The notes beneath the pieces are model-generated. The model was not told where the DNA came from. It made no database searches and saw nothing but the letters and a program-made list of their open reading frames with translations. DNA of 64,000 nucleotides. Source: Phycisphaera sp. (GTDB taxonomy: Bacteria; Planctomycetota; Phycisphaerae; Phycisphaerales; SM1A02). Both the position numbers and the translations under genes were made by a program. Where the stretch lies: NCBI GenBank assembly GCA_016124975.1, contig WGMP01000004.1, positions 248,001-312,000 on the forward strand. The letters run 5' to 3'. Numbering within the stretch: the first letter of the stretch is position 1; the number at the start of each line of letters is the position of its first letter. This document shows positions 1-64,000 of this stretch, one piece after another.

Positions 1-390
1 GAGCGCGATGTTGACGAGGATGAAGCTGACGCCGATCGCGGCAACCAGCTGCGTGAGCTTCGGCGCGCGGCGCAAGGGCTTGTAGACGACCTTGTCGATC
101 GTCATGTTCAGGACGCCGCAGAAGAGCCCCGCCCCCACCACGAGACCGAAGAGAAGCAGCCAGTGCGAACTCTCGCCCGCCGCGTTCGGGTCGAGGATCG
201 CGGCTGCGCCGAGCGCGCCCACGATCGTGAGCGCGAGGAAGCCGCCGAGGGTGAAGACATCGCCGTGGGCGAAGTTGATCAGCTCCACGATGCCATAGAC
301 CATCGTGTAGCCAAGCGCCACCAGGGCGATGATCATGCCGTTCGACAGGCCGTAGATCACCTGCTGGAGGAAGACTTCGCTCTCGGTCAT
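1..390 (-). CDS. livH: Branched-chain amino acid ABC transporter permease, LivH type (3' part outside window)
   Basis: Reading the minus strand from the ATG at 390 gives MTESEVFLQQVIYGLSNG, followed by a hydrophobic stretch containing GYTMVYGIVELINFAHGD. That phrase is a hallmark of LivH-type inner-membrane permeases of the HAAT family of ABC importers. The frame stays open to the window edge, so about 130 residues and the first membrane segments are visible. The gene lies 43 bp downstream of the periplasmic binding protein gene on the same strand, the usual arrangement for such importers, and LivM and the ATPases would be expected beyond the edge. Family assignment is secure. The actual substrate (branched-chain amino acids, urea, amides or others) cannot be read from the sequence. 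Confidence 0.85.
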   Translation of the reverse strand, partial: MTESEVFLQQVIYGLSNGMIIALVALGYTMVYGIVELINFAHGDVFTLGGFLALTIVGALGAAAILDPNAAGESSHWLLLFGLVVGAGLFCGVLNMTIDKVVYKPLRRAPKLTQLVAAIGVSFILVNIAL

Positions 391-433
391 CCGGCTCGGC
401 CTCTGCTGCGGGTTCGGCGCGAATCGCGCGGGA

Positions 434-1675
434 TCAGTTGACGACCTTCACGGTGGTGAACTCGCCGTCCTTGACGGTGTTCACGCTGAAGGTGCGGTTC
501 GTCGTGTCGCCGTTGGCGTCGAAGCTCCAGGTGCCGAGGGCGCCTGAGAAGTCCTTCGTGCGGCCGACTTCCTCGAGCACGGTCGCGCGGGTGATCGGCG
601 TTCCGGCCTCGTAGAGACGCTGCATCGCGGCGATCACGACCTTCGCGGCCTCGTAGCCGTAGACGGCGTAGCCCTCGGGCTTGTCGCCGTAGGCCTTCAT
701 GTAGTTCTCGTAGAACTCCTTGCCCTTGCCCTCGAGCTTCTCAGGGTCGACGCCGCCGAAGGTGATGTAGACGCGGCCCTCGAGCGCGCGGTTTCCCGCC
801 GCCTCGATGAAGGCCTTCTCGTAGCAGCCGTCGGGGACGATCAGCGTCGCGCGAAGACCACCCGCGACGATGTCCTTCGCGAGCTGTCCCGCGTTGGTCT
901 GGGTGGTGCCGCCGAAGTAGACGACATCCGCGCCCGCCTGCTTCATCTTGGTGACGAGGCTCTTGTAGTTCGACGCCTTCGGGTCGATTCCGTCGACGCC
1001 CACGACCTCGAGGCCGATCTCGCGGGCGCGCTTCTCGAAGATCGTCGCGACGCCCTTGCCGTACACCTCGCGGTCGTTCAGGACGAAGACCTTCTTCTTG
1101 CCGAGCTCCTTCGCGAAATCGGCGGCCACGGCGCCCTGCACATCGTCGGTCGGCACGACGCGGAAGTAGTTGATCCTGCCGCTCGGCCGATAGACGGCGG
1201 GCTCGTTCGCCTCGCCGAAGCCTTCCTTGGTGAGGCCCGGCGCCGTGTTCGCGGGGCTGACCATCACGATGCCCGCAGCGTTGAGCTTGGGCATCGAGAT
1301 CTTGGCCGCACCCGAGTTGTAGGTGCCGATGTAGGCGAGCACCGTCGGGTCGCCGATCGCCTTGTCCGCGTTCTGGGCCTCGATCGCGGGGTCCCAGTTG
1401 CCGCGCTGCGGGCTGGCGTCGTCCCAGTCTTCATAAACGATCTTGCGCGAGCCGATGGCGCCGCCGACCTCGGCGATCGCCATCTTGATGCCGTTGACCA
1501 TGCTCGTCGTCTGGGCGTTCGCGCTGCCCGTGCGGGGCAGACTGGACACGATCTTGATGATGTCCTGCGAGTCCTGCGCGCTGCGGTTGGCACCGTTGGG
1601 CGATTGCCCGAGGGCCGCTGCGGGCGAAAGAAGCGCGGCGAGGGCGAGCACGGAAAGAGATCGGCGGGTCAGCAT
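434..1675 (-). CDS. Periplasmic substrate-binding protein of a LivK-type ABC importer
   Basis: The 413-residue protein starts with a typical Sec signal (MLTRRSLSVLALAALLSPAAALGQ) and continues with the type 1 periplasmic-binding fold: an IVSSLPRTGS opening, VNGIKMAIAEVGG, VLAYIGTYNSGAAK, VMVSPANTAPGLT and GADVVYFGGTTQTNAGQL. It would capture an amino acid or related solute and deliver it to the permease encoded 43 bp downstream. I chose the ATG at 1675 over the longer open frame because the signal peptide begins there and AAGGACT lies just upstream. The 67 extra residues of the longer frame are Arg-rich and not protein-like. A -10-like TAGACT lies 31 bases further up. Ligand identity is unknown. 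Confidence 0.88.
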   Translation of the reverse strand: MLTRRSLSVLALAALLSPAAALGQSPNGANRSAQDSQDIIKIVSSLPRTGSANAQTTSMVNGIKMAIAEVGGAIGSRKIVYEDWDDASPQRGNWDPAIEAQNADKAIGDPTVLAYIGTYNSGAAKISMPKLNAAGIVMVSPANTAPGLTKEGFGEANEPAVYRPSGRINYFRVVPTDDVQGAVAADFAKELGKKKVFVLNDREVYGKGVATIFEKRAREIGLEVVGVDGIDPKASNYKSLVTKMKQAGADVVYFGGTTQTNAGQLAKDIVAGGLRATLIVPDGCYEKAFIEAAGNRALEGRVYITFGGVDPEKLEGKGKEFYENYMKAYGDKPEGYAVYGYEAAKVVIAAMQRLYEAGTPITRATVLEEVGRTKDFSGALGTWSFDANGDTTNRTFSVNTVKDGEFTTVKVVN

Positions 1676-1706
1676 GGGAGTCCTTCCAGTGGTGTCGGGG
1701 CGCGTG

Positions 1707-1712
1707 AGTCTA
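1707..1712 (-). promoter_or_regulatory. Putative -10 box (TAGACT) for the binding-protein gene
   Basis: On the minus strand TAGACT lies 31 bases before the ATG at 1675, leaving a short leader that contains the Shine-Dalgarno-like AAGGA. No convincing -35 hexamer is seen. It belongs to the recurring TAnnCT pattern noted elsewhere in this window. Confidence 0.35.
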
Positions 1713-1912
1713 GCGGAAACATCCTCCATCCGCTCCGTTGGAACGCGATCGACGCGCGATGAACGAAGGGATTCCCGATCGAACGCCGAGCGGTCGGCTT
1801 TGCGTGGTTGCAGCCCATCGCCTGCTCCTCTGGAACCTCGTCGACCGACTTCCGCGGCGACCCTTCGGGGCCGCACGATCCTCTGACTGCTCAGAGCGGC
1901 GCCTGCGAAGGG

Positions 1913-3118
1913 TCAGCGAGACGCTCGGTCGCCGACGATCGCATCGAGCGCGTCGTTGTCGACCCTGTCCCCGCGGGCCTCGCGGGCCACGACCTCCGCC
2001 GCGATCGGCGCGGGATCGCGCCCGAGGAAGCCGTCGGCGACCGCCCGCAGCTCGGAGATGATCCGCGCCCTGCGTCGCTCGTCGCCAAGAATCGCAAGCG
2101 CCTCCGCGGCGATCGTCTGCGGCCCGCCCGCGTACGGCACGAACTCGGGCACAATGCGTCGACCCGCGAGGATGTTCGGGAGAAGCAGGCTCGGCGCCCG
2201 GATCACGAGCCTCGCGCCGAGCGCCTCGGCGCGGCTCGTTCTGTAGACCCCGATCACGGGCTTCGCCTGCCGCGTGCAGTCGAGGCTGACGGTGCCCGAC
2301 ACCGCGATCGCAAGATCGCACCACGCGAGCGCGCCCTCGAGGGAGACCTCGCGACCGCTCACGACCACCTCGACGGCATCGGGCAGCGTTCCGCCGAGCT
2401 CCGCGACGAAGCGCGCGGCGTTTGCCTCGCTCGACGCGGCCACGATCGCGCGGGCGCCGTGCATCCGCGCGCGGACGAGGGAAAACGCATCTGCGATCAG
2501 CCGCCCGTTGCAACGGACTTCGCTCGAGCGTGAGCCAGGGAGAAGCAGGATGCGGGGCGACCCCTGCGAGAGCCTTGCGGCCTCTGCGGAACAACGGGCC
2601 GCGTCGATCGGCTTCGACAGGACGGGATGTCCGATGTACTTGGCCGTCACGCCGCGCGAGCGGAACCACTCCTCCTCGAACGGGAGAAGGCACAGCATCA
2701 CGTCGGACAGGCGCCGCACCTTGCGGATGCGCCACGGCGCCCATGCCCAGAGCTGCGGCGCGACGAGATTCACGACGCGCGCGCCGAGCGGCTTCAGGCG
2801 CGCGCACAGCGGGTAGTTCGCGCTCGGGCTGTCGACGGGCATGTGGACGGCGACGGGGTTCGCGCGGGCCCACGCGACGATCTCGTCGTGAAGACGCTTG
2901 ACCTCGGCGACCTTCGAGATCCCCGCGAGACCCATGACGCCGTCGTCCGCGGTGCGGCCGAGCATGGTCGCTCCCGCGGCGGCCATCTTCGGGCCGCCCC
3001 ACGCGACGGGCTCTATGTCCGGGTAGGCCTCGCGCAGCCGTGCGATGACAGGCGCCGCGTGCGCGTCGCCCGACGGCTCCTGCGCCGTGAAGAGAACCAC
3101 CTTGCGGGCGGCGGACAT
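1913..3118 (-). CDS. lpxB: Lipid-A-disaccharide synthase
   Basis: LpxB condenses UDP-2,3-diacylglucosamine with lipid X to make the lipid A disaccharide on the cytoplasmic face of the inner membrane. The 401-residue product has the family's start (VVLFTAQEPSGDAHAAPVI), the GPKMAAAGATML and GVMGLAGISKV segments, NLVAPQLWAWAPWRIRKV and LLPGSRSSEVRCNG of the glycosyltransferase 19 fold, at normal length. It implies an LPS-bearing diderm envelope. The start codon has no Shine-Dalgarno sequence. Instead TAGTCT sits exactly six bases upstream, consistent with a leaderless mRNA. The gene is divergent from aspS, 84 bp away. Other lpx genes are not nearby. Confidence 0.93.
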   Translation of the reverse strand: MSAARKVVLFTAQEPSGDAHAAPVIARLREAYPDIEPVAWGGPKMAAAGATMLGRTADDGVMGLAGISKVAEVKRLHDEIVAWARANPVAVHMPVDSPSANYPLCARLKPLGARVVNLVAPQLWAWAPWRIRKVRRLSDVMLCLLPFEEEWFRSRGVTAKYIGHPVLSKPIDAARCSAEAARLSQGSPRILLLPGSRSSEVRCNGRLIADAFSLVRARMHGARAIVAASSEANAARFVAELGGTLPDAVEVVVSGREVSLEGALAWCDLAIAVSGTVSLDCTRQAKPVIGVYRTSRAEALGARLVIRAPSLLLPNILAGRRIVPEFVPYAGGPQTIAAEALAILGDERRRARIISELRAVADGFLGRDPAPIAAEVVAREARGDRVDNDALDAIVGDRASR

Positions 3119-3124
3119 GCGCGA

Positions 3125-3130
3125 AGACTA
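3125..3130 (-). promoter_or_regulatory. Putative leaderless-type -10 box (TAGTCT) of lpxB
   Basis: TAGTCT on the minus strand ends six bases before the lpxB ATG at 3118. Transcription normally begins about seven bases after the -10 box, so the message would begin at the A of the start codon. No clear -35 element is seen. Confidence 0.4.
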
Positions 3131-3202
3131 CCGAACCACGCAGGTTTGCGCCCGATTCCGCGCACCCGCCGTGCGGCGGCAGCGGGTACCATCCCGCCCC
3201 TT

Positions 3203-4984
3203 ATGCTGAAGCGCACGCACATGTGTGGCTCCCTGCGGGCGAGCCACGTCGGTCAGACGGTCACGCTCTCGGGCTGGGTCAACACCTACCGCGACCAGGG
3301 CAAGGGCCTCATCTTCGCCGACCTGCGCGACCGCGAGGGGCTCTGCCAGGTGGTCTTCGACCTCGAGCAGTCCCCCGCCGATCTCGTCAACCTCTCGCGC
3401 ACCCTCCGTCGCGAGTATGTGATCGCCGTCACGGGCAAGGTGCGCATCCGCGCGGGCGGATCGAACCCGAACCTCGAGACGGGCGAGATCGAGATCGTGG
3501 CCGAGAAGCTCGAGCTCCTGAACTCTGCGGAGCCGCCGCCGATCCTCCCCGACGACCGCGACGCCGACAAGATCGGCGAGGAGACGCGGCTCAAGTACCG
3601 CTACATCGACCTCCGCCGCCCGCGCATGCAGCACATCATGCGCACGCGCTCGCGGGTCACCAAGTTCGCGCGCGACTACTTCAGCCAGAACGGATTCCTC
3701 GAGATCGAGACTCCGCTTCTCATCAAGACGACCCCCGAGGGCGCGCGCGACTTCATCGTGCCTGCGCGACTCCATCCGGGGAAGTGGTATGCGCTTCCGC
3801 AGAGCCCCCAGCTCTTCAAGCAGATCCTCATGGTGGCGGGCTGCGACCGCTATCTCCAGATCTGCAAGTGCATGCGCGACGAGGACCCGCGCGCCGACCG
3901 CCAGGCCGAGTTCACGCAGATCGACCTCGAGATGAGCTTTGTCGAGCGCGAGGATGTCATGAACATGATGACAGGCTTCGCGCGCGGCCTTTGGAAAGAG
4001 CTCTTCAACTACGACATCGGCGAGGTGCCGCGCATGTCGTACTGGGAGGCGATGGAGCGCTTCGGCATCGACCGCCCCGACACGCGGTACGGCCTCGAGA
4101 TCCGCGATGTCTCTGGAATCGCCGCGAAGACCGAGTTCGGCGTCTTCAAGGACGCGCTCGCGAAGGCGAAGGCCGGACGCGGCGGCGTCGTGAAGGCGAT
4201 CCGCATTCCCGCGCCGAACGAGAAGCTCACCCGCAAGGTGCTCGACGGCTACAGCGAGTTCGCGAAGACCTTCAAGGCGGGCGGTGTTCCGTACACGAAG
4301 CTCGGCGCAAACGGCTTCGAGACGGGCGTCGCGAAGTTCCTCGAGCCCGTGCGCGCGGAGCTCGTCGAGGCGCTTGGCCTCGTCCAGGGCGATGTGATCG
4401 TCTTCGCGGCCGACCACTACGACATCGCGACGAAGACGCTGGGCGAACTGCGCCAGAAGATCGCGCGTGACCTCGAGATCGTCCCCGAGGGCAAGTGGAA
4501 CTTCCTGTGGGTCGTCGACTTCCCCATGTTCGAGTGGGACGACGATGGAAAGCGCTGGGTGGCGCTCCACCATCCGTTCACGAGCCCGAATCCCGACCAG
4601 TTCGGGGTGCTCGACTCGGACCCCGGCGCGTGCCTCTCGGCGGGCTACGACCTCGTCCTCAACGGCAGCGAGATCGCGGGCGGCTCGATCCGCATCCACA
4701 ACCAGAAGGTGCAGGAGACGGTGTTCAAGCTGATCGGCCTCACCCAGGAGGACGCGAAGGTCAAGTTCGGCTTCCTGCTCGACGCGCTCAAGTTCGGCGC
4801 ACCGCCCCACGGCGGCATCGCGTTCGGCCTTGACCGCCTCGTCATGCACATCGTGGGCACCGACAACATCCGCGATGTCATCGCCTTCCCGAAGACCCAG
4901 TCTGGCGCCGATCTCATGACCGACGCCCCTGGCCCCGTCGACCCCGAGCAGCTGCGCGAGACGCATGTGAAGAGCGTGGTGTAG
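3203..4984 (+). CDS. aspS: Aspartyl-tRNA synthetase
   Basis: This class II synthetase charges tRNA-Asp. The 593-residue length matches bacterial AspRS. An N-terminal OB-fold anticodon domain opens with THMCGSLRASHVGQ, then come TRLKYRYIDLRRP (motif 1), the motif 2 loop RDEDPRADRQAEFTQIDLEM, the bacterial GAD insertion in the middle, and motif 3 in GIAFGLDRLVMHIVG, ending with the usual FPKTQSGADLM segment. The start was set at the ATG at 3203. A longer in-frame opening back to 2627 runs through the divergent lpxB gene and reads as low-complexity Arg/Ala. Only 10 bp separate it from the downstream symporter. Whether it is discriminating for tRNA-Asp cannot be decided here. Confidence 0.96.
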   Translation: MLKRTHMCGSLRASHVGQTVTLSGWVNTYRDQGKGLIFADLRDREGLCQVVFDLEQSPADLVNLSRTLRREYVIAVTGKVRIRAGGSNPNLETGEIEIVAEKLELLNSAEPPPILPDDRDADKIGEETRLKYRYIDLRRPRMQHIMRTRSRVTKFARDYFSQNGFLEIETPLLIKTTPEGARDFIVPARLHPGKWYALPQSPQLFKQILMVAGCDRYLQICKCMRDEDPRADRQAEFTQIDLEMSFVEREDVMNMMTGFARGLWKELFNYDIGEVPRMSYWEAMERFGIDRPDTRYGLEIRDVSGIAAKTEFGVFKDALAKAKAGRGGVVKAIRIPAPNEKLTRKVLDGYSEFAKTFKAGGVPYTKLGANGFETGVAKFLEPVRAELVEALGLVQGDVIVFAADHYDIATKTLGELRQKIARDLEIVPEGKWNFLWVVDFPMFEWDDDGKRWVALHHPFTSPNPDQFGVLDSDPGACLSAGYDLVLNGSEIAGGSIRIHNQKVQETVFKLIGLTQEDAKVKFGFLLDALKFGAPPHGGIAFGLDRLVMHIVGTDNIRDVIAFPKTQSGADLMTDAPGPVDPEQLRETHVKSVV

Positions 4985-4994
4985 CATCGCCGCC

Positions 4995-6314
4995 ATGGCG
5001 ATGACGACCAAGCGTGCGAAGATCCAGACAACGCTCCTCTTCGCTGCGCTTGTCGCCGCGGTCGTCACGGGGCAGGTGATCCACGGGCTTGGTGGGACGC
5101 CGAGCGGGTTCTGGCAGGTCACGGGCGACTTTCTGCTGGTGCGCCCGCTGCAGATGCTCGTCATCCCGATCGTCTTCCTCAGCGTCGCGTGCGGAATCGC
5201 GTCCGTCGGCGGGCCTTCGAAACTCGGCAGGCTCGGCGCGGGGACGGTCTTCCTGTACATCCTCAGCATGCTGATCGCGGCCGCGCTTGGTGCCGCCTTG
5301 ATCGAGTTCTTCGCGCCGGGCGTCGGGGTCGCCGCCGAGACGCGCGATGCGCTGATGGATCAGGCGAACCGCGAGTTCGCCGCGGACGCGACCCGCGCGC
5401 AACGCATGCAGGACGCGCAGGGCACGGGCGTCGGCGGCGCGTGGCTCGGCATCCTCTCGCAGATCTTCCCGCGCAATCCGCTGAAGGACATCGTGGAGGG
5501 ATCGACCATGGCGGCCATCACCGCGGCCATCCTGCTCGGCCTCGGGCTCGCCGCTGCAGGCGAGCGCGGAAGGCCCGCCCTTGAGATTCTTCAGTCTCTC
5601 CTCGAAGGCGTGATGAGGATCGTCGGCTGGATCCTGTGGCTCCTCCCAATCGGGCTTTTCTTCTTCGTGACGGCGGTCGTTGCGAGAATCGGCCTGCAGA
5701 ACATCGCGACGCCCGTGCTGGGGTACATGGCGGTCGCCATCGCGGGCCTCGCCCTCCACGCCTTCGTCGTCCTTCCCCTCTACTGCATGGCATTCGGCGG
5801 CGGGAACGGATGGAACCTGATGTGGAACCTGCGCCGCGTGTTCCTGACCGCGTTCTCGACCTCGAGCTCGAACGCCACGCTGCCCGTCACCATCGAGGCG
5901 TGCATCAACGAAGGCGGCTGCTCGAAGCGGGCGACGCGCTTCTGCGTGCCACTCGGCGCGACCATGAACATGGACGGAACCGCGCTCTACGAAGCGGTCG
6001 TGGTGCTCTTCCTGTTCCAGCTCTTCGGCGTCGACCTCGCGTTCTCCGACATCGTGCTCGTCGTGGTGACGAGCGTGCTGGCCGCGATCGGCGCGGCGGG
6101 CATCCCCAGCGCGGGTCTCGTGACCATGGTCATCGTGATCACGGCGGTCAACTCGACCATCGCGGGACGCGGAATCGAGCCACTGCCGATCGCCGCGATC
6201 GGCGTCATCATCGGCGTCGATCGCGTGGTCGACATGTGCCGCACGGTGGTGAACGTGTGGGGCGACTGCGTGGTCGCGAAGATCATGTCGCGCGTGGCGC
6301 CAGACGCGGACTAA
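4995..6314 (+). CDS. Dicarboxylate/amino acid:cation symporter (DAACS family, GltP-like)
   Basis: The 439-residue multi-pass inner-membrane protein has DAACS hallmarks: the helix with LQMLVIPIVFLSV, the serine-rich hairpin FLTAFSTSSSNATLPVT, GATMNMDGTALYEAV (NMDGT cation-binding motif) and GIPSAGLVTMVIVITAV. Members take up glutamate, aspartate or C4-dicarboxylates with Na+ or H+. A loop of some 60 residues after the third segment (about 100-170, rich in charged residues, ending LGILSQIFPRNPLKDI) is longer than in minimal homologues. The gene starts 10 bp after aspS and probably shares its transcript. However, TAGCAT (overlapping the aspS stop) lies seven bases before the ATG and could start a separate leaderless message. 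Substrate unresolved. Confidence 0.9.
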   Translation: MAMTTKRAKIQTTLLFAALVAAVVTGQVIHGLGGTPSGFWQVTGDFLLVRPLQMLVIPIVFLSVACGIASVGGPSKLGRLGAGTVFLYILSMLIAAALGAALIEFFAPGVGVAAETRDALMDQANREFAADATRAQRMQDAQGTGVGGAWLGILSQIFPRNPLKDIVEGSTMAAITAAILLGLGLAAAGERGRPALEILQSLLEGVMRIVGWILWLLPIGLFFFVTAVVARIGLQNIATPVLGYMAVAIAGLALHAFVVLPLYCMAFGGGNGWNLMWNLRRVFLTAFSTSSSNATLPVTIEACINEGGCSKRATRFCVPLGATMNMDGTALYEAVVVLFLFQLFGVDLAFSDIVLVVVTSVLAAIGAAGIPSAGLVTMVIVITAVNSTIAGRGIEPLPIAAIGVIIGVDRVVDMCRTVVNVWGDCVVAKIMSRVAPDAD

Positions 6315-6362
6315 ACGGCGTCGGCTTGCGGCAGCCGCCCCAGACACATCCAGCACCAGAGG

Positions 6363-6418
6363 GAGCGGCCGCAGCCGCGACCGCTCAGACACACAGCGGC
6401 CGCAGCCGCGACCGCTCA
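6363..6418. repeat. Two copies of a 24-nt imperfect-palindrome repeat between convergent genes
   Basis: A 24-nt sequence beginning AGCGGCCGCAGCC and ending CGACCGCTCA occurs identically at 6364-6387 and 6395-6418, 31 nt apart, joined by GACACAC. Each copy can fold through GAGCGG/CCGCTC-type arms. It lies between the ends of the symporter gene and trxB, which converge, so a terminator role on both strands is plausible although there is no T-tract. Confidence 0.5.
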
Positions 6419-6427
6419 AGACTCGAC

Positions 6428-7441
6428 TTAATGCACGCCGTGCTCCGCCAGCCATCGCTCCGCGTCGATCGCGGCCTGGCAGCCCATGCCGCTCGCCGTG
6501 ATGGCCTGGCGATAGGTCGAGTCCGCCACATCGCCCGCTGCAAAGACGCCGTCGATGTTGGTTCGGCTCGAGCGGGTCTTCAGCGCGATGTAGCCCTTCT
6601 CGTCGAACTCGAGGCCCGTCCCCTGCAGGAACTTCGTCGCCGGCGAGTGGCCGATCGCGATGAAGAGCCCCTTCACGGGCAGCGTCGTCCGCTCCTTGGT
6701 CACGACGTTCTCGAGCAGCACGCCCTCGATGAAGTCGTTGCCGAGCACATCGATGACGACCGAGTTCCAGACGGGCTGAGCCTTCGGGTTGTCGAGGATG
6801 CGCGCCTGCATGGCCTTGGAGGCGCGGAACGAGTCGCGGCGGTGGATCACATAGACCTTCGACGCAAACTTGGTGAGGTAGCTCGCCTCCTCCATCGCGG
6901 TGTCGCCGCCGCCGACGACCGCGAGGGGCTGGTCGCGGTAGACGGGAAGCGCCCCGTCGCACACGGCGCATGCGCTCACGCCGCCGCCGTTCATGGCGAG
7001 CCGCAGCTCGTTCGGAAGGCCAATCCAGTTCGCGGTCGCGCCGGTCGCGATGACAACCGCATGCGCGCGCACCGTCTCGCCCTCACTCGTCTCGAGCACG
7101 AACGGCTTCTTGGAGAAGTCGCAGCGAACGACATCCGCGTCCGTGATGCGCGTGCCGAATCGCTCCGCCTGCTTGCGAAAGAGATCCATCATCTCGGGCC
7201 CCGACACGCCGTGCGGGAAACCGGGATAGTTCTCGACTTCGGTCGTGAGCATGAGCTGCCCACCCGGGAGGACGGGCGCGGGGTTTGACGCAGGCACGCC
7301 GATGATCGCGCGCGGCGCGAGGTTTGCGCGCGCACCGTAGATGCACGCGGTCCAGCCCGCGGGGCCCGACCCGATCACGACCATCTTCTCGACGCCATCG
7401 GCAGGGCCGCCATGCGCGACCGCTTCGTGCTTTCCAGACAT
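6428..7441 (-). CDS. trxB: Thioredoxin reductase
   Basis: This NADPH-dependent flavoenzyme reduces thioredoxin in the cytoplasm. The 337-residue protein has the FAD-binding GSGPAGWTACIYGARA near residues 24-39, the redox-active CAVC pair at Cys158 and Cys161 followed by DG, the NADPH-binding VVGGGDTAMEEASYL near 175, HRRDSFRASKAMQAR, and the C-terminal FAD motif GVFAAGDVADSTYRQ. The length is ordinary, with a short N-terminal extension. The start at 7441 is supported by AAGGAG five bases upstream. The gene follows a large secreted-protein gene by 71 bp on the same strand and may be read with it. No thioredoxin gene is in the window. Confidence 0.95.
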   Translation of the reverse strand: MSGKHEAVAHGGPADGVEKMVVIGSGPAGWTACIYGARANLAPRAIIGVPASNPAPVLPGGQLMLTTEVENYPGFPHGVSGPEMMDLFRKQAERFGTRITDADVVRCDFSKKPFVLETSEGETVRAHAVVIATGATANWIGLPNELRLAMNGGGVSACAVCDGALPVYRDQPLAVVGGGDTAMEEASYLTKFASKVYVIHRRDSFRASKAMQARILDNPKAQPVWNSVVIDVLGNDFIEGVLLENVVTKERTTLPVKGLFIAIGHSPATKFLQGTGLEFDEKGYIALKTRSSRTNIDGVFAAGDVADSTYRQAITASGMGCQAAIDAERWLAEHGVH

Positions 7442-7512
7442 GCTTGCTCCTTCACGCGCCTCGCGCGCTCGCCGACGCCATCATCCGCCCGAACGGCTCC
7501 ACGCCCGAACTC

Positions 7513-9030
7513 CTACTCGCCCTGTCCGCGCGACACCGCGCGCAGGGGCGGCCAGACGAAGAAGTCGCCGATCTTGCCGCCGGGAAGGTGGCGCGCGGGC
7601 TCGTCAAAGCTGTTGTTGTCGTTGCGCGCGTAGAGGAGGCATCCCGAGATCTCGAGACGCCCGAACTCCGAGTCGACGCCCTTCGTGCGGGTGCCGAGAT
7701 ACTCGTACCGCATCGAACCGTACTCGGGGTCGTACGGATCGAAGTCGAAGCGCTTCGGGAAGAACTGCGTGTACGACATCTTGATGTCGCGCGGCCAGTC
7801 GTTGAACTGCAGGCGATATCCGACGAGGCCCGCGCCGGCGACGAGGCCGCAGAACTCCGTCACAAGACGGCGGCGCAGCACGAACAGCGACTCGATGTCC
7901 CGCGCGGCGAAGACCACCGCTGCGTACTTCACGGGATTCACGACGGAGAGCTCCGTCGGAAGATTCATCATGGCGTCGTACGGGCGCATGCGCCACCGTC
8001 GCCACCAGTCGTCGTAGATCGAGGTCAGCTTCAGCTGGCTCGCGTCGAGGCTTCCGTGCACCCCCGCGACGCGCTCCCATCGCTTGACCGCGCCGAAGCC
8101 GGTCAGCGGAGCCTCTCGGGCCTGCATGCCAGAGAAGATCTTGGCGAACTTCTCCTCCTCGACCTGGCCGAGTTCGCCGAAGACGGACTCGATCAGCTCC
8201 TGCGCGACAAACAGGTCGCCCTCGGGCATCGCGATGCGGCGAAGGCGCTCGTTGTCGGTCGCCTTGAGGAACGGATACTCCTTCATCGCGAGCTTGCGGA
8301 CGAGGTCGAGGCCGATCTTCTCGCGATAGGCGTAGATCGCGTCGCGATGCACCGACATCGCGTCGGCGAGCATGGTCATCGCGGCGTACTTCTCGTCGAA
8401 CATGACGGCGTCGCAGGCCTGGCGCAGCACCCGCAGGTGCGCCACGCCGATCTTGAAGGCGTCCTCGAACTTACCTGCCTCGCAGAGCCTGTACAGATCG
8501 GCTGCGACATAGGCGTTGATCGTCTCGAGCGCGTTGAGATAGGGGAAGTCGACGCGCGTGAGATCGCCGTCGACGCCGATCAGCGCCACGAGCCCACGCT
8601 CGACGAAGCGAGGATCGACGCCCTCGGTGCCGTAGGGCACGCCGAGCACCTGGCTGTCCTGGAGCGCGATCAGCGCAAGTCCCATCGCGCCGTTGGCTTC
8701 CGCCCATGCAGCGACGGCTTCCCAACCGTCCATCCCGGGGTAGATGGTCGTCTGGTTGAACTCCTCGCTGACCTCCTGTGGCGGACGGGTCATGTCGAGG
8801 TAGGCCGTGAAGAGACGGGTCGAGCTGCGCGACGACTCGGAAACCCTCGCCCACGGGGCATTGAGCTTCATGAGGAGCTCGCTCGACTGCGCCGACGCTT
8901 CGGTCGGGCTCGCGAGCGCAACCGCCGCGGCGACCGCTGCGGCAAGACCGCGCACGGGTCCGACAAGACTGGTGCCGCGAAGGCAGGCGAACGGAGAGAG
9001 CGGGCGGTGTGGGCGCTTGTCGCGTGGCAT
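7513..9030 (-). CDS. Secreted protein of unknown function, 505 residues
   Basis: I do not recognise the family. The protein begins with a twin-basic stretch and a hydrophobic segment (GLAAAVAAAVALASPTEASAQ) that looks like a Sec signal with AxA-Q cleavage. The mature part is well composed, rich in aromatic and acidic residues, and resembles a globular, mostly helical protein: long helices such as YRLCEAGKFEDAFKIGVAHL, a Trp-rich patch DDWWRRWRMRPYD, and a C-terminal part with YTQFFPKRFDFDPYDPEYG and GCLLYARNDNN. There are no Cys-rich or repeat motifs. The start at 9030 has GAGGAAG upstream. Longer in-frame reading to 10437 runs antisense through purD and is not coding. Location is probably periplasmic. 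It sits upstream of trxB. Confidence 0.75.
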   Translation of the reverse strand: MPRDKRPHRPLSPFACLRGTSLVGPVRGLAAAVAAAVALASPTEASAQSSELLMKLNAPWARVSESSRSSTRLFTAYLDMTRPPQEVSEEFNQTTIYPGMDGWEAVAAWAEANGAMGLALIALQDSQVLGVPYGTEGVDPRFVERGLVALIGVDGDLTRVDFPYLNALETINAYVAADLYRLCEAGKFEDAFKIGVAHLRVLRQACDAVMFDEKYAAMTMLADAMSVHRDAIYAYREKIGLDLVRKLAMKEYPFLKATDNERLRRIAMPEGDLFVAQELIESVFGELGQVEEEKFAKIFSGMQAREAPLTGFGAVKRWERVAGVHGSLDASQLKLTSIYDDWWRRWRMRPYDAMMNLPTELSVVNPVKYAAVVFAARDIESLFVLRRRLVTEFCGLVAGAGLVGYRLQFNDWPRDIKMSYTQFFPKRFDFDPYDPEYGSMRYEYLGTRTKGVDSEFGRLEISGCLLYARNDNNSFDEPARHLPGGKIGDFFVWPPLRAVSRGQGE

Positions 9031-9120
9031 GGAGTGCTTCCTCGGTCGACCCGCAGCGGCGGATGCCGCGACGGGAGGGAGACAATCTAACACGGTTCGT
9101 CGGTACAGTGTCCGACCTCC

Positions 9121-10446
9121 ATGGCCAAGTTGCGTTGTCCCGATCGCGTGCATGTCCTTCTCCTCGGCACAGGCGGGCGCGAGCACGCCATCGCGTGGAA
9201 GCTCCGCCAGAGCCGCCGCCTCGGAACGCTTTGGGTCGAGGCCGACGCGAACGCGGGACTTCGGGAGATCGGCCGCGTCTGCCCTGAGCCGACCAACGAC
9301 CCGTTCCGGCTCGCGCGATGGTGCGAGCGGGAGGATGTGTCGCTCGTCGTGATTGGCCCCGAGGGCCCGCTTGCGGCCGACTACGCGACGAAGCTCGCCG
9401 ACCCGCCGCGGCGCGTGGTGTTCGGGCCGTCGCGCGAGGCGGCGCAACTCGAGTGGGACAAGGCCTTCGCGAAGCAGGTCATGCGCGCTGCGAGCGTGCC
9501 CACAGCGGACTCGCGCGTCTTCACCGACGCCGAGCAGGCGCTGGCATTCGTCGCGTCCCGTCGCGACGGCTGCGTCGTCAAGGCGACGGGTCTCTGCGCA
9601 GGCAAGGGCGTGGTCGTCTGCAAGACGGCGGCGGAGGCGCGCGCAGCGGTCGAGGACTGCCTCGTGAAGAAGGTCTTCGGAGACGCGGGCGCCAGCATCC
9701 TGATCGAGGATCGCCTCGAGGGGCCCGAGGTGAGCGTGCTCGCGCTTTGCGACGGCAGCAGCTTCTGGATTCTTGATCCAGCCCAGGACCACAAGCGCGT
9801 CGGCGTGGGCGACACAGGACCGAACACGGGCGGCATGGGCGCCTTCAGCCCGACGCCACGCGCGACGCCCGAACTCCTTCGCATCGTCGAGCGCGATGTC
9901 CTCGTTCCAACGATCGATGCCCTCAAGCGGATGGAGATCCCCTTCCGTGGCGTTCTCTATGCAGGACTGATGCTGACGCCGGCCGGCCCCAAGGTCCTCG
10001 AGTTCAACACCCGCTTCGGCGACCCGGAGACGCAGCCGATCCTCGCGCGCCTGAAGGGCGACCTGGTCGAGCTCTGCTGGGCCACCGCCACGGGGCAGCT
10101 CGACGAGGTCGACCTCTCCTTCGATTCGCGCGCGGCGTGCTGCGTGGTGGTCTGCTCCAAGGGCTATCCCGGGTCCTACCCGAAGGGCCTCGAGATCGAA
10201 GGACTCGACGATGCGAAGGCGATCGAGCGCGCGCCGGGCGAGGATGTCCTCCTCTTCCACGCAGGAACGAGCATCAAGGGCGGAAAGGTCGTGACGGCAG
10301 GCGGCCGCGTGCTCGGGGTGACCGCGTTGGCGGCGAACCTCGAGCGGGCCTCTGAACTGGCCAGTCTCGCTGCGTCCAAGATTCGCTTCGACGGCGCCTT
10401 CTTCCGCCCGGACATCGGCCGCCCGCGGGCGGCGCAACCCGTCTGA
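9121..10446 (+). CDS. purD: Phosphoribosylamine--glycine ligase (GAR synthetase)
   Basis: PurD joins glycine to phosphoribosylamine with ATP, the second step of purine synthesis. The 441-residue protein has the N-terminal nucleotide-fold GTGGREHAIAWKL, VVIGPEGPLAADYA, the ATP-grasp core KATGLCAGKGVVVCKT with DRLEGPEVSVLALCDG, the DHKRVGVGDTGPNTGGMGAF loop, and LEFNTRFGDPETQPILARL. The length is ordinary. No Shine-Dalgarno sequence precedes the ATG. TACAGT lies 11 bases upstream, suggesting a very short leader. It is divergent from the secreted-protein gene ending at 9030 and stands alone without other pur genes. Confidence 0.95.
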   Translation: MAKLRCPDRVHVLLLGTGGREHAIAWKLRQSRRLGTLWVEADANAGLREIGRVCPEPTNDPFRLARWCEREDVSLVVIGPEGPLAADYATKLADPPRRVVFGPSREAAQLEWDKAFAKQVMRAASVPTADSRVFTDAEQALAFVASRRDGCVVKATGLCAGKGVVVCKTAAEARAAVEDCLVKKVFGDAGASILIEDRLEGPEVSVLALCDGSSFWILDPAQDHKRVGVGDTGPNTGGMGAFSPTPRATPELLRIVERDVLVPTIDALKRMEIPFRGVLYAGLMLTPAGPKVLEFNTRFGDPETQPILARLKGDLVELCWATATGQLDEVDLSFDSRAACCVVVCSKGYPGSYPKGLEIEGLDDAKAIERAPGEDVLLFHAGTSIKGGKVVTAGGRVLGVTALAANLERASELASLAASKIRFDGAFFRPDIGRPRAAQPV

Positions 10447-10523
10447 GTCCCTGCCTTCGCTCCGCGACAGCCCCCCAAAGGGGGCGCAGAGGGTCCAAGA
10501 ATTTTCCTGAAAGCCTTGGGCCC

Positions 10524-10554
10524 TTGCGTTCCGATCTCAATGTTCGCGTATATT
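10524..10554 (+). promoter_or_regulatory. Putative promoter of the secreted subtilase gene
   Basis: TTGCGT at 10524-10529 and TATATT at 10549-10554 with a 19-bp spacer. The -10 match is the closest to TATAAT in the window, although the spacer is longer than the usual 17. Transcription from here would give a leader of about 180 nt carrying the 13-bp repeats. Confidence 0.45.
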
Positions 10555-10676
10555 CCGCGTCCTCGGCCCGTAGGGGGCATTGCGCCCCGGCAGAGGCCGG
10601 TTCCCGTTGCAGATCCTGCAGAGGTTCTCGCGTCGGGTGCCGCGACCGATTCTCGTGACAGAACTCCTAGACGATC

Positions 10677-10728
10677 GTGATCTAGACCTGTGATCTAGAC
10701 GCGTGATCTAGACCCGTGATACAGACCT
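10677..10728. repeat. Four tandem 13-bp repeats upstream of the subtilase start
   Basis: Units of the form GTGATCTAGACCT start at 10677, 10690, 10703 and 10716. The first three match in GTGATCTAGAC, while the fourth has GTGATACAGAC. The array is 52 bp long and ends 15 bases before the ATG at 10744, next to the GGAG ribosome-binding site. Every unit contains TGA, so the 13-nt period places stops in all three frames. Confidence 0.85.
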
Positions 10729-10743
10729 TTGGAGTCCCGACGC

Positions 10744-13641
10744 ATGCAGCCTCGATTTGTTCTTGCAGCAGCCCTGAGCGCGACGGTTCTTTCCGTCCTT
10801 GGCGTTGGTCTTGAGCGGACCGCCTCCGCAATGCAGCCGCTGCGCAGTGGCGGCGATGGGCCAGTCGTCGGCGGGTCGGGCCAGTCGGGCCCCAGCGCGA
10901 CGCTTCCGCGGCTTCGCGTTCGCAAGCCCGCCCGCGAGGAGTTTGTGCTCCCCTACGACCCCGTGAGCGGCGAGGCTTGGTACACGGGCAACATCGTCCT
11001 CAAGTTCGAGGACAGCGTGATGGCCCGCGCTCCGCGCACGAGCGCACCCGGCGTCGCCAACCTCGGTGGCGGCGACCTCTTCGCGTTCCAGCAGCTGCTC
11101 GCTGAGAACAAGCTGACCGTCCGTCAGTGGATCAACCGGACCCCAGAGCAGCTCGCAGCCCTTGAGCAGCGCGCGCGCGCGAACTCGGGTCGCGTGCAGC
11201 CCGACCTCGCGGGCATGATGATCATCGAGAATGTGAACCCGAAGATCCTCGCGGAGCTCGCGTGGGAGATCAACCAGCTTCCCGAGATCGAGTTCGCCAA
11301 CATCGAGCGCATCCCGATCCTCCACCAGTGCGGCCCCGAGGCCCCCTGGCCGTGCAATGCGCCGTCCCCCGACTGCGACCCCGAGGGCTTCAACTGCAAT
11401 CCCGACCCGGGTGACCAGGATGCAGACCCCGAGAACACGCTCTTCGGCTGCCAGGACGCCAACTGCTGCCAGATGATCGCCACGATCATCCCCGCCTGCA
11501 ACGACGAAGAGGCTCCGAACGGCTGGGATGTGATCTGCGCCGCCTACGCGAACCTCCTCTGCAACGGCACCATCTACGACAATGTCAATCCCGCGCTGCC
11601 GCCCGCCGAGCGCTACGACCCGTGCTTCACGGATCCGACGGACATCAATGTCGTCAATCCGATCTTCGCGGATGTCGCGGGCGGCCTGCAGGAAGGCTGC
11701 TTCGAGCCACACGCCGGTCGCGGCTGTTCGCGTCCTGCCTGCTGCTTCACCGTCTGCAACATCGACCCCTTCTGCTGCAATGCGGAGTGGGACCAGAACT
11801 GCGTGAACCTCGCGCGCAGCGACAGCCTCGTGAATGTCTGCTTCTCCGCGCCCGATCCGGGCCCGACGCCCGACTACACCCCGTTCGCGGGACCCGACGG
11901 AGTCGGTGGACACCAGCTCTACCTCCAGTCGGGCATCGCGGATCCTGCCGGTGACTTCCCAGGCAACCCCGCCTGGACGGGCCGCGGCCTCGATCTCCCG
12001 GGCTTCGAGGCGATTCACGCGCAGATCGCGTCGACCTTCCTCAACGGTGCGGCGCCTGTGGCGCGTGGCGCGGGCGTCCGCGTCGCGATCATCGAGTTCT
12101 CTGCGTTCGTGAACCACGAGGAGTTCGTCCTCGGCGACGGCGCGACGGTGCTCCCCGAGCCGAAGGTCATTCCTGAAGAGGGCCAGTCGATCATCCTCAC
12201 CGAGGGCTCGAACAACGGCCCGCAGCACGGCACCGCCACCCTCGGCCAGGTCGTCGCAGGCGACAACGGCTTCGGCGTTCGCGGCATCGCGAACGAGGCG
12301 CAGGGTTACTTCTTCCCGATCGTCTCCTTCGAGGAGGGTTCGCGCGCGCAGAACGCGATCGTGAGCGCGCTCGAGATCTTCGAGCCCGGCGATGTCATCA
12401 ACCACTCGTGGGGTTCGCCGCCCGACCGTCCTCTGCCCGCGATCCCGCAGTACTACACGCTGATCGCGCTTGGAACCGACCTCGGCGTCACTTCGGTGGT
12501 TTCGGCGGGTAACTCGAACTGCCCGATCCAGCCGCAGGCTGGCGAGGCCGACTCGGGCGTGTTCATCGTCGGTGCTGGCTCGCCCGGCCGCCGCGCCCTC
12601 GAGACCGGCTGCCCTGGTGTTCAGGCCTCCCTGGGTCGCTTCATGCGTCTCCCGTTCTCGAACTACTCCGACCCCGAAGAGGAACTGGCGACCGTCCATG
12701 TCTTCGCATGGGGCCAGGCTGTGACCACTGTCGGCTACGGCGACCTCTTCGTCGGCGCAAACGGCCTTCCGCCGGGTGTGACCGACCCCGAGAACATCAA
12801 CCGGCTGCGTATGTACACGGACGAGTTCTCGGGAACGAGCTCGGCTGCACCGATCATCGCAGGCGCCGTTGCCAATGTGCAGGCCTACGCCAAGCAGATG
12901 TACGGAGCGGCGCTGCCGCCGCTGACGCTGCGCGGCATCTTCACCTCGAACGGTGAGGAACAGGCTCCGCTGGCGATCTCCCTCGAGGATTGCGGGCAGT
13001 CGACGGCCGACTGCTGCGTCGACGGCGACCCCGACTGCGACGGCGTGTTCAAGCCGATCGGCGTCTTCCCGAACATGCGTGACATCGCCATCGGCGTGTT
13101 CACGGGCACGGGCTGGGACGGCAACCGTGCCAACATCGAAGTGCACACGGGCATCCAGCCCCGTGGCGCTCCGTGGGTCAGCTTCGTCATCCGCGGGGTC
13201 GACGGCTCGGCGCTCCGCATCATCACGGAGCGTCGCAGCGCGGGCGTGATCGTCGAGGGCATGACCTACCTCGGCTCTGGCTTCACGACCGATGTCGAGG
13301 CGCGCCTCACCGCTCCGACCCCGGACCCAGAGAACCAGGTCTCCGACATCGGCATCACCACGGTCTCCCGTGCGACGCGAAACTTCGTGATGATGGGTGC
13401 GTTCGTCCGCAACTTTGCGCTCAACCGCTACGAGTTCATCGGCGCCCAGGTGATGACGACCGCGTACAACCAGTTCAACTTCGATGTGCCGGACTACGGC
13501 GCGATGTCGGATTACCTCGACCCCGCGACCGAGGAAGTCGAACTGCGCGTGTGGACCTGCGGGCTCGGCCAGACGCGGTCGCACGAAGTGCTGCACGACC
13601 TGATCGAGGTTCGCATCAACAACCCGTTCAACCCGCTCTGA
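10744..13641 (+). CDS. Secreted subtilisin-family (S8) serine protease with a Cys-rich insert and Glu at the Asp site
   Basis: The 965-residue exported protein opens with a signal peptide (MQPRFVLAAALSATVLSVLGVG). Residues 236-358 are Cys-rich and include a module also found in the protein at 29648. The peptidase domain follows at about 440-720. His495 lies in GPQHGTATLGQVVAGD, the oxyanion Asn590 in VVSAGNSN, and Ser699 in SGTSSAAPIIAGA. The usual Asp-Thr-Gly of the first catalytic block is replaced by VAIIEFS, so Glu451 sits where Asp is expected. The C-terminal ~240 residues form an unassigned beta-rich domain. The start was set at 10744, with GGAG nine bases upstream, rather than the in-frame TTG at 10729. 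A strong terminator follows. It may be an active exoprotease, a weak one or a pseudoprotease. Confidence 0.82.
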   Translation: MQPRFVLAAALSATVLSVLGVGLERTASAMQPLRSGGDGPVVGGSGQSGPSATLPRLRVRKPAREEFVLPYDPVSGEAWYTGNIVLKFEDSVMARAPRTSAPGVANLGGGDLFAFQQLLAENKLTVRQWINRTPEQLAALEQRARANSGRVQPDLAGMMIIENVNPKILAELAWEINQLPEIEFANIERIPILHQCGPEAPWPCNAPSPDCDPEGFNCNPDPGDQDADPENTLFGCQDANCCQMIATIIPACNDEEAPNGWDVICAAYANLLCNGTIYDNVNPALPPAERYDPCFTDPTDINVVNPIFADVAGGLQEGCFEPHAGRGCSRPACCFTVCNIDPFCCNAEWDQNCVNLARSDSLVNVCFSAPDPGPTPDYTPFAGPDGVGGHQLYLQSGIADPAGDFPGNPAWTGRGLDLPGFEAIHAQIASTFLNGAAPVARGAGVRVAIIEFSAFVNHEEFVLGDGATVLPEPKVIPEEGQSIILTEGSNNGPQHGTATLGQVVAGDNGFGVRGIANEAQGYFFPIVSFEEGSRAQNAIVSALEIFEPGDVINHSWGSPPDRPLPAIPQYYTLIALGTDLGVTSVVSAGNSNCPIQPQAGEADSGVFIVGAGSPGRRALETGCPGVQASLGRFMRLPFSNYSDPEEELATVHVFAWGQAVTTVGYGDLFVGANGLPPGVTDPENINRLRMYTDEFSGTSSAAPIIAGAVANVQAYAKQMYGAALPPLTLRGIFTSNGEEQAPLAISLEDCGQSTADCCVDGDPDCDGVFKPIGVFPNMRDIAIGVFTGTGWDGNRANIEVHTGIQPRGAPWVSFVIRGVDGSALRIITERRSAGVIVEGMTYLGSGFTTDVEARLTAPTPDPENQVSDIGITTVSRATRNFVMMGAFVRNFALNRYEFIGAQVMTTAYNQFNFDVPDYGAMSDYLDPATEEVELRVWTCGLGQTRSHEVLHDLIEVRINNPFNPL

Positions 13642-13668
13642 CGAACGCGGGTCAACCAGAGATCTCAG

Positions 13669-13703
13669 GCGGCCTCGGACACCTGTCCGAGGCCGCTTTC
13701 TTT
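13669..13703 (+). terminator. Rho-independent terminator of the subtilase gene
   Basis: Perfect 12-bp stem GCGGCCTCGGAC (13669-13680) with GTCCGAGGCCGC (13685-13696), loop ACCT, followed immediately by TTTCTTT. It starts 28 bases after the stop codon. Confidence 0.9.
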
Positions 13704-13748
13704 GGCATCGGCGAGCGAGGCGGGCGATCCCGACCATGACGCTGCGAT

Positions 13749-13768
13749 GTTTCAGAAACTTCTGAAAC
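13749..13768. promoter_or_regulatory. 20-bp palindrome, candidate operator of the GbsR/MarR-type regulator
   Basis: GTTTCAGAA (13749-13757), spacer AC, TTCTGAAAC (13760-13768): a perfect 9-bp inverted repeat. It lies five bases upstream of the predicted -35 hexamer of the regulator gene at 13809. Dimeric winged-helix regulators of this class bind such sites, so autoregulation is a reasonable inference. Confidence 0.6.
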
Positions 13769-13773
13769 TTCAC

Positions 13774-13802
13774 TTGCGGCGACCCGAGGCGGCCCGTACT
13801 CT
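13774..13802 (+). promoter_or_regulatory. Predicted leaderless promoter of the GbsR/MarR-type gene
   Basis: TTGCGG (13774-13779), a 17-bp spacer, and TACTCT (13797-13802). Only six bases separate the -10 box from the ATG at 13809, so the transcript should begin at or next to the start codon. There is no ribosome-binding site. Confidence 0.5.
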
Positions 13803-13808
13803 TCCTTC

Positions 13809-14444
13809 ATGCCTTCGAACGGACAGACGGCCCCAAAGCCCTCCCGCTCGCCCCGCGCGGGGTCGGCGGTGGCCGTGCCCTCGCCCGACGCCGCTACCGC
13901 GGGAGCCGACGCCGCCGAGATTGCGGCGGCGCAGGACCGCTTCATCTCCTTCTGGGGGGAGATGGGGACGCGATGGGGCGTGCAGCGGAGCATGGCGGAG
14001 GTACACGCCCTTCTCTTCATCGCAGGCGAACCGCTCTCCGCCGAGGATGTGATGGATCGCCTTCGCCTCTCGCGCGGAAGCGTGTCGACGGTGCTGCGCC
14101 AACTCGTCGAGTGGGGCCTGATCCAGCGCGTTCGCGCCAAGGAGCGCAGCGACCGCCGCGAGTACTTCCAGGCGGAGCAGGATGTGTGGAAGCTCTTCTA
14201 CACGATTCTCCGCGCGCGCAAGCGGCGCGAGTTCGACCCGTTGGTCGAGGAACTCGGCGGATGCCGCGTCTCAGCCCGTGGCGGACGGCGCACCGAGCGC
14301 GAACGGGCCCACGACCGAAGAATCGACGAGCTGCTTGAGCTCTGCGTGTTCTTTGATGGGCTCGCCAACACCATCTCGAGGTCAGGCAAGGGCATCGAGC
14401 GTGCCACGCGTCTTCTGGCCCGCGTTCTTGGAGGTGGCAAGTGA
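13809..14444 (+). CDS. GbsR/MarR-family winged-helix transcriptional regulator
   Basis: The 211-residue protein has about 35 low-complexity residues, then AQDRFISFWGEMGTRWGV, typical of the GbsR branch of MarR-like regulators. A winged helix-turn-helix follows (MAEVHALLFIAGEPLSAEDVM, RLSRGSVSTVLRQLVEWGLI, then the wing with Arg/Lys residues). The C-terminal helices would form the dimer. Known relatives control osmoprotectant or similar genes, but its targets here are unknown. A perfect 20-bp palindrome and a leaderless-type promoter lie immediately upstream, suggesting autoregulation. Its stop overlaps the start of the next gene (GTGA), so the two are translationally coupled and that partner is the best first candidate for a functional link. 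Confidence 0.82.
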   Translation: MPSNGQTAPKPSRSPRAGSAVAVPSPDAATAGADAAEIAAAQDRFISFWGEMGTRWGVQRSMAEVHALLFIAGEPLSAEDVMDRLRLSRGSVSTVLRQLVEWGLIQRVRAKERSDRREYFQAEQDVWKLFYTILRARKRREFDPLVEELGGCRVSARGGRRTERERAHDRRIDELLELCVFFDGLANTISRSGKGIERATRLLARVLGGGK

Positions 14445-15010
14445 CCCGCATCGCAGGTCGGTCCGCGGCTCGAGTCGCGGCGAGACGGTCGTCTTCGGTC
14501 GGTGGCGGGGGCCGGTTGGCCTCACCCGCCGGTGGTGCCCAGCTTGATCTCGAGGTGGCGACTTGGCGCGTCGGGCGTCGCGGCTCCCTGCGGCTCACCC
14601 TGCGTCTGGTGGAGCGCTCCATGGCAGATGCCTCGGACGCCCACCGAGCCTCTGAGCTGATCGGCACGGTGGAGTATCGCCACGACGATCGGGCGGCATC
14701 GGACCGCGACTGGACCGTGGCCTCGGCCCGAGTCTCGTGTGCCCTGGCAGTCCGCGCAGACTCCTCCGAGGTGGCGCTCCGCCTCGTCGACTGTCGTGAC
14801 ACGAGCGGGGCCGCGATGGCACCCTCTGCCGCTTCGCCTGGCCACGGATGTTCGGAACTCCCCTGCACGCTCATCCGACGGAGCGGCGGACAGACGCTGC
14901 TCCTGACCGACCTTCCCTCGCGCCTCGGGCTGCGGGGAGGCACCTATGTGCTGCGGTCTGTCGCTTCGTTCGGCGCCCTTCTTGAGGCCATCGAAGGCCC
15001 TTCCCACTGA
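14441..15010 (+). CDS. Protein of unknown function, co-translated with the GbsR/MarR-type regulator
   Basis: This 189-residue product starts at a GTG that overlaps the stop of the preceding regulator by four bases, a strong sign of translational coupling. I recognise no family. After a basic N-terminus the chain reads like a beta-rich globular protein (LDLEVATWRVGRRGSLRLTL, ELIGTVEYRHDD, SCALAVRADSSEVALRLVDC, CTLIRRSGGQTLLLTDLPS) with a few Cys residues and no signal peptide or membrane helix. The alternative is that the frame is spurious, because long open frames exist on the opposite strand too. The coupling and the alternating hydrophobic pattern favour a real gene, possibly a ligand-binding or anti-regulator partner. 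Confidence 0.55.
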   Translation: MTRIAGRSAARVAARRSSSVGGGGRLASPAGGAQLDLEVATWRVGRRGSLRLTLRLVERSMADASDAHRASELIGTVEYRHDDRAASDRDWTVASARVSCALAVRADSSEVALRLVDCRDTSGAAMAPSAASPGHGCSELPCTLIRRSGGQTLLLTDLPSRLGLRGGTYVLRSVASFGALLEAIEGPSH

Positions 15011-15127
15011 AGGCTGGTTCGGCGTTCCTCTGTTGGCCCTCGCCCTTCCGGTGGTGCCCGATGCTCCGCGGGCACCTGATCGCGTCAATCTTGACGCTGT
15101 TCCATTTGCATGGACAAAGCCGTGCTG

Positions 15128-15133
15128 TAGTCT
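15128..15133 (+). promoter_or_regulatory. Putative leaderless-type -10 box (TAGTCT) of the FG-GAP protein gene
   Basis: TAGTCT ends six bases before the GTG at 15140, the same arrangement and the same hexamer as at lpxB. A weak TTGCAT lies 16 bp upstream. It supports choosing the GTG as the start. Confidence 0.4.
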
Positions 15134-15139
15134 TTGCGC

Positions 15140-17041
15140 GTGACTGGCGAGCCTGCGAGTCCCCTCTTGCGAACGGCTCGGAGCGTGTTGTGCGGCATCC
15201 TCGGCCCTTTCGCGATCCTTGGCCCGATGAACCCATCGGCGGTGATCGCGTCTCCCCAGGCGCCGCCCTCGTTCACAGACCAGGCGCTTGCTCGCGGCGT
15301 GCAGTATCCCGTGCAGGGGATTCCGCAGACGAACGGGTTGTACGGATTCGGACTTGCGGCCGCCGACCTCGACGGTGACGGATTCGACGACCTCGTCGCG
15401 ATCGGGCGCCTGAACGGCCAGGTCGGGGTCTATCGCAACCTGGGGACAGGGCACTTCCAGAACCGATCCGCGACCTCGGCGATCGCCCCGCTCCCGCAGG
15501 CATCTGCTGTGGCATGCGCCGATCTCGACGGCGACCGTCTTCCCGACCTTGTGTTCACGCAGGTCAACCAGCCCAGCCGCATCTACCGCAACCTCGGCGA
15601 CTTCGTGTTCGCCCCGATGGCGCTTGAGGCCCACCTCGGGGCCCCGACCGCTGCGAAGGGTGTGTCGCTGGCAGACATCGACGGCGACGGCGACCTCGAC
15701 TTCTACATCGCAACCTATGCGCTGACGGACGCCCCTCCGCCCGGGCTTCGAAGCCGCCTGCTCCGAAACGACGGCGCCACGATGACCGACCTCGCGCCGA
15801 GCGTCGGTCTCGATCGCGTGGCGCGCACCTTCCTCGGCGTCTTCTCCGACATCGACCGGGACGGCGACCAGGACCTCTATGTCTCGAACGACAGAGGGCA
15901 CCTCGCTCCGCTGTTCGCCGCGAATGAACTCTGGCGCAACGACGGCGGGGTCTTCACGGACATCAGCGCGGGAAGCGGAGCCGATGTCGCATGCTTCTCG
16001 ATGGGAGTCGCCTGCGGGGACTTCGACGGGAACGGATTCACCGACTTCCTTGTCACGAACACGCCAGCGCCGAATGCGCCCGTATTCGGCGTGAACCCCC
16101 TGATGCTCGGGCAGGGCGACGGCACCTTCGTCCGGGCGGAGACGCAGTGGGCGGTCGAGGATCTCGTCACGGGCTGGGGCGCCCTCTTCGTCGACATCGA
16201 CAACGACGGCCATCTCGACCTCTATGTGAACCACCAGTTCGCTCCGAACAAGCTCTGGCGCAACCCTGGCTTCCCGCCCGCGCTCCTCGTGCCTGCGGCG
16301 GGCGGAGCCTCTGGGCCGTCGAACCACTGGAGCTACTCCACCGTCGTGAGCGACATCGATGGAGACGGCGACAACGACCTGATCGTCTCGAGCCTTGGGT
16401 CGAACCTGCGGATCTTCGTGAACAACTCGGGGCAGACCCTCCCGAGCGTTCGCTTCAGGCTTGAAGGCAAGGGGCTGAACACGAGCGCCATCGGCTCTCG
16501 GATCGACGCGCGCGCGGGCGCGCGCACGATGACGCGCGAACTGCATGCGGGTGGCGTCGGGTATCTCGGGCAGAACTCGAAGGAGATGCACTTTGGACTC
16601 CTGGCGGCCGCGCATCTCGACGAGGCCATCGTCACTTTTCCCGATCGGTCGCAACGGACGCTCGGCGTGGTGCCGCCGGGGTCGCACACCGTGGTGCACC
16701 CAGCGATCCTCGGCGACAGCAATGGCGACGGCGCGCTTGACGAGGTGGATCGCGCGCAGCTCCTCGCCTGCATCGCGGCCGCCCAGTCGGGCGCCCTGCC
16801 CCGGTCGTGCATGTGGTTCGACTATGACGGCGATCTCGATGTCACCGAGGCGGATCGCGCGTCGTTCGACGCGGCGCGCACGCGTCGCCGCTGCGACCTC
16901 GACTCCGACGGGACTGTCGGTGCACGGGACCTCGTGATCCTGCTCGATGCGTGGGGCGAGAAGGGCGGCGCAGCCGACCTCGACGACGACGGAGTCGTCG
17001 AGGCGGGCGATCTCAAGATCCTGCTGGCCAACTGGGGCTGA
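15140..17041 (+). CDS. Secreted FG-GAP/VCBS repeat protein with ASPIC-like domain and dockerin-like tail
   Basis: The 633-residue exported protein has repeated calcium-type blades, such as AADLDGDGFDDLVAIGRL, CADLDGDRLPDLVFTQV, LADIDGDGDLDFYIATY and SDIDGDGDNDLIVSSLG, predicting a beta-propeller over residues about 60-430. Next comes an ASPIC/UnbV-like segment (SRIDARAGARTMTRELHAGG, then GYLGQNSKEMHFGL). The last ~120 residues hold two pairs of EF-hand-like loops (DSNGDGALDEVD, DYDGDLDVTEAD, DLDSDGTVGARDL, DLDDDGVVEAGDL) with the phrases LLDAWG and LLANWG at the end. The start is taken as GTG 15140, because the hydrophobic signal follows it and TAGTCT lies six bases upstream. ATG 15227 would remove most of that signal. 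The role is presumably adhesion or surface recognition, which is an inference. Confidence 0.8.
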   Translation: MTGEPASPLLRTARSVLCGILGPFAILGPMNPSAVIASPQAPPSFTDQALARGVQYPVQGIPQTNGLYGFGLAAADLDGDGFDDLVAIGRLNGQVGVYRNLGTGHFQNRSATSAIAPLPQASAVACADLDGDRLPDLVFTQVNQPSRIYRNLGDFVFAPMALEAHLGAPTAAKGVSLADIDGDGDLDFYIATYALTDAPPPGLRSRLLRNDGATMTDLAPSVGLDRVARTFLGVFSDIDRDGDQDLYVSNDRGHLAPLFAANELWRNDGGVFTDISAGSGADVACFSMGVACGDFDGNGFTDFLVTNTPAPNAPVFGVNPLMLGQGDGTFVRAETQWAVEDLVTGWGALFVDIDNDGHLDLYVNHQFAPNKLWRNPGFPPALLVPAAGGASGPSNHWSYSTVVSDIDGDGDNDLIVSSLGSNLRIFVNNSGQTLPSVRFRLEGKGLNTSAIGSRIDARAGARTMTRELHAGGVGYLGQNSKEMHFGLLAAAHLDEAIVTFPDRSQRTLGVVPPGSHTVVHPAILGDSNGDGALDEVDRAQLLACIAAAQSGALPRSCMWFDYDGDLDVTEADRASFDAARTRRRCDLDSDGTVGARDLVILLDAWGEKGGAADLDDDGVVEAGDLKILLANWG

Positions 17042-17092
17042 GGCGGACCGAACCCCGTCTCGCGAGCGTCGCCGCCCGCGCATGGGAGCCGC

Positions 17093-17875
17093 TCAAGGGA
17101 ACTTCGCGGGCGTCTTCCGCTGCTTCTCGATCGCGACGATCGTGTTCGTCTCGGTTCGGATCTCTCCAACGACCGCCGCGTGAAGCTCGTAGAGCCGTTG
17201 CTTCGCCTCCGCGAGCTCGTCCGCGGCGCGCGCTCCCTTGATGGCGAGCATCACCCCACCGATGCGCAGGAACGGGACGGAGATCGTGGCGAGCCCGCCA
17301 AGCGCGCCGACCGCACGCGAGGTCGCCACATCGAAGGCCTCGCGGAGCGGGCCGCGGGCGGCGATCTCCGCGCGCGATTGCACCACCTCGACATTCGCGA
17401 GTCCGAGCGTTCGCACGACCGCCTCGAGGAAGCGCGCCTTCTTCCCCGTCGCCTCGAGCAGCGTCCACGCGATGTCGGGGCGCGCGATCGCAAGCGGAAT
17501 CCCAGGCACCCCTCCGCCAGAGCCGATGTCGATCGCCGTGGTCGCACGCTCGAGCCCCTCGATCGGTGCGAGGAGCGTGAGCGCATCGATCACATGGCGC
17601 GACCACGCGCTCTCACGGTCGATGCGTGTGAGGTTGAAGCGCTCGTTCGCCGCGAAGAGCATCCCGAGGTAGCGGCTCAGCAGCGAAAGCTCTGCGTCGC
17701 TCAGCTCGATGTGAAGGCGCGCGAGCATGGCGATTGCCGTCTCGTCGGCGGCGATCGGCTCGGGCTCGGGGTCGAAGCGAAGCCACTCCGCAAGCTCCGC
17801 CTCGCGGGCGTGCTCGCGCTCGCTCTGGCGCGCTGGGGGATGCCGGTCGCGAGGGCCTGTCGGTCGCTGTGCCAT
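17093..17875 (-). CDS. rsmG: 16S rRNA (guanine-527 N7)-methyltransferase
   Basis: RsmG methylates G527 in the 530 loop of 16S rRNA using S-adenosylmethionine. The 260-residue protein has an N-terminal helical extension rich in charged residues, then LSLLSRYLGMLFAANERFNLTRI, a DALTLL segment, the SAM-binding AIDIGSGGGVPGIPLAI, and DVATSRAVGALGGLATISVPFLRIGG, all family markers. It is the last gene of the cell-wall cluster, 12 bp after rodA, and converges on the FG-GAP gene with about 50 bp between the stops. The first ~45 residues are weakly conserved in appearance, so the true start could lie slightly downstream. Confidence 0.92.
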   Translation of the reverse strand: MAQRPTGPRDRHPPARQSEREHAREAELAEWLRFDPEPEPIAADETAIAMLARLHIELSDAELSLLSRYLGMLFAANERFNLTRIDRESAWSRHVIDALTLLAPIEGLERATTAIDIGSGGGVPGIPLAIARPDIAWTLLEATGKKARFLEAVVRTLGLANVEVVQSRAEIAARGPLREAFDVATSRAVGALGGLATISVPFLRIGGVMLAIKGARAADELAEAKQRLYELHAAVVGEIRTETNTIVAIEKQRKTPAKFP

Positions 17876-17887
17876 GAGGTGAACCTT

Positions 17888-19123
17888 CTACTCGATTGCG
17901 CGGTTGTCGTCGAACGGGCTCCGGCCCTGCAGCGGATCCCTCGACTCGAACGGGTTCTTGTCGCCGCCAAGAGGCGGACGGATCCCGATCGCAACGAGGA
18001 TTCCGGTCAGCGCCCACGACGCCGTGAGGCTGCTTCCGCCATAGCTCACGAACGGCAGCGTGACACCCGTGATCGGCAGAAGCCCGATGGTCATGCCGAT
18101 GTTCACAGCCATCTGTGAGAAGAGGAGCGCCCCGATTCCCACGGCGACGAGTTTGGAGAAGCCGTCGCGTCGGTCGATCGCCACGGCAAGCGCGGCCATC
18201 AGGTAGAGGGTCGAGGCCGCGAGCACGGAGAGCCCGCCGAGCAGGCCGAAGCGGCAGCCGACGACCGCGAAGATCATGTCGTTGTGCTCTTCGGGGAGCG
18301 CGTTGAACACGACGAGGGCGCGCGCGTGGTCCTCGCCGTTTCCCACGACGCCCCCTGCGCCCGTGAGGCGCATCGCACGCCAGCCCTGGAGCCCGATGTC
18401 GCGCTCGAACCGCGTGTCGCCCTTCACCTGCGCCACGATGGCGTCGATCCGAGCGCGCTGGTAGGGCTGCAGGCCGTAGGCGTAGGCGATCGGCACGGAC
18501 GAGACGGCGAGCGCCCCCGCGACGAGAAGATGCCGCCATCGCGCGCCCGCCGCGACGAGCATGGCGACGAGCGTCGGGAAGAAGAGAAGCGCGGACCCGA
18601 GGTCCGGCTCAAGCACGATGAGCCCGACCGGCACGAGGAGCAGGAGGATCGGCACGAGCAGGCTCCGCAGCGTGCGCGGGCTTCCTCGCAGCGAAAGCCA
18701 CTGCGCGACGCAGAGGATGTAGGCGATCTTCGCAAGTTCCGAGGGCTGGAAGTCGACGATGCCGAGGTTGATCCACGCGCGCGCGCCGTTGCGGGGCGTC
18801 ACGATCGACTTCGGGATGAACGGAAGCAGCACGAAGACAAGGAGCGCAAGCGAAAGCGCAAGCAGGAACCAGCTCGCCGCGCGAAGCCCCTGCGGCGGCA
18901 CGATCGTGGCAAGCGAAGCCGCCGCGATTCCGACAGCAAGGAAGATCGCCTGCCTCGTCGCGAGCGCGGGCTCCGTGGTTCCGATCGAGACGATGCCGAG
19001 GATCGAGAGGTAGAGCGCGGCGGCGACCGCGATCCACGCGGGCGTCGCGAGCCGCAGGCGCCCGCGCGACGGGGCGCTTGTGCCTGCGTAGAGCTCCGCG
19101 GCGGTGAACGACGAGCGGCTCAT
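17888..19123 (-). CDS. rodA: SEDS-family peptidoglycan glycosyltransferase RodA
   Basis: RodA polymerises lipid II into glycan strands during lateral wall growth, working with PBP2. The 411-residue, roughly ten-helix protein carries SEDS signatures: ARAWINLGIVDFQPSELAKI, LIVLEPDLGSALLFFPTL, GVVGNGEDHARALV, LPEEHNDMIFAVVG and the closing LLPITGVTLPFVSYGGSS. The wording of the last two motifs fits RodA better than FtsW. Its start overlaps the mrdA stop by four bases, and pairing with a class B PBP of the PBP2 type confirms the elongasome assignment. No ftsW-like paralogue is seen in this cluster. Confidence 0.93.
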   Translation of the reverse strand: MSRSSFTAAELYAGTSAPSRGRLRLATPAWIAVAAALYLSILGIVSIGTTEPALATRQAIFLAVGIAAASLATIVPPQGLRAASWFLLALSLALLVFVLLPFIPKSIVTPRNGARAWINLGIVDFQPSELAKIAYILCVAQWLSLRGSPRTLRSLLVPILLLLVPVGLIVLEPDLGSALLFFPTLVAMLVAAGARWRHLLVAGALAVSSVPIAYAYGLQPYQRARIDAIVAQVKGDTRFERDIGLQGWRAMRLTGAGGVVGNGEDHARALVVFNALPEEHNDMIFAVVGCRFGLLGGLSVLAASTLYLMAALAVAIDRRDGFSKLVAVGIGALLFSQMAVNIGMTIGLLPITGVTLPFVSYGGSSLTASWALTGILVAIGIRPPLGGDKNPFESRDPLQGRSPFDDNRAIE

Positions 19124-21501
19124 CGCGATGCGCGCTCCTCACGGACTCCGCCGTCCGTCGTCCGCGCGCGCTCGCCGAGGTATCCCTCCGCCGCGATGGC
19201 GCGCATGACGGCGGCCGCCATCGGTCCAGCCACCTTGCCGCCCGAGCCGCCGTGCTCGAGGAGCACCGCGACGGCATAGGCTGGTGCCTCGCCGCGCGGC
19301 GCCGCGAGCCCGACGAACCACGCGTGGTCGGTCTTCACGCGCGTCTCGGCCACTCCGTCGCCGTCGCCGTCGAGCCTGAACGGAGGCACGGTCGCCGTGC
19401 CCGTCTTGCCCCAGACATCGATCGCCTCGAACTCGAACAGGTTCTCGCGCACGCCGCCCTCGAGGGTGATGTGATGTCCCGTTCCATGCGGCGCGTTGAC
19501 CGAGTCGCGGAGTCCGCGGAGGGCCTCCGCGACGGCCGCGGGCGGGAGCGCGAGATCACGAGGCGTCTCCTGCGCGCGCGCTCCACGCACGATGCTCGGC
19601 GGGATCGACACACCGCCGCGCGCAAGCGTGGCGAACGACTGCGCCGCATGGAGTGGCGTCCATGCGATCGGTCCCTGACCGATCCCGAGAAGGAGCTCTG
19701 AGACGCGGTCGCCGTCTGCCCGCTGCCGCGCCAGCTCTGCGAGATCGGGAAGGAGGCCGCCCGACTCCCCCACGATGCGTCGCCCGCCGTCGCGCGTCGA
19801 GACTTCTGCGGCCAGACCGACGCCGAGCGGCCGCCCGACGCCGAATCGCTCCAGCCAGGCGGACACGCGCTCAGGCCCCATACGCCGAGCGATCTCGTAG
19901 AAGTAGATGTTGCAGCTGCGGGCGATCGCATCGCGACCCGCGAGCGGCCCATGGGTTCCGAGACGCCCCTCCGCGGCGCGGTAGGTCCAGCAACGCACGG
20001 CATCGGGCCTGTCTGCGAAGAAGTGTCCCTTGCACTCGATCGTCGCATCGGTTGAGACCACGCCCTCCGCGACGGCCGCGCAGAAGAGGATCGGCTTCAG
20101 GATGGAACCCGGGAGATACACCGCGTCGAACGGCCTGAAGACCTGAGGGTTCTCACGAGCGCGGCGAGAGTCGCTGAGCAACGCCCCCTCCGCAAGCGTG
20201 GGGGCGCTGACGGCGGCAAGAACCTCGCCTGTGGCGACCTCAAGGACGACCACCGCGCCGACGAGCTCGAACCCGAGCGGAAGCGGGCCGTCGCGCGGGT
20301 TGCCCTCCGCGTCGAGCCCGAGCTGGTAGCGCTCGATGCGTGCAAGGCGCGACCCAGGCGCGAACAGCGCCTGGATGCGCGACTGAAGACGGATGTCGAG
20401 GGTCAGCGTGATGTCCGCCCCTGGCACGGGCTCGGTGCGGCGCTCTGTGGCACGCTCGAGGTTCCGCTCGACGAGACCCCGCGCGCCCCGCAGCGCATCC
20501 TCGTGGACGCGCTCGAGCCCGCTTGCGCCGATGGCGTCCCTGTCGGCGCGATAGCCACCGAGGTCGACCACCGTGCCCGTGGACGGGTCGAAGAGCGGCC
20601 TGCGCTTGAGATCCTCCGCGAAGACCTGCGTGCGGGTGGCCCCGATGATGTGGTCCGCCACGCCGTTCAGGACGACCGCCAGCGGTTTCTCCGAGCGGAT
20701 CGGGCTCGGAAACGCAGAACGATCGAGCTCGAACGCCACCTGCTCCCACGGCCTGATGCGGCGCGTGGAAGGCTCGACCGTGACGGTCCCGGGAAGATCC
20801 TCCGCGATCCGCTGGAACGCGAACGCGACCTCGTCGGAGACATCGGGCAGCACCACATGCGATCCACGCTGCGCGGCCACGCGCTCGCGGTCGATCTCAT
20901 CGAGGCGCGCGTCGTCGCCGAAGAGCCTGATCTCCCGCTCGAGGAGCGCCTCCTTGCGCGACGCCGCCTCGCGTGCCGCCCGCGCGACGATGTCGTCGAG
21001 ACGGCGATCGAGTTCGGCGCGCTCGAACCCGCCCGCCGTCGAGATGCGCGCGTAGACCTGCTCAAGCAGCGCGTCGAACTTTGACTGCCGCTCGAGGATG
21101 CGCGCGCTCCGCTCGCCCGCGGAGAGCTCGAGCCACGAGGAGAGCCCGAGTTCGCGCACCAGCTCGCGCCGCGCCATTTCGGTGGCCCAGCGTCCCGTGA
21201 TCGCGTCGTAGCGGAGAAGCACATCCCAGCTCGCGCGGTCCGCCGCAAGAACCTCGCCGCGCCTGTCGAGGATCGTGCCGCGCGTCGTCGGCACGAGCCG
21301 CGTGTTCACGAGAAACCGCTCGACCGCGGCGCGGTGCGTCTCGTGCTCGACGAGCGTCAGTCGCCCGAGCTGGAGCGCGAGCACCGTCGCGACCGCGAGG
21401 AAGCCGAGAGACAGGACGCCGACGCGGCGCTCGAAGCGACCGAAGGTCGCACCGAGCGCGGCGCCGAGGCCGGCTGTCCAGTGTCCGCGTCCCGAGGGCA
21501 T
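19120..21501 (-). CDS. mrdA: Penicillin-binding protein 2 (class B transpeptidase of the elongasome)
   Basis: The 793-residue protein has a single N-terminal membrane anchor (VGVLSLGFLAVATVLALQLG), the pedestal start RGTILDRRGEVLA at 75-87, and a C-terminal transpeptidase with all three catalytic motifs: SILK (Ser466-Lys469), SCN (529-531, in ARSCNIYFYEIARRMG) and KTG (699-701). SCNIYFYE is typical of PBP2 (MrdA) rather than FtsI. It is longer than the ~630-residue E. coli enzyme. The extra length is mostly a charged, helical insertion at about 105-230 between the pedestal blocks. The stop overlaps the rodA start by four bases, giving the conserved mrdA-rodA pair. Confidence 0.92.
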   Translation of the reverse strand: MPSGRGHWTAGLGAALGATFGRFERRVGVLSLGFLAVATVLALQLGRLTLVEHETHRAAVERFLVNTRLVPTTRGTILDRRGEVLAADRASWDVLLRYDAITGRWATEMARRELVRELGLSSWLELSAGERSARILERQSKFDALLEQVYARISTAGGFERAELDRRLDDIVARAAREAASRKEALLEREIRLFGDDARLDEIDRERVAAQRGSHVVLPDVSDEVAFAFQRIAEDLPGTVTVEPSTRRIRPWEQVAFELDRSAFPSPIRSEKPLAVVLNGVADHIIGATRTQVFAEDLKRRPLFDPSTGTVVDLGGYRADRDAIGASGLERVHEDALRGARGLVERNLERATERRTEPVPGADITLTLDIRLQSRIQALFAPGSRLARIERYQLGLDAEGNPRDGPLPLGFELVGAVVVLEVATGEVLAAVSAPTLAEGALLSDSRRARENPQVFRPFDAVYLPGSILKPILFCAAVAEGVVSTDATIECKGHFFADRPDAVRCWTYRAAEGRLGTHGPLAGRDAIARSCNIYFYEIARRMGPERVSAWLERFGVGRPLGVGLAAEVSTRDGGRRIVGESGGLLPDLAELARQRADGDRVSELLLGIGQGPIAWTPLHAAQSFATLARGGVSIPPSIVRGARAQETPRDLALPPAAVAEALRGLRDSVNAPHGTGHHITLEGGVRENLFEFEAIDVWGKTGTATVPPFRLDGDGDGVAETRVKTDHAWFVGLAAPRGEAPAYAVAVLLEHGGSGGKVAGPMAAAVMRAIAAEGYLGERARTTDGGVREERASR

Positions 21502-21543
21502 GCAGAGAGGGTACGCGAGGAGCCGCGGCGCGTGGCAGCGCCG

Positions 21544-22734
21544 TCAGCGCATCTTGATCGACGCGAGCGCGATCGCGCAGAGGATCGCGGTGATGATCCA
21601 GAAGCGGACCACCACCTGGTTCTCGCTCCAGCCCTTCAGGTGGAAGTGGTGATGGATCGGTGCGCAGCGGAAGATGCGCTTGCCGCCCGTCGCCTTGAAG
21701 TACGCGACCTGAAGGACAGTGCTGCCGATCTCGAGATAGAAGATGCCCGCGATCAGCGGAAGCAGGAACTCCTGCCGGATCGCGACCGCGACGAACCCGA
21801 GAAGCCCGCCGAGCGCGAGCGACCCCGTGTCGCCCATGAAGACCCGCGCGGGGTTGCAGTTGAACCAGAGGAACCCGAGGCATGCGCCGCCCATCGCGCC
21901 CGTGAGGACCATCAACTCCCGCGCGCCCGGGACATGGGGCACAAGGAGGTGCTGCGCCACGACCTGATTGCTCGAGATCCAGCAGAGCACCATCAGGACG
22001 AAGCTGACGACCGCCATCGTGCCCGCGGCGAGTCCGTCCATGCCGTCGGCGATGTTCACGGCATTCGAGGTTCCCGCGATCGCCAGAGCGCCGATCACGG
22101 CGTAGACGAAGATCCCGAGAACGAAGACATTCGGGTTCAGCACGGCGCCCGCGATGTCTCCCGCGCGCATCGGCTCGTAGGTGCGCTGGAACGGCAGGTT
22201 GAGGCTGACCGCAGCGGGGTTCGACTGCGGGTCGGCCGCGTGGAAGAGGAAGAGGCTGACCAGGATGGCGCAGCCCATCTGGAAGAGAAACTTCTCCCAG
22301 GCGAAGAGCCCCTCGCGCGTTCCCGCTGCGCGGCGCGCCGCCGTCAGCTTGAGCCAGTCGTCGAAGGCCCCGACGGCCGCAAGCCAGACGAGGACGAGGA
22401 CGGCGAGATGGACATAGCGCGAGTGGACGAAGTCGGCGAACAGGAACAGTGACGCAAGGATCGACCCGACGATCAGGAGCCCGCCCATCGTGGGCGTGTC
22501 CTTCTTCGGCTGGTTCAGCGCGTTCAGCTCCGTGTTGTAGAACTCGGGGTTGTCGCCGACCTTCAGCTGGCGCAGCCGCGCGATCGTGCGCGGGCCGAGC
22601 GCGATGACGACGAGGAACGCAAAGAGCCCCGCGGCCAAGGCGCGGAACTCGAGTTGCGTGAACACCTGGATGACGCTGTAGAGCCCCATCGCATCCAGCC
22701 AGTCTTGGAATCGCGTCGTCAGGATGTAGAGCAT
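21544..22734 (-). CDS. mraY: Phospho-N-acetylmuramoyl-pentapeptide transferase
   Basis: MraY transfers phospho-MurNAc-pentapeptide to undecaprenyl phosphate, making lipid I at the inner membrane. The 396-residue polytopic protein shows KKDTPTMGGLLI, GAFDDWLKLT (Asp pair), NAVNIADGMDGLAAG and MGDTGSLALGGLLG, with the C-terminal IHHHFHLKGWSENQVVVRFWIIT. All catalytic motifs are intact, and the length is slightly above the 360-residue norm. It lies 60 bp after murF and 42 bp before mrdA. TACAGA ten bases before the start could serve as an internal promoter. Confidence 0.96.
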   Translation of the reverse strand: MLYILTTRFQDWLDAMGLYSVIQVFTQLEFRALAAGLFAFLVVIALGPRTIARLRQLKVGDNPEFYNTELNALNQPKKDTPTMGGLLIVGSILASLFLFADFVHSRYVHLAVLVLVWLAAVGAFDDWLKLTAARRAAGTREGLFAWEKFLFQMGCAILVSLFLFHAADPQSNPAAVSLNLPFQRTYEPMRAGDIAGAVLNPNVFVLGIFVYAVIGALAIAGTSNAVNIADGMDGLAAGTMAVVSFVLMVLCWISSNQVVAQHLLVPHVPGARELMVLTGAMGGACLGFLWFNCNPARVFMGDTGSLALGGLLGFVAVAIRQEFLLPLIAGIFYLEIGSTVLQVAYFKATGGKRIFRCAPIHHHFHLKGWSENQVVVRFWIITAILCAIALASIKMR

Positions 22735-22794
22735 GCGCGGAGCGTCTGTATCGGGATTCGCAGGGCCGTTGCTCCAAAGGAACGCGCGGCGCTG

Positions 22795-24312
22795 TCACGC
22801 GCCCGCGCGGGCAAAGCCCTCGGCGAGCGGCGCAAGGAACCGCTCCATGCGGGCACCCCTGCTTCCTTTGAGAAGAATCGTGCTTCCTGACGGAATCAGG
22901 GAGCCTGCCTCGAGCGCGACGGCCTCGGAGAACTCGCCCGCGGAGAGCGCATCGCCTGAGAACCCGGCCACGCGGGCCGCCGCCACAAGATCGGCGGCAA
23001 ACGGGCCCACCGCCACGAGCGCGTCGCCCGCCCCGAGGACCGCGGCCGCGCGACGCCCGACCTCGGCATGCAGGTCCGCCGCGGCGCCACCGAGCTCGCG
23101 CATCTCGCCAAGGATGGCCACTCGGCGCCCATGCGGCGCGAGTTCCGCGAAGGCCGAGAGCGCCGCAGCCATCGCGTCGGGGTTCGCGTTGTAGGCGTCG
23201 TTGAAGACCGTGCGCCCCGCAACCTCGAGCCGCTCAAGGCGCATGTCGGACGCAGCGACCGCCGCGAGCCCGCTGCGAATCGCGTCGACCTCGACGCCCA
23301 TCTCAATCGCGGCCGCGAGCGCGGCCACCGCGTTCATCGCGTTGTGCGCCCCCGGCATCGCGAGGCCGAATCGCTGGCGCCGCGCCACGGGAGGCGAATC
23401 AGATCCGTCCTCGCAGCGTGCCCGCGGCAGCTCCACCTCGATCTCCTGCACGATTCCTCCGCCGAAGTCGCCCGCACGCCTGTCGACAAGCCTGTAGTCG
23501 CAGGCCGCGCCGAGGCCGAAGCGAACGATCCGCGCTGGCGCCCGCTCCTCGGCGGCCAGCCGTGACACGGCCTCGAGGAGCGGTGGGTTGTCGCCGTTCA
23601 CGACCGCGACGCCCGAAGCCGACACACCCGCGAGGATCGACGCCTTCTCCGTCGCCACCGCTTCGACCGACCCGAGGCCCTCAAGGTGCGCGCGACCTGC
23701 AAGCGTCACGATCACGGCCTCGGGCTCGACCATCTCGGCGAGCGGCAGGATCTCGCCCGGGTGGTTCATGCCGATCTCGGCGACGAGGAAGCGTGCCTCG
23801 TCGGGGGTCGACAGAAGCGTCAGCGGCACGCCGATGTCGTTGTTGAAGCTCTTCGGACTCGCGTGCGTCGGACCGACCGCGGCGAAGATTCCTTCGAGCA
23901 GCCTGCGCGTGGTGGTCTTGCCTGCGCTTCCCGTGACAGCCGCCACCCGCAGCCGAAGGAGGCTCCGCCGCCACGCGTGGGCGATCTGCCCGAGCGCACG
24001 CCGCGTCGACGCGACCCGGAGGAGCCCAAAGCCAGCGGGAAGCGCTGCAAGCGCTGCCTCGCCGGGATGGGTCTCAACGATGGCGAACGCAGCTCCCGCA
24101 CGCGCGGCATCGGTCACGAACGCGTGGCCATCGAACCGTTCGCCGCGCAGGGCGACGAAGCAGGACCCGCGCCGAAGGCCGCGGGTGTCGGTCGTCAGCG
24201 CGACCGCCTCCGCGGACGGGCGACGCAAGACCTCCGCGCGCGTCGCGAGCACGATCGCCTGGATCGACGGACAGTGGACCTCGAAGACGCTGGAGCCGCT
24301 TGCTTCCGACAT
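22795..24312 (-). CDS. murF: UDP-MurNAc-tripeptide--D-Ala-D-Ala ligase
   Basis: MurF adds D-Ala-D-Ala to the UDP-MurNAc tripeptide with ATP, the last cytoplasmic precursor step. The protein shows the N-terminal TTDTRGLRRGSCFVALRGERFDGH domain, the Walker-type AAVTGSAGKTTTRRLLEG, the FNNDIGVPLTLL segment, GMNHPGEI and NDAYNANPDAM, all standard in MurF. I start it at the ATG at 24312 (505 residues), where GAGG lies ten bases upstream. An in-frame GTG at 24342 would add ten residues. It is separated from murE by 210 bp that contain a tandem repeat array, an unusual gap for neighbouring mur genes. Confidence 0.93.
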   Translation of the reverse strand: MSEASGSSVFEVHCPSIQAIVLATRAEVLRRPSAEAVALTTDTRGLRRGSCFVALRGERFDGHAFVTDAARAGAAFAIVETHPGEAALAALPAGFGLLRVASTRRALGQIAHAWRRSLLRLRVAAVTGSAGKTTTRRLLEGIFAAVGPTHASPKSFNNDIGVPLTLLSTPDEARFLVAEIGMNHPGEILPLAEMVEPEAVIVTLAGRAHLEGLGSVEAVATEKASILAGVSASGVAVVNGDNPPLLEAVSRLAAEERAPARIVRFGLGAACDYRLVDRRAGDFGGGIVQEIEVELPRARCEDGSDSPPVARRQRFGLAMPGAHNAMNAVAALAAAIEMGVEVDAIRSGLAAVAASDMRLERLEVAGRTVFNDAYNANPDAMAAALSAFAELAPHGRRVAILGEMRELGGAAADLHAEVGRRAAAVLGAGDALVAVGPFAADLVAAARVAGFSGDALSAGEFSEAVALEAGSLIPSGSTILLKGSRGARMERFLAPLAEGFARAGA

Positions 24313-24363
24313 TCGTGCTTGACCTCGCTCTTTCGCGCTCACCGCGCAATCTCCGGGCTTCCT

Positions 24364-24467
24364 CGCTGGGGCTGAATCCTGGGGATTGGATCTCGTGGCC
24401 TGAATCTCGTGGCCTGAACCCGAGGCTCAATCCCGAGGCTCAATCCCGAGGCCTCAACCCTCGAACT
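24364..24467. repeat. Degenerate 13-15-nt tandem repeat array between murE and murF
   Basis: Two 14-nt units CTCGTGGCCTGAAT/C (24393-24420) are followed by 13-nt units CCGAGGCTCAATC (24421-24433 and 24434-24446) and CCGAGGCCTCAAC (24447-24459). Related but decayed units extend to both sides. The array occupies about 100 bp of the 210-bp murE-murF gap, ending about 52 bp before the murF start. Confidence 0.75.
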
Positions 24468-24522
24468 CACGGACCAGTCATGACGCCTCGCACGACGCTT
24501 GGAGCATTGCCCAAACCGTCGC

Positions 24523-26046
24523 TCACGACCCGTGCGCAGCAAGGCGCTTGCGCAACGCCTCCTCCGCTTCCCTACGGTCGTCGAAGCGGCGCTTCTCCGA
24601 GCCGATGATCTGGTAGTCCTCGTGGCCCTTGCCCGCGATCAGGACGATGTCGCCCGGGCGCGCGGTCGCCACCGCGAAGGCGATCGCCTCGGCGCGGTCG
24701 ACCTCGACCTTGACGCGGCCACGCGCGTCCTCGGAAACCCCCGTCAGGATCTCGTCGATGATTGCGCGCGCGTCTTCCGTGCGGGGGTTGTCGCTCGTCA
24801 CGATCACCTCGTCCGCGCCCTCGCAGGCCACGCGCGCCATGCGCGGGCGCTTGGTGCGGTCACGGTCGCCGCCACAGCCGAAGACCACGCGAAGGCGCCC
24901 TCCGGCCGGAACCGTCGGCCGCAGCGCGTCGAGCACATTGCGCAGCGCATCGTCCGAGTGTGCGTAGTCAACGAGCACGCTGAACCCAGCGCCGGGAACC
25001 GAGACCGGCTGCAGCCGTCCCGGCGGCGCCGAGCACGAGGCGAGCGCGGCACCGAGGCGCGCAGCATCGACGCCGCAGAGGCTCGCCGCGGCGGCGGCCT
25101 GCAGCGCGTTCATCGCGTTGTGGCGTCCGACGAGCGGGAGATCGAACTCGAAGAGTCCCCACGGACCGCGGAACGAAACCGCCATCGACGCGGGCCCCAT
25201 GCTGTGGACGGTCGCGAGGCAGTCCGCGCGCGGGTCGACGAGGCTCGTGCGGAGGACGCGCGCACCGCTCGCACGCGCGGCCTCGAGCATCGTCGCGTGC
25301 CACGGGTCGTCCATGTTCACGATCGCCGCGCCTTCAGGCCCAAGCATCGAGAAGAGCCGCGCCTTCGCAGCCGCGTAGCGCTCCATCGTGCCGTGGTAGT
25401 CGAGGTGGTCGCCCGTCAGGTTCGAGAAGATGCCGATGCGGAAACGCGTGCCCGCGACGCGGCTCTGGTCGAGCGAGTGGCTCGACACCTCGATCGCGGC
25501 GGCGCGGCAGCCGTTCTCGACCATGCGCGCGAAGAGCTCCGCGAGTTCGAGCGCAGGCGGCGTCGTCAGGCTCGAGGGAACGCGCACGCGCCCATCATCC
25601 GTCTCGACCGTTCCGACGAGACCCGCCCGCATTCCGGCCGCCGCGAGAAGCTGCTGCACGAGATACGAGATGGTGGTCTTGCCGTTCGTTCCCGTCACGC
25701 CGACCACTGCGAGCGTCGAGGTTGGCCTGCCGTGGAATCGTTCCGCGAGCATGGCCGCCGCGGCCGCGGGGTCTTCGCAGGAGAGCCACGCGACGCCATC
25801 GGGAAGCCCCCCCTCGGGAGGCATCGTGTCCGTCGGTGCCGCAATCGCAACAGCGCCTTGGCGAAGCGCGTCCGCGATGAACGCGCGCCCATCGGTCTTC
25901 GTTCCCGAGCGGGCGAAAAAGAGCGCGCCCTGCTTCACGCGCCTCGAGTCCTCCGAGAGACTCCACACGACGGGGTCTGCGCCCGAAAGAAGGCGCACGG
26001 CCCCCGCCTCGCGCGGAAGCGCCTCGATCAAGGTCGACAGTCTCAT
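24523..26046 (-). CDS. murE: UDP-MurNAc-L-Ala-D-Glu--meso-diaminopimelate ligase
   Basis: MurE adds the third residue of the stem peptide. The 507-residue protein has the N-terminal LSEDSRRVKQGALFFAR domain, the ATP site VVGVTGTNGKTTISYL (GTNGKT at 119-124), SSHSLDQSRVAG, TNLTGDHLDYHGTMERY-like text reading NLTGDHLDYHGTMERYAAAK, and VDYAHSDDALRNVL. The DNPR tetrad in TSDNPRTEDARAIIDEI is the recognised determinant for meso-diaminopimelate rather than lysine, so the wall is predicted to be of the mDAP type. The start overlaps the stop of the upstream AI-2E/PerM-type gene by four bases. Confidence 0.95.
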   Translation of the reverse strand: MRLSTLIEALPREAGAVRLLSGADPVVWSLSEDSRRVKQGALFFARSGTKTDGRAFIADALRQGAVAIAAPTDTMPPEGGLPDGVAWLSCEDPAAAAAMLAERFHGRPTSTLAVVGVTGTNGKTTISYLVQQLLAAAGMRAGLVGTVETDDGRVRVPSSLTTPPALELAELFARMVENGCRAAAIEVSSHSLDQSRVAGTRFRIGIFSNLTGDHLDYHGTMERYAAAKARLFSMLGPEGAAIVNMDDPWHATMLEAARASGARVLRTSLVDPRADCLATVHSMGPASMAVSFRGPWGLFEFDLPLVGRHNAMNALQAAAAASLCGVDAARLGAALASCSAPPGRLQPVSVPGAGFSVLVDYAHSDDALRNVLDALRPTVPAGGRLRVVFGCGGDRDRTKRPRMARVACEGADEVIVTSDNPRTEDARAIIDEILTGVSEDARGRVKVEVDRAEAIAFAVATARPGDIVLIAGKGHEDYQIIGSEKRRFDDRREAEEALRKRLAAHGS

Positions 26047-27587
26047 CGCTCTCCCTTCCTCGCGTCCTGCGACGCATCCGATGGTTCATCGATCGCCGCA
26101 TCGATCGGAAGCGGGTCGGCCACGCGCCCACGCGCGAACTCGACGAGCCTCGGAAGCACGAGCCGGCGGAGGACGATCTTGCCGCAGGCCGCGATGGGAA
26201 TCGCCAGAAGCATGCCGTAGACGCCCGCGACCGAGCCGCCCGCGAGGATCGCCACCACGATCGTCACGGGATCGAGATTGGTGGCCTTGCCCGCGATGAC
26301 CGGCGTGAGCAGATATCCCTCGATCGTCTGCACGACGGCAAACACCACCGTTGGCCAGAGCAGCATGCCCCACACGGCCATGCGCGCCTCGGGCGGAAGC
26401 CCGAACTGGTCGACGACGAGAAGGATCACAGCAAACGGAAGCCCCACGCCGCCGAGATAGGGAACGATCGAGAGAGCGCCCGTGAGAAGCCCAAGCGCGA
26501 TCCCGTACGGAACGCCGCAGAACTGCCATCCGATCGCGAACATCACGCCCATGAGCATGCAGATCACGATGCGCCCGCGCACGAAGCCCGCGACCGCACG
26601 ATCCATCTCCCCGATCAGTCCGAGGATCGAGTCGCGCCGTTCGTCGGGGATCAGCTTCGAGAAGAAGCCCGTGATGTCGGGCCAGTACACGCTGAAGTAG
26701 AAGAAGTAGAACGGGATCAGGAACGCGACGAGGCTGATCTGCAGCACCGTCAACGCGAACGCGTACACCTGCTTCGACCCGGCACCGAGGAGGGCGAGAA
26801 GCGGGTTGTCGCCGCTCGCCCGACGCATCGACTCGGGCAGCTGCGCGATCGCGTCGCCGACGGTGCCTGGGCGCGGCTCGACGGCACCTGTCTCGGGGGG
26901 CGCGGCCGCGCGCTCGGCGCCCGCCTCGGCGGAGTCCGACGGAACAGGCGGGGTGGCCGGCGGCTCGCTCGACCCATCCTCCGCCGGCTGCACTTCATCG
27001 CGCCCGACGGCCGTCTCGGGCGGTGCCCCCTCGACCCCCGCTCCCAACGGCGCGTCGCCGCCCTTCAAGTCGCCGCCCTTCAAGTCGCCGCCCTTCAAGG
27101 GGTGAAGGAATCGATCGAGGAAAGTCCGCGCGTCGCCCTGATACTCGGTCGGCAGCGTCTCGACGAGCCTCACGAGCGCGGGGTCGTAGCGCCCGCCGCG
27201 CAGCCCCGACGCGAACGAGAGCGTCTGGCCGACCGCGATCGGAATGACAATCGCGAGGAGCACGGCCAAGATGGTGCCGAGCGCAGCAAGGATCGTCGTG
27301 ACCGCGACTGGCCTGCTGAATCCCCGCCAACGCGTCATGCGCGCGACCACTGGCTCCACGAGGTAGGCGAGCGCAAGCGCCACGAGGAGCGGAACCGTCA
27401 CGGTGCGCATCGCGTAACCCGCGTACACCGTTCCTGCGACGATGCCGATGACCAGGATGTCGCGGACAGGCTGGAGGTGCCACAGGTGGGCGGTGCGCGG
27501 ATCGAACCCGCGGTCACGCGACGCCGAATCCGACTCGCCCTGCGCAGCCTTCGAGTCCCGCGATGAATCGTCCTGCGCGTCGCCCAT
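26043..27587 (-). CDS. AI-2E/PerM-family transporter-like membrane protein
   Basis: This is a polytopic inner-membrane protein of the family containing TqsA, PerM and YdiK, whose members export autoinducer-2 or act as permeases of unknown substrate. Visible markers are an N-terminal pair of helices (ILVIGIVAGTVYAGY, VPLLVALALAYLVEPVV), the FFYFSVYWPDI segment, GRIVICMLMGVMFAIGW, LTGALSIVPYLGGVGLPFAVILL and the closing PVTIVVAILAGGSVAGVYGMLLAIP. Between helices it has a soluble insertion of about 120 residues that is Pro/Ala/Glu-rich and includes three perfect DLKGG-type repeats. I chose the ATG at 27587 (GGAGG just upstream, 514 residues). ATG 27608 or TTG 27647 are alternatives. It overlaps murE by four bases and is probably co-expressed with it. 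Confidence 0.82.
   Translation of the reverse strand: MGDAQDDSSRDSKAAQGESDSASRDRGFDPRTAHLWHLQPVRDILVIGIVAGTVYAGYAMRTVTVPLLVALALAYLVEPVVARMTRWRGFSRPVAVTTILAALGTILAVLLAIVIPIAVGQTLSFASGLRGGRYDPALVRLVETLPTEYQGDARTFLDRFLHPLKGGDLKGGDLKGGDAPLGAGVEGAPPETAVGRDEVQPAEDGSSEPPATPPVPSDSAEAGAERAAAPPETGAVEPRPGTVGDAIAQLPESMRRASGDNPLLALLGAGSKQVYAFALTVLQISLVAFLIPFYFFYFSVYWPDITGFFSKLIPDERRDSILGLIGEMDRAVAGFVRGRIVICMLMGVMFAIGWQFCGVPYGIALGLLTGALSIVPYLGGVGLPFAVILLVVDQFGLPPEARMAVWGMLLWPTVVFAVVQTIEGYLLTPVIAGKATNLDPVTIVVAILAGGSVAGVYGMLLAIPIAACGKIVLRRLVLPRLVEFARGRVADPLPIDAAIDEPSDASQDARKGER
27055..27099 (-). repeat. Three perfect 15-bp in-frame tandem repeats inside the PerM-like gene
   Basis: TCGCCGCCCTTCAAG is repeated three times without mismatch (27055-27069, 27070-27084, 27085-27099) and encodes GGDLK-type pentapeptides on the minus strand. 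Exact identity indicates recent slippage-type expansion in a soluble loop. Confidence 0.9.
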
Positions 27588-27741
27588 CCTGCCTCCGCTT
27601 CGAGCCATCCGTTGCCCGCCCGACGCCCACGCGCCGCACTCGGGCAAGGTAGCGCGAACGGAAGGCGGATGGGGCGCCCTTTCGCGGCCGCACTCGGCCG
27701 TGCGCGTGCGCCCTCGTCACGAAATGTCCCGACTTTGCCGA

Positions 27742-27747
27742 TAGACT
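27742..27747 (+). promoter_or_regulatory. Putative -10 box (TAGACT) upstream of the Minf_1886-family gene
   Basis: TAGACT lies 33 bases before the GTG at 27781, the same hexamer and similar distance as at the binding-protein gene near 1707. No clear -35 box is seen. Confidence 0.3.
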
Positions 27748-27780
27748 CCGCGTCCGCCGCCCTTCCGCCGAGCACGCACC

Positions 27781-28212
27781 GTGACCCCTCCTCCTCCCGA
27801 ATCCATTGACTGGAAGCGCATCGTCGAGAACGCCGGGTCCTACCCCCTCGAGGCGTTCCAGTTCGTCCGCGAAGGCCTCGCTCATACGGTCGAGCGGGCG
27901 CTGACCCAGTCGAACCTCCAGGCGCACGGGGGTGAACTCCTCCAGCCCGACAACCACCATGTCACGGGGCAGCAACTCTGCCTCGGCCTCCGCGACTACG
28001 CGATCGAGCGCTACGGCATGCTCGCGCCCGCCGTCCTTCAGCACTGGCACATCCACCGCACGGAGGACTTTGGTCGGATCGTGTACGCCATGATCGAGGG
28101 CGATGCCCTCTCGAAGACCCCCGAGGACTCGATCGAGGATTTCGCGGGCGTCTACGACTTCGACGAAGCCTTCAGCAACGCGCAACTGGCCCAGCGGCTC
28201 GGCGCGCGGTAG
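27781..28212 (+). CDS. Minf_1886-family conserved protein of unknown function
   Basis: A compact 143-residue cytoplasmic protein with a regular helical pattern: YPLEAFQFVREGLAHTVERAL, HVTGQQLCLGLRDYAIERYG, VLQHWHIHRTEDFGRIVYAM, and an acidic end ESIEDFAGVYDFDEAF read here as DSIEDFAGVYDFDEAF. I recognise this from memory as the Minf_1886 type, found mainly in planctomycetes and verrucomicrobia. No biochemical role is known to me. It starts with GTG after a 5' untranslated stretch and stands alone, divergent from the PerM-like gene. It is useful mainly as a lineage marker. The family name should be treated as recognition, not as a search result. Confidence 0.75.
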   Translation: MTPPPPESIDWKRIVENAGSYPLEAFQFVREGLAHTVERALTQSNLQAHGGELLQPDNHHVTGQQLCLGLRDYAIERYGMLAPAVLQHWHIHRTEDFGRIVYAMIEGDALSKTPEDSIEDFAGVYDFDEAFSNAQLAQRLGAR

Positions 28213-28334
28213 TCGGCGTTCCTATCACGCGATCCAGACGGGAGTTCCGCGCGTGCCCGCCGCGACGAGGGCGCCGGGGGCTCCAGTTCCGCTGAAACAC
28301 GGGCGAATCCGCCCCACGCAGGCCCGATTTTCCC

Positions 28335-28340
28335 TATCCT
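28335..28340 (+). promoter_or_regulatory. Putative -10 box (TATCCT) of the OmpA-family lipoprotein gene
   Basis: TATCCT lies 103 bases before the ATG at 28444. The same hexamer precedes the tRNA-Val gene. No -35 match is visible. Confidence 0.3.
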
Positions 28341-28443
28341 CCCCGCCGTCGGAATTCGTTCGCGTCCTTCGGACTCGATCCGCGTCGCGCGACGCGGCGT
28401 GTCCACATGACTTTCAAACGATCGCAGGAAAGCAAGGTTCATC

Positions 28444-29283
28444 ATGCGTCTCGCCCTCATCGCCTCCAGCGTCGGTTTCATCGCTCTCTGCGGCTGCGTT
28501 CCTCAGAGCCAGTACGACGATCTCATGAATGCCTACCGCAGCAAGGAGCAGCAGCTCCTCCAGCTGCAGAACGAGTTCGACACCTCGCGCACGAACGAGG
28601 AGGCGCTGCGTCGCCAGCTCGCAGAGGCTGCGGCGGACCTCGCCCGCGCGCGCGAGCTCGTCGGTGGCGACAAGAGCGCGCTCGAGGCGCTGCAGAAGCG
28701 CTACGAGGATCTCCTTGCGCAGGTCAATGCGCTGAGCCCGCTGCCTGCGAGCGTCAACGACGCGCTCGCCGCGCTCGCCGACGCGAACCCCGACATCTTC
28801 GAGTTCGACGAGAAGCTCGGCATGCTTCGCTTCAAGAGCGATGTCACCTTCGACCTCGGCAGCGCGAAGCTCACGGCGAAGGCCGAGGGAATCCTCAGCA
28901 AGGTCGCCGCGATCCTCAACTCGAGCGACGCGAGCGGCCTCGAGGTGCGCGTGGTCGGCCACACCGACAATGTTCCGATCCGCCGCGGCTCGACCGCCGC
29001 GCAGCACCCGACGAACATGCACCTGTCGGCGCACCGCGCGATCTCCGTGCGCGATGCGCTCAACGGTGACGGCGTCGCCGCGAACCGCTTCATGGTCGCG
29101 GGATACGGCGAGTTCCGTCCGATCGTCGCCAACGGTGCTCGTGGCGCCGAGGCGAACCGCCGCGTGGAGCTCTTCCTCGTCCCCATGACCGCCGTGGCCG
29201 CCGCCGATGCGTCGCCCGCGCCGCGCGCAACGCCCGTTGCGCCCGCGCCGCGCACGGCCGTCGAGAGCGAGAATCTCAAGTAA
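28444..29283 (+). CDS. OmpA-family peptidoglycan-associated lipoprotein with coiled coil
   Basis: The 279-residue protein has a short lipoprotein signal with FIALCGC, so Cys18 would be the acylated residue. Residues about 25-100 form a heptad-rich coiled coil (KEQQLLQLQNEFDTSRTNEE and onward). The OmpA-like peptidoglycan-binding domain fills about 120-260: FKSDVTFDLGSAKLTAKAE, VRVVGHTDNVPIRR, NMHLSAHRAISVRDAL, RFMVAGYGEFRPIV and the closing NRRVELFLVP. The Asp and Arg that grip diaminopimelate are present. The tail is Ala/Pro-rich. It likely links the outer membrane to the wall. A strong hairpin terminator follows, so it is monocistronic. A second, shorter relative is encoded at 49266-49928. 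Confidence 0.9.
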   Translation: MRLALIASSVGFIALCGCVPQSQYDDLMNAYRSKEQQLLQLQNEFDTSRTNEEALRRQLAEAAADLARARELVGGDKSALEALQKRYEDLLAQVNALSPLPASVNDALAALADANPDIFEFDEKLGMLRFKSDVTFDLGSAKLTAKAEGILSKVAAILNSSDASGLEVRVVGHTDNVPIRRGSTAAQHPTNMHLSAHRAISVRDALNGDGVAANRFMVAGYGEFRPIVANGARGAEANRRVELFLVPMTAVAAADASPAPRATPVAPAPRTAVESENLK

Positions 29284-29315
29284 TCCGCGCCAGGCGCGAC
29301 CGATTGCGATCACTC

Positions 29316-29353
29316 GACAGGCGCCGAGTCACGCTCGGCGCCTGTCCCATTTT
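29316..29353 (+). terminator. Terminator hairpin after the OmpA-family lipoprotein gene
   Basis: Perfect 13-bp stem GACAGGCGCCGAG (29316-29328) with CTCGGCGCCTGTC (29334-29346), loop TCACG, followed by CCATTTTGG. It begins 32 bases after the stop codon. Confidence 0.8.
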
Positions 29354-29647
29354 GGATTCAGACGGTGGGCTGCAGCCCGCCTGCAGCGTCCGAGAAATGG
29401 TTCAGTCCCGTTGAGATCGCGGAAATCTCGCGGCGATTTGAATGGCCGCGAGGGGTTTCCACGCTCCACTCGTACACTCGACGACTCGCGGCCCGCCGCG
29501 GTGTCGCGTGGTTGTTTTCTCTGGCAAAGTCAGTTTCTTGAACGAAGTCTGTTCCTTGGCCTGGGTCGCGAGGGTCCGAAGCGTCGAGCGTGACGCTTCC
29601 GCCGCTCCGCACCGAACGCCATCATCTGAAAGAGGAGCGAGTTTCCG
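29354..29647 (+). other. Non-coding upstream region of the lamin-tail-like protein gene
   Basis: About 290 bp with no supported ORF and noticeably more A/T than the surroundings, for example around 29505-29545. TACACT at 29473-29478 fits the TAnnCT -10-like pattern and would give a leader of roughly 165 nt. The gene's ribosome-binding site GAGGAG lies about ten bases before the ATG at 29648. Confidence 0.4.
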
Positions 29648-32605
29648 ATGCGTCGACTGGCCATCTCGGGCGTTGTCTGTCTTTCCCCCCTCGTTGCCGC
29701 CGTCGCGCTCGCAGATGCGCCGCTGCGCATCAACGAGTTCCGCCTCGAGCAGCCGGGCGCGGACACGGACGAGTACATCGAGATCGCGGGCGCGTCGGCG
29801 CAGTCTCTCGCCGGCCTCTCGCTCGTCGTGATCGGTGACGATGACTTCGCGCTTCCAGGCGAGCAGAACGGCACGATCGAGATGGTCGTGAGCCTCGACG
29901 GCTTCTCTGTGCCGTCGAGCGGATTCTTCGTCGTCGGCGAGCCGAAGCTCTCGCTCGCGACGCCCGACCTCGCCACGAGCCTCAACCTCGAGGGCGGCGA
30001 CAATGTCACGATCCTGCTCGTTCGGAACTTCAGCGGCTTCGACGGACAGAAGCTCGACATCAACGACGACGGCACGCTCGACATCACGCCGTGGACGGAG
30101 ATCGTCTCTGGGGTTGCGGCGCTCGCGAACGCGAACCCCGACGGCGTGAAGACCGACTACTTCTACAGCACGGTCACCGTTGGCCCCGAGTCGGGCCAGC
30201 AGCCCGCGGCAGCGTGGCTCTGCGGCAACGACATCACCCAGTGGAACGTGGGCTCGCTTGACCCGTTCGCGGGCGTCGACTCGCCGGGCGCCGCGAATGA
30301 AGCGTGCCTTGCCGCGGCGATCGTCATCAACGAGGTTCGCATCGATATGCCGGGCGGCGACACGAACGAGTACGCCGAAATCGCGGGCCCCGCGGGCTCG
30401 AGCCTCGAAGGGCTCACCTACTTCGTGATTGGCGACGGCACGGGCGGCTCGGGCGTGATCGAGCGCATCATCACCTTCCCCGCAGGCGCCACCATCGGCG
30501 GCAACGGCCTCTACCTGATCGCGGGCAACCAGTTCTCGCTCGGCGGGACGCCCGACCTTGTCGTGCCCATCGCACAGGACATCTTCGAGAACTCCGACAA
30601 TGTGACCCATGTCCTCGTGCGCGGTTTCACGGGCACCGCGGCGCAGGATCTCGACACGAACGACGACGGCGTCCTCGACGCCACGCCGTGGACCGAGCTC
30701 GTCGACTCCATCGCGCTGCTCAGGAGCGCTTCCATTCCGCCAGTTGGAACCGAGTACGCCTACGGCGAAGCGCGCGTGGGCCCCGATGGCGCCTTCGTCC
30801 CCGGCCATGTCTATCGTTGCACCCCGAGCGGCGAATGGCTGATCGGACCGTTCGACCCCGTCGTCGGACTCGACACTCCGCGGACGGCAAACAGCGGCTG
30901 CACCACCTGCGGCCAGGGCGCCGGCAACTGCCATGAGGTCCACAAGGGCCCGGGCTGCATCGACGCGGACTGCTGCGAGCTCGTCTGCACGCTCGACCCG
31001 ACCTGCTGCGAGGTCACCTGGGATCAGGACTGCGTGAACTCCGCACGCAACCTCTGCCTCGAGGGCGGCAGCCCGCCCTCGCTCCAGTTCAACGAGATCC
31101 GCATCGACGAGGTGAGCAACACCGACCCGAACGAGTACATCGAGATCGTCGGCACGCCGGGCACCTTCCTCGACGGCGTGTCCGTCGTGATCGTCGGCGA
31201 CGGCGCCGACACGGACGGCTCGGTCGAAGCGGTCATCTCGCTCGACGGAGCCGTGATCCCGAAGGACGGCGTCTTCCTCCTCGCCGAGTCGACCTTCACG
31301 CTGGGAACGCCCGACCTGACCGCCACGCTCAACCTCGAGAACGGCGACAGCGTCACCTACTTCCTCGTGTGGAACTTCACGGGCCTGAACTTCACCGACT
31401 ACGACGGTAACAACGACTGCACGCTCGACAGCCAGCCGTGGGACTCGACGATTGACAGCCTCGGCGTGGTCGGCGACGACAACCGCTGCGTCTACTCGAC
31501 GACCACCGTCGGCCCAGACTATGTGTCGACCCCCGCGCACCTCGTGCGCTGCCTCGACGGCTCGTGGCGCTTCGGCCGCTTCGACATCGCGGCGAAGGAT
31601 GGGTTCGACACGCCTGGAACCCCGAACACCGAGTGCCCCGCGCCCTACGCCTGCGGCAATCCGAAGGGTCCTGCCTGCTTCACCCCGCACGCGGGCGTGG
31701 GCTGCGCCGACGAGACCTGCTGCCGCACGGTCTGCGCGGTCGACCTGACCTGCTGCGAGATCGCCTGGGACGCGACCTGCGCGGAGCTCGCGACGCTCAA
31801 CTGCTTCGTGCCGGGCAAGCCCCCTGAGGTTTCGCTCAGCGAGATCCGCCTCGACCAGCAGGGTTTCGACGTGGACGAGTACTTCGAGATCGTCGGCGAG
31901 CCTGACACGCTCCTCAACGGCCTCACCTACATCGTGATCGGCGACGGCCCCGCGGCCCTCGGTTCGGGCGTGGTCGAGTTTGCGCAGAGCCTGAACGGCT
32001 TCCGCATCCCCGAGAGCGGCTTCTTCCTCGCGGCGCGCTCGACGCTCACCCTCGGTGGCGCGGTCGCCGACCTTGTCCTCCCGAACTCGCCCGAGTTCGA
32101 GAACTCAGACAACGTGACCCACATGCTCGTCTTCGGCTTCACGGGCGCGATCGGCGACGATCTCGACACCAACGACGACGGCGAGCTCGATGCGATGCCG
32201 TGGGACACCATGCTCCAGTCGGTCGCGTTCATCGAGAGCACGACCGTGCCGCCGACGAACACCGAGTACGCCTACGGCGAGGTTCGCGTCGGCCCAGACT
32301 CGGGCAACTTCGTGCCGAGCCAGCTCGCCTACTGCCCGTCGACCGAGTCGTGGACCATCGGAACCTTCATCCCCGATGCAGCGGCCGTCGACAGCCCAGG
32401 CGCTGCCAACTACGGCTGCGACTACTCGGGCGGCGGACCGAAGTGCCCTGCCGACATCGACGGCGACGGCGAGGTCGGTGCGGCCGACCTGAGCACGCTC
32501 CTCGGCGCGTGGGGCGGCTCTGGCGCGGCGGACATCGACGGCGACGGCGCCGTCGGCGCGTCTGACCTCGGCGCGCTCCTCGGCGCGTGGGGCGCCTGCC
32601 CCTGA
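29648..32605 (+). CDS. Large secreted protein with four lamin-tail-like repeats, two Cys-rich modules and a dockerin-like tail
   Basis: The 985-residue exported protein (signal MRRLAISGVVCLSPLVAAVALA) contains four ~180-residue repeats. Each opens with an INE(F/V/I)R(L/I)D phrase and ends its first strand pair in DEYIEIAG or NEYIEIVG, followed by LxGLxxxVIGDG. This is the pattern of bacterial lamin-tail (LTD) domains. A Cys-rich module (starting Cys428 and Cys677) follows repeats 2 and 3 and matches one in the subtilase at 10744. The C-terminus has two calcium-type loops (DIDGDGEVGAADL, DIDGDGAVGASDL), each followed by LLGAWG. Transcription ends at a strong hairpin. It is presumably a surface or extracellular structural protein. 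Its partner and anchoring are unknown. Confidence 0.82.
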   Translation: MRRLAISGVVCLSPLVAAVALADAPLRINEFRLEQPGADTDEYIEIAGASAQSLAGLSLVVIGDDDFALPGEQNGTIEMVVSLDGFSVPSSGFFVVGEPKLSLATPDLATSLNLEGGDNVTILLVRNFSGFDGQKLDINDDGTLDITPWTEIVSGVAALANANPDGVKTDYFYSTVTVGPESGQQPAAAWLCGNDITQWNVGSLDPFAGVDSPGAANEACLAAAIVINEVRIDMPGGDTNEYAEIAGPAGSSLEGLTYFVIGDGTGGSGVIERIITFPAGATIGGNGLYLIAGNQFSLGGTPDLVVPIAQDIFENSDNVTHVLVRGFTGTAAQDLDTNDDGVLDATPWTELVDSIALLRSASIPPVGTEYAYGEARVGPDGAFVPGHVYRCTPSGEWLIGPFDPVVGLDTPRTANSGCTTCGQGAGNCHEVHKGPGCIDADCCELVCTLDPTCCEVTWDQDCVNSARNLCLEGGSPPSLQFNEIRIDEVSNTDPNEYIEIVGTPGTFLDGVSVVIVGDGADTDGSVEAVISLDGAVIPKDGVFLLAESTFTLGTPDLTATLNLENGDSVTYFLVWNFTGLNFTDYDGNNDCTLDSQPWDSTIDSLGVVGDDNRCVYSTTTVGPDYVSTPAHLVRCLDGSWRFGRFDIAAKDGFDTPGTPNTECPAPYACGNPKGPACFTPHAGVGCADETCCRTVCAVDLTCCEIAWDATCAELATLNCFVPGKPPEVSLSEIRLDQQGFDVDEYFEIVGEPDTLLNGLTYIVIGDGPAALGSGVVEFAQSLNGFRIPESGFFLAARSTLTLGGAVADLVLPNSPEFENSDNVTHMLVFGFTGAIGDDLDTNDDGELDAMPWDTMLQSVAFIESTTVPPTNTEYAYGEVRVGPDSGNFVPSQLAYCPSTESWTIGTFIPDAAAVDSPGAANYGCDYSGGGPKCPADIDGDGEVGAADLSTLLGAWGGSGAADIDGDGAVGASDLGALLGAWGACP

Positions 32606-32627
32606 GTCCTTGATCGGGCGATCTTTC

Positions 32628-32663
32628 AGCCGGCGGCGGGTCTCCCGCCGCCGGCTTTCGTTG
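32628..32663 (+). terminator. Terminator hairpin after the lamin-tail-like protein gene
   Basis: Perfect 13-bp stem AGCCGGCGGCGGG (32628-32640) with CCCGCCGCCGGCT (32644-32656), loop TCT, followed by TTCGTTGT. Confidence 0.8.
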
Positions 32664-32713
32664 TGTCTCCCGCCGTTCCGTGATTCCCCGCCGCCGCCGC
32701 GCAGCGCCGCGCG

Positions 32714-32719
32714 TATAAC
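32714..32719 (+). promoter_or_regulatory. Putative leaderless-type -10 box (TATAAC) of mlaE
   Basis: TATAAC ends six bases before the ATG at 32726, the spacing seen at lpxB, the GbsR-type gene and the FG-GAP gene. There is no Shine-Dalgarno sequence between them. Confidence 0.45.
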
Positions 32720-32725
32720 ACGCCG

Positions 32726-33562
32726 ATGCTCCCAGGCGCAGGCGTCCTCTCCCAGTTCGGTCACACGACGACGAGCGCGCTCGACGGCCTGGGCAGGTTC
32801 TCGCTGTTCGCGATCAACGCGATCCGCATCGCGATCGTCGACCCGATGAGCTGGCTTCGCTGGAGCCACATCGGGCCGCCGCTCTATTCGGTCGGCGCCG
32901 CGAGCGTCCTCGTCGTGGCGATCACGGGCGCGTTCATCGGCATGATCCTCGCGCTCGAGGGATACGACCAGTTCGCCGCGCTCGGGCAGGAGCAGCAGAT
33001 GGGCGGCGTCATCAACGCGGCCGTGACCAAGCAGATCGGGCCCGTGCTCGCGGCGGTCATGCTCGCGGGCCGCGTGGGCGGATCGCTCGCTGCGGAACTC
33101 GGCTCGATGCGCGTCACCGAGCAGCTCGACGCGATGCGGGCGATGGCCGCCGATCCCGTGCGGACGCTCGTGGTGCCGCGCGTGGTCGCCTGCGTTGTCA
33201 TGACGCCGCTCCTCACGATCTACTCGGACTTCGTCGGGTCACTCGGCGCGTGGATCATCGTCACCGCCTACCACGGCGTCACAAACACCGACTACTGGCA
33301 CTACACCGCGCAGTTCGTCTCCTACTGGGACCCGCTGACGGGCGTCCTCAAGAGCATCGCCTTTGGCCTCGCGATCGGGCTCATCAGCTGCTACAAGGGA
33401 TTTCATTGCGCGGGAGGCGCGTCTGGCGTCGGGCGCGCGGCCACGGAGAGCTTCGTCGCGAGCTTCCTCGTCATCATCATGATCAACCTCGTGCTCGCCC
33501 AGTTCATCGGGGATCTGCAGGGCTGGCTCGACCCGACCAGCATGAAGAACCTGCTCAGCTGA
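32726..33562 (+). CDS. mlaE: MlaE-family ABC transporter permease (phospholipid transport)
   Basis: MlaE is the inner-membrane permease of the MCE-type system that moves phospholipids between inner and outer membrane. The 278-residue protein has the conserved VLVVAITGAFIGMILALEGYDQF, GPVLAAVMLAGRVGGSLAAELGSM (the family's ELG signature), EQLDAMRAMAADPVRTLVVPRVVA and SYKGFHCAGGASGVGRAATESFV-like text (CYKGFHCAGGASGVGRAATE). An N-terminal amphipathic segment precedes the first helix. Its natural partners mlaF and mlaD are 14 kb away at 47205-49147 rather than adjacent, so either the system is split or this permease serves another ATPase. Confidence 0.92.
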   Translation: MLPGAGVLSQFGHTTTSALDGLGRFSLFAINAIRIAIVDPMSWLRWSHIGPPLYSVGAASVLVVAITGAFIGMILALEGYDQFAALGQEQQMGGVINAAVTKQIGPVLAAVMLAGRVGGSLAAELGSMRVTEQLDAMRAMAADPVRTLVVPRVVACVVMTPLLTIYSDFVGSLGAWIIVTAYHGVTNTDYWHYTAQFVSYWDPLTGVLKSIAFGLAIGLISCYKGFHCAGGASGVGRAATESFVASFLVIIMINLVLAQFIGDLQGWLDPTSMKNLLS

Positions 33563-33586
33563 TTGGGTGCGGCCCCTGCGGACTCG

Positions 33587-33638
33587 CCTCGATGACACGC
33601 CTCGATGACACACCTCGATGACACACCTCGATGACACC
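33587..33638. repeat. Four tandem 13-bp repeats between mlaE and the transglutaminase-like gene
   Basis: CCTCGATGACACN units begin at 33587, 33600, 33613 and 33626. Twelve of 13 positions are identical in all four copies, with only the last base varying. The array is 52 bp long, the same as the array at 10677. Each unit contains ATGA, so stops (and ATGs) rotate through all frames. It lies 24 bases after the mlaE stop and 69 bases before the next start. Confidence 0.9.
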
Positions 33639-33707
33639 GCTCGGGGACTCACGATAGGGACCCGTCTCGGGAACGCATCCCGAACACACAGAACGAAGAC
33701 TCAGACC

Positions 33708-35000
33708 ATGGGCTCATTCATGCGCACCACCCACCCACGCCGTGACTCGGCCCTGCTCGCTTCGATCGTCGCCGTGGCGACCGTGCTTCCTGCAGCGGCC
33801 GCTGCATCGCCCTCGCATGCGACGGATGCAGCTGTCGCCGCGTCGGCGCCTTCGCAGCAGGCGCGCCCCGTGATCATGCGCTCGAAGCCGAAGGTGCACG
33901 AGATCACCCTCGAGGTCGAGCTCTACGCGGGCGCAAGCACGACGCCCGCCTTCTCGGGCGACAACGCCGTCGACCTCCGTCCCGCGTACTCGATTCCCCA
34001 GATCAAGATCGGCGTTCCCGTCCTGACGCGCACGACCTGGTGCGACACGGACTTCAGCGCGCTCGCGTGGAAGGTCGAGAACGACGGCTACGACATCACG
34101 CGCCGCGATGCCAAGGTCTTCTCGCAAGTGAAGCCCGGCGTGGAGGCGATGCTCGAGTTCGATGTCGTTCCGCGCACGGAGCTCTTTAACGGCATGCGTG
34201 TCCTCGCCAAGTACCGCGTGCAGCGCTGGGAGGTCACGGTCGACGAAGCCGCGGCCGCGCGCGTCACCTGGCCGCGCGAGTGGCCGGCGTGGACCAAGCG
34301 CCACCTCGGCGAGGAACTCGGGATCAACCCGGAGGATCCCGCCATCAAGTCGCTCGCAGAGAACGCGACGCGGGGCGGTGCCCGGAGCGTGACGCCCTTC
34401 ATCGCCGCGCGGAACGCGGTTGGCGCGGTCCTTCGCGAATGGCGCTCGATGACGGGCGACACGAGCGAGTTCGGCCCCGACGGCAACCTGCGGGGCATCC
34501 GCTTCACGGTCGGGACCGCCTCGGGCCTCGGCGCGGGCCGTGGGACAAGCGTCGAGCTCGCGACGACCTGCGTGGCCGCGCTGCGCGCCCTCGGCATTCC
34601 GTCTCGAATCGTCTACGGGATCGAGGAGCATGAGAACCGCAGCGGCCGCGAGAAGACCCGCTTCCGCTACATCGGCGAATTCTTCCTTCCCGAGGTCGGC
34701 TGGATTCCCTTCGACCCGATGGAACTGCGCGGCCAGGGCGCTGCGACCAAGCCCTCGACGGCGCCTGTGAAGGGCTTCGCCAATGTGACCAACCTCGAGA
34801 AGGTGATCCCGCTTTCGTTCACGCCCGTCCCAGAGGGCTACTCGAAGGCGGACCGCTATGCCGTGTGGGGCTGGCAGCTCTTGCGCGGCGGGCAGATCCG
34901 GGAGGACAGGGCCTTCACCCGCCTGCGTTTCGAACAGACCTCGCGCGGCCTGGGCGAGGTGGGGTCGATGCCCGCGCCCGTGAACGATGTTGCCGAGTGA
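33708..35000 (+). CDS. Secreted transglutaminase-like (papain-fold) protein
   Basis: The 430-residue product has a signal peptide (RRDSALLASIVAVATVLPAAAAA) and a C-terminal transglutaminase-like core. The core shows a likely nucleophile in ELATTCVAALRALGIPSRIVYG and the later FRYIGEFFLPEVGWIPFDPME strand region. In bacterial members a His and an Asp follow the Cys; the Asp in FDP is clear, and the His position looks substituted (FFLPEVGW where AHAWVEVY-type text is common). The N-terminal half (about 45-190) is beta-rich and of unassigned fold. I used ATG 33708; ATG 33720 is equally possible. The role may be proteolytic or cross-linking, or the domain may be inactive if the His is truly missing. 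Confidence 0.7.
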   Translation: MGSFMRTTHPRRDSALLASIVAVATVLPAAAAASPSHATDAAVAASAPSQQARPVIMRSKPKVHEITLEVELYAGASTTPAFSGDNAVDLRPAYSIPQIKIGVPVLTRTTWCDTDFSALAWKVENDGYDITRRDAKVFSQVKPGVEAMLEFDVVPRTELFNGMRVLAKYRVQRWEVTVDEAAAARVTWPREWPAWTKRHLGEELGINPEDPAIKSLAENATRGGARSVTPFIAARNAVGAVLREWRSMTGDTSEFGPDGNLRGIRFTVGTASGLGAGRGTSVELATTCVAALRALGIPSRIVYGIEEHENRSGREKTRFRYIGEFFLPEVGWIPFDPMELRGQGAATKPSTAPVKGFANVTNLEKVIPLSFTPVPEGYSKADRYAVWGWQLLRGGQIREDRAFTRLRFEQTSRGLGEVGSMPAPVNDVAE

Positions 35001-35232
35001 GGGCTGCGGCCGCGGCTGCGCTGCGAAGACGCCGTGCGGTCGCTCGGCCCCCTGGTGGATCTGTGCGGCCTGTGCCGCCTGCGCGGGCTGCGTCCCGCGG
35101 TTTCTGCCGATCCCTCGCCGCCCCTACTTCCCTCACGATGCTCGTATTCGACCTTTCTCCTCGGGTGTGCGATCGGAAGCGCACCGATTCGGACGACGCC
35201 GCCAGGGAAACGAAACGGGGAAGGAACACGCC

Positions 35233-35496
35233 ATGAAGCCGAGCAGCCGACGCGACAATCGCAGTGAACCAACCGACGAAAGCCGTCTCTTCATCGAACT
35301 CGTCCGCGAGGCGCGCGAGATCCTCTCGGAGACCTGCGGGTCGCCGATGTCGGAGAGCCCGCAGATCGTGGCGGCGGTCGCCGAGGAGCGCCTGCGCGCG
35401 CGCCAGCGCCTGAACGCCGAGGCCGCCATCGCCTGCGCGGAGTTCAGCCGCGCGGTCATGGATGATCTCTCGCGCGTGGCGCGCCGCGCCGGCTGA
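35233..35496 (+). CDS. Small protein of unknown function, 87 residues
   Basis: The ORF has a good ribosome-binding site (GGAAGGA eight bases before the ATG) and sensible composition. A short polar N-terminus is followed by two amphipathic helices (ESRLFIELVREAREILSETC, PQIVAAVAEERLRARQRLNAEAAIACAEFSRAVMDD shortened here to its ends PQIVAAVAEE and CAEFSRAVMDD). No motif is recognised. Longer in-frame reading back to 34987 exists but lacks an RBS and would be an odd Cys-rich extension. Its TGA abuts the stop of the converging deacetylase gene with no intervening base. Confidence 0.6.
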   Translation: MKPSSRRDNRSEPTDESRLFIELVREAREILSETCGSPMSESPQIVAAVAEERLRARQRLNAEAAIACAEFSRAVMDDLSRVARRAG

Positions 35497-36432
35497 TCAG
35501 CCAGCCCGACGCCCGAGCGCAGCGGCCGCCTCGCGATGCGAGATCGCGTGGAGCTGTGCGGTGCGCTCAGAACTCGTGCGTCCATCGGAACCCGTGGCGT
35601 ATCCACCCGACAGGGTCAGGCAGGTCGGGACGCCCTGACCCCACACCTCTTCGAGCACGAACCTGTCACGCAGCGCCACGCCGCGCTCCGTGAGCGCAAG
35701 ACGGCCGAACCGATCTCCCTCTGCCACATCGACGCCCGCGAGATAGAAGGCGAGATCGGGCTTCGCGCGCTCGACCGCGCGCGGGAGGTGCTCCGCAAGC
35801 AGCGAGAGATACTCGTCGTCTCCCATGCGGTCGCGCAGCGGGACATCGAGCGACGAGGGCGGCTTCTTCAGCGGGAAGTTTTTCTCACCGTGCATCGAGA
35901 AGGTGAACGCGGCGGGGTCGCCTGCAAGGATCGCTGCGGTTCCGTTTCCATGATGGACATCGAGGTCAACGACGAGGACCCGCAGGCCGTACTCGCGGTG
36001 CATGAAGCGCGTCGCCACGGCCACATCGTTCAGCGTGCAGTAGCCCTCCCCTGCGTCGTGCAGGGCGTGGTGCGTGCCGCCTGCGAGATTGGCGGCGAGG
36101 TGCGTGCGGCATCGGTGCGCAGCCTCGGCCGCATCGAGCGTGCCCTGAACGGCCAGCCGCGCGCGCCGCACCAGCCGCTCGGACCAAGGCATGCCGATCC
36201 GCCGCTCCTCCTCGGGCGAGAGTGCGCCGTCGCGCAGCTTCGCGAGATACGGCTCCGCATGCGCAAGCGCAAGCGTCTCCCACGCGGCCTCCAACGGCCT
36301 GTGCTCGTTCCAAGGACCGAGGAGCCCCTCGCGCACGAGGATCTCCTGCAGGAACTCGTACTTCCGCATGGGGAAGGCGTGTCCCTCAGGCAAGGGAATC
36401 ACATAGTCGGGGTGGTAGGAGACATGCTCCAC
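35497..36432 (-). CDS. Histone-deacetylase-family (class II/AcuC-like) amidohydrolase
   Basis: These zinc enzymes remove acetyl groups from lysines, polyamines or small amides. The 311-residue protein has the full set of landmarks: YHPDYVIPLPEGHAFPMRKY, LAGGTHHALHDAGEGYCTLND (catalytic His pair at 121-122), VVDLDVHHGNGT with zinc ligands Asp158 and His160, FTFSMHGEKNFP, and a third metal Asp in YLAGVDVAEGDRFG. The closing LSGGYA matches the family. It starts at GTG 36432 with AGGGAG upstream. It lies 51 bp downstream of the isocitrate dehydrogenase gene on the same strand. The substrate is not predictable. Confidence 0.88.
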   Translation of the reverse strand: MEHVSYHPDYVIPLPEGHAFPMRKYEFLQEILVREGLLGPWNEHRPLEAAWETLALAHAEPYLAKLRDGALSPEEERRIGMPWSERLVRRARLAVQGTLDAAEAAHRCRTHLAANLAGGTHHALHDAGEGYCTLNDVAVATRFMHREYGLRVLVVDLDVHHGNGTAAILAGDPAAFTFSMHGEKNFPLKKPPSSLDVPLRDRMGDDEYLSLLAEHLPRAVERAKPDLAFYLAGVDVAEGDRFGRLALTERGVALRDRFVLEEVWGQGVPTCLTLSGGYATGSDGRTSSERTAQLHAISHREAAAALGRRAG

Positions 36433-36483
36433 GCGGATCTCCCTGCGCGGCGCGCCCCGGCGTGCGGGTGAGCGCGTCCGCGG

Positions 36484-37506
36484 CTACATCCGCGCGACCA
36501 GCGCGTCTGCGAACTCCATCGTGCCGAGCGTTCCGCCGAGGTCACGCGTCACGGCGCCCTCGACGAGCGCACGGTCGTACGCGCCGCGGATCCGCGCGGC
36601 GGCCTCTCGGAAGTGCGGAGCACCCCGCGAGGCGGAGAGCCAGTTCAGCATCATCACGCCCGACATGACGAGGGCAAGCGGATTCGCCACCCCCTTGCCC
36701 GCGATGTCGGGGGCGGACCCGTGCACCGCCTCGAACACGGCACCCTTCTCGCCGATGTTCGCGCCCGGAGTCACGCCGAGCCCGCCGACGAGACCCGCGC
36801 ACAGGTCGCTCATGATGTCGCCGTAGAGGTTCTCGGCGAGGATCACGTCGAAGCGCGTCGGATCCTGCACCATGCGCATGCACGCGGCGTCGATGATGTA
36901 CTCGTCGTATCCGATGTCGGGATAGCGCGCCTCGTGCACCTCGCGCGCGCAGCGCACGAACATGCCGTCGGTCAGCTTCATGATGTTCGCCTTGTGGAAG
37001 ACGCTCACCTTGCTGCGGCCGCGTTCGCGCGCATAGCGGAAGGCATAGTCGGCGATGCGGCGGCACGCATGCTCCGTCGCGACCTTGATGCTCGTCGCGA
37101 CTCCCCGCGTGATCTCGTTCTCGATGCCCGCGTAGAGCCCTTCCGTGTTCTCGCGGATGATGACGAGGTCGACCCCTTGATAGCGCGTCTCGACACCCGC
37201 CATCGAGCGGATCGGCCGGACCGCGGCGTAGAGGTCGAGCGTCTTCCGCAGCAGCACATTCACGGAGCGGAAGCCCGTGCCGACGGGCGTCGTGCAAGGT
37301 CCCTTCAGCGCCACGCCGTACTCCTCGATCAGGTCGAGCGTCGACTGCGGGAGAAGTTGCTTCTCGCCAGCGGCGATCGCGGCCTCGCCAGCGTGGCGAA
37401 CCGTCCAGGAAATGTCGGCGCCAGCGGCGTCGATCACGCGTTGCGCCGCTTCTGCGACCTCGGGGCCGATTCCGTCACCTGGAATGAGAACAACGTTCGT
37501 GGGCAT
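36484..37506 (-). CDS. NAD-dependent isocitrate dehydrogenase
   Basis: The 340-residue beta-decarboxylating dehydrogenase has VVLIPGDGIGPEVAEAAQRV, the substrate loop FRSVNVLLRKTLDLYAAVRP, the VIIRENTEGLYAGIE segment, the catalytic region SVFHKANIMKLTDGMFVRC, and ENLYGDIMSDLCAGLVGGLG with GANIGEKGAVFEAVHGSAPDI. SVNxxLRK identifies isocitrate rather than isopropylmalate, tartrate or homoisocitrate as the likely substrate, and the size fits the NAD-type (IDH3-like) branch. It would make 2-oxoglutarate in the TCA cycle. An AGGAT-type ribosome site precedes the ATG. A hairpin separates it from the LysM gene upstream. Confidence 0.88.
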   Translation of the reverse strand: MPTNVVLIPGDGIGPEVAEAAQRVIDAAGADISWTVRHAGEAAIAAGEKQLLPQSTLDLIEEYGVALKGPCTTPVGTGFRSVNVLLRKTLDLYAAVRPIRSMAGVETRYQGVDLVIIRENTEGLYAGIENEITRGVATSIKVATEHACRRIADYAFRYARERGRSKVSVFHKANIMKLTDGMFVRCAREVHEARYPDIGYDEYIIDAACMRMVQDPTRFDVILAENLYGDIMSDLCAGLVGGLGVTPGANIGEKGAVFEAVHGSAPDIAGKGVANPLALVMSGVMMLNWLSASRGAPHFREAAARIRGAYDRALVEGAVTRDLGGTLGTMEFADALVARM

Positions 37507-37562
37507 GGATGATCCTGATGCTGGCGTGGTTTCACGCGCCGCGCTGGCGCAGAGACGGGCAA

Positions 37563-37602
37563 GAGGAGAACCCGCCGCCTCTGTGGCGACGGGCTACTCC
37601 TC
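37563..37602 (-). terminator. Long hairpin between the LysM gene and the isocitrate dehydrogenase gene
   Basis: On the minus strand GAGGAG...CCCGTCGCC pairs with GGCGGCGGG...CTCCTC through about 15-16 base pairs with one mismatch and one bulge, loop ACAGA. The tail is TTGCCCG rather than a T-run, so termination efficiency is uncertain. Confidence 0.45.
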
Positions 37603-37616
37603 ATGCGAAGTCAAGA

Positions 37617-38681
37617 TCAGCGCGCCGAAGCGCCGTCGATCTTGGGCAGCGTCAGGCGCTGGCCGACCCTCAGGCGCGCGGGGTCGGATCCGATGGAGCT
37701 CTTGTTGGCCTCGTAGATCTTCTCCCAGTACTTCCCATCGCCGTAGTGCTTGCGGGAGATCGAGGAGAGGGTGTCGCCGGCAGCAACCGTGTGCGAGCTT
37801 CCGCTCGAGGCGCTGGACGGGGATGACGAGGAACCCGACGCGGAGTTCGATGCGGTCGATCCTGCCGTCGAGCCCGTGCCTGCGGCGGATGAAGTGCCGT
37901 CGGCGGCGGGGATGCGCAGCCTTGTCCCGACCTTCATGGCCGTCGGGTCGACATTCGGGTTCGCCTTGGCGATGGCGTTCCAAGCGCTCTCCTTGCCGAG
38001 GTAGCGCTTGGCGATGCCGCTCATCGTGTCGCCTGAGGCGACCACATGGATCTGTTCGGTCGAGGAGGCTCCGCCCGTGCTGCCGACGGTCGTCGGACGC
38101 TCAGGCGCAACGGGGCGCGGACCGCCCGATGCGGGCGCTGGCGCAGGCGAAGAAGGCGCCATGCCGGGATTCCCGCCGAGCGCGGGCGTCGTCACCGCGG
38201 CCGGGGTCGAGGGCTGCGTCGGTCCGATTGGACGCGCGTTGAGCCCCCCCGCGGGAAGACCGTTCAGCGAGCCTCCCGCGTTGCCACCGAGTGCGGGACG
38301 CGCGGTGGCGGGAAGGTCGCCCTTGCCCGGGTCGGCCGCGCCGAGCGAGCCGGGCGTGAAGCCAGGCTGCTCGCCACGGGGCGGGAGGCCGTTCAGACCA
38401 CCCGTGCCAAGGCCGCCCGTCGGGGCCGGGGTGCCCGTGAGCGCGCCAATCGCGGGAGTCGAGGTCGCAGGCGACGGCGCTGCGCCAACGGAAGGAATCG
38501 TGCCTGGCGACTGCGAACCGATTCCGTTCGCGGGCGACGGCGCGGCGGTCGCGGGCTCGGAGGCCCCGACTCCTGCGCGGGAAGGCGCGGGCGTCGATGG
38601 CGCGACGAATGCGTAATAGAGGCCTGCTGCTGCGAGAATGACAACAAGAGTGATCGCTGCGATCTTGGGACCGGTCGGCAT
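37617..38681 (-). CDS. LysM-domain envelope protein with Pro/Ala/Ser-rich linker
   Basis: The 354-residue protein has a single N-terminal membrane segment (IAAITLVVILAAAGLYYAFV), a low-complexity stretch of about 180 residues rich in Pro, Ala, Gly and Thr, and two LysM domains. The domains begin IHVVASGDTMSGIAKRYLGK and HTVAAGDTLSSISRKHYGDG and end in GTRLRIP and GQRLTLP, joined by a Ser-rich linker. LysM modules bind the glycan strands of peptidoglycan, so the protein is probably inner-membrane-anchored and reaches into the wall. There is no catalytic domain. About 240 bp separate it from secDF upstream, with nothing recognisable in between. Confidence 0.85.
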   Translation of the reverse strand: MPTGPKIAAITLVVILAAAGLYYAFVAPSTPAPSRAGVGASEPATAAPSPANGIGSQSPGTIPSVGAAPSPATSTPAIGALTGTPAPTGGLGTGGLNGLPPRGEQPGFTPGSLGAADPGKGDLPATARPALGGNAGGSLNGLPAGGLNARPIGPTQPSTPAAVTTPALGGNPGMAPSSPAPAPASGGPRPVAPERPTTVGSTGGASSTEQIHVVASGDTMSGIAKRYLGKESAWNAIAKANPNVDPTAMKVGTRLRIPAADGTSSAAGTGSTAGSTASNSASGSSSSPSSASSGSSHTVAAGDTLSSISRKHYGDGKYWEKIYEANKSSIGSDPARLRVGQRLTLPKIDGASAR

Positions 38682-38925
38682 GTGATGCTCGGTTCTGCGA
38701 CGGTGCCGCGCACTGCGCGACGACGACTGCGGACGCGTCCCGTGCTCCGGCTTCCGTTCCGGCGGGCACGCGTGAAATGGCTGAAAATCCCGTCAAAGCC
38801 GCACATGCGCCTCGCGCGGTGCGGCAGTCACGGTCCTCGCTCGTGCGCCCGACGATGATCGCGACCACTGCCGTTCATGCGTTGCATGCACGACGACGCG
38901 CCATCGTCACACTCTCCTGGTGGGC

Positions 38926-41900
38926 TCACGCAGGCTGAGGCTTCACGGTCGTAGGCGCAATGGCCACCTTCGCACGCTCCGCCTCTTCCTCACGGCGACT
39001 GTACACCAGCGGAGCCGCGATCGCCACCGAGCTGAAGGTGCCTGCGATGAGGCCGATCAGGAAGGTGTAGGCGAAGGGACGAATGCCCGTGCCGCCCAGG
39101 ATGATGAGGACGATTGCGGTGGCCAGCGTCGTGCCGCCCGTCAGGACGGTGCGGCTGAAGGTCTGGTTGATCGACAGGTTCACCGTGTCGCGGCTGATCC
39201 AGGTGCGCTTGCCCCTGTTCTCGCGGACGCGGTCGAGGATGACCACCGTGTCGTTCAGCGAGTAGCCGATGATCGTCAGGAGACCCGCCACCACATTGAG
39301 GTCGATGCGGTACTCCTCGATGTAGAGCGCGCTGCCGAAGCCAGTCCGCGCCAGCGGAATCGAAACCGCCAGGAACCCGAGGCAGACCACGACGTTGAAG
39401 GTGAGCGCGATCACGGTCGAGGTCGAGAAGCGGAAGCTTCCGAACCGCACCCAGATGTAGGCGAGCATGCCGATGAGGCTCAGGACGACCGCCACCACCG
39501 CCGTGGCTGCGAGGTTCTGGGCGACCACGGGGCTGAAGCTCGAGACCTGGTCGAGGCTCGCCTGCTGGACGAGCGCCTGCTGGACGAGCGTCCACTCCTC
39601 CCGGGCGAACTCGCGGTCCCAGATCTCGAGGTCGACCTCGAGGCTCGAGAGCTCGGGGTCGCTGACGAGAACTGCCACAGACCGCTGCGGCCCGAACGGG
39701 CTCGCAGCGTCGACTGGCTCGAGGCCGAAGACCTTGGTGCGACGCCCAGCGGTCGACGACCAGTCGGGCTGGGCGCGCATGCGCGCGATGCGCTCGGAGA
39801 TGTCGGTCGCGGTCGCCGGTGGATCGAGCTGGTCGATCACGATGGCGACGCCGCCGCGGAAGTCGCCGACGGGCTCCTGCGCCACGGTCGGACGCCCAAT
39901 CGAGCTTCCGACGAGCGCCTTCTCGACGGGCCGGGTGTAGGCGGTGTGATCGGTGGATTCCGATCCGTTGAAGGCGAGCGGCAGGCGGACATCGAGGTCC
40001 TGCGCGAAGGTGCGGACCACCGCGCCAACGACATCGCGCGTGATCCTCGCCTCGTCGAAGTCCTCGGGTGGGTTCGGGGGATTGCCGACTCGGATCTGGA
40101 ACTGCGACCCGAGGCCGTCCGACGAAGTCTCGCCGACGGTGAGCACATTCGCGCTCGCGAGCTGCGAGACGACGATGTCGTTCGGGTTGGCCGCGCCAAT
40201 CGCGCGGACGCGCTCTTCGACGGCCGCGCGCGTGAAGCCCACGCGCCCATCGGGCGCGGAGGGTTCGCCATCGGCCGCCATGCGCGTCGAGAGCGACATC
40301 GCGACGCCGCCGCGGAACTCCGTCTCGAAGATGTCGTTGCCGCGCACCAGCACGGCGCCGAGCGATGCGACAAAGAGCGCGCCGCTGACGGCGAGGAGCA
40401 TCGGACGCGCCCCGACCCAGTCGACGCGCGGCAGGAGATACCGCGAGATCGCAGGGAAGACCGTCGGAAGCATCGGCACCGATCGGAGGCCCGCCTGCAG
40501 CATGGCCTCGAAGAGGGCGCGCGTCACCCAGATGCCCGTGAAGAGCGTGGTGAGCACGCCGATCGACATGGTGAGCGCAAAGCCCTTCACCTCGGTCGCG
40601 CCCACGTTGTAGAGCACGACGCAGACGATCAGGTTCGTCACATTGCCGTCGATGATCGCGCTGAGCGCGCGGCGGTAGGCGGTGGCGATCGCGCCGCGCA
40701 GAGGTGTTCCCGCCATCGTCTCCTCGCGGAGACGCTCATAGATGAGCACGTTCGCGTCGACCGCCATCGCGACCGAGAGCGCCACGCCCGCGAGGCCCGG
40801 CAGCGTGAAGGTGCCGTCGATCACGCCCATGATGCCGAAGATCAGGATCGAGTTGACCGCGATCGCGACGACGGCCACCACTCCCGCGAGGAAGTAGTAG
40901 GCGAGCATCAGGACGGCCGTGATCGTGACCGAGAGGAGAACCGCCTCCTTGCCCTTCTCGAAGTTGTCGGCGCCGATCGACGGGCCGAGGATGTTCACCG
41001 AGATCGGATCGGGCGAGACCTTCGCCTGCAGGCTTCCCGCCGTGAGGACGCGCACGAGATAGCTGATGTCGGCTTCCGAGAATTGGCCCGTGATGATGCC
41101 CGTGTCGGAGATGCGCGAGTTGAGCCGCGGAGCCGAGTAGACCTGGTCGTCGAGGACGATCGCCATCGGCAGGCCCTCGTTCGGACCCGTCAGCTGCGCC
41201 ATGCGCTGGCCGCCGATCTGATCGAGCTGGAACGAGACAGCGGCGGAACCGAGCGCGGGGTCGACGTCACGGCGTGCGCCGATGAGCGCCCACTGCGTGC
41301 CGTCGGTGCGGGTCATCGCCTTCGCATCGGAGTCGTGGAGGAGGATGTAGTACTCGCCCGCAAACTCGCCCGCGACGAGGTTGCGGCCCGCGAAGTAGCC
41401 GGCGGGATCGGCCCGCATCGCGTCAAGCTCGGACGGCTTCGCGTACCACTGCTTCAGATCGTTCAGCGGGAACCACCGCGCCACGCCGCGCTCGCCCGCG
41501 CGGGGGCCCTTCGAGGCGAGTTCCGCGCGAAGCTCATCGATCGGGATTCCGAGCGTCGTCGGCGTGACGGCGATGCGGAACTCAAGAACGCCCGCGCCTC
41601 GGAGGAGGCGCATGAGGTCCTCGGGATCGTCGAGGCCGCTGCGCTTGGCGAAGTAGGCGTCCTGCGCCTTCACCAGCTCGTCGAGTTCCGCGCCGAGCGA
41701 CGGGAACTCCGCGCGGATGATGCCAAGCTCCCTCTCGCGTGGGCTCGGCCCCATCTCCGTCTTGCCCGAGGCGTCGCGGACGACCTTGCCCTCCGCGTCG
41801 CGAACGGGCTGCGGCTCGCTCGAGAGCGAAAGCGTCTTCTGGACCCGCGCTGCGTCGAGCGTCTTCGAGAGCGCGGCTGCGCGCAGCGACTCGGTGCGCA

Positions 41901-42444
41901 GCTCCGCGGCGACGATGCGGTCCTCGACCACATCGATCTCGGAGGCGGCGCCTCCCGAGCTTCGCAGACGCTCGAGATCGGCACGAGCCGTCTGGAGCTC
42001 GCGCCACGCCTGCTCGAGGCTGGCGACCGCGGGATTCTGCTCGCCAAACCGCGAGGCGGCCGTGCCCGTCAGGAGCGCAGCGTCGAGGTCCGCCCCCGAC
42101 AGCTGCGTCTTCGCCACGAAGTCGTCGAGGCGGCGACGCGCCTCGAGCTGGAGCGCGCGCACCTCGTCCGAGGGAAGCGGCATCACGACCTCGATGCGGT
42201 CGGTTCCCTGTGGCTGCATGCCGATGTCGAGCACGCCCTGCGGGTTCACGCGCTGCTTGAGGACCTCGATCACCTGGCCGAGGACTTCGTCGCCCGGCTG
42301 GTTCTCGGGAATGCTCACCGCGTAGATGAGGCTGACGCCGCCCTTCAGGTCCTTGCCGAGACGGATGTCCTTGACGGCGACCTGCCATGCGCAGAGCGCG
42401 GTGAGGATGGCAACGAGGGCGAGCTTGAACCAGGGATTCTTCAT
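38926..42444 (-). CDS. secDF: Fused protein translocase subunit SecD-SecF
   Basis: SecDF uses the proton gradient to pull exported proteins out of the SecYEG channel. This 1172-residue chain joins both halves. SecD has the N-terminal helix, LGKDLKGGVSLIYAV, VLKQRVNPQGVLDIGMQPQG, a large periplasmic region with a coiled-coil insertion (about 95-290), and GVALSVAMAVDANVLIYERLREE. SecF follows from about residue 640 with ETEFRGGVAMSLS and ends with IGYSLNDTVVILDRVRENRG. The start at ATG 42444 is set by the first helix. Sixteen further upstream codons are basic and unlikely. It follows yajC by 73 bp. The fused form is known in several phyla. Confidence 0.94.
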   Translation of the reverse strand: MKNPWFKLALVAILTALCAWQVAVKDIRLGKDLKGGVSLIYAVSIPENQPGDEVLGQVIEVLKQRVNPQGVLDIGMQPQGTDRIEVVMPLPSDEVRALQLEARRRLDDFVAKTQLSGADLDAALLTGTAASRFGEQNPAVASLEQAWRELQTARADLERLRSSGGAASEIDVVEDRIVAAELRTESLRAAALSKTLDAARVQKTLSLSSEPQPVRDAEGKVVRDASGKTEMGPSPRERELGIIRAEFPSLGAELDELVKAQDAYFAKRSGLDDPEDLMRLLRGAGVLEFRIAVTPTTLGIPIDELRAELASKGPRAGERGVARWFPLNDLKQWYAKPSELDAMRADPAGYFAGRNLVAGEFAGEYYILLHDSDAKAMTRTDGTQWALIGARRDVDPALGSAAVSFQLDQIGGQRMAQLTGPNEGLPMAIVLDDQVYSAPRLNSRISDTGIITGQFSEADISYLVRVLTAGSLQAKVSPDPISVNILGPSIGADNFEKGKEAVLLSVTITAVLMLAYYFLAGVVAVVAIAVNSILIFGIMGVIDGTFTLPGLAGVALSVAMAVDANVLIYERLREETMAGTPLRGAIATAYRRALSAIIDGNVTNLIVCVVLYNVGATEVKGFALTMSIGVLTTLFTGIWVTRALFEAMLQAGLRSVPMLPTVFPAISRYLLPRVDWVGARPMLLAVSGALFVASLGAVLVRGNDIFETEFRGGVAMSLSTRMAADGEPSAPDGRVGFTRAAVEERVRAIGAANPNDIVVSQLASANVLTVGETSSDGLGSQFQIRVGNPPNPPEDFDEARITRDVVGAVVRTFAQDLDVRLPLAFNGSESTDHTAYTRPVEKALVGSSIGRPTVAQEPVGDFRGGVAIVIDQLDPPATATDISERIARMRAQPDWSSTAGRRTKVFGLEPVDAASPFGPQRSVAVLVSDPELSSLEVDLEIWDREFAREEWTLVQQALVQQASLDQVSSFSPVVAQNLAATAVVAVVLSLIGMLAYIWVRFGSFRFSTSTVIALTFNVVVCLGFLAVSIPLARTGFGSALYIEEYRIDLNVVAGLLTIIGYSLNDTVVILDRVRENRGKRTWISRDTVNLSINQTFSRTVLTGGTTLATAIVLIILGGTGIRPFAYTFLIGLIAGTFSSVAIAAPLVYSRREEEAERAKVAIAPTTVKPQPA

Positions 42445-42517
42445 GCGTCGGATCCGATGTCGTTCTGTCGGTTGCGCGCATCCTGCGCGCACGGTGCGTC
42501 CTGCGGGCGCGCGTCGC

Positions 42518-42976
42518 TCAGCTGGCGGTGGTGGTTTCCTTCAGCACGGCCTCGATCTTGCTGCGCGTGACGGTGATCTTGGTGTTCGAGTTCTCGTCGA
42601 CCTTGAGGATCACCACATCGGGCTTGACCTCGACGACGCTGCCGATGATGCCGCCGCTCGTGCGGACCTGATCGTTCTTCTTGATCGAGGCCATCATCTG
42701 CTCGAAGCGCTTCTTCTCACGGCGGCCGCCGAGGATCGTCGAGACGATGAGCGCAAGCAGGATGCCGATGAAGAGGAGCGTGATGAAGTCGAGGCCGCCC
42801 TGCGGCTGCGGCGCCGCGCCGCCTGCCCCGCCGGGAGCGGCCGTGCCGCCCGCGGGCGCGAGAGGCGTGCCCGCGACGGGCGGACCGTCCTGAAGGAGGA
42901 ACGCGGGGAGCGGAGAGGTCGGCAGAGACGCTGCGAGGGCGCCCGTCGTGAGATCGTGTGGCATGGTGGTCGACAT
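42518..42976 (-). CDS. yajC: Preprotein translocase subunit YajC
   Basis: YajC is a small inner-membrane partner of SecDF. The product has one membrane helix (LDFITLLFIGILLALIVSTIL) followed by GGRREKKRFEQMMASIKKNDQVRTSGGIIGSVVEV, shortened here to its key phrases RREKKRFEQMM and NDQVRTSGGIIGSV, and a C-terminal VILKVDENSNTKITVTRSKIEAVL-type beta domain (VILKVDENSNTKITV). The Pro/Gly/Ala-rich N-terminus of about 60 residues is longer than usual. I placed the start at ATG 42976 (152 residues). A GTG at 43015 is possible. Order tgt-yajC-secDF is the classic bacterial arrangement. Confidence 0.92.
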   Translation of the reverse strand: MSTTMPHDLTTGALAASLPTSPLPAFLLQDGPPVAGTPLAPAGGTAAPGGAGGAAPQPQGGLDFITLLFIGILLALIVSTILGGRREKKRFEQMMASIKKNDQVRTSGGIIGSVVEVKPDVVILKVDENSNTKITVTRSKIEAVLKETTTAS

Positions 42977-43024
42977 GGGTGGATTCAGGAACAGCGAAGT
43001 GAAGAGCGAGCGCACGACGCGAAG

Positions 43025-44290
43025 TCAGGCGCGGTCGCCCCCCTCGCCGCGCGCGCCATCCTCCGCGGCCACGGGGGGATCGGCATCGAGCGGCGCGCCC
43101 GCGGATCCCCCGCGCAGCACCGGCCAGCGGCGCTCGAGGTCGAGCCACGCATCATCACGGATTCGTGCCCGTATGTCCACCATGAGGCGTTGGAAGTGGC
43201 GGATGTTGTGGATGCTCAGGAGGGTCGGACCGAGCATCTCGTCAGCCATGAAGAGATGGCGCAGATAACCTCGCGAGAACCCCCCGCCGCACCCCAGGCA
43301 GTCGCAGGCGGGGTCGAGGGGCCCCTTGTCGAGCGCGTGGCAGGCGTTTCGGATCCGAAGCGGGCCCTCGGCGGTGAAGGCGTAGCCCTTCCTCCCGTTC
43401 CGCGTGGGGAGGACGCAGTCGAACATGTCGACCCCCGCGCGGACGGCCTCGAGGATGTCGCGCTCGTAGCCGACGCCCATCAGGTAGCGCGGGCGGTCGG
43501 CCGGCAGGAGCGGTGCGACCGCGCGGACCGTGGCATGGATCTCATCGGGGCTCTCCCCGACCGCCACGCCGCCGATCGCGAAGCCCGGCAGGTCGAAGGC
43601 GCACACCTGCTCGATCGATCGGCGCCTGAGCTCGAGGTCGGTGCCCCCTTGGACGATGCCGAAGAGCCCCTGGTCGGCGCGCGCGTGCGCAGCCACGCAC
43701 CGGCCGAGCCAGCGCGCGGTGCGGTCGATGGCCTCCTCGAGGCGCCTGCGGTGCTCTTCGGGCCTCGAACGGCGCTTGCGCGACATCTGCGGGTCGCTCG
43801 GCGGCGCCTCGGGTGCGCGCGCGGGCGGGCAGTCGTCGAACGCCATGATGATGTCGGCGCCGATCAGGTTCTGCACCTCGATCGAGCGCTCGGGCGTGAG
43901 GAGCAGCCTCGAGCCGTCGATGAACGAGCGGAACTCGACACCTTCCTCGCGCACCTTCGTCCCCTCCGACATCGACCACGCCTGGAAACCGCCCGAGTCG
44001 GTGAGGATGGGGCCGTCCCACCGCATGAACGCGTGCGAGCCGCCGAAGTGCGCCACGCGCTCGGCGGTCGGCCGCAGCATGAGGTGGTAGGCGTTGTTCA
44101 GGATGATCTGCGAGCCCGTCGAGCGGATCTGGTCGGGCGTCAGCCCCTTCATGGTCGCTGCCGTCGCGACGGGCATGAAGGCGGGCGTCTCAAAGGCGCC
44201 GTGCGGCGTCTCGACCGTGCCGAGCCGCGCCGCGCACGAGGCCGAGCGCGCGCGGACCGTGAAGCGGATCGCGTCAGCGCCGCGCGCCAT
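43025..44290 (-). CDS. tgt: tRNA-guanine (queuine-type) transglycosylase
   Basis: Tgt swaps guanine-34 for preQ1 in tRNAs with GUN anticodons. The 421-residue TIM-barrel enzyme has TPAFMPVATAATMKGL, ILNNAYHLMLRP, GPILTDSGGFQAWSM (catalytic Asp), ADIIMAFDDCPP, GIVQGGTDLELRR, GGVAVGESPDEI, LMGVGYERDILEAVRAGVDMFDCVLPTRNGR shown here as VDMFDCVLPTRNGR, and the zinc cluster CDCLGC with a downstream His. WSM replaces the usual FSL near the preQ1 pocket, and an insert with CPPARAPEAPPSD is extra. Its start lies inside the end of the rhomboid gene (17-base overlap). Confidence 0.95.
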   Translation of the reverse strand: MARGADAIRFTVRARSASCAARLGTVETPHGAFETPAFMPVATAATMKGLTPDQIRSTGSQIILNNAYHLMLRPTAERVAHFGGSHAFMRWDGPILTDSGGFQAWSMSEGTKVREEGVEFRSFIDGSRLLLTPERSIEVQNLIGADIIMAFDDCPPARAPEAPPSDPQMSRKRRSRPEEHRRRLEEAIDRTARWLGRCVAAHARADQGLFGIVQGGTDLELRRRSIEQVCAFDLPGFAIGGVAVGESPDEIHATVRAVAPLLPADRPRYLMGVGYERDILEAVRAGVDMFDCVLPTRNGRKGYAFTAEGPLRIRNACHALDKGPLDPACDCLGCGGGFSRGYLRHLFMADEMLGPTLLSIHNIRHFQRLMVDIRARIRDDAWLDLERRWPVLRGGSAGAPLDADPPVAAEDGARGEGGDRA

Positions 44291-45401
44291 CGGGCTTCCT
44301 TCCCGCGTCGGTGGCGTTGCGCAGCGTGGAGCGCTCGCGCTCTGTGAGCGCCCCGAGCCCCTGCTCGCGCACCTTGTCGAGGATGCGGTCGATCTCGCGG
44401 GTGTCCGCGACGCGTGCGGGCCTGAGCCGCCGGCCGAGCAGATCGAAGAAGTCGTCGAGAAGGTGCGGACGGCTCGCGATCCACCACCCCGCGATCGCGC
44501 CCCCGAGGTGCGCGGCCTCGCCGCCCGCGTTCTGCCCGGACGAGAGCAGCGTCCACACCGACAGCCCGATCAGGAAGAGCGCGAGGATGCGCAGCTTGAT
44601 GGGGAGGACGAAGAAGAGCATGATCTCCTCGTCGGGCGCGAGCCACGCCGCAGCGAGGATGATGCCGTAGACGCCCGCGCTCGCTCCGACGAGCGGCGTG
44701 TACGGGTCGCTCGAGAGAAGCCCCGGGATCGAGATGCCGCCTTCGGGCGCGAACGCGATGCCGAGCGCATTCAGGATGAGGAAGAGAAGCGCGCCCGTGA
44801 CCACGCTGAACCCGAAGATCGCAAGGAACCGCCTGCGGCCGAAGCGCTCCTCGACGATGCCTCCGAAGATCCACAGCCCCATCATGTTGAAGAAGAGGTG
44901 CGCGAGCCCCACGTGCAGGAAGCCATATCCGACGAAGCGCCAGAACTGGAGCCCATGCATCGATCCGTCTGGCTCGAGCGAGAAGATCGCCTGCGCCGTC
45001 GTGAACTGGAGCCACGCGCGCAGCGGCGAGACGAGGAGGTACTGCGCCTGCGCGATCGGATCGACCTGCAGCACGAACTCGGCGGGCATCCGCCCGGGAT
45101 AGACGAGGATGATGCCGACGCCCTGCTCGTTTGCGGGAAGTCGCACAGAGGTCGTCTCGCTCCGCGCGCGCCGAATGTCATTGAACGCCTCGACCTGCGC
45201 GGGGTTGACCTTCCACTCGCTGAGCTGGACGGGCACCTTGGGCAGCCGCTCGTCGATGAAGAAGACGAGGCAGCAGATGGCGATCAGGATCGAGTTCGCG
45301 GAGAGCGACCTGAGGCCCGCGAGCGGCGAGCGGCGCATGACGCGCGTGCGCGAACCTTTCGGCGGATTGCTGCGCGAGTAGTCCCTGTCCGAGATTCCCA
45401 T
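44274..45401 (-). CDS. Rhomboid-family intramembrane serine protease with a conserved C-terminal tail
   Basis: The 375-residue membrane protein has HVGLAHLFFNMMGLWIFGG (His168 and Asn172 of the HxxxN motif), the catalytic serine Ser241 in VGASAGVYG, and the catalytic histidine His298 in GEAAHLGGAIAGW. A soluble loop of about 80 residues lies between helix 1 and the core. The last 40 residues form a charged cytosolic tail, EIDRILDKVREQGLGALTER and onward, nearly the same as the tail of the site-2 protease gene immediately upstream. I recall such tails on Bacteroidetes-type rhomboids (DUF6576). The start lies nine bases from a TACACT box. It overlaps tgt by 17 bases. Confidence 0.9.
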   Translation of the reverse strand: MGISDRDYSRSNPPKGSRTRVMRRSPLAGLRSLSANSILIAICCLVFFIDERLPKVPVQLSEWKVNPAQVEAFNDIRRARSETTSVRLPANEQGVGIILVYPGRMPAEFVLQVDPIAQAQYLLVSPLRAWLQFTTAQAIFSLEPDGSMHGLQFWRFVGYGFLHVGLAHLFFNMMGLWIFGGIVEERFGRRRFLAIFGFSVVTGALLFLILNALGIAFAPEGGISIPGLLSSDPYTPLVGASAGVYGIILAAAWLAPDEEIMLFFVLPIKLRILALFLIGLSVWTLLSSGQNAGGEAAHLGGAIAGWWIASRPHLLDDFFDLLGRRLRPARVADTREIDRILDKVREQGLGALTERERSTLRNATDAGRKPDGARR

Positions 45402-45410
45402 CGGGCGCGG

Positions 45411-45416
45411 AGTGTA
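45411..45416 (-). promoter_or_regulatory. Putative -10 box (TACACT) of the rhomboid gene
   Basis: On the minus strand TACACT lies nine bases before the ATG at 45401, giving at most a 2-3 nt leader. It sits in the 49-bp gap after the site-2 protease gene, so rhomboid-tgt-yajC-secDF may have their own start. Confidence 0.3.
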
Positions 45417-45450
45417 GGGACTTCACGCAGGGCCGAAGGCGCCGCGCGCG

Positions 45451-46599
45451 TCAAACTCCGCGATCTCCCTTCGCCCCGCCCGCGCCTCCGTCGCGCTTGC
45501 GCGCCGTCTCGCGCGCGAGCACCTCGCGCTCGGACGCGGTGAGGCTGCCGATGCCCGATCGCGCGATCTTGTCGAGGATCGCGTCGATCTCGGCGTCGGC
45601 GTCGGGCGCGGGTTTCGTCGCACGCGCCGCTTGGCGCGCCGGCTTCGGCTCAGGTTCGCGCTCGGCGGCGAGTTCCTCCTCGAAGGCGGCGAGCTCCGCG
45701 GGGTCGGCCTCGAAGCCGAGCAGATCGCGCTCCTGGTCGATCTGCCGCACCGTGGTGTAGCAGACGATGCCGCCGAAGAGCGCGATCGCGAGAAGCATGG
45801 TGCTGTCCGAGGCGAGCGCCGCGATGCAGAGGATGAGCGCGCCCACGAGGCCGCTGCGGCACGCCGTGCGCATCGATCGGGCATAGCCGCGGCGTCGCCA
45901 GAGGACCGCCTGGAGGATCCTGCCTCCGTCGAGCGGGAACATCGGCAGCAGGTTGAAGACGAGGAGCAGCCACGCGATCGCGTTCGTCAGGAGGACGAGG
46001 ATCTCGAGCCACCCACCGAACGGCTCGGACAGCGCGCCGCCGAAGATCCCGCCCCCCGTCCCGAGCCCTGGGTCGACACGCTGGAACATCTCCCCGAGAT
46101 CGAATGGATCGGGAATGGCGACGCCAAACCAGTGTCCCGTGCGGAGCCCGATGAGCGGCGTGAGCACCGCCATGATGGCGATGTTCACGAGCGGCCCGCC
46201 GAGCGCGGTCCAGAGATGGGCCCGCGGCCGCGCAGGCGGCTCGCACGAGGCGAGCCCGCCGAGCGGCCAGAGCAGCACCTCGTCGGCACGGCCTCCCACG
46301 GCCCTGCACGCCGCGCAGTGGCCGAACTCATGGAGGAGGATCACGCCGAAGAGCGCCCCGAGGCCGAGCAGGGTCGGCGCGAGGCCGAACGCCCCGCCGC
46401 CGCCCGCGGCCGCGGCGCGAGCGATCATCGCGAGCACGAAGACCAGGAAGAAGACATGCAGCCTGACGCTGATCCCTGCGACGCGGAAGATCGGAAACGA
46501 CCACGACATGGGGTCGTTGAAGCTGGGCTTGGTGCCGCGCCAGTCGCCTCCGAAGCCGACGGGCCGCACGCGCTCGTCGGGTTCCTCCCACGCGCTCAT
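45451..46599 (-). CDS. Site-2 protease family (M50) intramembrane zinc metalloprotease with rhomboid-like tail
   Basis: The 382-residue polytopic protein has the zinc motif HEFGH (residues 90-94) in a membrane helix and the third-ligand segment NLLPMFPLDGGRIL (216-229, Asp224), defining the S2P/SpoIVFB-like fold. There is no PDZ domain. Such enzymes cleave membrane-bound regulators or leftover peptides. The charged C-terminal tail starting EIDAILDKIARSGIGSLTAS at residue 337 matches the tail of the neighbouring rhomboid protease, although the two catalytic cores are unrelated. The start at 46599 overlaps the NUDIX stop by four bases. The longer open frame upstream is Arg-rich shadow. Confidence 0.88.
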   Translation of the reverse strand: MSAWEEPDERVRPVGFGGDWRGTKPSFNDPMSWSFPIFRVAGISVRLHVFFLVFVLAMIARAAAAGGGGAFGLAPTLLGLGALFGVILLHEFGHCAACRAVGGRADEVLLWPLGGLASCEPPARPRAHLWTALGGPLVNIAIMAVLTPLIGLRTGHWFGVAIPDPFDLGEMFQRVDPGLGTGGGIFGGALSEPFGGWLEILVLLTNAIAWLLLVFNLLPMFPLDGGRILQAVLWRRRGYARSMRTACRSGLVGALILCIAALASDSTMLLAIALFGGIVCYTTVRQIDQERDLLGFEADPAELAAFEEELAAEREPEPKPARQAARATKPAPDADAEIDAILDKIARSGIGSLTASEREVLARETARKRDGGAGGAKGDRGV

Positions 46600-47198
46600 C
46601 GGCGCACCTCGGCGTCGGCTTCGTCCGAGTCGAACGGAGCCTCGACGGCGAGCCCGATGGGGCGCGACCGCGCAGCGACCGTCCACAGGAGGTAGGCGCC
46701 AAGGGTCTTCCCGTCCTCGACGAGGCCCTGCGCAATCAAGGCTGCGAGTTCGTCCCGCGTCAGGAGCACCACCTCGAGGTCCTCGCCCGGCTCGGGCCTC
46801 GGCGGAACGGGGCGGAGGCCCCACGCAAGGAACACATGCATGCGCTCGTCGGTGAAGCCAGGCGATGTAAAGAACGCGCCAAGGGGTTCGATCGCATCCG
46901 CGCTGTAGCCCGTCTCTTCCTCGAGTTCGCGCAGGGCGGCGGCGCGCGGCTCCTCGCCGCGCTCGAGCTTGCCCGCGCAGAACTCGAGCAGCTGGCGGCC
47001 GACGGCGATCCGCCTGTTCCGCACGAGCACGAGCCTACCGTCGTCGCGGACAGCGACCACGGTCACGGCCCCGGGATGACGCACGACATCCTTGACCACG
47101 GCGCGTCCCGCGGAGGCGGTGGTCCACCGCTCGACCCTGAAGACGGGTCCCTCGTGCGTGACCGTGACTTGCGGTTCGGGTATCACTGCCCCGATCAT
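46596..47198 (-). CDS. NUDIX hydrolase, ADP-ribose pyrophosphatase-like
   Basis: The 200-residue protein carries a complete NUDIX box from Gly76 to Tyr98 (GKLERGEEP, then RELEEETGY), preceded by AVTVVAVRDDGRLVLVRNRR and followed by FFTSPGFTDERMHVFLAW, a pattern typical of ADP-ribose/nucleoside-diphosphate-sugar pyrophosphatases of the NudF type. A helical C-terminal part follows. It would clear toxic or signalling nucleotides. It heads a likely operon with the S2P, rhomboid, tgt, yajC and secDF genes. Its ATG is only six bases from the divergent mlaF ATG and has no visible ribosome site. A TTG/GTG or internal start is possible. Confidence 0.87.
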   Translation of the reverse strand: MIGAVIPEPQVTVTHEGPVFRVERWTTASAGRAVVKDVVRHPGAVTVVAVRDDGRLVLVRNRRIAVGRQLLEFCAGKLERGEEPRAAALRELEEETGYSADAIEPLGAFFTSPGFTDERMHVFLAWGLRPVPPRPEPGEDLEVVLLTRDELAALIAQGLVEDGKTLGAYLLWTVAARSRPIGLAVEAPFDSDEADAEVRR

Positions 47199-47204
47199 AC
47201 TTCG

Positions 47205-48143
47205 ATGCCGACCGCCGAGCGACACTCCCCGCCACCTTCCGCCGCGCCCGATGGGCAGGCCGATGCGCCCGTGCGGGTCGAGGGGCTGGTGAAGAGTTTC
47301 GGCAGGCAGCGCGTCCTCCGCGGCGTCACGCTCTCGTTTCCTCGCGGACGCACGACGGTGGTGCTCGGACCGTCGGGTTGCGGCAAGAGCGTGCTCCTGA
47401 AGCATCTCATCGGTCTCCTGCGGCCCGATGCGGGAAGCGTCCATTACGAAGGCGTGCGGGTGGACCTCCTCTCGGAGCGGAAGCTCGGGGCCGTGCGCCG
47501 CGAGTTCGGGTTCCTGTTCCAGCAGGGCGCGCTCTTCGACTCGATGACGGTGCGGGAGAACATTGCGTTTCCGCTGCGCGAGCTCGAGGGACACGAGAGC
47601 CCGGGCGAGGAGGACCGCGTGCGGCGCGTCCTGCGTCTCGTCGGACTTGAGGAGACCATCGAGAAGTACCCGTCCGAGCTGTCGGGCGGACAGCAGAAGC
47701 GCGTGGCGCTTGCGCGCGCGATCGTCCTCGGCCCAAAGGTCATCCTCTACGACGAGCCGACGACCGGCCTCGACCCGATCCGCTCCGATGTGATCAACGA
47801 ACTGATCCTCAAGCTCGAGCACGAGCTCAAGGTGACGAGCATCGTGGTGACGCACGACCTCGCGAGCGCCTTCAAGGTTGCCGACCACATGGTCATGCTC
47901 CACGAGGGACAGGTCGTCGCCGAGGGAAGCCCCGAGGAATTCCGGGCCTCCACGAATCCCGTGGTGGCACGGTTCCTTCGCGGCGAGGCGAGCGACGACG
48001 AACTGAAGGCGATCCGCGAGGTGACATCCGCGAATGTCGACGCGGCGCGGACGAAGGGCGCGGACGGCTTCGGGGCCCCGCGCAACGATGGCGAGCGCGC
48101 GCCCGGCAAGCGCCGGACGGGTGCAAGTGGAGGTGAATCGTGA
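47205..48143 (+). CDS. mlaF: MlaF-like ABC transporter ATP-binding protein
   Basis: MlaF powers MCE-type phospholipid transport. In this 312-residue protein Walker A is GPSGCGKS (55-62), the Q-loop is FLFQQGALFDSMTVRENIAF, the signature is ELSGGQQKRVALARAI (158-173), Walker B is VILYDEPTTGLDP (179-191), and the H-loop is VVTHDL. FDSMTVRENIAFPLRE is characteristic of MlaF/Ttg2A. A C-terminal extension of about 45 residues (after VVARFLRGEASDDE) is polar and basic. The gene overlaps mlaD (GTGA) and lacks an adjacent mlaE; the permease is at 32726. Confidence 0.93.
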   Translation: MPTAERHSPPPSAAPDGQADAPVRVEGLVKSFGRQRVLRGVTLSFPRGRTTVVLGPSGCGKSVLLKHLIGLLRPDAGSVHYEGVRVDLLSERKLGAVRREFGFLFQQGALFDSMTVRENIAFPLRELEGHESPGEEDRVRRVLRLVGLEETIEKYPSELSGGQQKRVALARAIVLGPKVILYDEPTTGLDPIRSDVINELILKLEHELKVTSIVVTHDLASAFKVADHMVMLHEGQVVAEGSPEEFRASTNPVVARFLRGEASDDELKAIREVTSANVDAARTKGADGFGAPRNDGERAPGKRRTGASGGES

Positions 48144-49147
48144 GAGAACGCGTGCGCAACGTGCTCGTCGGAATCTGCACCATCGGCGCCCTCGGAAGCG
48201 CGGGCGCGATGCTCTTCCTCTTCGGGGAGATCGAGCCGTTCTTCGCCAACCGCTGGCAGATGCAGGTCGCGCTCAACGAGGCGGGCGGGCTCCGCAAGGG
48301 AAGCCTCGTCACGCTGAACGGCGTGCCGATCGGCGCGATCGAGCGGGTCGAGATCTGGGGCGATCGCGAGCGCCCCGTGCTCGTCGTCGCGGGCATCGAC
48401 GAGAAGGCGCGGATCCCCGAACCGAGCACGCCGAGCATCCAATCGTCGCTCCTCGGCTCGGGCGCGCGGCTCGAGTTCACGGCGGAGCTTCCGCTGCGCG
48501 ATCCCGTGCAGCACTACAGGACCGATGGATCGGTGACGCTCAAGGGTCGCTCGCAGTCGTTCGACGAGCGCATCATCGAGCAGCTCGACCTCCGCGTGCA
48601 GCCGATCGTGAAGACCTTCGACGAGATCGGCGTCCTCGCCAAGAACCTCAACGCGCTTGTCGAGGCGCCCGCGGAAGGCGCGGCGCCCGACCCCGAGAGC
48701 GTGCGCGGCGCGATCCGCAGGCTCAACCAGACCCTCGCGACCGCCGAGGGCGCGCTGGCGAGCGCGCAATCGTGGCTCGACGACGAGCAGCTCCGCACCG
48801 ATATCCGCGACACGGCGCACGGCGCGAGCGAGCTGATGCGCGACGCGACCATCACCGCGAACAGGATCGGCGCGCTCGCCGACTCGCTCGCGAAGGACGC
48901 AGACGAGCTGAAGGCGGGCGCCCTGCCCGTCCTCGACCGCGCGGCGTCCGCGCTCGACGAGCTCAACAGGCTCGTGAACGCGGCCCGTACGGGCGACGGC
49001 ACGGTCGGCCGGCTCGTGAACGACCCCGCGCTCTACGAGGGGCTCGCAGACGCGGCGAAGCGGCTTGACGATGCGCTCGTCAAGCTGAATCTCCTGCTTG
49101 ACAAGGTCCGCGCCGAGGGAATCGGCGTCGAGCTGTTTGGAGAGTGA
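48140..49147 (+). CDS. mlaD: MCE-domain lipid-transport protein MlaD
   Basis: MlaD-type proteins form a hexameric, lipid-carrying ring anchored in the inner membrane. The 335-residue product has an N-terminal helix (VLVGICTIGALGSAGAMLFLFG), one MCE domain (about 40-140: LNEAGGLRKGSLVTLNGVPIG, VEIWGDRERPVLVVAGID, QSSLLGSGARLEF), then a long helical region (about 150-330) with coiled-coil character ending LVKLNLLLDKVRAEG. This resembles the tube-forming tails of longer MCE proteins. GTG start with GGAGGT five bases upstream overlaps the mlaF stop. A bidirectional terminator follows. Confidence 0.9.
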   Translation: MRERVRNVLVGICTIGALGSAGAMLFLFGEIEPFFANRWQMQVALNEAGGLRKGSLVTLNGVPIGAIERVEIWGDRERPVLVVAGIDEKARIPEPSTPSIQSSLLGSGARLEFTAELPLRDPVQHYRTDGSVTLKGRSQSFDERIIEQLDLRVQPIVKTFDEIGVLAKNLNALVEAPAEGAAPDPESVRGAIRRLNQTLATAEGALASAQSWLDDEQLRTDIRDTAHGASELMRDATITANRIGALADSLAKDADELKAGALPVLDRAASALDELNRLVNAARTGDGTVGRLVNDPALYEGLADAAKRLDDALVKLNLLLDKVRAEGIGVELFGE

Positions 49148-49183
49148 CGCGCGGCGCGTTCGCAGCCGAAAGCACCAAAAAGA

Positions 49184-49218
49184 GAACGCGCCCCGCAATG
49201 CGGGGCGCGTTCCGGTTT
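49184..49218. terminator. Bidirectional terminator between mlaD and the OmpA-family gene
   Basis: Perfect 13-bp stem GAACGCGCCCCGC (49184-49196) with GCGGGGCGCGTTC (49200-49212), loop AAT. GGTTTT follows on the plus strand and CTTTTTGG follows on the minus strand, so it can end both converging transcripts. Confidence 0.88.
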
Positions 49219-49265
49219 TCCGGCGCGTGGCAGCTCACCGCCACGCATTGCGTTCAATCAGCGCA

Positions 49266-49928
49266 TCAAGAGTCGACGATCGCGATCTCGACGCGGCGCG
49301 ACTCCTTCTTGGTCTTGCGCGGCTGGTGCGGGCCGAACGAGGAGTACTCGATGCGGGAGTCCTTGACGCCCTTCGAGATCACATACTCGCCGACGCTGAA
49401 GGCGCGCTCGAAGCCGAGGTGGTAGTTCGTCTTGAACCCGCTCTTCCTGATCGGGTCGGTGTCGGTGAAGCCCGCGAGGCGGAGCTGGTTGTTCGGATAG
49501 TTCTTGTTGATCTCGCTCACGACCTTGTCGAGCGTGCGCTTCGCCTCGGGCCGCAGCGTGGCCTTGCCCGAATCGAAGAGGACATCGCCCTCGATGGTGA
49601 GGACGATCGTGCCGTCGCGGTCCTCTGCGGTCACGCCCGCGGGGAGGTCCATTTCCGGGCCAGGCGAGACGGGCGTCGCAGCAACGGCGGGCGGCATCTC
49701 GTTGAGCCTGCCCTGCAGCGAGCTGTTCTCCATCTCGAGGCGACGGCGCTCGGCCTCGCTCGACTCGAGCGCGCCACGGGCCTCGTCGCGCTGCATGGCA
49801 AGCTGCGCATTCTCCTCGCGCAGCATGGAGACTTCGTCCTTCTGCGCGCTGTTGCAACCTGCGAGGAAACCGCTGGCGGCGATGGCCGCAAGCAGGACGG
49901 AACGGTAATGACGGAACTTGCCGGACAT
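49266..49928 (-). CDS. OmpA-family lipoprotein with coiled coil
   Basis: The 220-residue protein has a lipoprotein signal ending FLAGC (Cys25), a coiled-coil spacer (about 30-75: SMLREENAQLAMQRDEARGA, LEMENSSLQGRL), then an OmpA-like domain (IEGDVLFDSGKATLRPEAKR, NNQLRLAGFTDTDPIRKSG, LGFERAFSVGEYVISKG, and the closing SRRVEIAIVDS). The Asp of GFTDTDP corresponds to the diaminopimelate-binding Asp. The usual Arg is replaced around ERAFSV, so peptidoglycan binding may be altered. GGAAGGG lies nine bases before the start. It is a shorter relative of the protein at 28444. Confidence 0.87.
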   Translation of the reverse strand: MSGKFRHYRSVLLAAIAASGFLAGCNSAQKDEVSMLREENAQLAMQRDEARGALESSEAERRRLEMENSSLQGRLNEMPPAVAATPVSPGPEMDLPAGVTAEDRDGTIVLTIEGDVLFDSGKATLRPEAKRTLDKVVSEINKNYPNNQLRLAGFTDTDPIRKSGFKTNYHLGFERAFSVGEYVISKGVKDSRIEYSSFGPHQPRKTKKESRRVEIAIVDS

Positions 49929-50009
49929 GGCGGTGGCATCCCTTCCAGAGGAGAGGCGAGCGGGCGCCCGAGGATCCGTCCTCGGAAACTGCGGCCGCGC
50001 GGGCGCATT

Positions 50010-51359
50010 TCAGCGTCGATCGCTCGGCCGCGCAAGTTGTGCGGGCGAGGATCTCCGCGGATTTTCCGCGCCAGAACCGTCTTGCTCGAGCCCGTGGCCG
50101 AGATACGGATCGAGCGCGGGAATCGCGCGGAGCGCGCCGTGGATGCCCTCGTAGAAGAGATCGATGCCCGCGACCACGGGCCCGCGCGCGACGACGAAGA
50201 GGATCGCGGCGGCCGCAAGGTGCGGCCCGAACGGGATTTCCCGTCGGAACACCCCGGAGAACCGCCGCAGGACGAGGCTCGCGATCGCCCAGACAAGCGA
50301 GATGAAGACCGCCACGAAGAAGGCGAGGAGCGCGATCTTCCACCCGAACACGGCGCCGACCGCAGCCTGGAGGTGGACATCACCCATGCCCATCGCCTCG
50401 CGGCCGAAGGCGAGCGATCCGAGGATCCGCACCGCGATGACGAGCCCGCCGCCGACGATCCAGCCGAGCATCGAGCCGCCGAGGAGCGTCATGGGCTGGC
50501 AGACCGTGTCGCTCGAGGTGTATCCGAGGAGCGCCGCCACGACGCAGGCGATCCCTGCCCCCGCGAGCCCCGGCAAGAGGAACGCCATCTCGACCACCAT
50601 CTCGCGCCGCGCATGGGGGTAGGCCGCGCCGTCGTCGCCCTCGCCGACATAGTCGTCCCAGTCGGAGAAGCTGCGTCTGAGCTTCCCCGTCGCGAGGAGC
50701 CAGCGCGAGACGCCGAGCCCAAGGAGCATGCCCACGGCCGCGAATGCCACCGTCCAGCTCACGGGCGGGATCGGCAGCGCGTCGCGCAGGTTGCGCGCCT
50801 CGGGAAGGAAGCCCTGCACGGTCCACCCGACGAAGGCCACCACGGTGACCGCCGTCGGGATCTCGACGGGGATCAGCATGGTGCGCGCGTCGATGATGGT
50901 CATGGCGATCAGGCCCGAGATCGCGATGACGACCACGGTGAACGCAGGCCAACTGCGCGCGAAGCCTTGCAGATGCCACCACGGGCTCGCAGCGTCGTGG
51001 AAGAGCCCGTTCACGCCGCGGTCAAGCGGCGCGTAGAGGATCAGGAAGACGGCCGCGAACAGGACCCCGACGAAGAGCTCGATGAGCGGATACTGGGGGC
51101 TGATGCGCGCGCGGCAGGCGCTGCAGCGCCCGCGGAGCCTGATCCACCCGAGGACGGGGATGTTCTCGTGCCACTTCAGCCGATGGCCGCAGAGGGGGCA
51201 TCGCGATGGCGGCACGACGACCGACTGCCCCGTCGGGAGCCGCCACACGAGCACATTCAGGAAGCTTCCCGCGCAGGCCCCGAAGGCGAACGCGAACATT
51301 GCGCCCACGAGCGTCGGCGCCCAGATCGAGAGGAAGAGGCTGGTGTCGTGCGGGGACAT
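50010..51359 (-). CDS. Type 4 prepilin peptidase with an extra membrane region
   Basis: The A24 aspartic protease cleaves and may N-methylate type IV prepilin-like signals. The 449-residue chain has the N-terminal methylase-type domain with two CxxC pairs (Cys54/57 and Cys79/82, in CPLCGHRLKWHENIPVLGW and CSACRARISPQYPLIELFVG) and the two catalytic aspartates, Asp157 in TIIDARTMLIP and Asp327 in GMGDVHLQ. Normal family members are about 230-290 residues with roughly 60 residues between the aspartates. Here the gap is 170 residues and includes a hydrophilic loop (about 223-260) and additional helices. No pilin genes are nearby. Confidence 0.9.
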   Translation of the reverse strand: MSPHDTSLFLSIWAPTLVGAMFAFAFGACAGSFLNVLVWRLPTGQSVVVPPSRCPLCGHRLKWHENIPVLGWIRLRGRCSACRARISPQYPLIELFVGVLFAAVFLILYAPLDRGVNGLFHDAASPWWHLQGFARSWPAFTVVVIAISGLIAMTIIDARTMLIPVEIPTAVTVVAFVGWTVQGFLPEARNLRDALPIPPVSWTVAFAAVGMLLGLGVSRWLLATGKLRRSFSDWDDYVGEGDDGAAYPHARREMVVEMAFLLPGLAGAGIACVVAALLGYTSSDTVCQPMTLLGGSMLGWIVGGGLVIAVRILGSLAFGREAMGMGDVHLQAAVGAVFGWKIALLAFFVAVFISLVWAIASLVLRRFSGVFRREIPFGPHLAAAAILFVVARGPVVAGIDLFYEGIHGALRAIPALDPYLGHGLEQDGSGAENPRRSSPAQLARPSDRR

Positions 51360-51394
51360 CGCGGCGAGGCGGTCATGCGCGCGGGCGTGCCGCG

Positions 51395-51474
51395 GTCAAT
51401 CTGTCGATCAATCTCTCGGTCGGTCCTGCGGGCAGTCTCTCAGTCCGTGCTTCCGTCCGTGCTTCCGTCGTTCC
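51395..51474. repeat. Degenerate short tandem repeats between xseB and the prepilin peptidase gene
   Basis: Successive units beginning GTC or GAT of 11-13 nt (GTCAATCTGTC, GATCAATCTCTCG) are followed by two perfect 12-nt copies GTCCGTGCTTCC and a partial GTCGTTCC. The array fills most of the 119-bp gap and lies in the leader of the prepilin peptidase gene. Confidence 0.6.
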
Positions 51475-51478
51475 GACC

Positions 51479-51769
51479 TCACGGAGCGGATTGCTCGGCC
51501 TCGGAGAGCGAGAGCTGCCGCACCGTGACCTCCGCCTTGTCGAGAAGTGCCTTCACATGCCGCACGAGCTGCTCGCCCCGCCGATATGAGGCGAGGCTCT
51601 GCTCGAGACCGATCTCGCCCTCCTCCATCGACGCGACGAGCGTCTCGAGTTGAGCGACGGCCTCCTCGTAGCCGAGGCGCGCGATCTCTGGGTCGAGCTG
51701 GCCCAACTGGCCCCCCGCCGCGGCGTCCTCGCCCGAACCCGACTTCGAATCCTTCCTGCGTCCCGTCAT
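51479..51769 (-). CDS. xseB: Exodeoxyribonuclease VII small subunit
   Basis: XseB binds the large subunit XseA to form exonuclease VII, which degrades single-stranded DNA. The 96-residue product has the family phrase YEEAVAQLETLVASMEEGEI followed by GLEQSLASYRRGEQLVRH, with a low-complexity N-terminus of about 25 residues. Its ATG overlaps the xseA stop by four bases, matching the standard xseA-xseB coupling. Confidence 0.94.
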   Translation of the reverse strand: MTGRRKDSKSGSGEDAAAGGQLGQLDPEIARLGYEEAVAQLETLVASMEEGEIGLEQSLASYRRGEQLVRHVKALLDKAEVTVRQLSLSEAEQSAP

Positions 51770-53415
51770 GTCGTGCTTCCTTCCTGTGGACCTGCCCCGC
51801 GGTCGCGGCCCCGCGGGCCGCCTTTCCCCGCCTCTTCGTCACGGACGACCTTCGCAGCGAAGCGCCCGTCGGCGACCTCGACGCGCACCCTCGCACCCTC
51901 GGCTGCGCCCGCGACGCTTCGTACGAGCCTCCCCTCGGCGTCTGTCACGATCGCATACCCGCGAGAGAGCGCCGCCTCGGGCCCCGCCGAACGGAGTCGC
52001 TGCTCGAGATGGTCTAGGGAACGGCGCGCATCGCCAAGCCGCCGCGCGATCGCGCGCGCGAGCCGCTCCTCCGACTGCGTGAACATCGTCCGCGCGAGCC
52101 TTACCCGCACCTCGGGCGACTGCCGCGCCAGGCGCTGCGCCAGAAGCGCCACTTCGGCGCTTTCGGCCGCGATGCGGCGACGCAGCCGTTCCGACAGCGT
52201 TTGCTGGAGCCGCGCCACGCGCTCCCGTGCGCGGGCGAGGCGCAGTGCGGGCGCCGCGCGCAGAAGCGACCGCTCGAGCTCGGCCACGCGCTCCGATCGG
52301 GCCCGCAGCGACCAGCGCATCGCCTGACGGAGGTCGCGCGCGATGCGGTCGCTCCGCTCGAAGAGCGCCGCGCGGTCGGGCAGAAGAAGCATCGCGGCCT
52401 GCGTCGGCGTGCTCGCGCGCCTGTCGGCCACGAGCTCCACGACGCTTGTGTCGACCTCGTGGCCGATCGCGGCGACGAGCGGGATGGGGAGGGCAAGCGC
52501 CGCCTCGACGACCTCGCGCTCGTTGAAGGCCCAGAGGTCCTCGCGCGAGCCGCCGCCGCGCGTGAGGATCACAGCATCGAGCCCAAGCGCGTCGGGCCGC
52601 GCGAGGCGCGCCACCGCCCGCAGCGCGCGCGTGATCTCCGCGGTGGCGGCCTCGCCCTGGACGCGCACATCGATCACGACGAACTCGACCCCCGCGCGCC
52701 GCTCGATCGCCGTCTTGCGGACATCCTGAAGCGCGGCGCCCGTCGCGCTCGTGACGACCGCGACGCGGCGCGGATGCGCTGGCAAGGGCTTCTTGCGCTC
52801 GTCTGCGAACGCACCGCGCGCGCGGAACTCCTCGACGAGCGCGCGGAAACGCCGCTCGAGGTCGCCAAGCCCCTGCTCCTCGAGCCGCGTCGCATAGAAC
52901 TGCGTCCGCCCCTGCGGCGCGTAGTGTCCGATCTTCCCCGTCACGACGACGGCGTCGCCTTCCTTCGGGCTGAAGCCCACGCGCGCGGCGTCGCTCTGCC
53001 ACATCACGCACGAGAGGACGCTCGATGCATCCTTGATCGAGAAGTACCAGTGCCTTCGGACCGACAGGTTCGCGATCTCGCCGACGATGCGGTGGCTGCC
53101 CCTGAGTCCATCCTCAAGCGTGCGTGCGATCAGCTCGGAGAACGCGGAGACCGTGAACTCCCGCGGACGCGTCTCGCCACGCGTGGGTTCACGCGGCGGC
53201 TCGTGCGACGCGTCATGTGACGCCTGCTGTGGACACACGCGTGAAGACGCGTCTGAAGGCTCGCGTGAAGACGCGTCCGAAGCCTCGTGCGAAGACTCGC
53301 TCGGCGGCGCGGGCCTCCCCGGCTCCGCTCGCCGCGCCACGGGCGTCGGGTCGAACAGCCCGCGATCGAACTGATCGCCACGCGCGCGGGAAGGGTCGAA
53401 CGGTGGCCGTGGCAC
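51766..53415 (-). CDS. xseA: Exodeoxyribonuclease VII large subunit
   Basis: XseA is the catalytic subunit of exonuclease VII. The core starts with an OB fold (FTVSAFSELIARTLEDGLRG, VGEIANLSVRRHWYFSIKD) and contains RVAVVTSATGAALQDV, VIDVRVQGEAATAEI, DAVILTRGGGSREDLWAFNE and AIGHEVDTSVVELVADRRAS, followed by a long coiled-coil region. Upstream of the OB fold is an unusual ~85-residue Ser/Glu/Asp-rich extension with tandem repeats (EASDASSREPSDASSR). I placed the start at GTG 53415 (549 residues), because TACTAT lies eight bases further up and beyond that the chain is Arg-rich. The real start could be much closer to the OB fold. Confidence 0.88.
   Translation of the reverse strand: MPRPPFDPSRARGDQFDRGLFDPTPVARRAEPGRPAPPSESSHEASDASSREPSDASSRVCPQQASHDASHEPPREPTRGETRPREFTVSAFSELIARTLEDGLRGSHRIVGEIANLSVRRHWYFSIKDASSVLSCVMWQSDAARVGFSPKEGDAVVVTGKIGHYAPQGRTQFYATRLEEQGLGDLERRFRALVEEFRARGAFADERKKPLPAHPRRVAVVTSATGAALQDVRKTAIERRAGVEFVVIDVRVQGEAATAEITRALRAVARLARPDALGLDAVILTRGGGSREDLWAFNEREVVEAALALPIPLVAAIGHEVDTSVVELVADRRASTPTQAAMLLLPDRAALFERSDRIARDLRQAMRWSLRARSERVAELERSLLRAAPALRLARARERVARLQQTLSERLRRRIAAESAEVALLAQRLARQSPEVRVRLARTMFTQSEERLARAIARRLGDARRSLDHLEQRLRSAGPEAALSRGYAIVTDAEGRLVRSVAGAAEGARVRVEVADGRFAAKVVRDEEAGKGGPRGRDRGAGPQEGSTT
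53239..53290 (-). repeat. 24-bp tandem repeats in the 5' end of xseA
   Basis: GCGTGAAGACGCG plus TCTGAAGGCTC (53239-53262) is repeated with two changes at 53263-53286 and decays afterwards. Weaker related units lie at 53200-53238. The array encodes the Ser/Glu/Asp-rich extension, or, if xseA starts downstream, lies in its leader. Confidence 0.7.
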
Positions 53416-53492
53416 GGGGTCGTATAGTACGAACCGATCTCCCGCCCTGCCGCGCGAGGAACAGCCGCGCGCGCGACGAGGAAGCGAAGCCG

Positions 53493-55628
53493 ATGGACGA
53501 AAAGGGCAGACACAACGACCCGCCACAGGGCGAGATCCTCGCGCGCCCGCTCGAGCGTGCGCTTGGGCTCGCGCCCCCGCGCACCAAGGCCTTCGCGTCG
53601 CTTGGAATCCGCACCGTCGGCGAACTTCTCCGCCACTTCCCCTTCCGCGTCGAGCAGGAGGCGGGCGAGGATTCCATCGCGTCGCATGTGGCGATGCTCG
53701 AGGCCAAGCCCTCGGCAGAGCGGGCGGCGCACATCGCGGTGCGCGGCACGATCGCGGCGGTGCGTCCGTCGTTTGGACGCAAGCCGAGGCTCGAGGCGAC
53801 GCTCGACGACGGCACGGGCACGGCGCGTCTTGTCTTCTTCAACATGCCGTGGCTTCGCGGAAAGCTGCATCCGGGGAGGCAGGGAATCGTCGAGGGGAAG
53901 GCGAAGCTCGAGCGCGGCTACCTCGAGTTCGTGAACGCGAAGTGGACGGAGGTGGTCGAGGACCGCGCGCCCGCCGCGCGGAGCGAACGGCTGCGCGCGG
54001 TCTATCCCTCGACCGAGATGCTCCCCTCGCGCCTGATCGAGGACGCCGTCGCCAAGGTGCTCGTCGAGGCAAGCGCCGCCGTCCCAGAGACGCTCCTCGA
54101 CGGCTACAGGGCCGAGCGTGGCCTCATCGGAATCGGCGCGGCCTATCGCGGCATGCACGCCCCGAAGGACGACGCCGAGTTCGGCCGCGCCCGCACGCGG
54201 CTCGCCTACGACGAGCTCCTCGCGCTCCAGCTCGCGGTCGCCCTCAAGCGCCGCATGCGCGCGGTGCAGGGAGCGCCCGAACTTGCGATGGGCGCTGCGC
54301 TCGAGCGCGACATCCTGGCGCGCTTCCCGTTCGAGTTCACGCCAGACCAGCTTTCGACCTTTCGCGAGATCGCAAAGGACCTCGCCGAGTCGCGCCCCAT
54401 GAACCGCCTCCTTCAGGGCGATGTCGGCGCGGGCAAGACGGCGGTCGCGCTCGCATCGATGCTCGTCGCGGTGACGAACCGCCACCAGGCCGCGCTCATG
54501 GCGCCGACCGAGCTCCTCGCCGAGCAGCACTTCGCATCGATCTCGCGCTTCCTCGCGGGAACCTCCGTGCGGGTTGCGCTCCTCACGGGAAGCCTCGCCG
54601 CGAGCGAGCGCACGCGGATCCGCGACCTCATCGAGATGGGCGAGGTCGACATCGCGATCGGCACGCACGCGCTCCTGACGGGCGACGTGCGCTTCCAGGC
54701 GCTTGCGCTCGCGGTGGTCGACGAGCAACACAGGTTCGGCGTCGCGCAGCGTGCCGAGCTTCGCGGCAAGGCGCCTGCGGGCGAGACGCCGCACATGCTC
54801 GTGATGACGGCGACCCCAATCCCCCGCACGCTCTCGCTCACGGTCTACGGAGACCTCGATGTCTCGACGATCCGCCATCGGCCGAAGGACCGTGCGCCCG
54901 TCCACACGCGCGTCCTCCCAGAGTCGCGCGCGGCCGATGCGTATGCCTTCGTACGCGAGCGGATCGACCGCGGCGAGCAGGCGTTCATCGTCGTGCCTGC
55001 GGTCGAGGAGTCTGACCTCGGGCTCAAGGACGTGGCGGGCCATCTCGCGATGCTCTCGAAGGGGCCGCTCGCGGGGAAACGCCTCGCGGGCATGCACGGC
55101 CGCATGAAGGCCGACGAGCGCGACGCGATCATGGACCGCTTCCGCGCGGGCGAGATCGACGCGCTCGTGGCGACGGTCGTGATCGAGGTCGGCGTCGATG
55201 TCCCGAACGCGACGGTGATGGCGATCGAGCACGCCGACCGCTTCGGCCTCGCGCAGCTCCATCAGCTGCGCGGACGCGTCGGACGCGGCCCGAAGGGCGG
55301 CGTTTGCGTCCTCGTCGCAGACCCGATCACCGACGACGGCCGCGCGCGGCTCGAGGCGATCAAGTCGACCGACGACGGCTTCAGGATCAGCGAGCTTGAC
55401 CTTGCGATCCGCGGCCCGGGCGAACTCTTCGGGGCGCGGCAGAGCGGGCTTCCGCCGTTCAAGGTCGCCGATCTCGCGCGCGACCTCGGCCTCCTCGAGC
55501 GCGCGCGTCGCGACGCGACCGACTGGATCGCACGCAGCCCCCTTCTCGCCGCAGACGACGAACGGCTTATCCGCCGCGTCGTTCTCGAGACCTACGGAGA
55601 GGCGCTGGGCCTCGGGGATGTCGGGTGA
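53493..55628 (+). CDS. recG: ATP-dependent DNA helicase RecG
   Basis: RecG reverses stalled replication forks and branch-migrates recombination intermediates. The 711-residue protein has the N-terminal wedge/OB domain (GLAPPRTKAFASLGIRTVGELLRHFP, AAVRPSFGRKPRLEATLDDGTG), Walker A GDVGAGKT (309-316), the DEQH box in VVDEQHRFGVAQR, VMTATPIPRTLSLTVYGDLD, EVGVDVPNATVMAIEHADRFGLAQLHQLRGRVGRG (shown by VGVDVPNATVM and LRGRVGRG) and the TRG-like C-terminus. The start at ATG 53493 has GAGGAAG upstream. A TATAGT at 53424-53429 may be its promoter, in the divergent gap with xseA. Confidence 0.95.
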   Translation: MDEKGRHNDPPQGEILARPLERALGLAPPRTKAFASLGIRTVGELLRHFPFRVEQEAGEDSIASHVAMLEAKPSAERAAHIAVRGTIAAVRPSFGRKPRLEATLDDGTGTARLVFFNMPWLRGKLHPGRQGIVEGKAKLERGYLEFVNAKWTEVVEDRAPAARSERLRAVYPSTEMLPSRLIEDAVAKVLVEASAAVPETLLDGYRAERGLIGIGAAYRGMHAPKDDAEFGRARTRLAYDELLALQLAVALKRRMRAVQGAPELAMGAALERDILARFPFEFTPDQLSTFREIAKDLAESRPMNRLLQGDVGAGKTAVALASMLVAVTNRHQAALMAPTELLAEQHFASISRFLAGTSVRVALLTGSLAASERTRIRDLIEMGEVDIAIGTHALLTGDVRFQALALAVVDEQHRFGVAQRAELRGKAPAGETPHMLVMTATPIPRTLSLTVYGDLDVSTIRHRPKDRAPVHTRVLPESRAADAYAFVRERIDRGEQAFIVVPAVEESDLGLKDVAGHLAMLSKGPLAGKRLAGMHGRMKADERDAIMDRFRAGEIDALVATVVIEVGVDVPNATVMAIEHADRFGLAQLHQLRGRVGRGPKGGVCVLVADPITDDGRARLEAIKSTDDGFRISELDLAIRGPGELFGARQSGLPPFKVADLARDLGLLERARRDATDWIARSPLLAADDERLIRRVVLETYGEALGLGDVG

Positions 55629-55682
55629 GCGCGCGGCCGCCGCGATTCCCGCGGAAAGACGCGCCCGCCCGCGTCGCCGTGG

Positions 55683-55688
55683 TATCCT
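55683..55688 (+). promoter_or_regulatory. Putative -10 box (TATCCT) of the tRNA-Val gene
   Basis: TATCCT lies ten bases before the mature 5' end of the tRNA, the right distance for a short 5' leader. It is the same hexamer as upstream of the lipoprotein gene at 28444. Confidence 0.45.
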
Positions 55689-55698
55689 CCCGGGCCCG

Positions 55699-55771
55699 GG
55701 GCGCTTAGCTCAGTCGGTAGAGCACCGCCATTACACGGCGGGTGTCGCAGGTTCGAGTCCTGCAGCGCTCA
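55699..55771 (+). tRNA. tRNA-Val, anticodon TAC
   Basis: The 73-nt cloverleaf has acceptor GGGCGCT/AGCGCTC, D arm GCTC-AGTCGGTA-GAGC, anticodon stem CCGCC/GGCGG around loop ATTACAC (anticodon TAC), variable loop GTGTC, and T arm GCAGG-TTCGAGT-CCTGC with discriminator A. The CCA end is not encoded (TCC follows), so it must be added by CCA transferase. It lies between recG and the FlgI-like gene. Confidence 0.96.
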
Positions 55772-55790
55772 TCCCGTCACCACGGAATCC

Positions 55791-57716
55791 ATGCAGACGA
55801 GCCGAACCATCCTCTTCCACCGGCCCCGTTCGTCGGACGCACGCCGAGCCCCTCGCGCCTTCGCTGCGGCGCGCGCCGCCCTGTGCGTGGCGGCGTCGCT
55901 CTTCGTCGCGCTCGCGGCCGGATGCGGCGAGATCGTGGAGAAGGTCCCCGCCCGCCCGAAGCAGGACAGGCCGAACACCGCGAACTTCGCGCTCGAGGTC
56001 GACCCCATCATGCGCGGCACCGTGGCGAGCGAGACGGCCGTCGTCGGGCTGAACCCCGTCGTCGTGCGCGGCTACGGACTCGTCGTCGGCCTCCAGGACA
56101 CGGGCGGGCGTCTGATGCCCGCCGAAGTCCGCGCCTCGATGATGCAGGAACTCTCGCGTCGCGGGATCGGCAACCCGACCACGAGCCCCGAGGGCTGGAC
56201 GCCTGCGAAGCTGCTCGACAGCCCGAACACGGCCGTCGTCGTCGTCGAGGGCGTGATTCCCCCGGGCGCGACCAAGGGCACGAAGTTCGACCTCAGGGTG
56301 AGCGCGCTCCCTGGCTCCGATGTCACGAGCCTCGAGGGCGGCCGCCTCTACACCACGGACCTTCGCCCGGGTCCGCTGATGGTCGGCTCGCGCCAGGCGA
56401 AGATCATCGCCTCGGCCAAGGGAAACATCTTCATCAACCCGTTCGTCGAGCCCGGCGCCACGCGCGGGGACGCCGTGAACAGGCTCGTCGGCCGCATCCT
56501 CGACGGAGGCGAGACCACCGACGAGATCCCGCTCAAGCTGAAGCTCGCGACCTCGAGCCACACGCGCGCACGCACGATCCAGTCCGCGATCAACTCCGTC
56601 TTCCCGCGGGAGTCGCGCCAGTCGGCCGAGACGGCGCGCGGCGAGAACGCCGACTCGATCGCGCTGACGGTGCCGCCGTCCTACAGGGGTCGCAGCGAGG
56701 AGTTCATCCAGCTCGTGATGCATGTCCCGCTCGACATCACGGCCTCCGAGACCACGGCGCTCGCCGTGCGCCGCGCGCTTGTGGCGAACCCGGGCACGGC
56801 CGAGAGCGCGATGTGGCGGTTCCGCGCCATCGGAAGGCGCGCGCTCCCCGTCATCCAGGACCTCTACACCTACCCCGAAGAGGATCCGCGCATGGCGGCG
56901 CTCCGCGCAGGCGCCGCGCTTGACGATCCGCTTGTGGTCAGGCCGCTCCTCGACATGGCCGCGCGTGGCTCGACCGACAACCGTCTCGGTGCGATCGAGC
57001 TGCTCGGAGAGATGGGATTCAACCCCGACATCGATGTCGGCCTGCGGCCACTCCTCGCGGACAGCGACGTCGATGTGCGTCTCGCGACCTACGAGGCGCT
57101 CCTCACGCGCGGCGATCCGCTGATCACCCGCCTCAACGTCGACGGCAAGTTCGACCTCGCCATCGTTCCGAGCAACCAGCCGCTTGTCTATGTCGCCCAG
57201 AGCGGCCGCCCCACCATCGCAATCTTCGACGACGGTCTCTCGGTCGACCGCCCCCTGACGCTCGCGCTCTGGAGCAACCGCCTCCTGATGAAGGCCGATT
57301 CGGGCGACGACCAGCTGCAGGTCTTCTACCGGCCCTCGGCAGAGGTGAAACCCGAGATCCAGCTCACGAGTGCGCGTCTCGCAGAGTTCATTCCCTTCCT
57401 CGGGCACACCACCACCGTCGAGAAGCCCTTCCCGGGCCTCGGCCTCTCCTACGGCGAGACGATCGGCGCCATCCACCAGATCTGGCGCGCGGGCTACTTG
57501 AAGAGCGACTTCAAGGCTGAGCAGGACAGAATCCTCGCCGCGATCCTGCGCAACCAGCGCGAGGACGAGAAGGTGATCCGGCCCGAGTTCGAGGCGGAGC
57601 CCGAGCCCGCGGCGCCCGAGTTCCTCGGGGCCGGCAATGGCGGCGCCAGCGACCTCGCCTCCGTGCGGCCGCCGGTTGATCTTCCGCCGCCAGGAAGCGA
57701 TACTGTGCCCCGCTGA
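55791..57716 (+). CDS. FlgI (flagellar P-ring)-like lipoprotein with a HEAT-like C-terminal half
   Basis: The 641-residue protein has a signal ending in the lipobox FVALAAGC (Cys45). Residues about 75-340 follow the FlgI pattern: VVVRGYGLVVGLQDTGGRLM, NTAVVVVEGVIPPGATKGTK, FDLRVSALPGSDVTSLEGGR, LYTTDLRPG, NRLVGRILDGG. About 350-460 read as HEAT-like helical pairs (DPRMAALRAGAALDDPLVVR, DNRLGAIELLGEMGFNPDID, DVRLATYEALL). The rest is beta-rich with a Pro-rich end. True P-ring protein is a ~360-residue periplasmic protein without a lipid anchor, and no flagellar genes adjoin. I infer an outer-membrane-associated ring or scaffold rather than a flagellar part. It starts 19 bases after the tRNA. 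Confidence 0.75.
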   Translation: MQTSRTILFHRPRSSDARRAPRAFAAARAALCVAASLFVALAAGCGEIVEKVPARPKQDRPNTANFALEVDPIMRGTVASETAVVGLNPVVVRGYGLVVGLQDTGGRLMPAEVRASMMQELSRRGIGNPTTSPEGWTPAKLLDSPNTAVVVVEGVIPPGATKGTKFDLRVSALPGSDVTSLEGGRLYTTDLRPGPLMVGSRQAKIIASAKGNIFINPFVEPGATRGDAVNRLVGRILDGGETTDEIPLKLKLATSSHTRARTIQSAINSVFPRESRQSAETARGENADSIALTVPPSYRGRSEEFIQLVMHVPLDITASETTALAVRRALVANPGTAESAMWRFRAIGRRALPVIQDLYTYPEEDPRMAALRAGAALDDPLVVRPLLDMAARGSTDNRLGAIELLGEMGFNPDIDVGLRPLLADSDVDVRLATYEALLTRGDPLITRLNVDGKFDLAIVPSNQPLVYVAQSGRPTIAIFDDGLSVDRPLTLALWSNRLLMKADSGDDQLQVFYRPSAEVKPEIQLTSARLAEFIPFLGHTTTVEKPFPGLGLSYGETIGAIHQIWRAGYLKSDFKAEQDRILAAILRNQREDEKVIRPEFEAEPEPAAPEFLGAGNGGASDLASVRPPVDLPPPGSDTVPR

Positions 57717-57845
57717 GTCGGTCCTTCGGCGTTTCGCAACTGCGCGCGCAAAGGTACTGCCAGGGTCAGAAGGAGTTCGTCGCGCGACGGTTGGCGCGAC
57801 GGGATGCGGCGTTGCCGCGCCCCCACGACACGGAGGTCGAGTTCG

Positions 57846-60800
57846 ATGCGTCTTGCCAAATTGGTGCTGAGTGGCTTCAAGAGCTTCGCCGATCCGACGG
57901 AGTTCCGCTTTGACGCGCCCATCACGGGCATCGTCGGGCCGAACGGCTGCGGCAAGTCGAATGTCGTCGACGCGATCAAGTGGGTGCTCGGCGAGCGCAG
58001 CGCGAAGAGCCTGCGCGGCGGCGCCATGCTCGATGTGATCTTCGCGGGAAGCGCCGCCCGCAAGCCCGCAGGCATGGCGAGCGTCACGCTCTGCTTCGAC
58101 AATCCGCTCCTCGCCGTCGCGATCGAGCGCGGCGAGGACGAGACGCAGCTCCTTGACAACGAGACCGACCCCGAGACGGGAGAGCCGATCGAGCGGGTCG
58201 TCGACAGGCGCACCGTGCGCAACCGCCGCCTGCCGATCGACACGGACCTCGTCGAGGTCACGCGCAGACTCACCTCGGACGGCAAGAGCGACTACCTCAT
58301 CAACGGCCGCAAGGTCCGCCTCAAGGACATCCGCGACCTCTTCCTCGACACGGGCATCGGCAACGACGCCTATTCGATCATCGAGCAGGGCAAGGTCGAC
58401 GCGATGCTGCTCGCGAACCCGGTCGAGCGCCGCGCCATCCTCGAGGAAGCGGCGGGCGTCGCGAGATTCCGCGTGCGCAAGCTCGAGGCGACCCGCAAGC
58501 TCGAGAGCGCCGAGAAGAACCTCGTCACCACGCGCGAGCAGCTGGCGAACACCGAGCGGCGCCTTCGCATCGTGCGCGGGCAGGCCGACAAGGCGAAGCG
58601 CTTCCAGGAACTCGACGCGCGCAGGCGCTTCCTCCGCCGCGCGCTCTCGCTCGACCTCTTCCACGAGCTCGAGGAGCGGCTCCACGGGCTCACGAGCGAA
58701 CTGCAGGTCCTTGAGCAAGAGAAGGCAGCGCTCATCGCAGCGCTGTCGGCGGCGGAGGACGCGAAGCAGGATGCCGAGATCGCGCGCCACGCGGTGGAGA
58801 CGGAGCAGCACCGGCTCGAGCAGCGGCGCCTCGAGCTCTCGGGAACCGAGGCGCAGGCGAAGCAGCGTGCGGAGTTCGCGCAGCGCACGCTCGGCGAGGC
58901 ACAGGAGGCGCTCGCGGGCGAACGCGCGCAGATCGCGCTGCTCGCCGAAGAGAGCGCCACGCTTGCCGCAGAGGCCGCAAAGGCGGCCGACGACCTCGAG
59001 CGCGCAACCGCCGCGGCACGCGAGCTCGAGCAGGTGGCCACGAACGAGGGCGCGCGCAGGCAGAAGGCGCAGCAAGAGGCGTTCGAGGCCCAGCGCACCG
59101 CCGACCTCGTCGGCGAGCAGGCCGCGCGGCTCGACCGCGAGCGCGGCGCGCTCTCGCAACGGCTGGCGGCGATCGAGTCGCGGTCAAGGTCGCTCGGCGA
59201 AGAACTGCGTCGCCTTGCCGCGCGCATCGAGCCCTTCGCGCGCGAGCTTGATTCGCTCCGCGCCTCGCGTCTCACGCAGGTGGTTCGAGGGCTCGTCGCG
59301 AACGACGAGATCGTGCGCATCCAGCGCCAGCTCGACGATCGGACGCGCGCCGCCAGCTCGCTGAACGAGTCGCAGTCCGCGCTTGCTCGCGCGCTCGCCG
59401 CGGTTCGCGACGAGCGCACGGCCGTCGAGTCCCGCCGTCGCGTGCTCGACGAAATGGGCCGCGCGCACGAAGGTCTCGGCTCTGGCGTGCGCGCCGTGCT
59501 GTCCGACCGCGCGCGGTTCCCCGCCGTGGTTGGGGTTCTCGCGGACCTCGTCGACACCGATCGGGCCAACGCGGACGCGGTCGAGGCCGCGCTCGGCGAC
59601 CTCCTCGAGCTCGTCGTCCTCGACGACGCCACGCGACTCGCCCCCCACGCTGAGTCGGCGCTGTCGCTGCGCGTCCGCGTCGCCTTCGCCGCCGCAGCCC
59701 AGCCCGCGCCGATCGCTGCGCAGATCCCCGCAGTCGCGGGCGCGACGCCGCTTCTCGAGCTCGTGCGGCTCGATCCGCGGATTCGCGGCATCGCCGAGCG
59801 GCTCCTCGGAACGACCTTCATCGTCGACACGGTCGAGCGCGCCGTCGAGCTGTCGCGCGGTGCGCTCGCAGGCTGTCGCATCGCCACGCGATCGGGCGCG
59901 CTCGTCGACGAACGCGGCCGCGTGATCGCCAACGCCTCGGCCCGCGCCGACGCCGCCGCTGGCGGTTTCCTCGCCCGCCGCGCGGAGCTCGCCGAGCTGA
60001 ACGCGCGCGCAGCAGCGCTTGCAACCCAGATCGCGGGGCTTGAGCAGGAGTCGCTCCAGCTCGAGGTCGAGTCGAAGGCCGCGCAGGAGTCTGCGCGCAC
60101 CGCCAGCCAGCAGCTCGCCGAGGCGCGCCGAAGCGCGCTCGACGCCGTCCACCAGACCGAGCGCATCGAGCAGCTCATGCGGCAGATCGAGCGCCAGCGC
60201 GACTCGGCCGCGGGCGAAGAACGGCATCTTCTCGAGCGCCTGCGCGCGAGCGAGGAGGAGTCGCAGTCGGTCTCCGCGAAGCTCGACGGCATTGCGCGCG
60301 ATGTCGCCGACGCGATCGCGCGTCGCGATGCTGCGCGGGCCGCTCTTGAGGAGGCGAAGACCGTCGCGGCGGAGGCGGGCGACGCCGTGGCGGCTGCGCG
60401 CGTCCGTTCGGCCGAGGCGCAGGCAGCGCTCGACGCGGCACGCCGCGAGCAGCGCCATGTCGAGACGCGCGGCGGCGAGGTCGCGCGCCAGGAATCCGCG
60501 CTCAAGGAGAGCGTCGTCCGACGCGTCGCCGCAATCGAGCGCGCGGAGGCGATGCTCGAGGAGAGCCGCGCGGCGCTCGAGGAATCCTCTGCAGGGCTCG
60601 CGGCGCTTGCGGGCGAGTTCGCGGGCGTCTCCGAGCGGCTGCGCGAGGCCCAGGCGGCCGTCGAGGGATCGTCGCGCGAAGTCGAAGGCGCGCGGTCGAA
60701 CGCGTCCCGCGTCGAGCGGAACGCGCACGCGGTCGAGCTTTCGCGGCGCGAGCTCGAGGTTCGCCGCGAGAGCCTCGAGGAGCAGACGCTGTCCGAGATC

Positions 60801-61727
60801 GAGCTCGATCTGCGCGCGTCCTACGAGGCGTATCTCGAGGAGCGCGCCGCGGAGGGCTTCGAGCGGATCGAGCGCGAGAACGCGCAGATCGAGGCGGACG
60901 ACCTCAAGGAGTCGATCCGCAAGCTCGGCAACGTCAACCTCGACGCGATCGACGAACTCTCGCAGCTCGAGGTCCGCAACGAGGAGCTCGTCAAGCAGCT
61001 CGCAGACATCGACAGCGCGAAGGCAAGCCTCGAGGCGCTCATCACCGAGCTCGACGATGCGAGCAAGACCCGCTTCCAGGAGACCTTCGAGCGCGTCCGC
61101 GAGACCTTCGCGGGCCAGACGGGCATGTTCCGCAGGCTCTTTGGCGGCGGCAGCGCCGACATCTACCTGCTGCCCCTCGAGAACGGCGAGACGGACTGGC
61201 TCGAGTCTGGCGTCGAGATCCGCGCGAAGCCGCCCGGCAAGGAGCCGCGCGTCATCAGCCAGCTCTCGGGCGGCGAGAAGACGATGACGGCGGTGGCGCT
61301 CCTCATGGCGATCTTCCAGTCGAAGCCGTCGCCCTTCTGCATCCTCGACGAGGTCGACGCGGCGCTCGACGAGGCGAATGTGGAACGGTTCTGCCATGCG
61401 CTGACGCCCTTCCTCGATGTCTCGCACTTCATCGTCATCACGCACCACAAGCGGACGATGCAGGCCTGCCACCAGCTCTACGGCGTCACCATGCCCGAGC
61501 GCGGCGTCAGCAAGCGCGTGGCCGTCAAGTTCGACGAGGTCGGCAGCGACGGCCGCCTCTCGAAGGCCGCCGCCGAGCGCGCGACGATGGAGCCGCAGGC
61601 CGCTGAGACCGCGGCGCCGGAGCCGAAGAGGCAGCTCGCCTCCGTCACGATCGAGATCGACCCGGAGGTCCCCGCTGAGAAGCACTCGTCGCCGAGCGCC
61701 GCGCTCGCCGATGCGTGGCAGCAGTGA
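57846..61727 (+). CDS. smc: Chromosome segregation protein SMC
   Basis: SMC dimers compact and segregate the chromosome with ScpA and ScpB. The 1293-residue protein has the N-terminal ATPase lobe starting [15 protein letters not shown] with Walker A GPNGCGKS (31-38), the [11 protein letters not shown] segment (R-loop region), two long coiled coils around a hinge near the middle (about 540-680: [27 protein letters not shown]), and the C-terminal lobe with the ABC signature [18 protein letters not shown] and Walker [19 protein letters not shown]. The coils are slightly longer than in the ~1190-residue norm. ATG 57846 is chosen because GGAGG lies nine bases upstream and the first strand begins there. 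Confidence 0.96.
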
Positions 61728-61741
61728 GTCGCTGCAGCGGA

Positions 61742-63220
61742 TCAGTCGTGCCGCACGCGCAAGCTGATGTACTTCAGATCGACATACGCGTCGAGCCCGT
61801 GCGCGCCGCCTTCGCGGCCGAAGCCTGAGTCCTTGCGGCCGCCGAAAGGCGCTTCAGCGGCGCTCGGGGCGCCGTCGTTGGCGCCGACCACGCCGCAGTC
61901 GAGCGCTTCGGCGACGCGCCAGAGGCGGTCGGCGTCCTGGGTCATCACATAGCCCGCGAGGCCCGACGGCGAGGCGTTCGCGAGTTCGACCGCCTCGCGC
62001 TCGCTCGCGAAGGTCATTGCGGCGACGACGGGCCCGAAGGTCTCCTCGCGTGCGCAGTCCATCGACGGCGTGCAGTTCTCGAGGATCGTCGGCGCGAAGA
62101 AACGATCTGCGCAGCCAGCGACCTTGACGCGCGCGCCGCCGAGCCGCACGCGCGCGCCGCGGGCGACGGCGTCGGCGACATGGCGCTCGACCTTCGCGAT
62201 CGCGGCGTCGTTGACGAGCGGACCGACGCGCGTCCGCTCGTCGCGCGGGTCGCCGACCGCGAGCGCGCGCATGCGCGCCTCGAGCCGCGCGAGAAAGTCC
62301 CCTGCGATTCCGGCCTCGAGCAGAAATCGATTCGCCGAGATGCAGGTCTGCCCCATGAAGCGGAACTTCGTGAGCATCGCCTGCTCGACCGCCCGGTCGA
62401 GGTCGGCGTCTCCGAAGACAATGAGCGGCGCGTTGCCGCCGAGTTCAAGCGCCGTGCGCATCAACCTCGGCGCACACTGCGCGGCGAGAATCCGACCGAC
62501 CTCTGTCGACCCCGTGAAGGTCAGCTTGCGCGTCGCGGGGTGCTCGATGAACGCACGCGCGATCGTCGCCGCGTCGCCCACCACCACGCTGAACGCGCCG
62601 CGCGGCGCGCCCACCGCGTCGGCGGTGCGCGCGAAGATTTCTGCGAAGGCAAGCGCCGTCAGCGGCGTCTCCTCCGACGGCTTCACCGCCTGCGAACAAC
62701 CTGCCGCCAGCGCAGGCGCCAGCTTGCGCGCGACCATCGCAAGCGGGAAGTTCCATGGCGTGATCGCGAAGGTCGCGCCGACGGGCTCGCGCAGGACGAC
62801 CACGCGTCGATCCGCCGCGCGCGCCGCAGGCATGTCCCCCGCCGCCATCTCCGCCGCAGCCGCCGCGTTGTCGAAGAAGGTCGCCGCATACTCGACCTCG
62901 CCACGGCTCTCGACGATGGGTTTGCCGCTCTCGGCGGTCAGGATCGCGGCCAACCGGTCGCGATCCGCCCGCACGCCCGCGCCGAGCGCACGCACGAGCG
63001 CCACGCGACGATCGACGGGCAGCGCCCGCATGGCTCGCGCGGCGACCCCGTTCGCCTCCGCCGCCCGTGCGGCCGTCGCGCCCTGAATCCCGCGCACCCG
63101 AGCAAGCACGGCACCCGTGGCCGGGTCGAGGACTTCGATCTCCGAGGCGTCCCCGTCGAGGAACCGCCCCTCCGCGAAGGATGCGACCTGAGGATCCGAG
63201 AAGAGACGGGGCTGCTGCAT
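61742..63220 (-). CDS. NAD(P)-dependent aldehyde dehydrogenase, succinate-semialdehyde dehydrogenase-like
   Basis: The 492-residue enzyme belongs to the ALDH superfamily, with VGATFAITPWNFPLAMVARKLAPALAAGC (shown by ITPWNFPLAM), KPSEETPLTALAFAEI, FTGSTEVGRILAAQ, the catalytic Glu in ELGGNAPLIVFGDAD and catalytic Cys in FMGQTCISANRF, and EETFGPVVAAM near the end. The text ITPWNFP, GQTCISANR and SGLAGYV is closest to the GabD/succinate-semialdehyde branch. AAGGGAG precedes the start, and TAAGAT 27-32 bases upstream is a possible -10 box. It converges on smc with a 14-bp gap. The exact substrate is a guess. Confidence 0.87.
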   Translation of the reverse strand: MQQPRLFSDPQVASFAEGRFLDGDASEIEVLDPATGAVLARVRGIQGATAARAAEANGVAARAMRALPVDRRVALVRALGAGVRADRDRLAAILTAESGKPIVESRGEVEYAATFFDNAAAAAEMAAGDMPAARAADRRVVVLREPVGATFAITPWNFPLAMVARKLAPALAAGCSQAVKPSEETPLTALAFAEIFARTADAVGAPRGAFSVVVGDAATIARAFIEHPATRKLTFTGSTEVGRILAAQCAPRLMRTALELGGNAPLIVFGDADLDRAVEQAMLTKFRFMGQTCISANRFLLEAGIAGDFLARLEARMRALAVGDPRDERTRVGPLVNDAAIAKVERHVADAVARGARVRLGGARVKVAGCADRFFAPTILENCTPSMDCAREETFGPVVAAMTFASEREAVELANASPSGLAGYVMTQDADRLWRVAEALDCGVVGANDGAPSAAEAPFGGRKDSGFGREGGAHGLDAYVDLKYISLRVRHD

Positions 63221-63477
63221 GAAGAACGGAACTCCCTTGGAATCATGATCTTACGGAAACCGGGGGCGGTTGGCGACCATCGTGGCGCCCTGACGACCAC
63301 TGTGAAGGTCATGCAAACTCGATGGTTTTGCGCGGGTCCGTGACAGTCCACGCATGCGGTTTTCGCCTTATGGGATGGCACAGGCGCCTTGCGCCCCGTG
63401 CTGTCGTGCCGTTGCTGCCTCGGCAGGCAGTTCCCTCGGCATGGCTGTTCAGAGTCCCCCCGTCTGAGCCCCACCTC

Positions 63478-64000
63478 ATGAACAAGCTCCTCTCCGTGGC
63501 CGCCGCCGCCGCCGTCAGCTCCTGCGCCTTTGGCTCGCTGACCTACAACCAGAACTTCGATTCGATGGGTTCCACCAACCAGACCGTTGTCGGGAGTGGC
63601 GCCATCAACGCGCAGGGTGTGATCGCTGGGCTCGATGGTCTCTGGCAGGCTGCCCGCATCGCCGGCACAGGCAGCACCGCGCTCGTCGCGACCTCGAACG
63701 ATGGATCGGGCAACTCGGGCGGAATCTTCAACTACGCCCAGCCGAGCTCCGACCCTGACCGCGCGCTCGGTGCGCTCGCGTCCAACAGCACCACGGCTGC
63801 CTTCGGCGTTGCGATCACCAACACCTCGGGACTGACGCTCGACACCATCACCATCACCTTCGATGCGATGATGTTCCGGACGTCCACCGTCGCCGTGAAC
63901 AAGCTCCTCTTCGCCTACGGCTTCTCGTCGGGCTCGGCCACGGCGACCGACTTCCTCTCTTCGAGCGGGCTCACAGCGGACGCGCAAGGCGACATCGTCG
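63478..64000 (+). CDS. Secreted protein of PEP-CTERM-like type (3' part outside window)
   Basis: From the ATG at 63478 an open frame runs to the window edge (174 codons). It begins MNKLLSVAAAAAVSSCAFGS, a signal peptide, and the mature part starts LTYNQNFDSMGST. It continues as a Ser/Thr/Gly/Asn-rich beta-strand protein (LDGLWQAARIAGTGSTALVA, TLDTITITFDAMMF). Text of this kind is common in exported planctomycetal proteins that end with a PEP-CTERM sorting signal, but the C-terminus is not visible here. It may be a surface or matrix protein. There is no clear ribosome-binding site. Confidence 0.7.
   Translation, partial: MNKLLSVAAAAAVSSCAFGSLTYNQNFDSMGSTNQTVVGSGAINAQGVIAGLDGLWQAARIAGTGSTALVATSNDGSGNSGGIFNYAQPSSDPDRALGALASNSTTAAFGVAITNTSGLTLDTITITFDAMMFRTSTVAVNKLLFAYGFSSGSATATDFLSSSGLTADAQGDIV

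What the first reader, a model, noticed from the sequence alone, without database searches (positions are those of the whole stretch)
44277..45591. Two unrelated intramembrane proteases, side by side, share the same C-terminal tail
The rhomboid protease (44274-45401) and the site-2 metalloprotease (45451-46599) have no fold or mechanism in common. Yet from residue 336 and residue 337 respectively both end in a segment of the pattern EIDxILDK-x4-GxGxLTxxER-x2-L, followed by a short polar end. The rhomboid form resembles the DUF6576-type tail I recall from Bacteroidetes rhomboids; on a site-2 protease I do not know it. A shared cytosolic tail next to each active-site core suggests a common docking partner, quality-control adaptor or degradation signal that couples the two proteases. 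A gene-local recombination copying the tail from one to the other is also possible. Adjacent NUDIX, tgt and yajC-secDF genes put both at an export/membrane-protein hub.
Basis: partly seen in the sequence, partly recalled or inferred. Interest (0 to 1): 0.72.

Follow-up and report, generated by a model that had tools for sequence, protein, structure and literature searches.

The report
Shared tail on two intramembrane proteases
Two unrelated proteases that cut proteins inside the cell membrane carry the same small helical tail throughout a bacterial phylum, which suggests a common docking device that brings different membrane-clearing machines to one partner.

Summary
The rhomboid (44274-45401, minus) and the site-2 protease (S2P, 45451-46599, minus) both end in Pfam PF20216/DUF6576, 32.5 and 35.1 bits against a cut-off of 27.3, the genome's only two matches. 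An HMM of 64 rhomboid tails from records not titled as planctomycetes matches 82 of 83 tail-bearing S2Ps and 0 of 36 others; reversed and shuffled controls give 0. The tail is better conserved than the protease core and predicted as a two-helix hairpin on both. Recent local copying is not supported: tailed S2Ps occur in 30 families of the phylum. In the 142 loci classified from other phyla the carriers are rhomboids. Best reading: a docking module for a shared cytosolic partner, probably in membrane-protein or signal-peptide clearance. Partner unknown, function untested.

The parts
44274..45401 (-). Rhomboid intramembrane serine protease, 375 aa, GASAG and HLGG catalytic motifs, DUF6576 at the C-terminus
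   Evidence: Pfam PF01694 88.4 bits and PF20216 32.5 bits; Foldseek best matches are GlpG structures
44301..44402 (-). DUF6576 tail of the rhomboid, residues 334-367: two helices (334-347, 354-367)
   Evidence: AlphaFold2, block pLDDT 81, 95, 91 and 72 over residues 331-370
45451..46599 (-). Site-2 (M50) intramembrane metalloprotease, 382 aa, HEFGH and LDGGR, DUF6576 at the C-terminus
   Evidence: Pfam PF02163 60.7 bits and PF20216 35.1 bits; Foldseek best matches 3b4r (mjS2P) and 8vjm/8vjl (SpoIVFB)
45601..45717 (-). Poorly conserved linker between S2P core and tail (residues 295-333)
   Evidence: block pLDDT 45-52 over residues 291-330; mean pairwise identity 0.187 against 0.368 for the core and 0.476 for the tail in 27 relatives
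45484..45600 (-). DUF6576 tail of the S2P, residues 334-372: two helices (334-348, 355-372)
   Evidence: AlphaFold2, block pLDDT 70, 85, 81 and 76 over residues 331-370
46596..47903 (-). NUDIX hydrolase gene upstream in the same run of genes (true start probably inside this ORF)
   Evidence: Pfam PF00293 68.9 bits; a match lies upstream of the pair or the rhomboid in many of the 41 loci tracked
43025..44290 (-). tgt (tRNA-guanine transglycosylase), overlapping the rhomboid's end
   Evidence: Pfam PF01702 462 bits; downstream on the same strand in 37 of 41 loci
42518..43015 (-). yajC, Sec translocon accessory subunit
   Evidence: Pfam PF02699 58.8 bits
38926..42492 (-). secDF fusion
   Evidence: NCBIfam TIGR01129 304 bits and TIGR00966 250 bits, both over cut-off

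Best explanation
DUF6576 is a small cytosolic helical hairpin on a flexible leash. It docks its bearer onto a shared cytosolic partner, so that a rhomboid and an S2P, which have different folds and chemistries, work at the same place on membrane-embedded segments: orphan or misfolded helices, or left-over signal peptides. Shown here: the tail is homologous on both, conserved more than the catalytic core, predicted as a hairpin behind a weakly conserved linker, phylum-wide on S2P with few changes of state, kept in members that lack the catalytic motif, absent from the rhomboid in one genus where the neighbouring S2P has it, and also found on an SRP signal-peptide-binding domain. Inferred: that it lies in the cytosol (six-TM topology of the two folds, recalled, and the SpoIVFB CBS position), that it binds another protein, and that the pathway is membrane-protein or signal-peptide clearance. 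The identity of the partner is not known.
For: Tail homology with controls. Conservation core 0.368, linker 0.187, tail 0.476. Hairpin models. Tail state changes only 3 times on a tree of 118 S2P cores. Six tail-bearing S2Ps lack HExxH, five of 83 in one set plus L338; in L070, L068 and L338 the rhomboid next door keeps its GxSx and HxGG motifs. 15 of 200 tail-bearing rhomboid-family cores lack both the Ser and His motifs (loose patterns). In G064 and G093 (one genus) the rhomboid just upstream (9 bp from its stop to the S2P's first ATG) lacks the tail and the S2P has it; each genome has one DUF6576 match, shown to be the S2P's in G093, its place not listed for G064. A stand-alone SRP M domain carries the tail in 7 of 7 such genomes of one family by my HMM. 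Of three tail-less S2P relatives scanned, two carry CBS domains in the same place; in SpoIVFB the linker binds substrate and the cytosolic CBS domain probably positions that linker (PMC11486902, passages). tgt-yajC-secDF lie downstream in most of 41 loci. E. coli RseP, an S2P, removes remnant signal peptides (PMC10470546, abstract and passages); rhomboid YqgP hands substrates to FtsH and needs its cytosolic domain for it (PMC7231995, abstract and passages).
Against: No partner is identified and no interaction was modelled. In the loci classified from other phyla the tail is on rhomboids alone, so it cannot exist chiefly to pair rhomboid with S2P. Outside the window's order no tailed S2P had a rhomboid in its fetched stretch; 37 of the 56 tailed S2Ps without a neighbouring rhomboid had at least 1 kb on both sides. 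Neighbours of the tailed rhomboid in Gemmatimonadota (EF-G), Ignavibacteria (PGK) and Mucilaginibacter (MutL) are unrelated to Sec. Conservation and a flexible leash would also fit a degron or an intramolecular regulator. The missing tail on the rhomboid is seen in two genomes of one genus, probably one event.
Confidence: 0.55

Rival explanations
1. The hairpins bind each other: rhomboid tail and S2P tail form a four-helix bundle that clamps the two proteases into one complex, and rhomboid tails alone form homodimers.
For: Adjacent co-oriented genes, both tails in 25 of 27 adjacent pairs; a hairpin is suited to bundle formation; tandem tailed rhomboids (L072) and tandem tailed S2Ps (L107).
Against: In G064/G093 only one of the pair has a tail. 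Outside the order, tailed S2Ps had no rhomboid in the fetched stretch. For the comparable SHOCT module, an experiment did not support oligomerisation (PMC3581485, abstract and passages).
Confidence: 0.2
2. The tail is an intramolecular regulator: it folds back on the core or linker to gate the active site or hold substrate, as the linker, helped by the CBS domain, does in SpoIVFB.
For: It takes the place of CBS domains on homologous S2P cores. In SpoIVFB the linker binds substrate (PMC11486902, passages).
Against: The same hairpin sits on unrelated folds (rhomboid, S2P, SRP M domain) and on catalytically broken members, so a fit to one active site is unlikely. The linker is weakly conserved.
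Confidence: 0.1
3. The tail is a degron or turnover tag recognised by a cytosolic protease, so both intramembrane proteases are kept at low level together.
For: Near-C-terminal, short, shared by membrane enzymes that could be harmful in excess (inference).
Against: In some carriers the motif ends 31-39 residues before the stop (L027, L032); conservation is spread over the hairpin rather than at the extreme C-terminus; members without the catalytic motif keep it.
Confidence: 0.1
4. A gene-local copy of the rhomboid tail onto the neighbouring S2P, with no shared function.
For: The genes are adjacent and in the same direction in the window's order. Within-pair identity is slightly higher, p 0.06.
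Against: No excess by BLOSUM score (p 0.36), and 17 or 18 of 25 S2P tails (by identity or BLOSUM) have another genome's S2P tail as nearest tail. Tailed S2Ps occur in 25 families outside the order with no rhomboid in the fetched stretch. 3 changes on the tree.
Confidence: 0.05

Closest known systems
PF20216 DUF6576 on bacterial rhomboid proteases
   Same: The tail family itself. Here on rhomboids of records titled Bacteroidota groups, Ignavibacteria, Verrucomicrobia, Lentisphaerae, Gemmatimonadota and Planctomycetota. Pfam calls it a family of unknown function.
   Different: In Planctomycetota it also sits on S2P proteases and, in one family, on a stand-alone SRP M domain. No paper in the held library contains DUF6576 or PF20216.
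SpoIVFB / mjS2P group of S2P proteases with C-terminal CBS domains
   Same: Same six-TM metalloprotease fold, and an accessory module after TM6.
   Different: DUF6576 hairpin in place of the CBS domain, on a weakly conserved leash.
SHOCT domain (PF09851)
   Same: Short, mostly C-terminal two-helix module found on unrelated proteins, function unknown (PMC3581485, abstract and passages).
   Different: No Pfam cross-match: four tails scanned to E 10 hit DUF6576 and, weakly and for one tail only, two HTH families. The profile comparison used one SHOCT sequence only (probability 2.4%), so it is uninformative.
YqgP (rhomboid adaptor of FtsH)
   Same: A rhomboid whose cytosolic extramembrane domain is needed for an adaptor role that does not need catalysis (PMC7231995, abstract and passages).
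   Different: YqgP uses an N-terminal domain with another fold; its C-terminal domain is extracellular TPR.

Membership tests
DUF6576 (PF20216) | Profile score over the curated cut-off (27.3 bits) | tested here: met
   Rhomboid 32.5 bits, S2P 35.1 bits
DUF6576 (PF20216) | C-terminal position | tested here: met
   The motif ends 15 (rhomboid) and 21 (S2P) residues before the stop. That the position defines the family is recalled
Rhomboid protease (PF01694) | Rhomboid fold with GxSG-type serine and HxGG histidine | tested here: met
   G239-A240-S241 and H298 invariant in 17 sequences; GlpG match
Site-2 protease (M50) | HExxH on a TM helix plus LDGGR-type Asp | tested here: met
   H90, E91, H94, D224 invariant in 27 aligned cores; mjS2P match E 1.4e-10
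SpoIVFB-type S2P | C-terminal CBS domain | tested here: not met
   No CBS hit in the window S2P at E<=1; DUF6576 instead
SHOCT (PF09851) | Profile match | tested here: not met
   No SHOCT hit for four tails at E<=10 (HMMER's filters drop most matches above about 0.1)
SHOCT (PF09851) | Distant profile-profile relation | tested here: inconclusive
   Only one SHOCT sequence was recovered for hhalign
FtsH-adaptor rhomboid | Binds FtsH or another degradative protease | not testable with these tools
   No interaction data

The most novel reading that the evidence does not exclude
DUF6576 is the address tag of an undescribed membrane-clearance complex at the Sec/SRP exit. A single cytosolic hub captures any effector that bears the hairpin: rhomboid, S2P, their pseudoprotease forms, or a signal-peptide-binding M domain. 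Freshly released signal peptides and orphan helices are thus met by two different protease chemistries at the translocon, and one tag in the complex can serve two partners.
Probability: 0.2. Interest if true: 0.85.

Novelty: new variant of a known kind. Interest (0 to 1): 0.6.

Why it matters
How bacteria bring intramembrane proteases to their substrates, and how they clear signal peptides and orphan helices, is largely open outside E. coli and Bacillus (recalled). A short portable tag shared by two unrelated intramembrane proteases and an SRP M domain gives a direct handle: one pull-down with a 34-residue bait could identify the common partner across several phyla. It also turns a domain of unknown function, present in 354 of 392 sampled genomes of this phylum and 100 of 101 sampled Gemmatimonadota, into a testable module.

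Tried and rejected
Recent local copying of the tail between the neighbours was tested and not supported. Chance similarity was rejected. The idea that tailed S2P needs an adjacent rhomboid was rejected: 56 of 83 tailed S2Ps had no rhomboid in the fetched stretch; of these, 37 had at least 1 kb and 21 at least 2.5 kb on both sides. A general Sec-operon link was looked for in other phyla. It was found in 12 of 17 loci that I place in Bacteroidales (by title; family placements recalled), where SecDF lies 1.2-1.4 kb downstream of the tailed rhomboid by phmmer (two confirmed by NCBIfam). Of the other five, L331, L339 and L362 end within 1.5 kb, while L323 and L334 run on without it. It was not found among ten neighbouring proteins of five loci from Gemmatimonadota, Ignavibacteria, Verrucomicrobiia and Mucilaginibacter. 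SHOCT kinship could not be tested properly. The S2P alignment A1 and tail alignment A2 were too diverse for the named-genome scan, so that scan used five close tails and leans towards rhomboids. The Pfam-based searches do not, but I classified only part of their matches, and Bacteroidota were not sampled phylum-wide. L463, a sub-cut-off Verrucomicrobiota match in a coiled-coil protein, was set aside as spurious.

Dropped rows and biases: the S2P set (119 rows, 83 tailed, 36 not) is not a random sample. Its seeds were tail-bearing, and I chose which matches to fetch. L208, cut by its locus end, counts as tail-less but was left out of the trees (118 rows). Pseudo-enzyme counts rest on simple patterns: L206 and L293 fail only the second S2P motif, and L111 was wrongly flagged as lacking Ser. 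In one search, four genomes outside the family f26 (G121, G241, G267, G297) also had two SRP matches; I did not examine them.
Full report
WHAT IS THERE. The window holds, on the minus strand, a run NUDIX - S2P - rhomboid - tgt - yajC - secDF. The rhomboid (375 aa) and the S2P (382 aa) both end in Pfam DUF6576, 32.5 and 35.1 bits against a curated cut-off of 27.3. Those are the only two DUF6576 matches at E<=0.001 in the 3.6 Mb genome. The tails align with 14 of 25 identities.

MORE THAN CHANCE. I built an HMM from 64 rhomboid tails of records not titled as planctomycetes (three of the 65 such loci are titled only 'bacterium') and searched S2P proteins with it. It found 82 of 83 tail-bearing S2Ps at E<=0.001 (median 31.8 bits; window S2P 38.2 bits), 0 of 36 S2Ps classed as tail-less, and 0 of 119 with the C-terminus reversed or shuffled. 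In 27 S2Ps that neighbour a rhomboid, mean pairwise column identity is 0.368 in the core, 0.187 in the linker and 0.476 in the tail: selection holds the tail harder than the enzyme.

DISTRIBUTION. 99 of 101 close relatives, own genome included, and 354 of 392 genomes drawn across the phylum have DUF6576. Of 20 relatives with two copies that I fetched, 19 have adjacent tailed S2P and tailed rhomboid, and one (L072) has two tailed rhomboids. 20 relatives with one copy have a tailed rhomboid and no S2P in the fetched stretch. Of these 20, 14 are listed without an S2P of this type anywhere at E<=1e-15, five (G065, G069, G085, G088, G096) have one elsewhere without a tail, and G091 is not among the matches shown. 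Across the phylum, tailed S2Ps appear in 25 families outside the window's order plus 5 within it. None of those outside the order had a rhomboid in the fetched stretch; of all 56 tailed S2Ps without a neighbouring rhomboid, 37 had at least 1 kb on both sides. Outside Planctomycetota I classified 142 loci (65, 27, 50; two, L402 and L438, are re-fetches). 140 carry the tail on a rhomboid, one is a short fragment (L337) and one looks spurious (L463); none is an S2P. These are part of the matches, and Bacteroidota were not sampled phylum-wide. So the rhomboid tail is shared by several phyla, and the S2P tail is a planctomycete feature as far as I looked.

HISTORY. On a maximum-likelihood tree of 118 S2P cores the tail state changes 3 times (shuffled mean 30.6). 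Of the 36 S2Ps classed as tail-less, 13 have under 45 residues after the core, 7 have 45-109 and 16 have 110 or more; Pfam on three of them finds CBS domains in two. Within 25 pairs with both tails, an S2P tail is hardly closer to its neighbour's tail than to rhomboid tails of other genomes (identity 0.409 v 0.392, p 0.06; BLOSUM p 0.36), and for 17 or 18 of 25 the nearest tail is another genome's S2P tail. Recent local copying is therefore unsupported. The original transfer, probably in an early planctomycete, cannot be dated with 34 residues.

STRUCTURE. AlphaFold2 gives a two-helix hairpin on both: S2P 334-348 and 355-372 after a low-confidence linker (mean pLDDT 73.1, 7 sequences); rhomboid 334-347 and 354-367 (mean pLDDT 85.4, 17 sequences). 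The cores match mjS2P and SpoIVFB and GlpG. Both folds should put the C-terminus in the cytosol: for SpoIVFB the CBS domain after TM6 lies beneath the cytosolic side (PMC11486902, passages); for GlpG-type six-TM rhomboids this is recalled.

CLUES TO FUNCTION. First, the tail outlives catalysis. Six tailed S2Ps (L070, L068, L126, L050, L160, L338) have no HExxH. Three of them (L070, L068, L338) stand next to a rhomboid that keeps its GxSx and HxGG motifs. 15 of 200 tailed rhomboid-family cores lack both active-site motifs by a loose pattern. Second, in G064 and G093, two species of one genus, the order is rhomboid (no tail) - S2P (tail), with 9 bp from the rhomboid's stop to the S2P's first ATG. 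Each genome has one DUF6576 match at E<=0.01; in G093 its place is the S2P tail, for G064 the place was not listed. One tail may serve the pair. Third, in one planctomycete family (f26) a stand-alone SRP M domain carries the tail in 7 of 7 genomes by my HMM. In the one protein compared with the full-length Ffh model, only Ffh positions 327-427 are matched, with no GTPase domain. Of the seven, 4 pass Pfam's cut-off in the genome-level search and two score below it (G259 25.7, G229 20.0 bits); G213 was not in that search and its protein had no Pfam DUF6576 hit. Four other genomes with two SRP matches were not examined. All three bearers handle hydrophobic segments: rhomboid and S2P cut them, and the M domain binds signal peptides.

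CONTEXT. I tracked seven gene types in 41 Phycisphaerales loci. In 37 of them tgt follows the pair, or the rhomboid alone, on the same strand (35 also show yajC and secDF; L059 and L088 run out; in L066 tgt is 1.35 kb away). Exceptions are L091, L092, L095 and L096. In 12 of 17 loci that I place in Bacteroidales a SecDF match follows the tailed rhomboid at 1.2-1.4 kb (two confirmed). Against a general link, tailed rhomboids elsewhere neighbour EF-G, PGK or MutL.

MECHANISM. I favour docking: a cytosolic hairpin on a leash that brings different membrane-segment handlers to one partner (0.55). The literature makes the job plausible: RseP, an S2P, clears remnant signal peptides (PMC10470546, abstract and passages), and rhomboid YqgP acts as an adaptor for FtsH and needs its cytosolic domain for that (PMC7231995, abstract and passages). 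A review of rhomboids (PMC12615303, term search and passages) mentions accessory domains such as ubiquitin-binding motifs and EF-hands; the terms site-2 and Planctomycet do not occur in its main text. Direct tail-tail clasping (0.2), intramolecular gating (0.1) and a degron (0.1) remain.

NOVELTY. The tail family is in Pfam, and because the S2P passes the cut-off this architecture may already be listed there; I could not see. No paper of the held library contains DUF6576 or PF20216, and none holds site-2 protease, rhomboid and Planctomycetes together. Subscription journals are mostly not held. I call it a new variant of a known kind. Its interest lies in the sharing between unrelated intramembrane proteases, which opens a simple test for the partner.

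Noticed in passing
L375:2583-3227(+), L376:2863-3633(-), L377:2611-3201(+), L378:2356-3141(+), L379, L380, L381: SRP54 M-domain (SRP_SPB) proteins that appear to stand alone without a GTPase domain, in one planctomycete family, with a DUF6576 tail by my HMM; in 4 of 7 genomes within 3 kb of a second SRP match, taken to be ffh.
   Followed up: partly
L228:4013-5929(+), L232:3888-5696(+): Rhomboid without the tail followed, 9 bp after its stop, by an S2P with the tail; each genome has one DUF6576 match.
   Followed up: yes
L338:2007-3134(+), L070:10340-11566(-), L068:7823-8935(-), L126, L050, L160: S2P-like proteins without HExxH that keep the DUF6576 tail.
   Followed up: partly
L135:4031-5077(-), L147:2047-2922(-), L153:3151-4122(+), L154:3191-4138(+): Strongly diverged rhomboid-like membrane proteins, apparently without the catalytic serine, with a DUF6576 tail. 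L154 has no Pfam rhomboid match.
   Followed up: partly
L107/L132:2478-4843(+): Two tandem tailed S2P genes in one genome.
   Followed up: no
L289, L307, L308, L310, L315, L320, L324, L327, L340, L346, L349, L367: In these Bacteroidales loci the tailed rhomboid gene is followed 1.2-1.4 kb downstream by a SecDF match; in L367 the gene between weakly matches exonuclease/endonuclease models, below their cut-offs.
   Followed up: partly
L297, L306, L311, L317, L328, L330, L335, L336, L339, L342, L350, L352, L358, L361, L362: In these loci, most titled Bacteroidota groups, two tandem rhomboid genes occur, the first without and the second with the tail.
   Followed up: no
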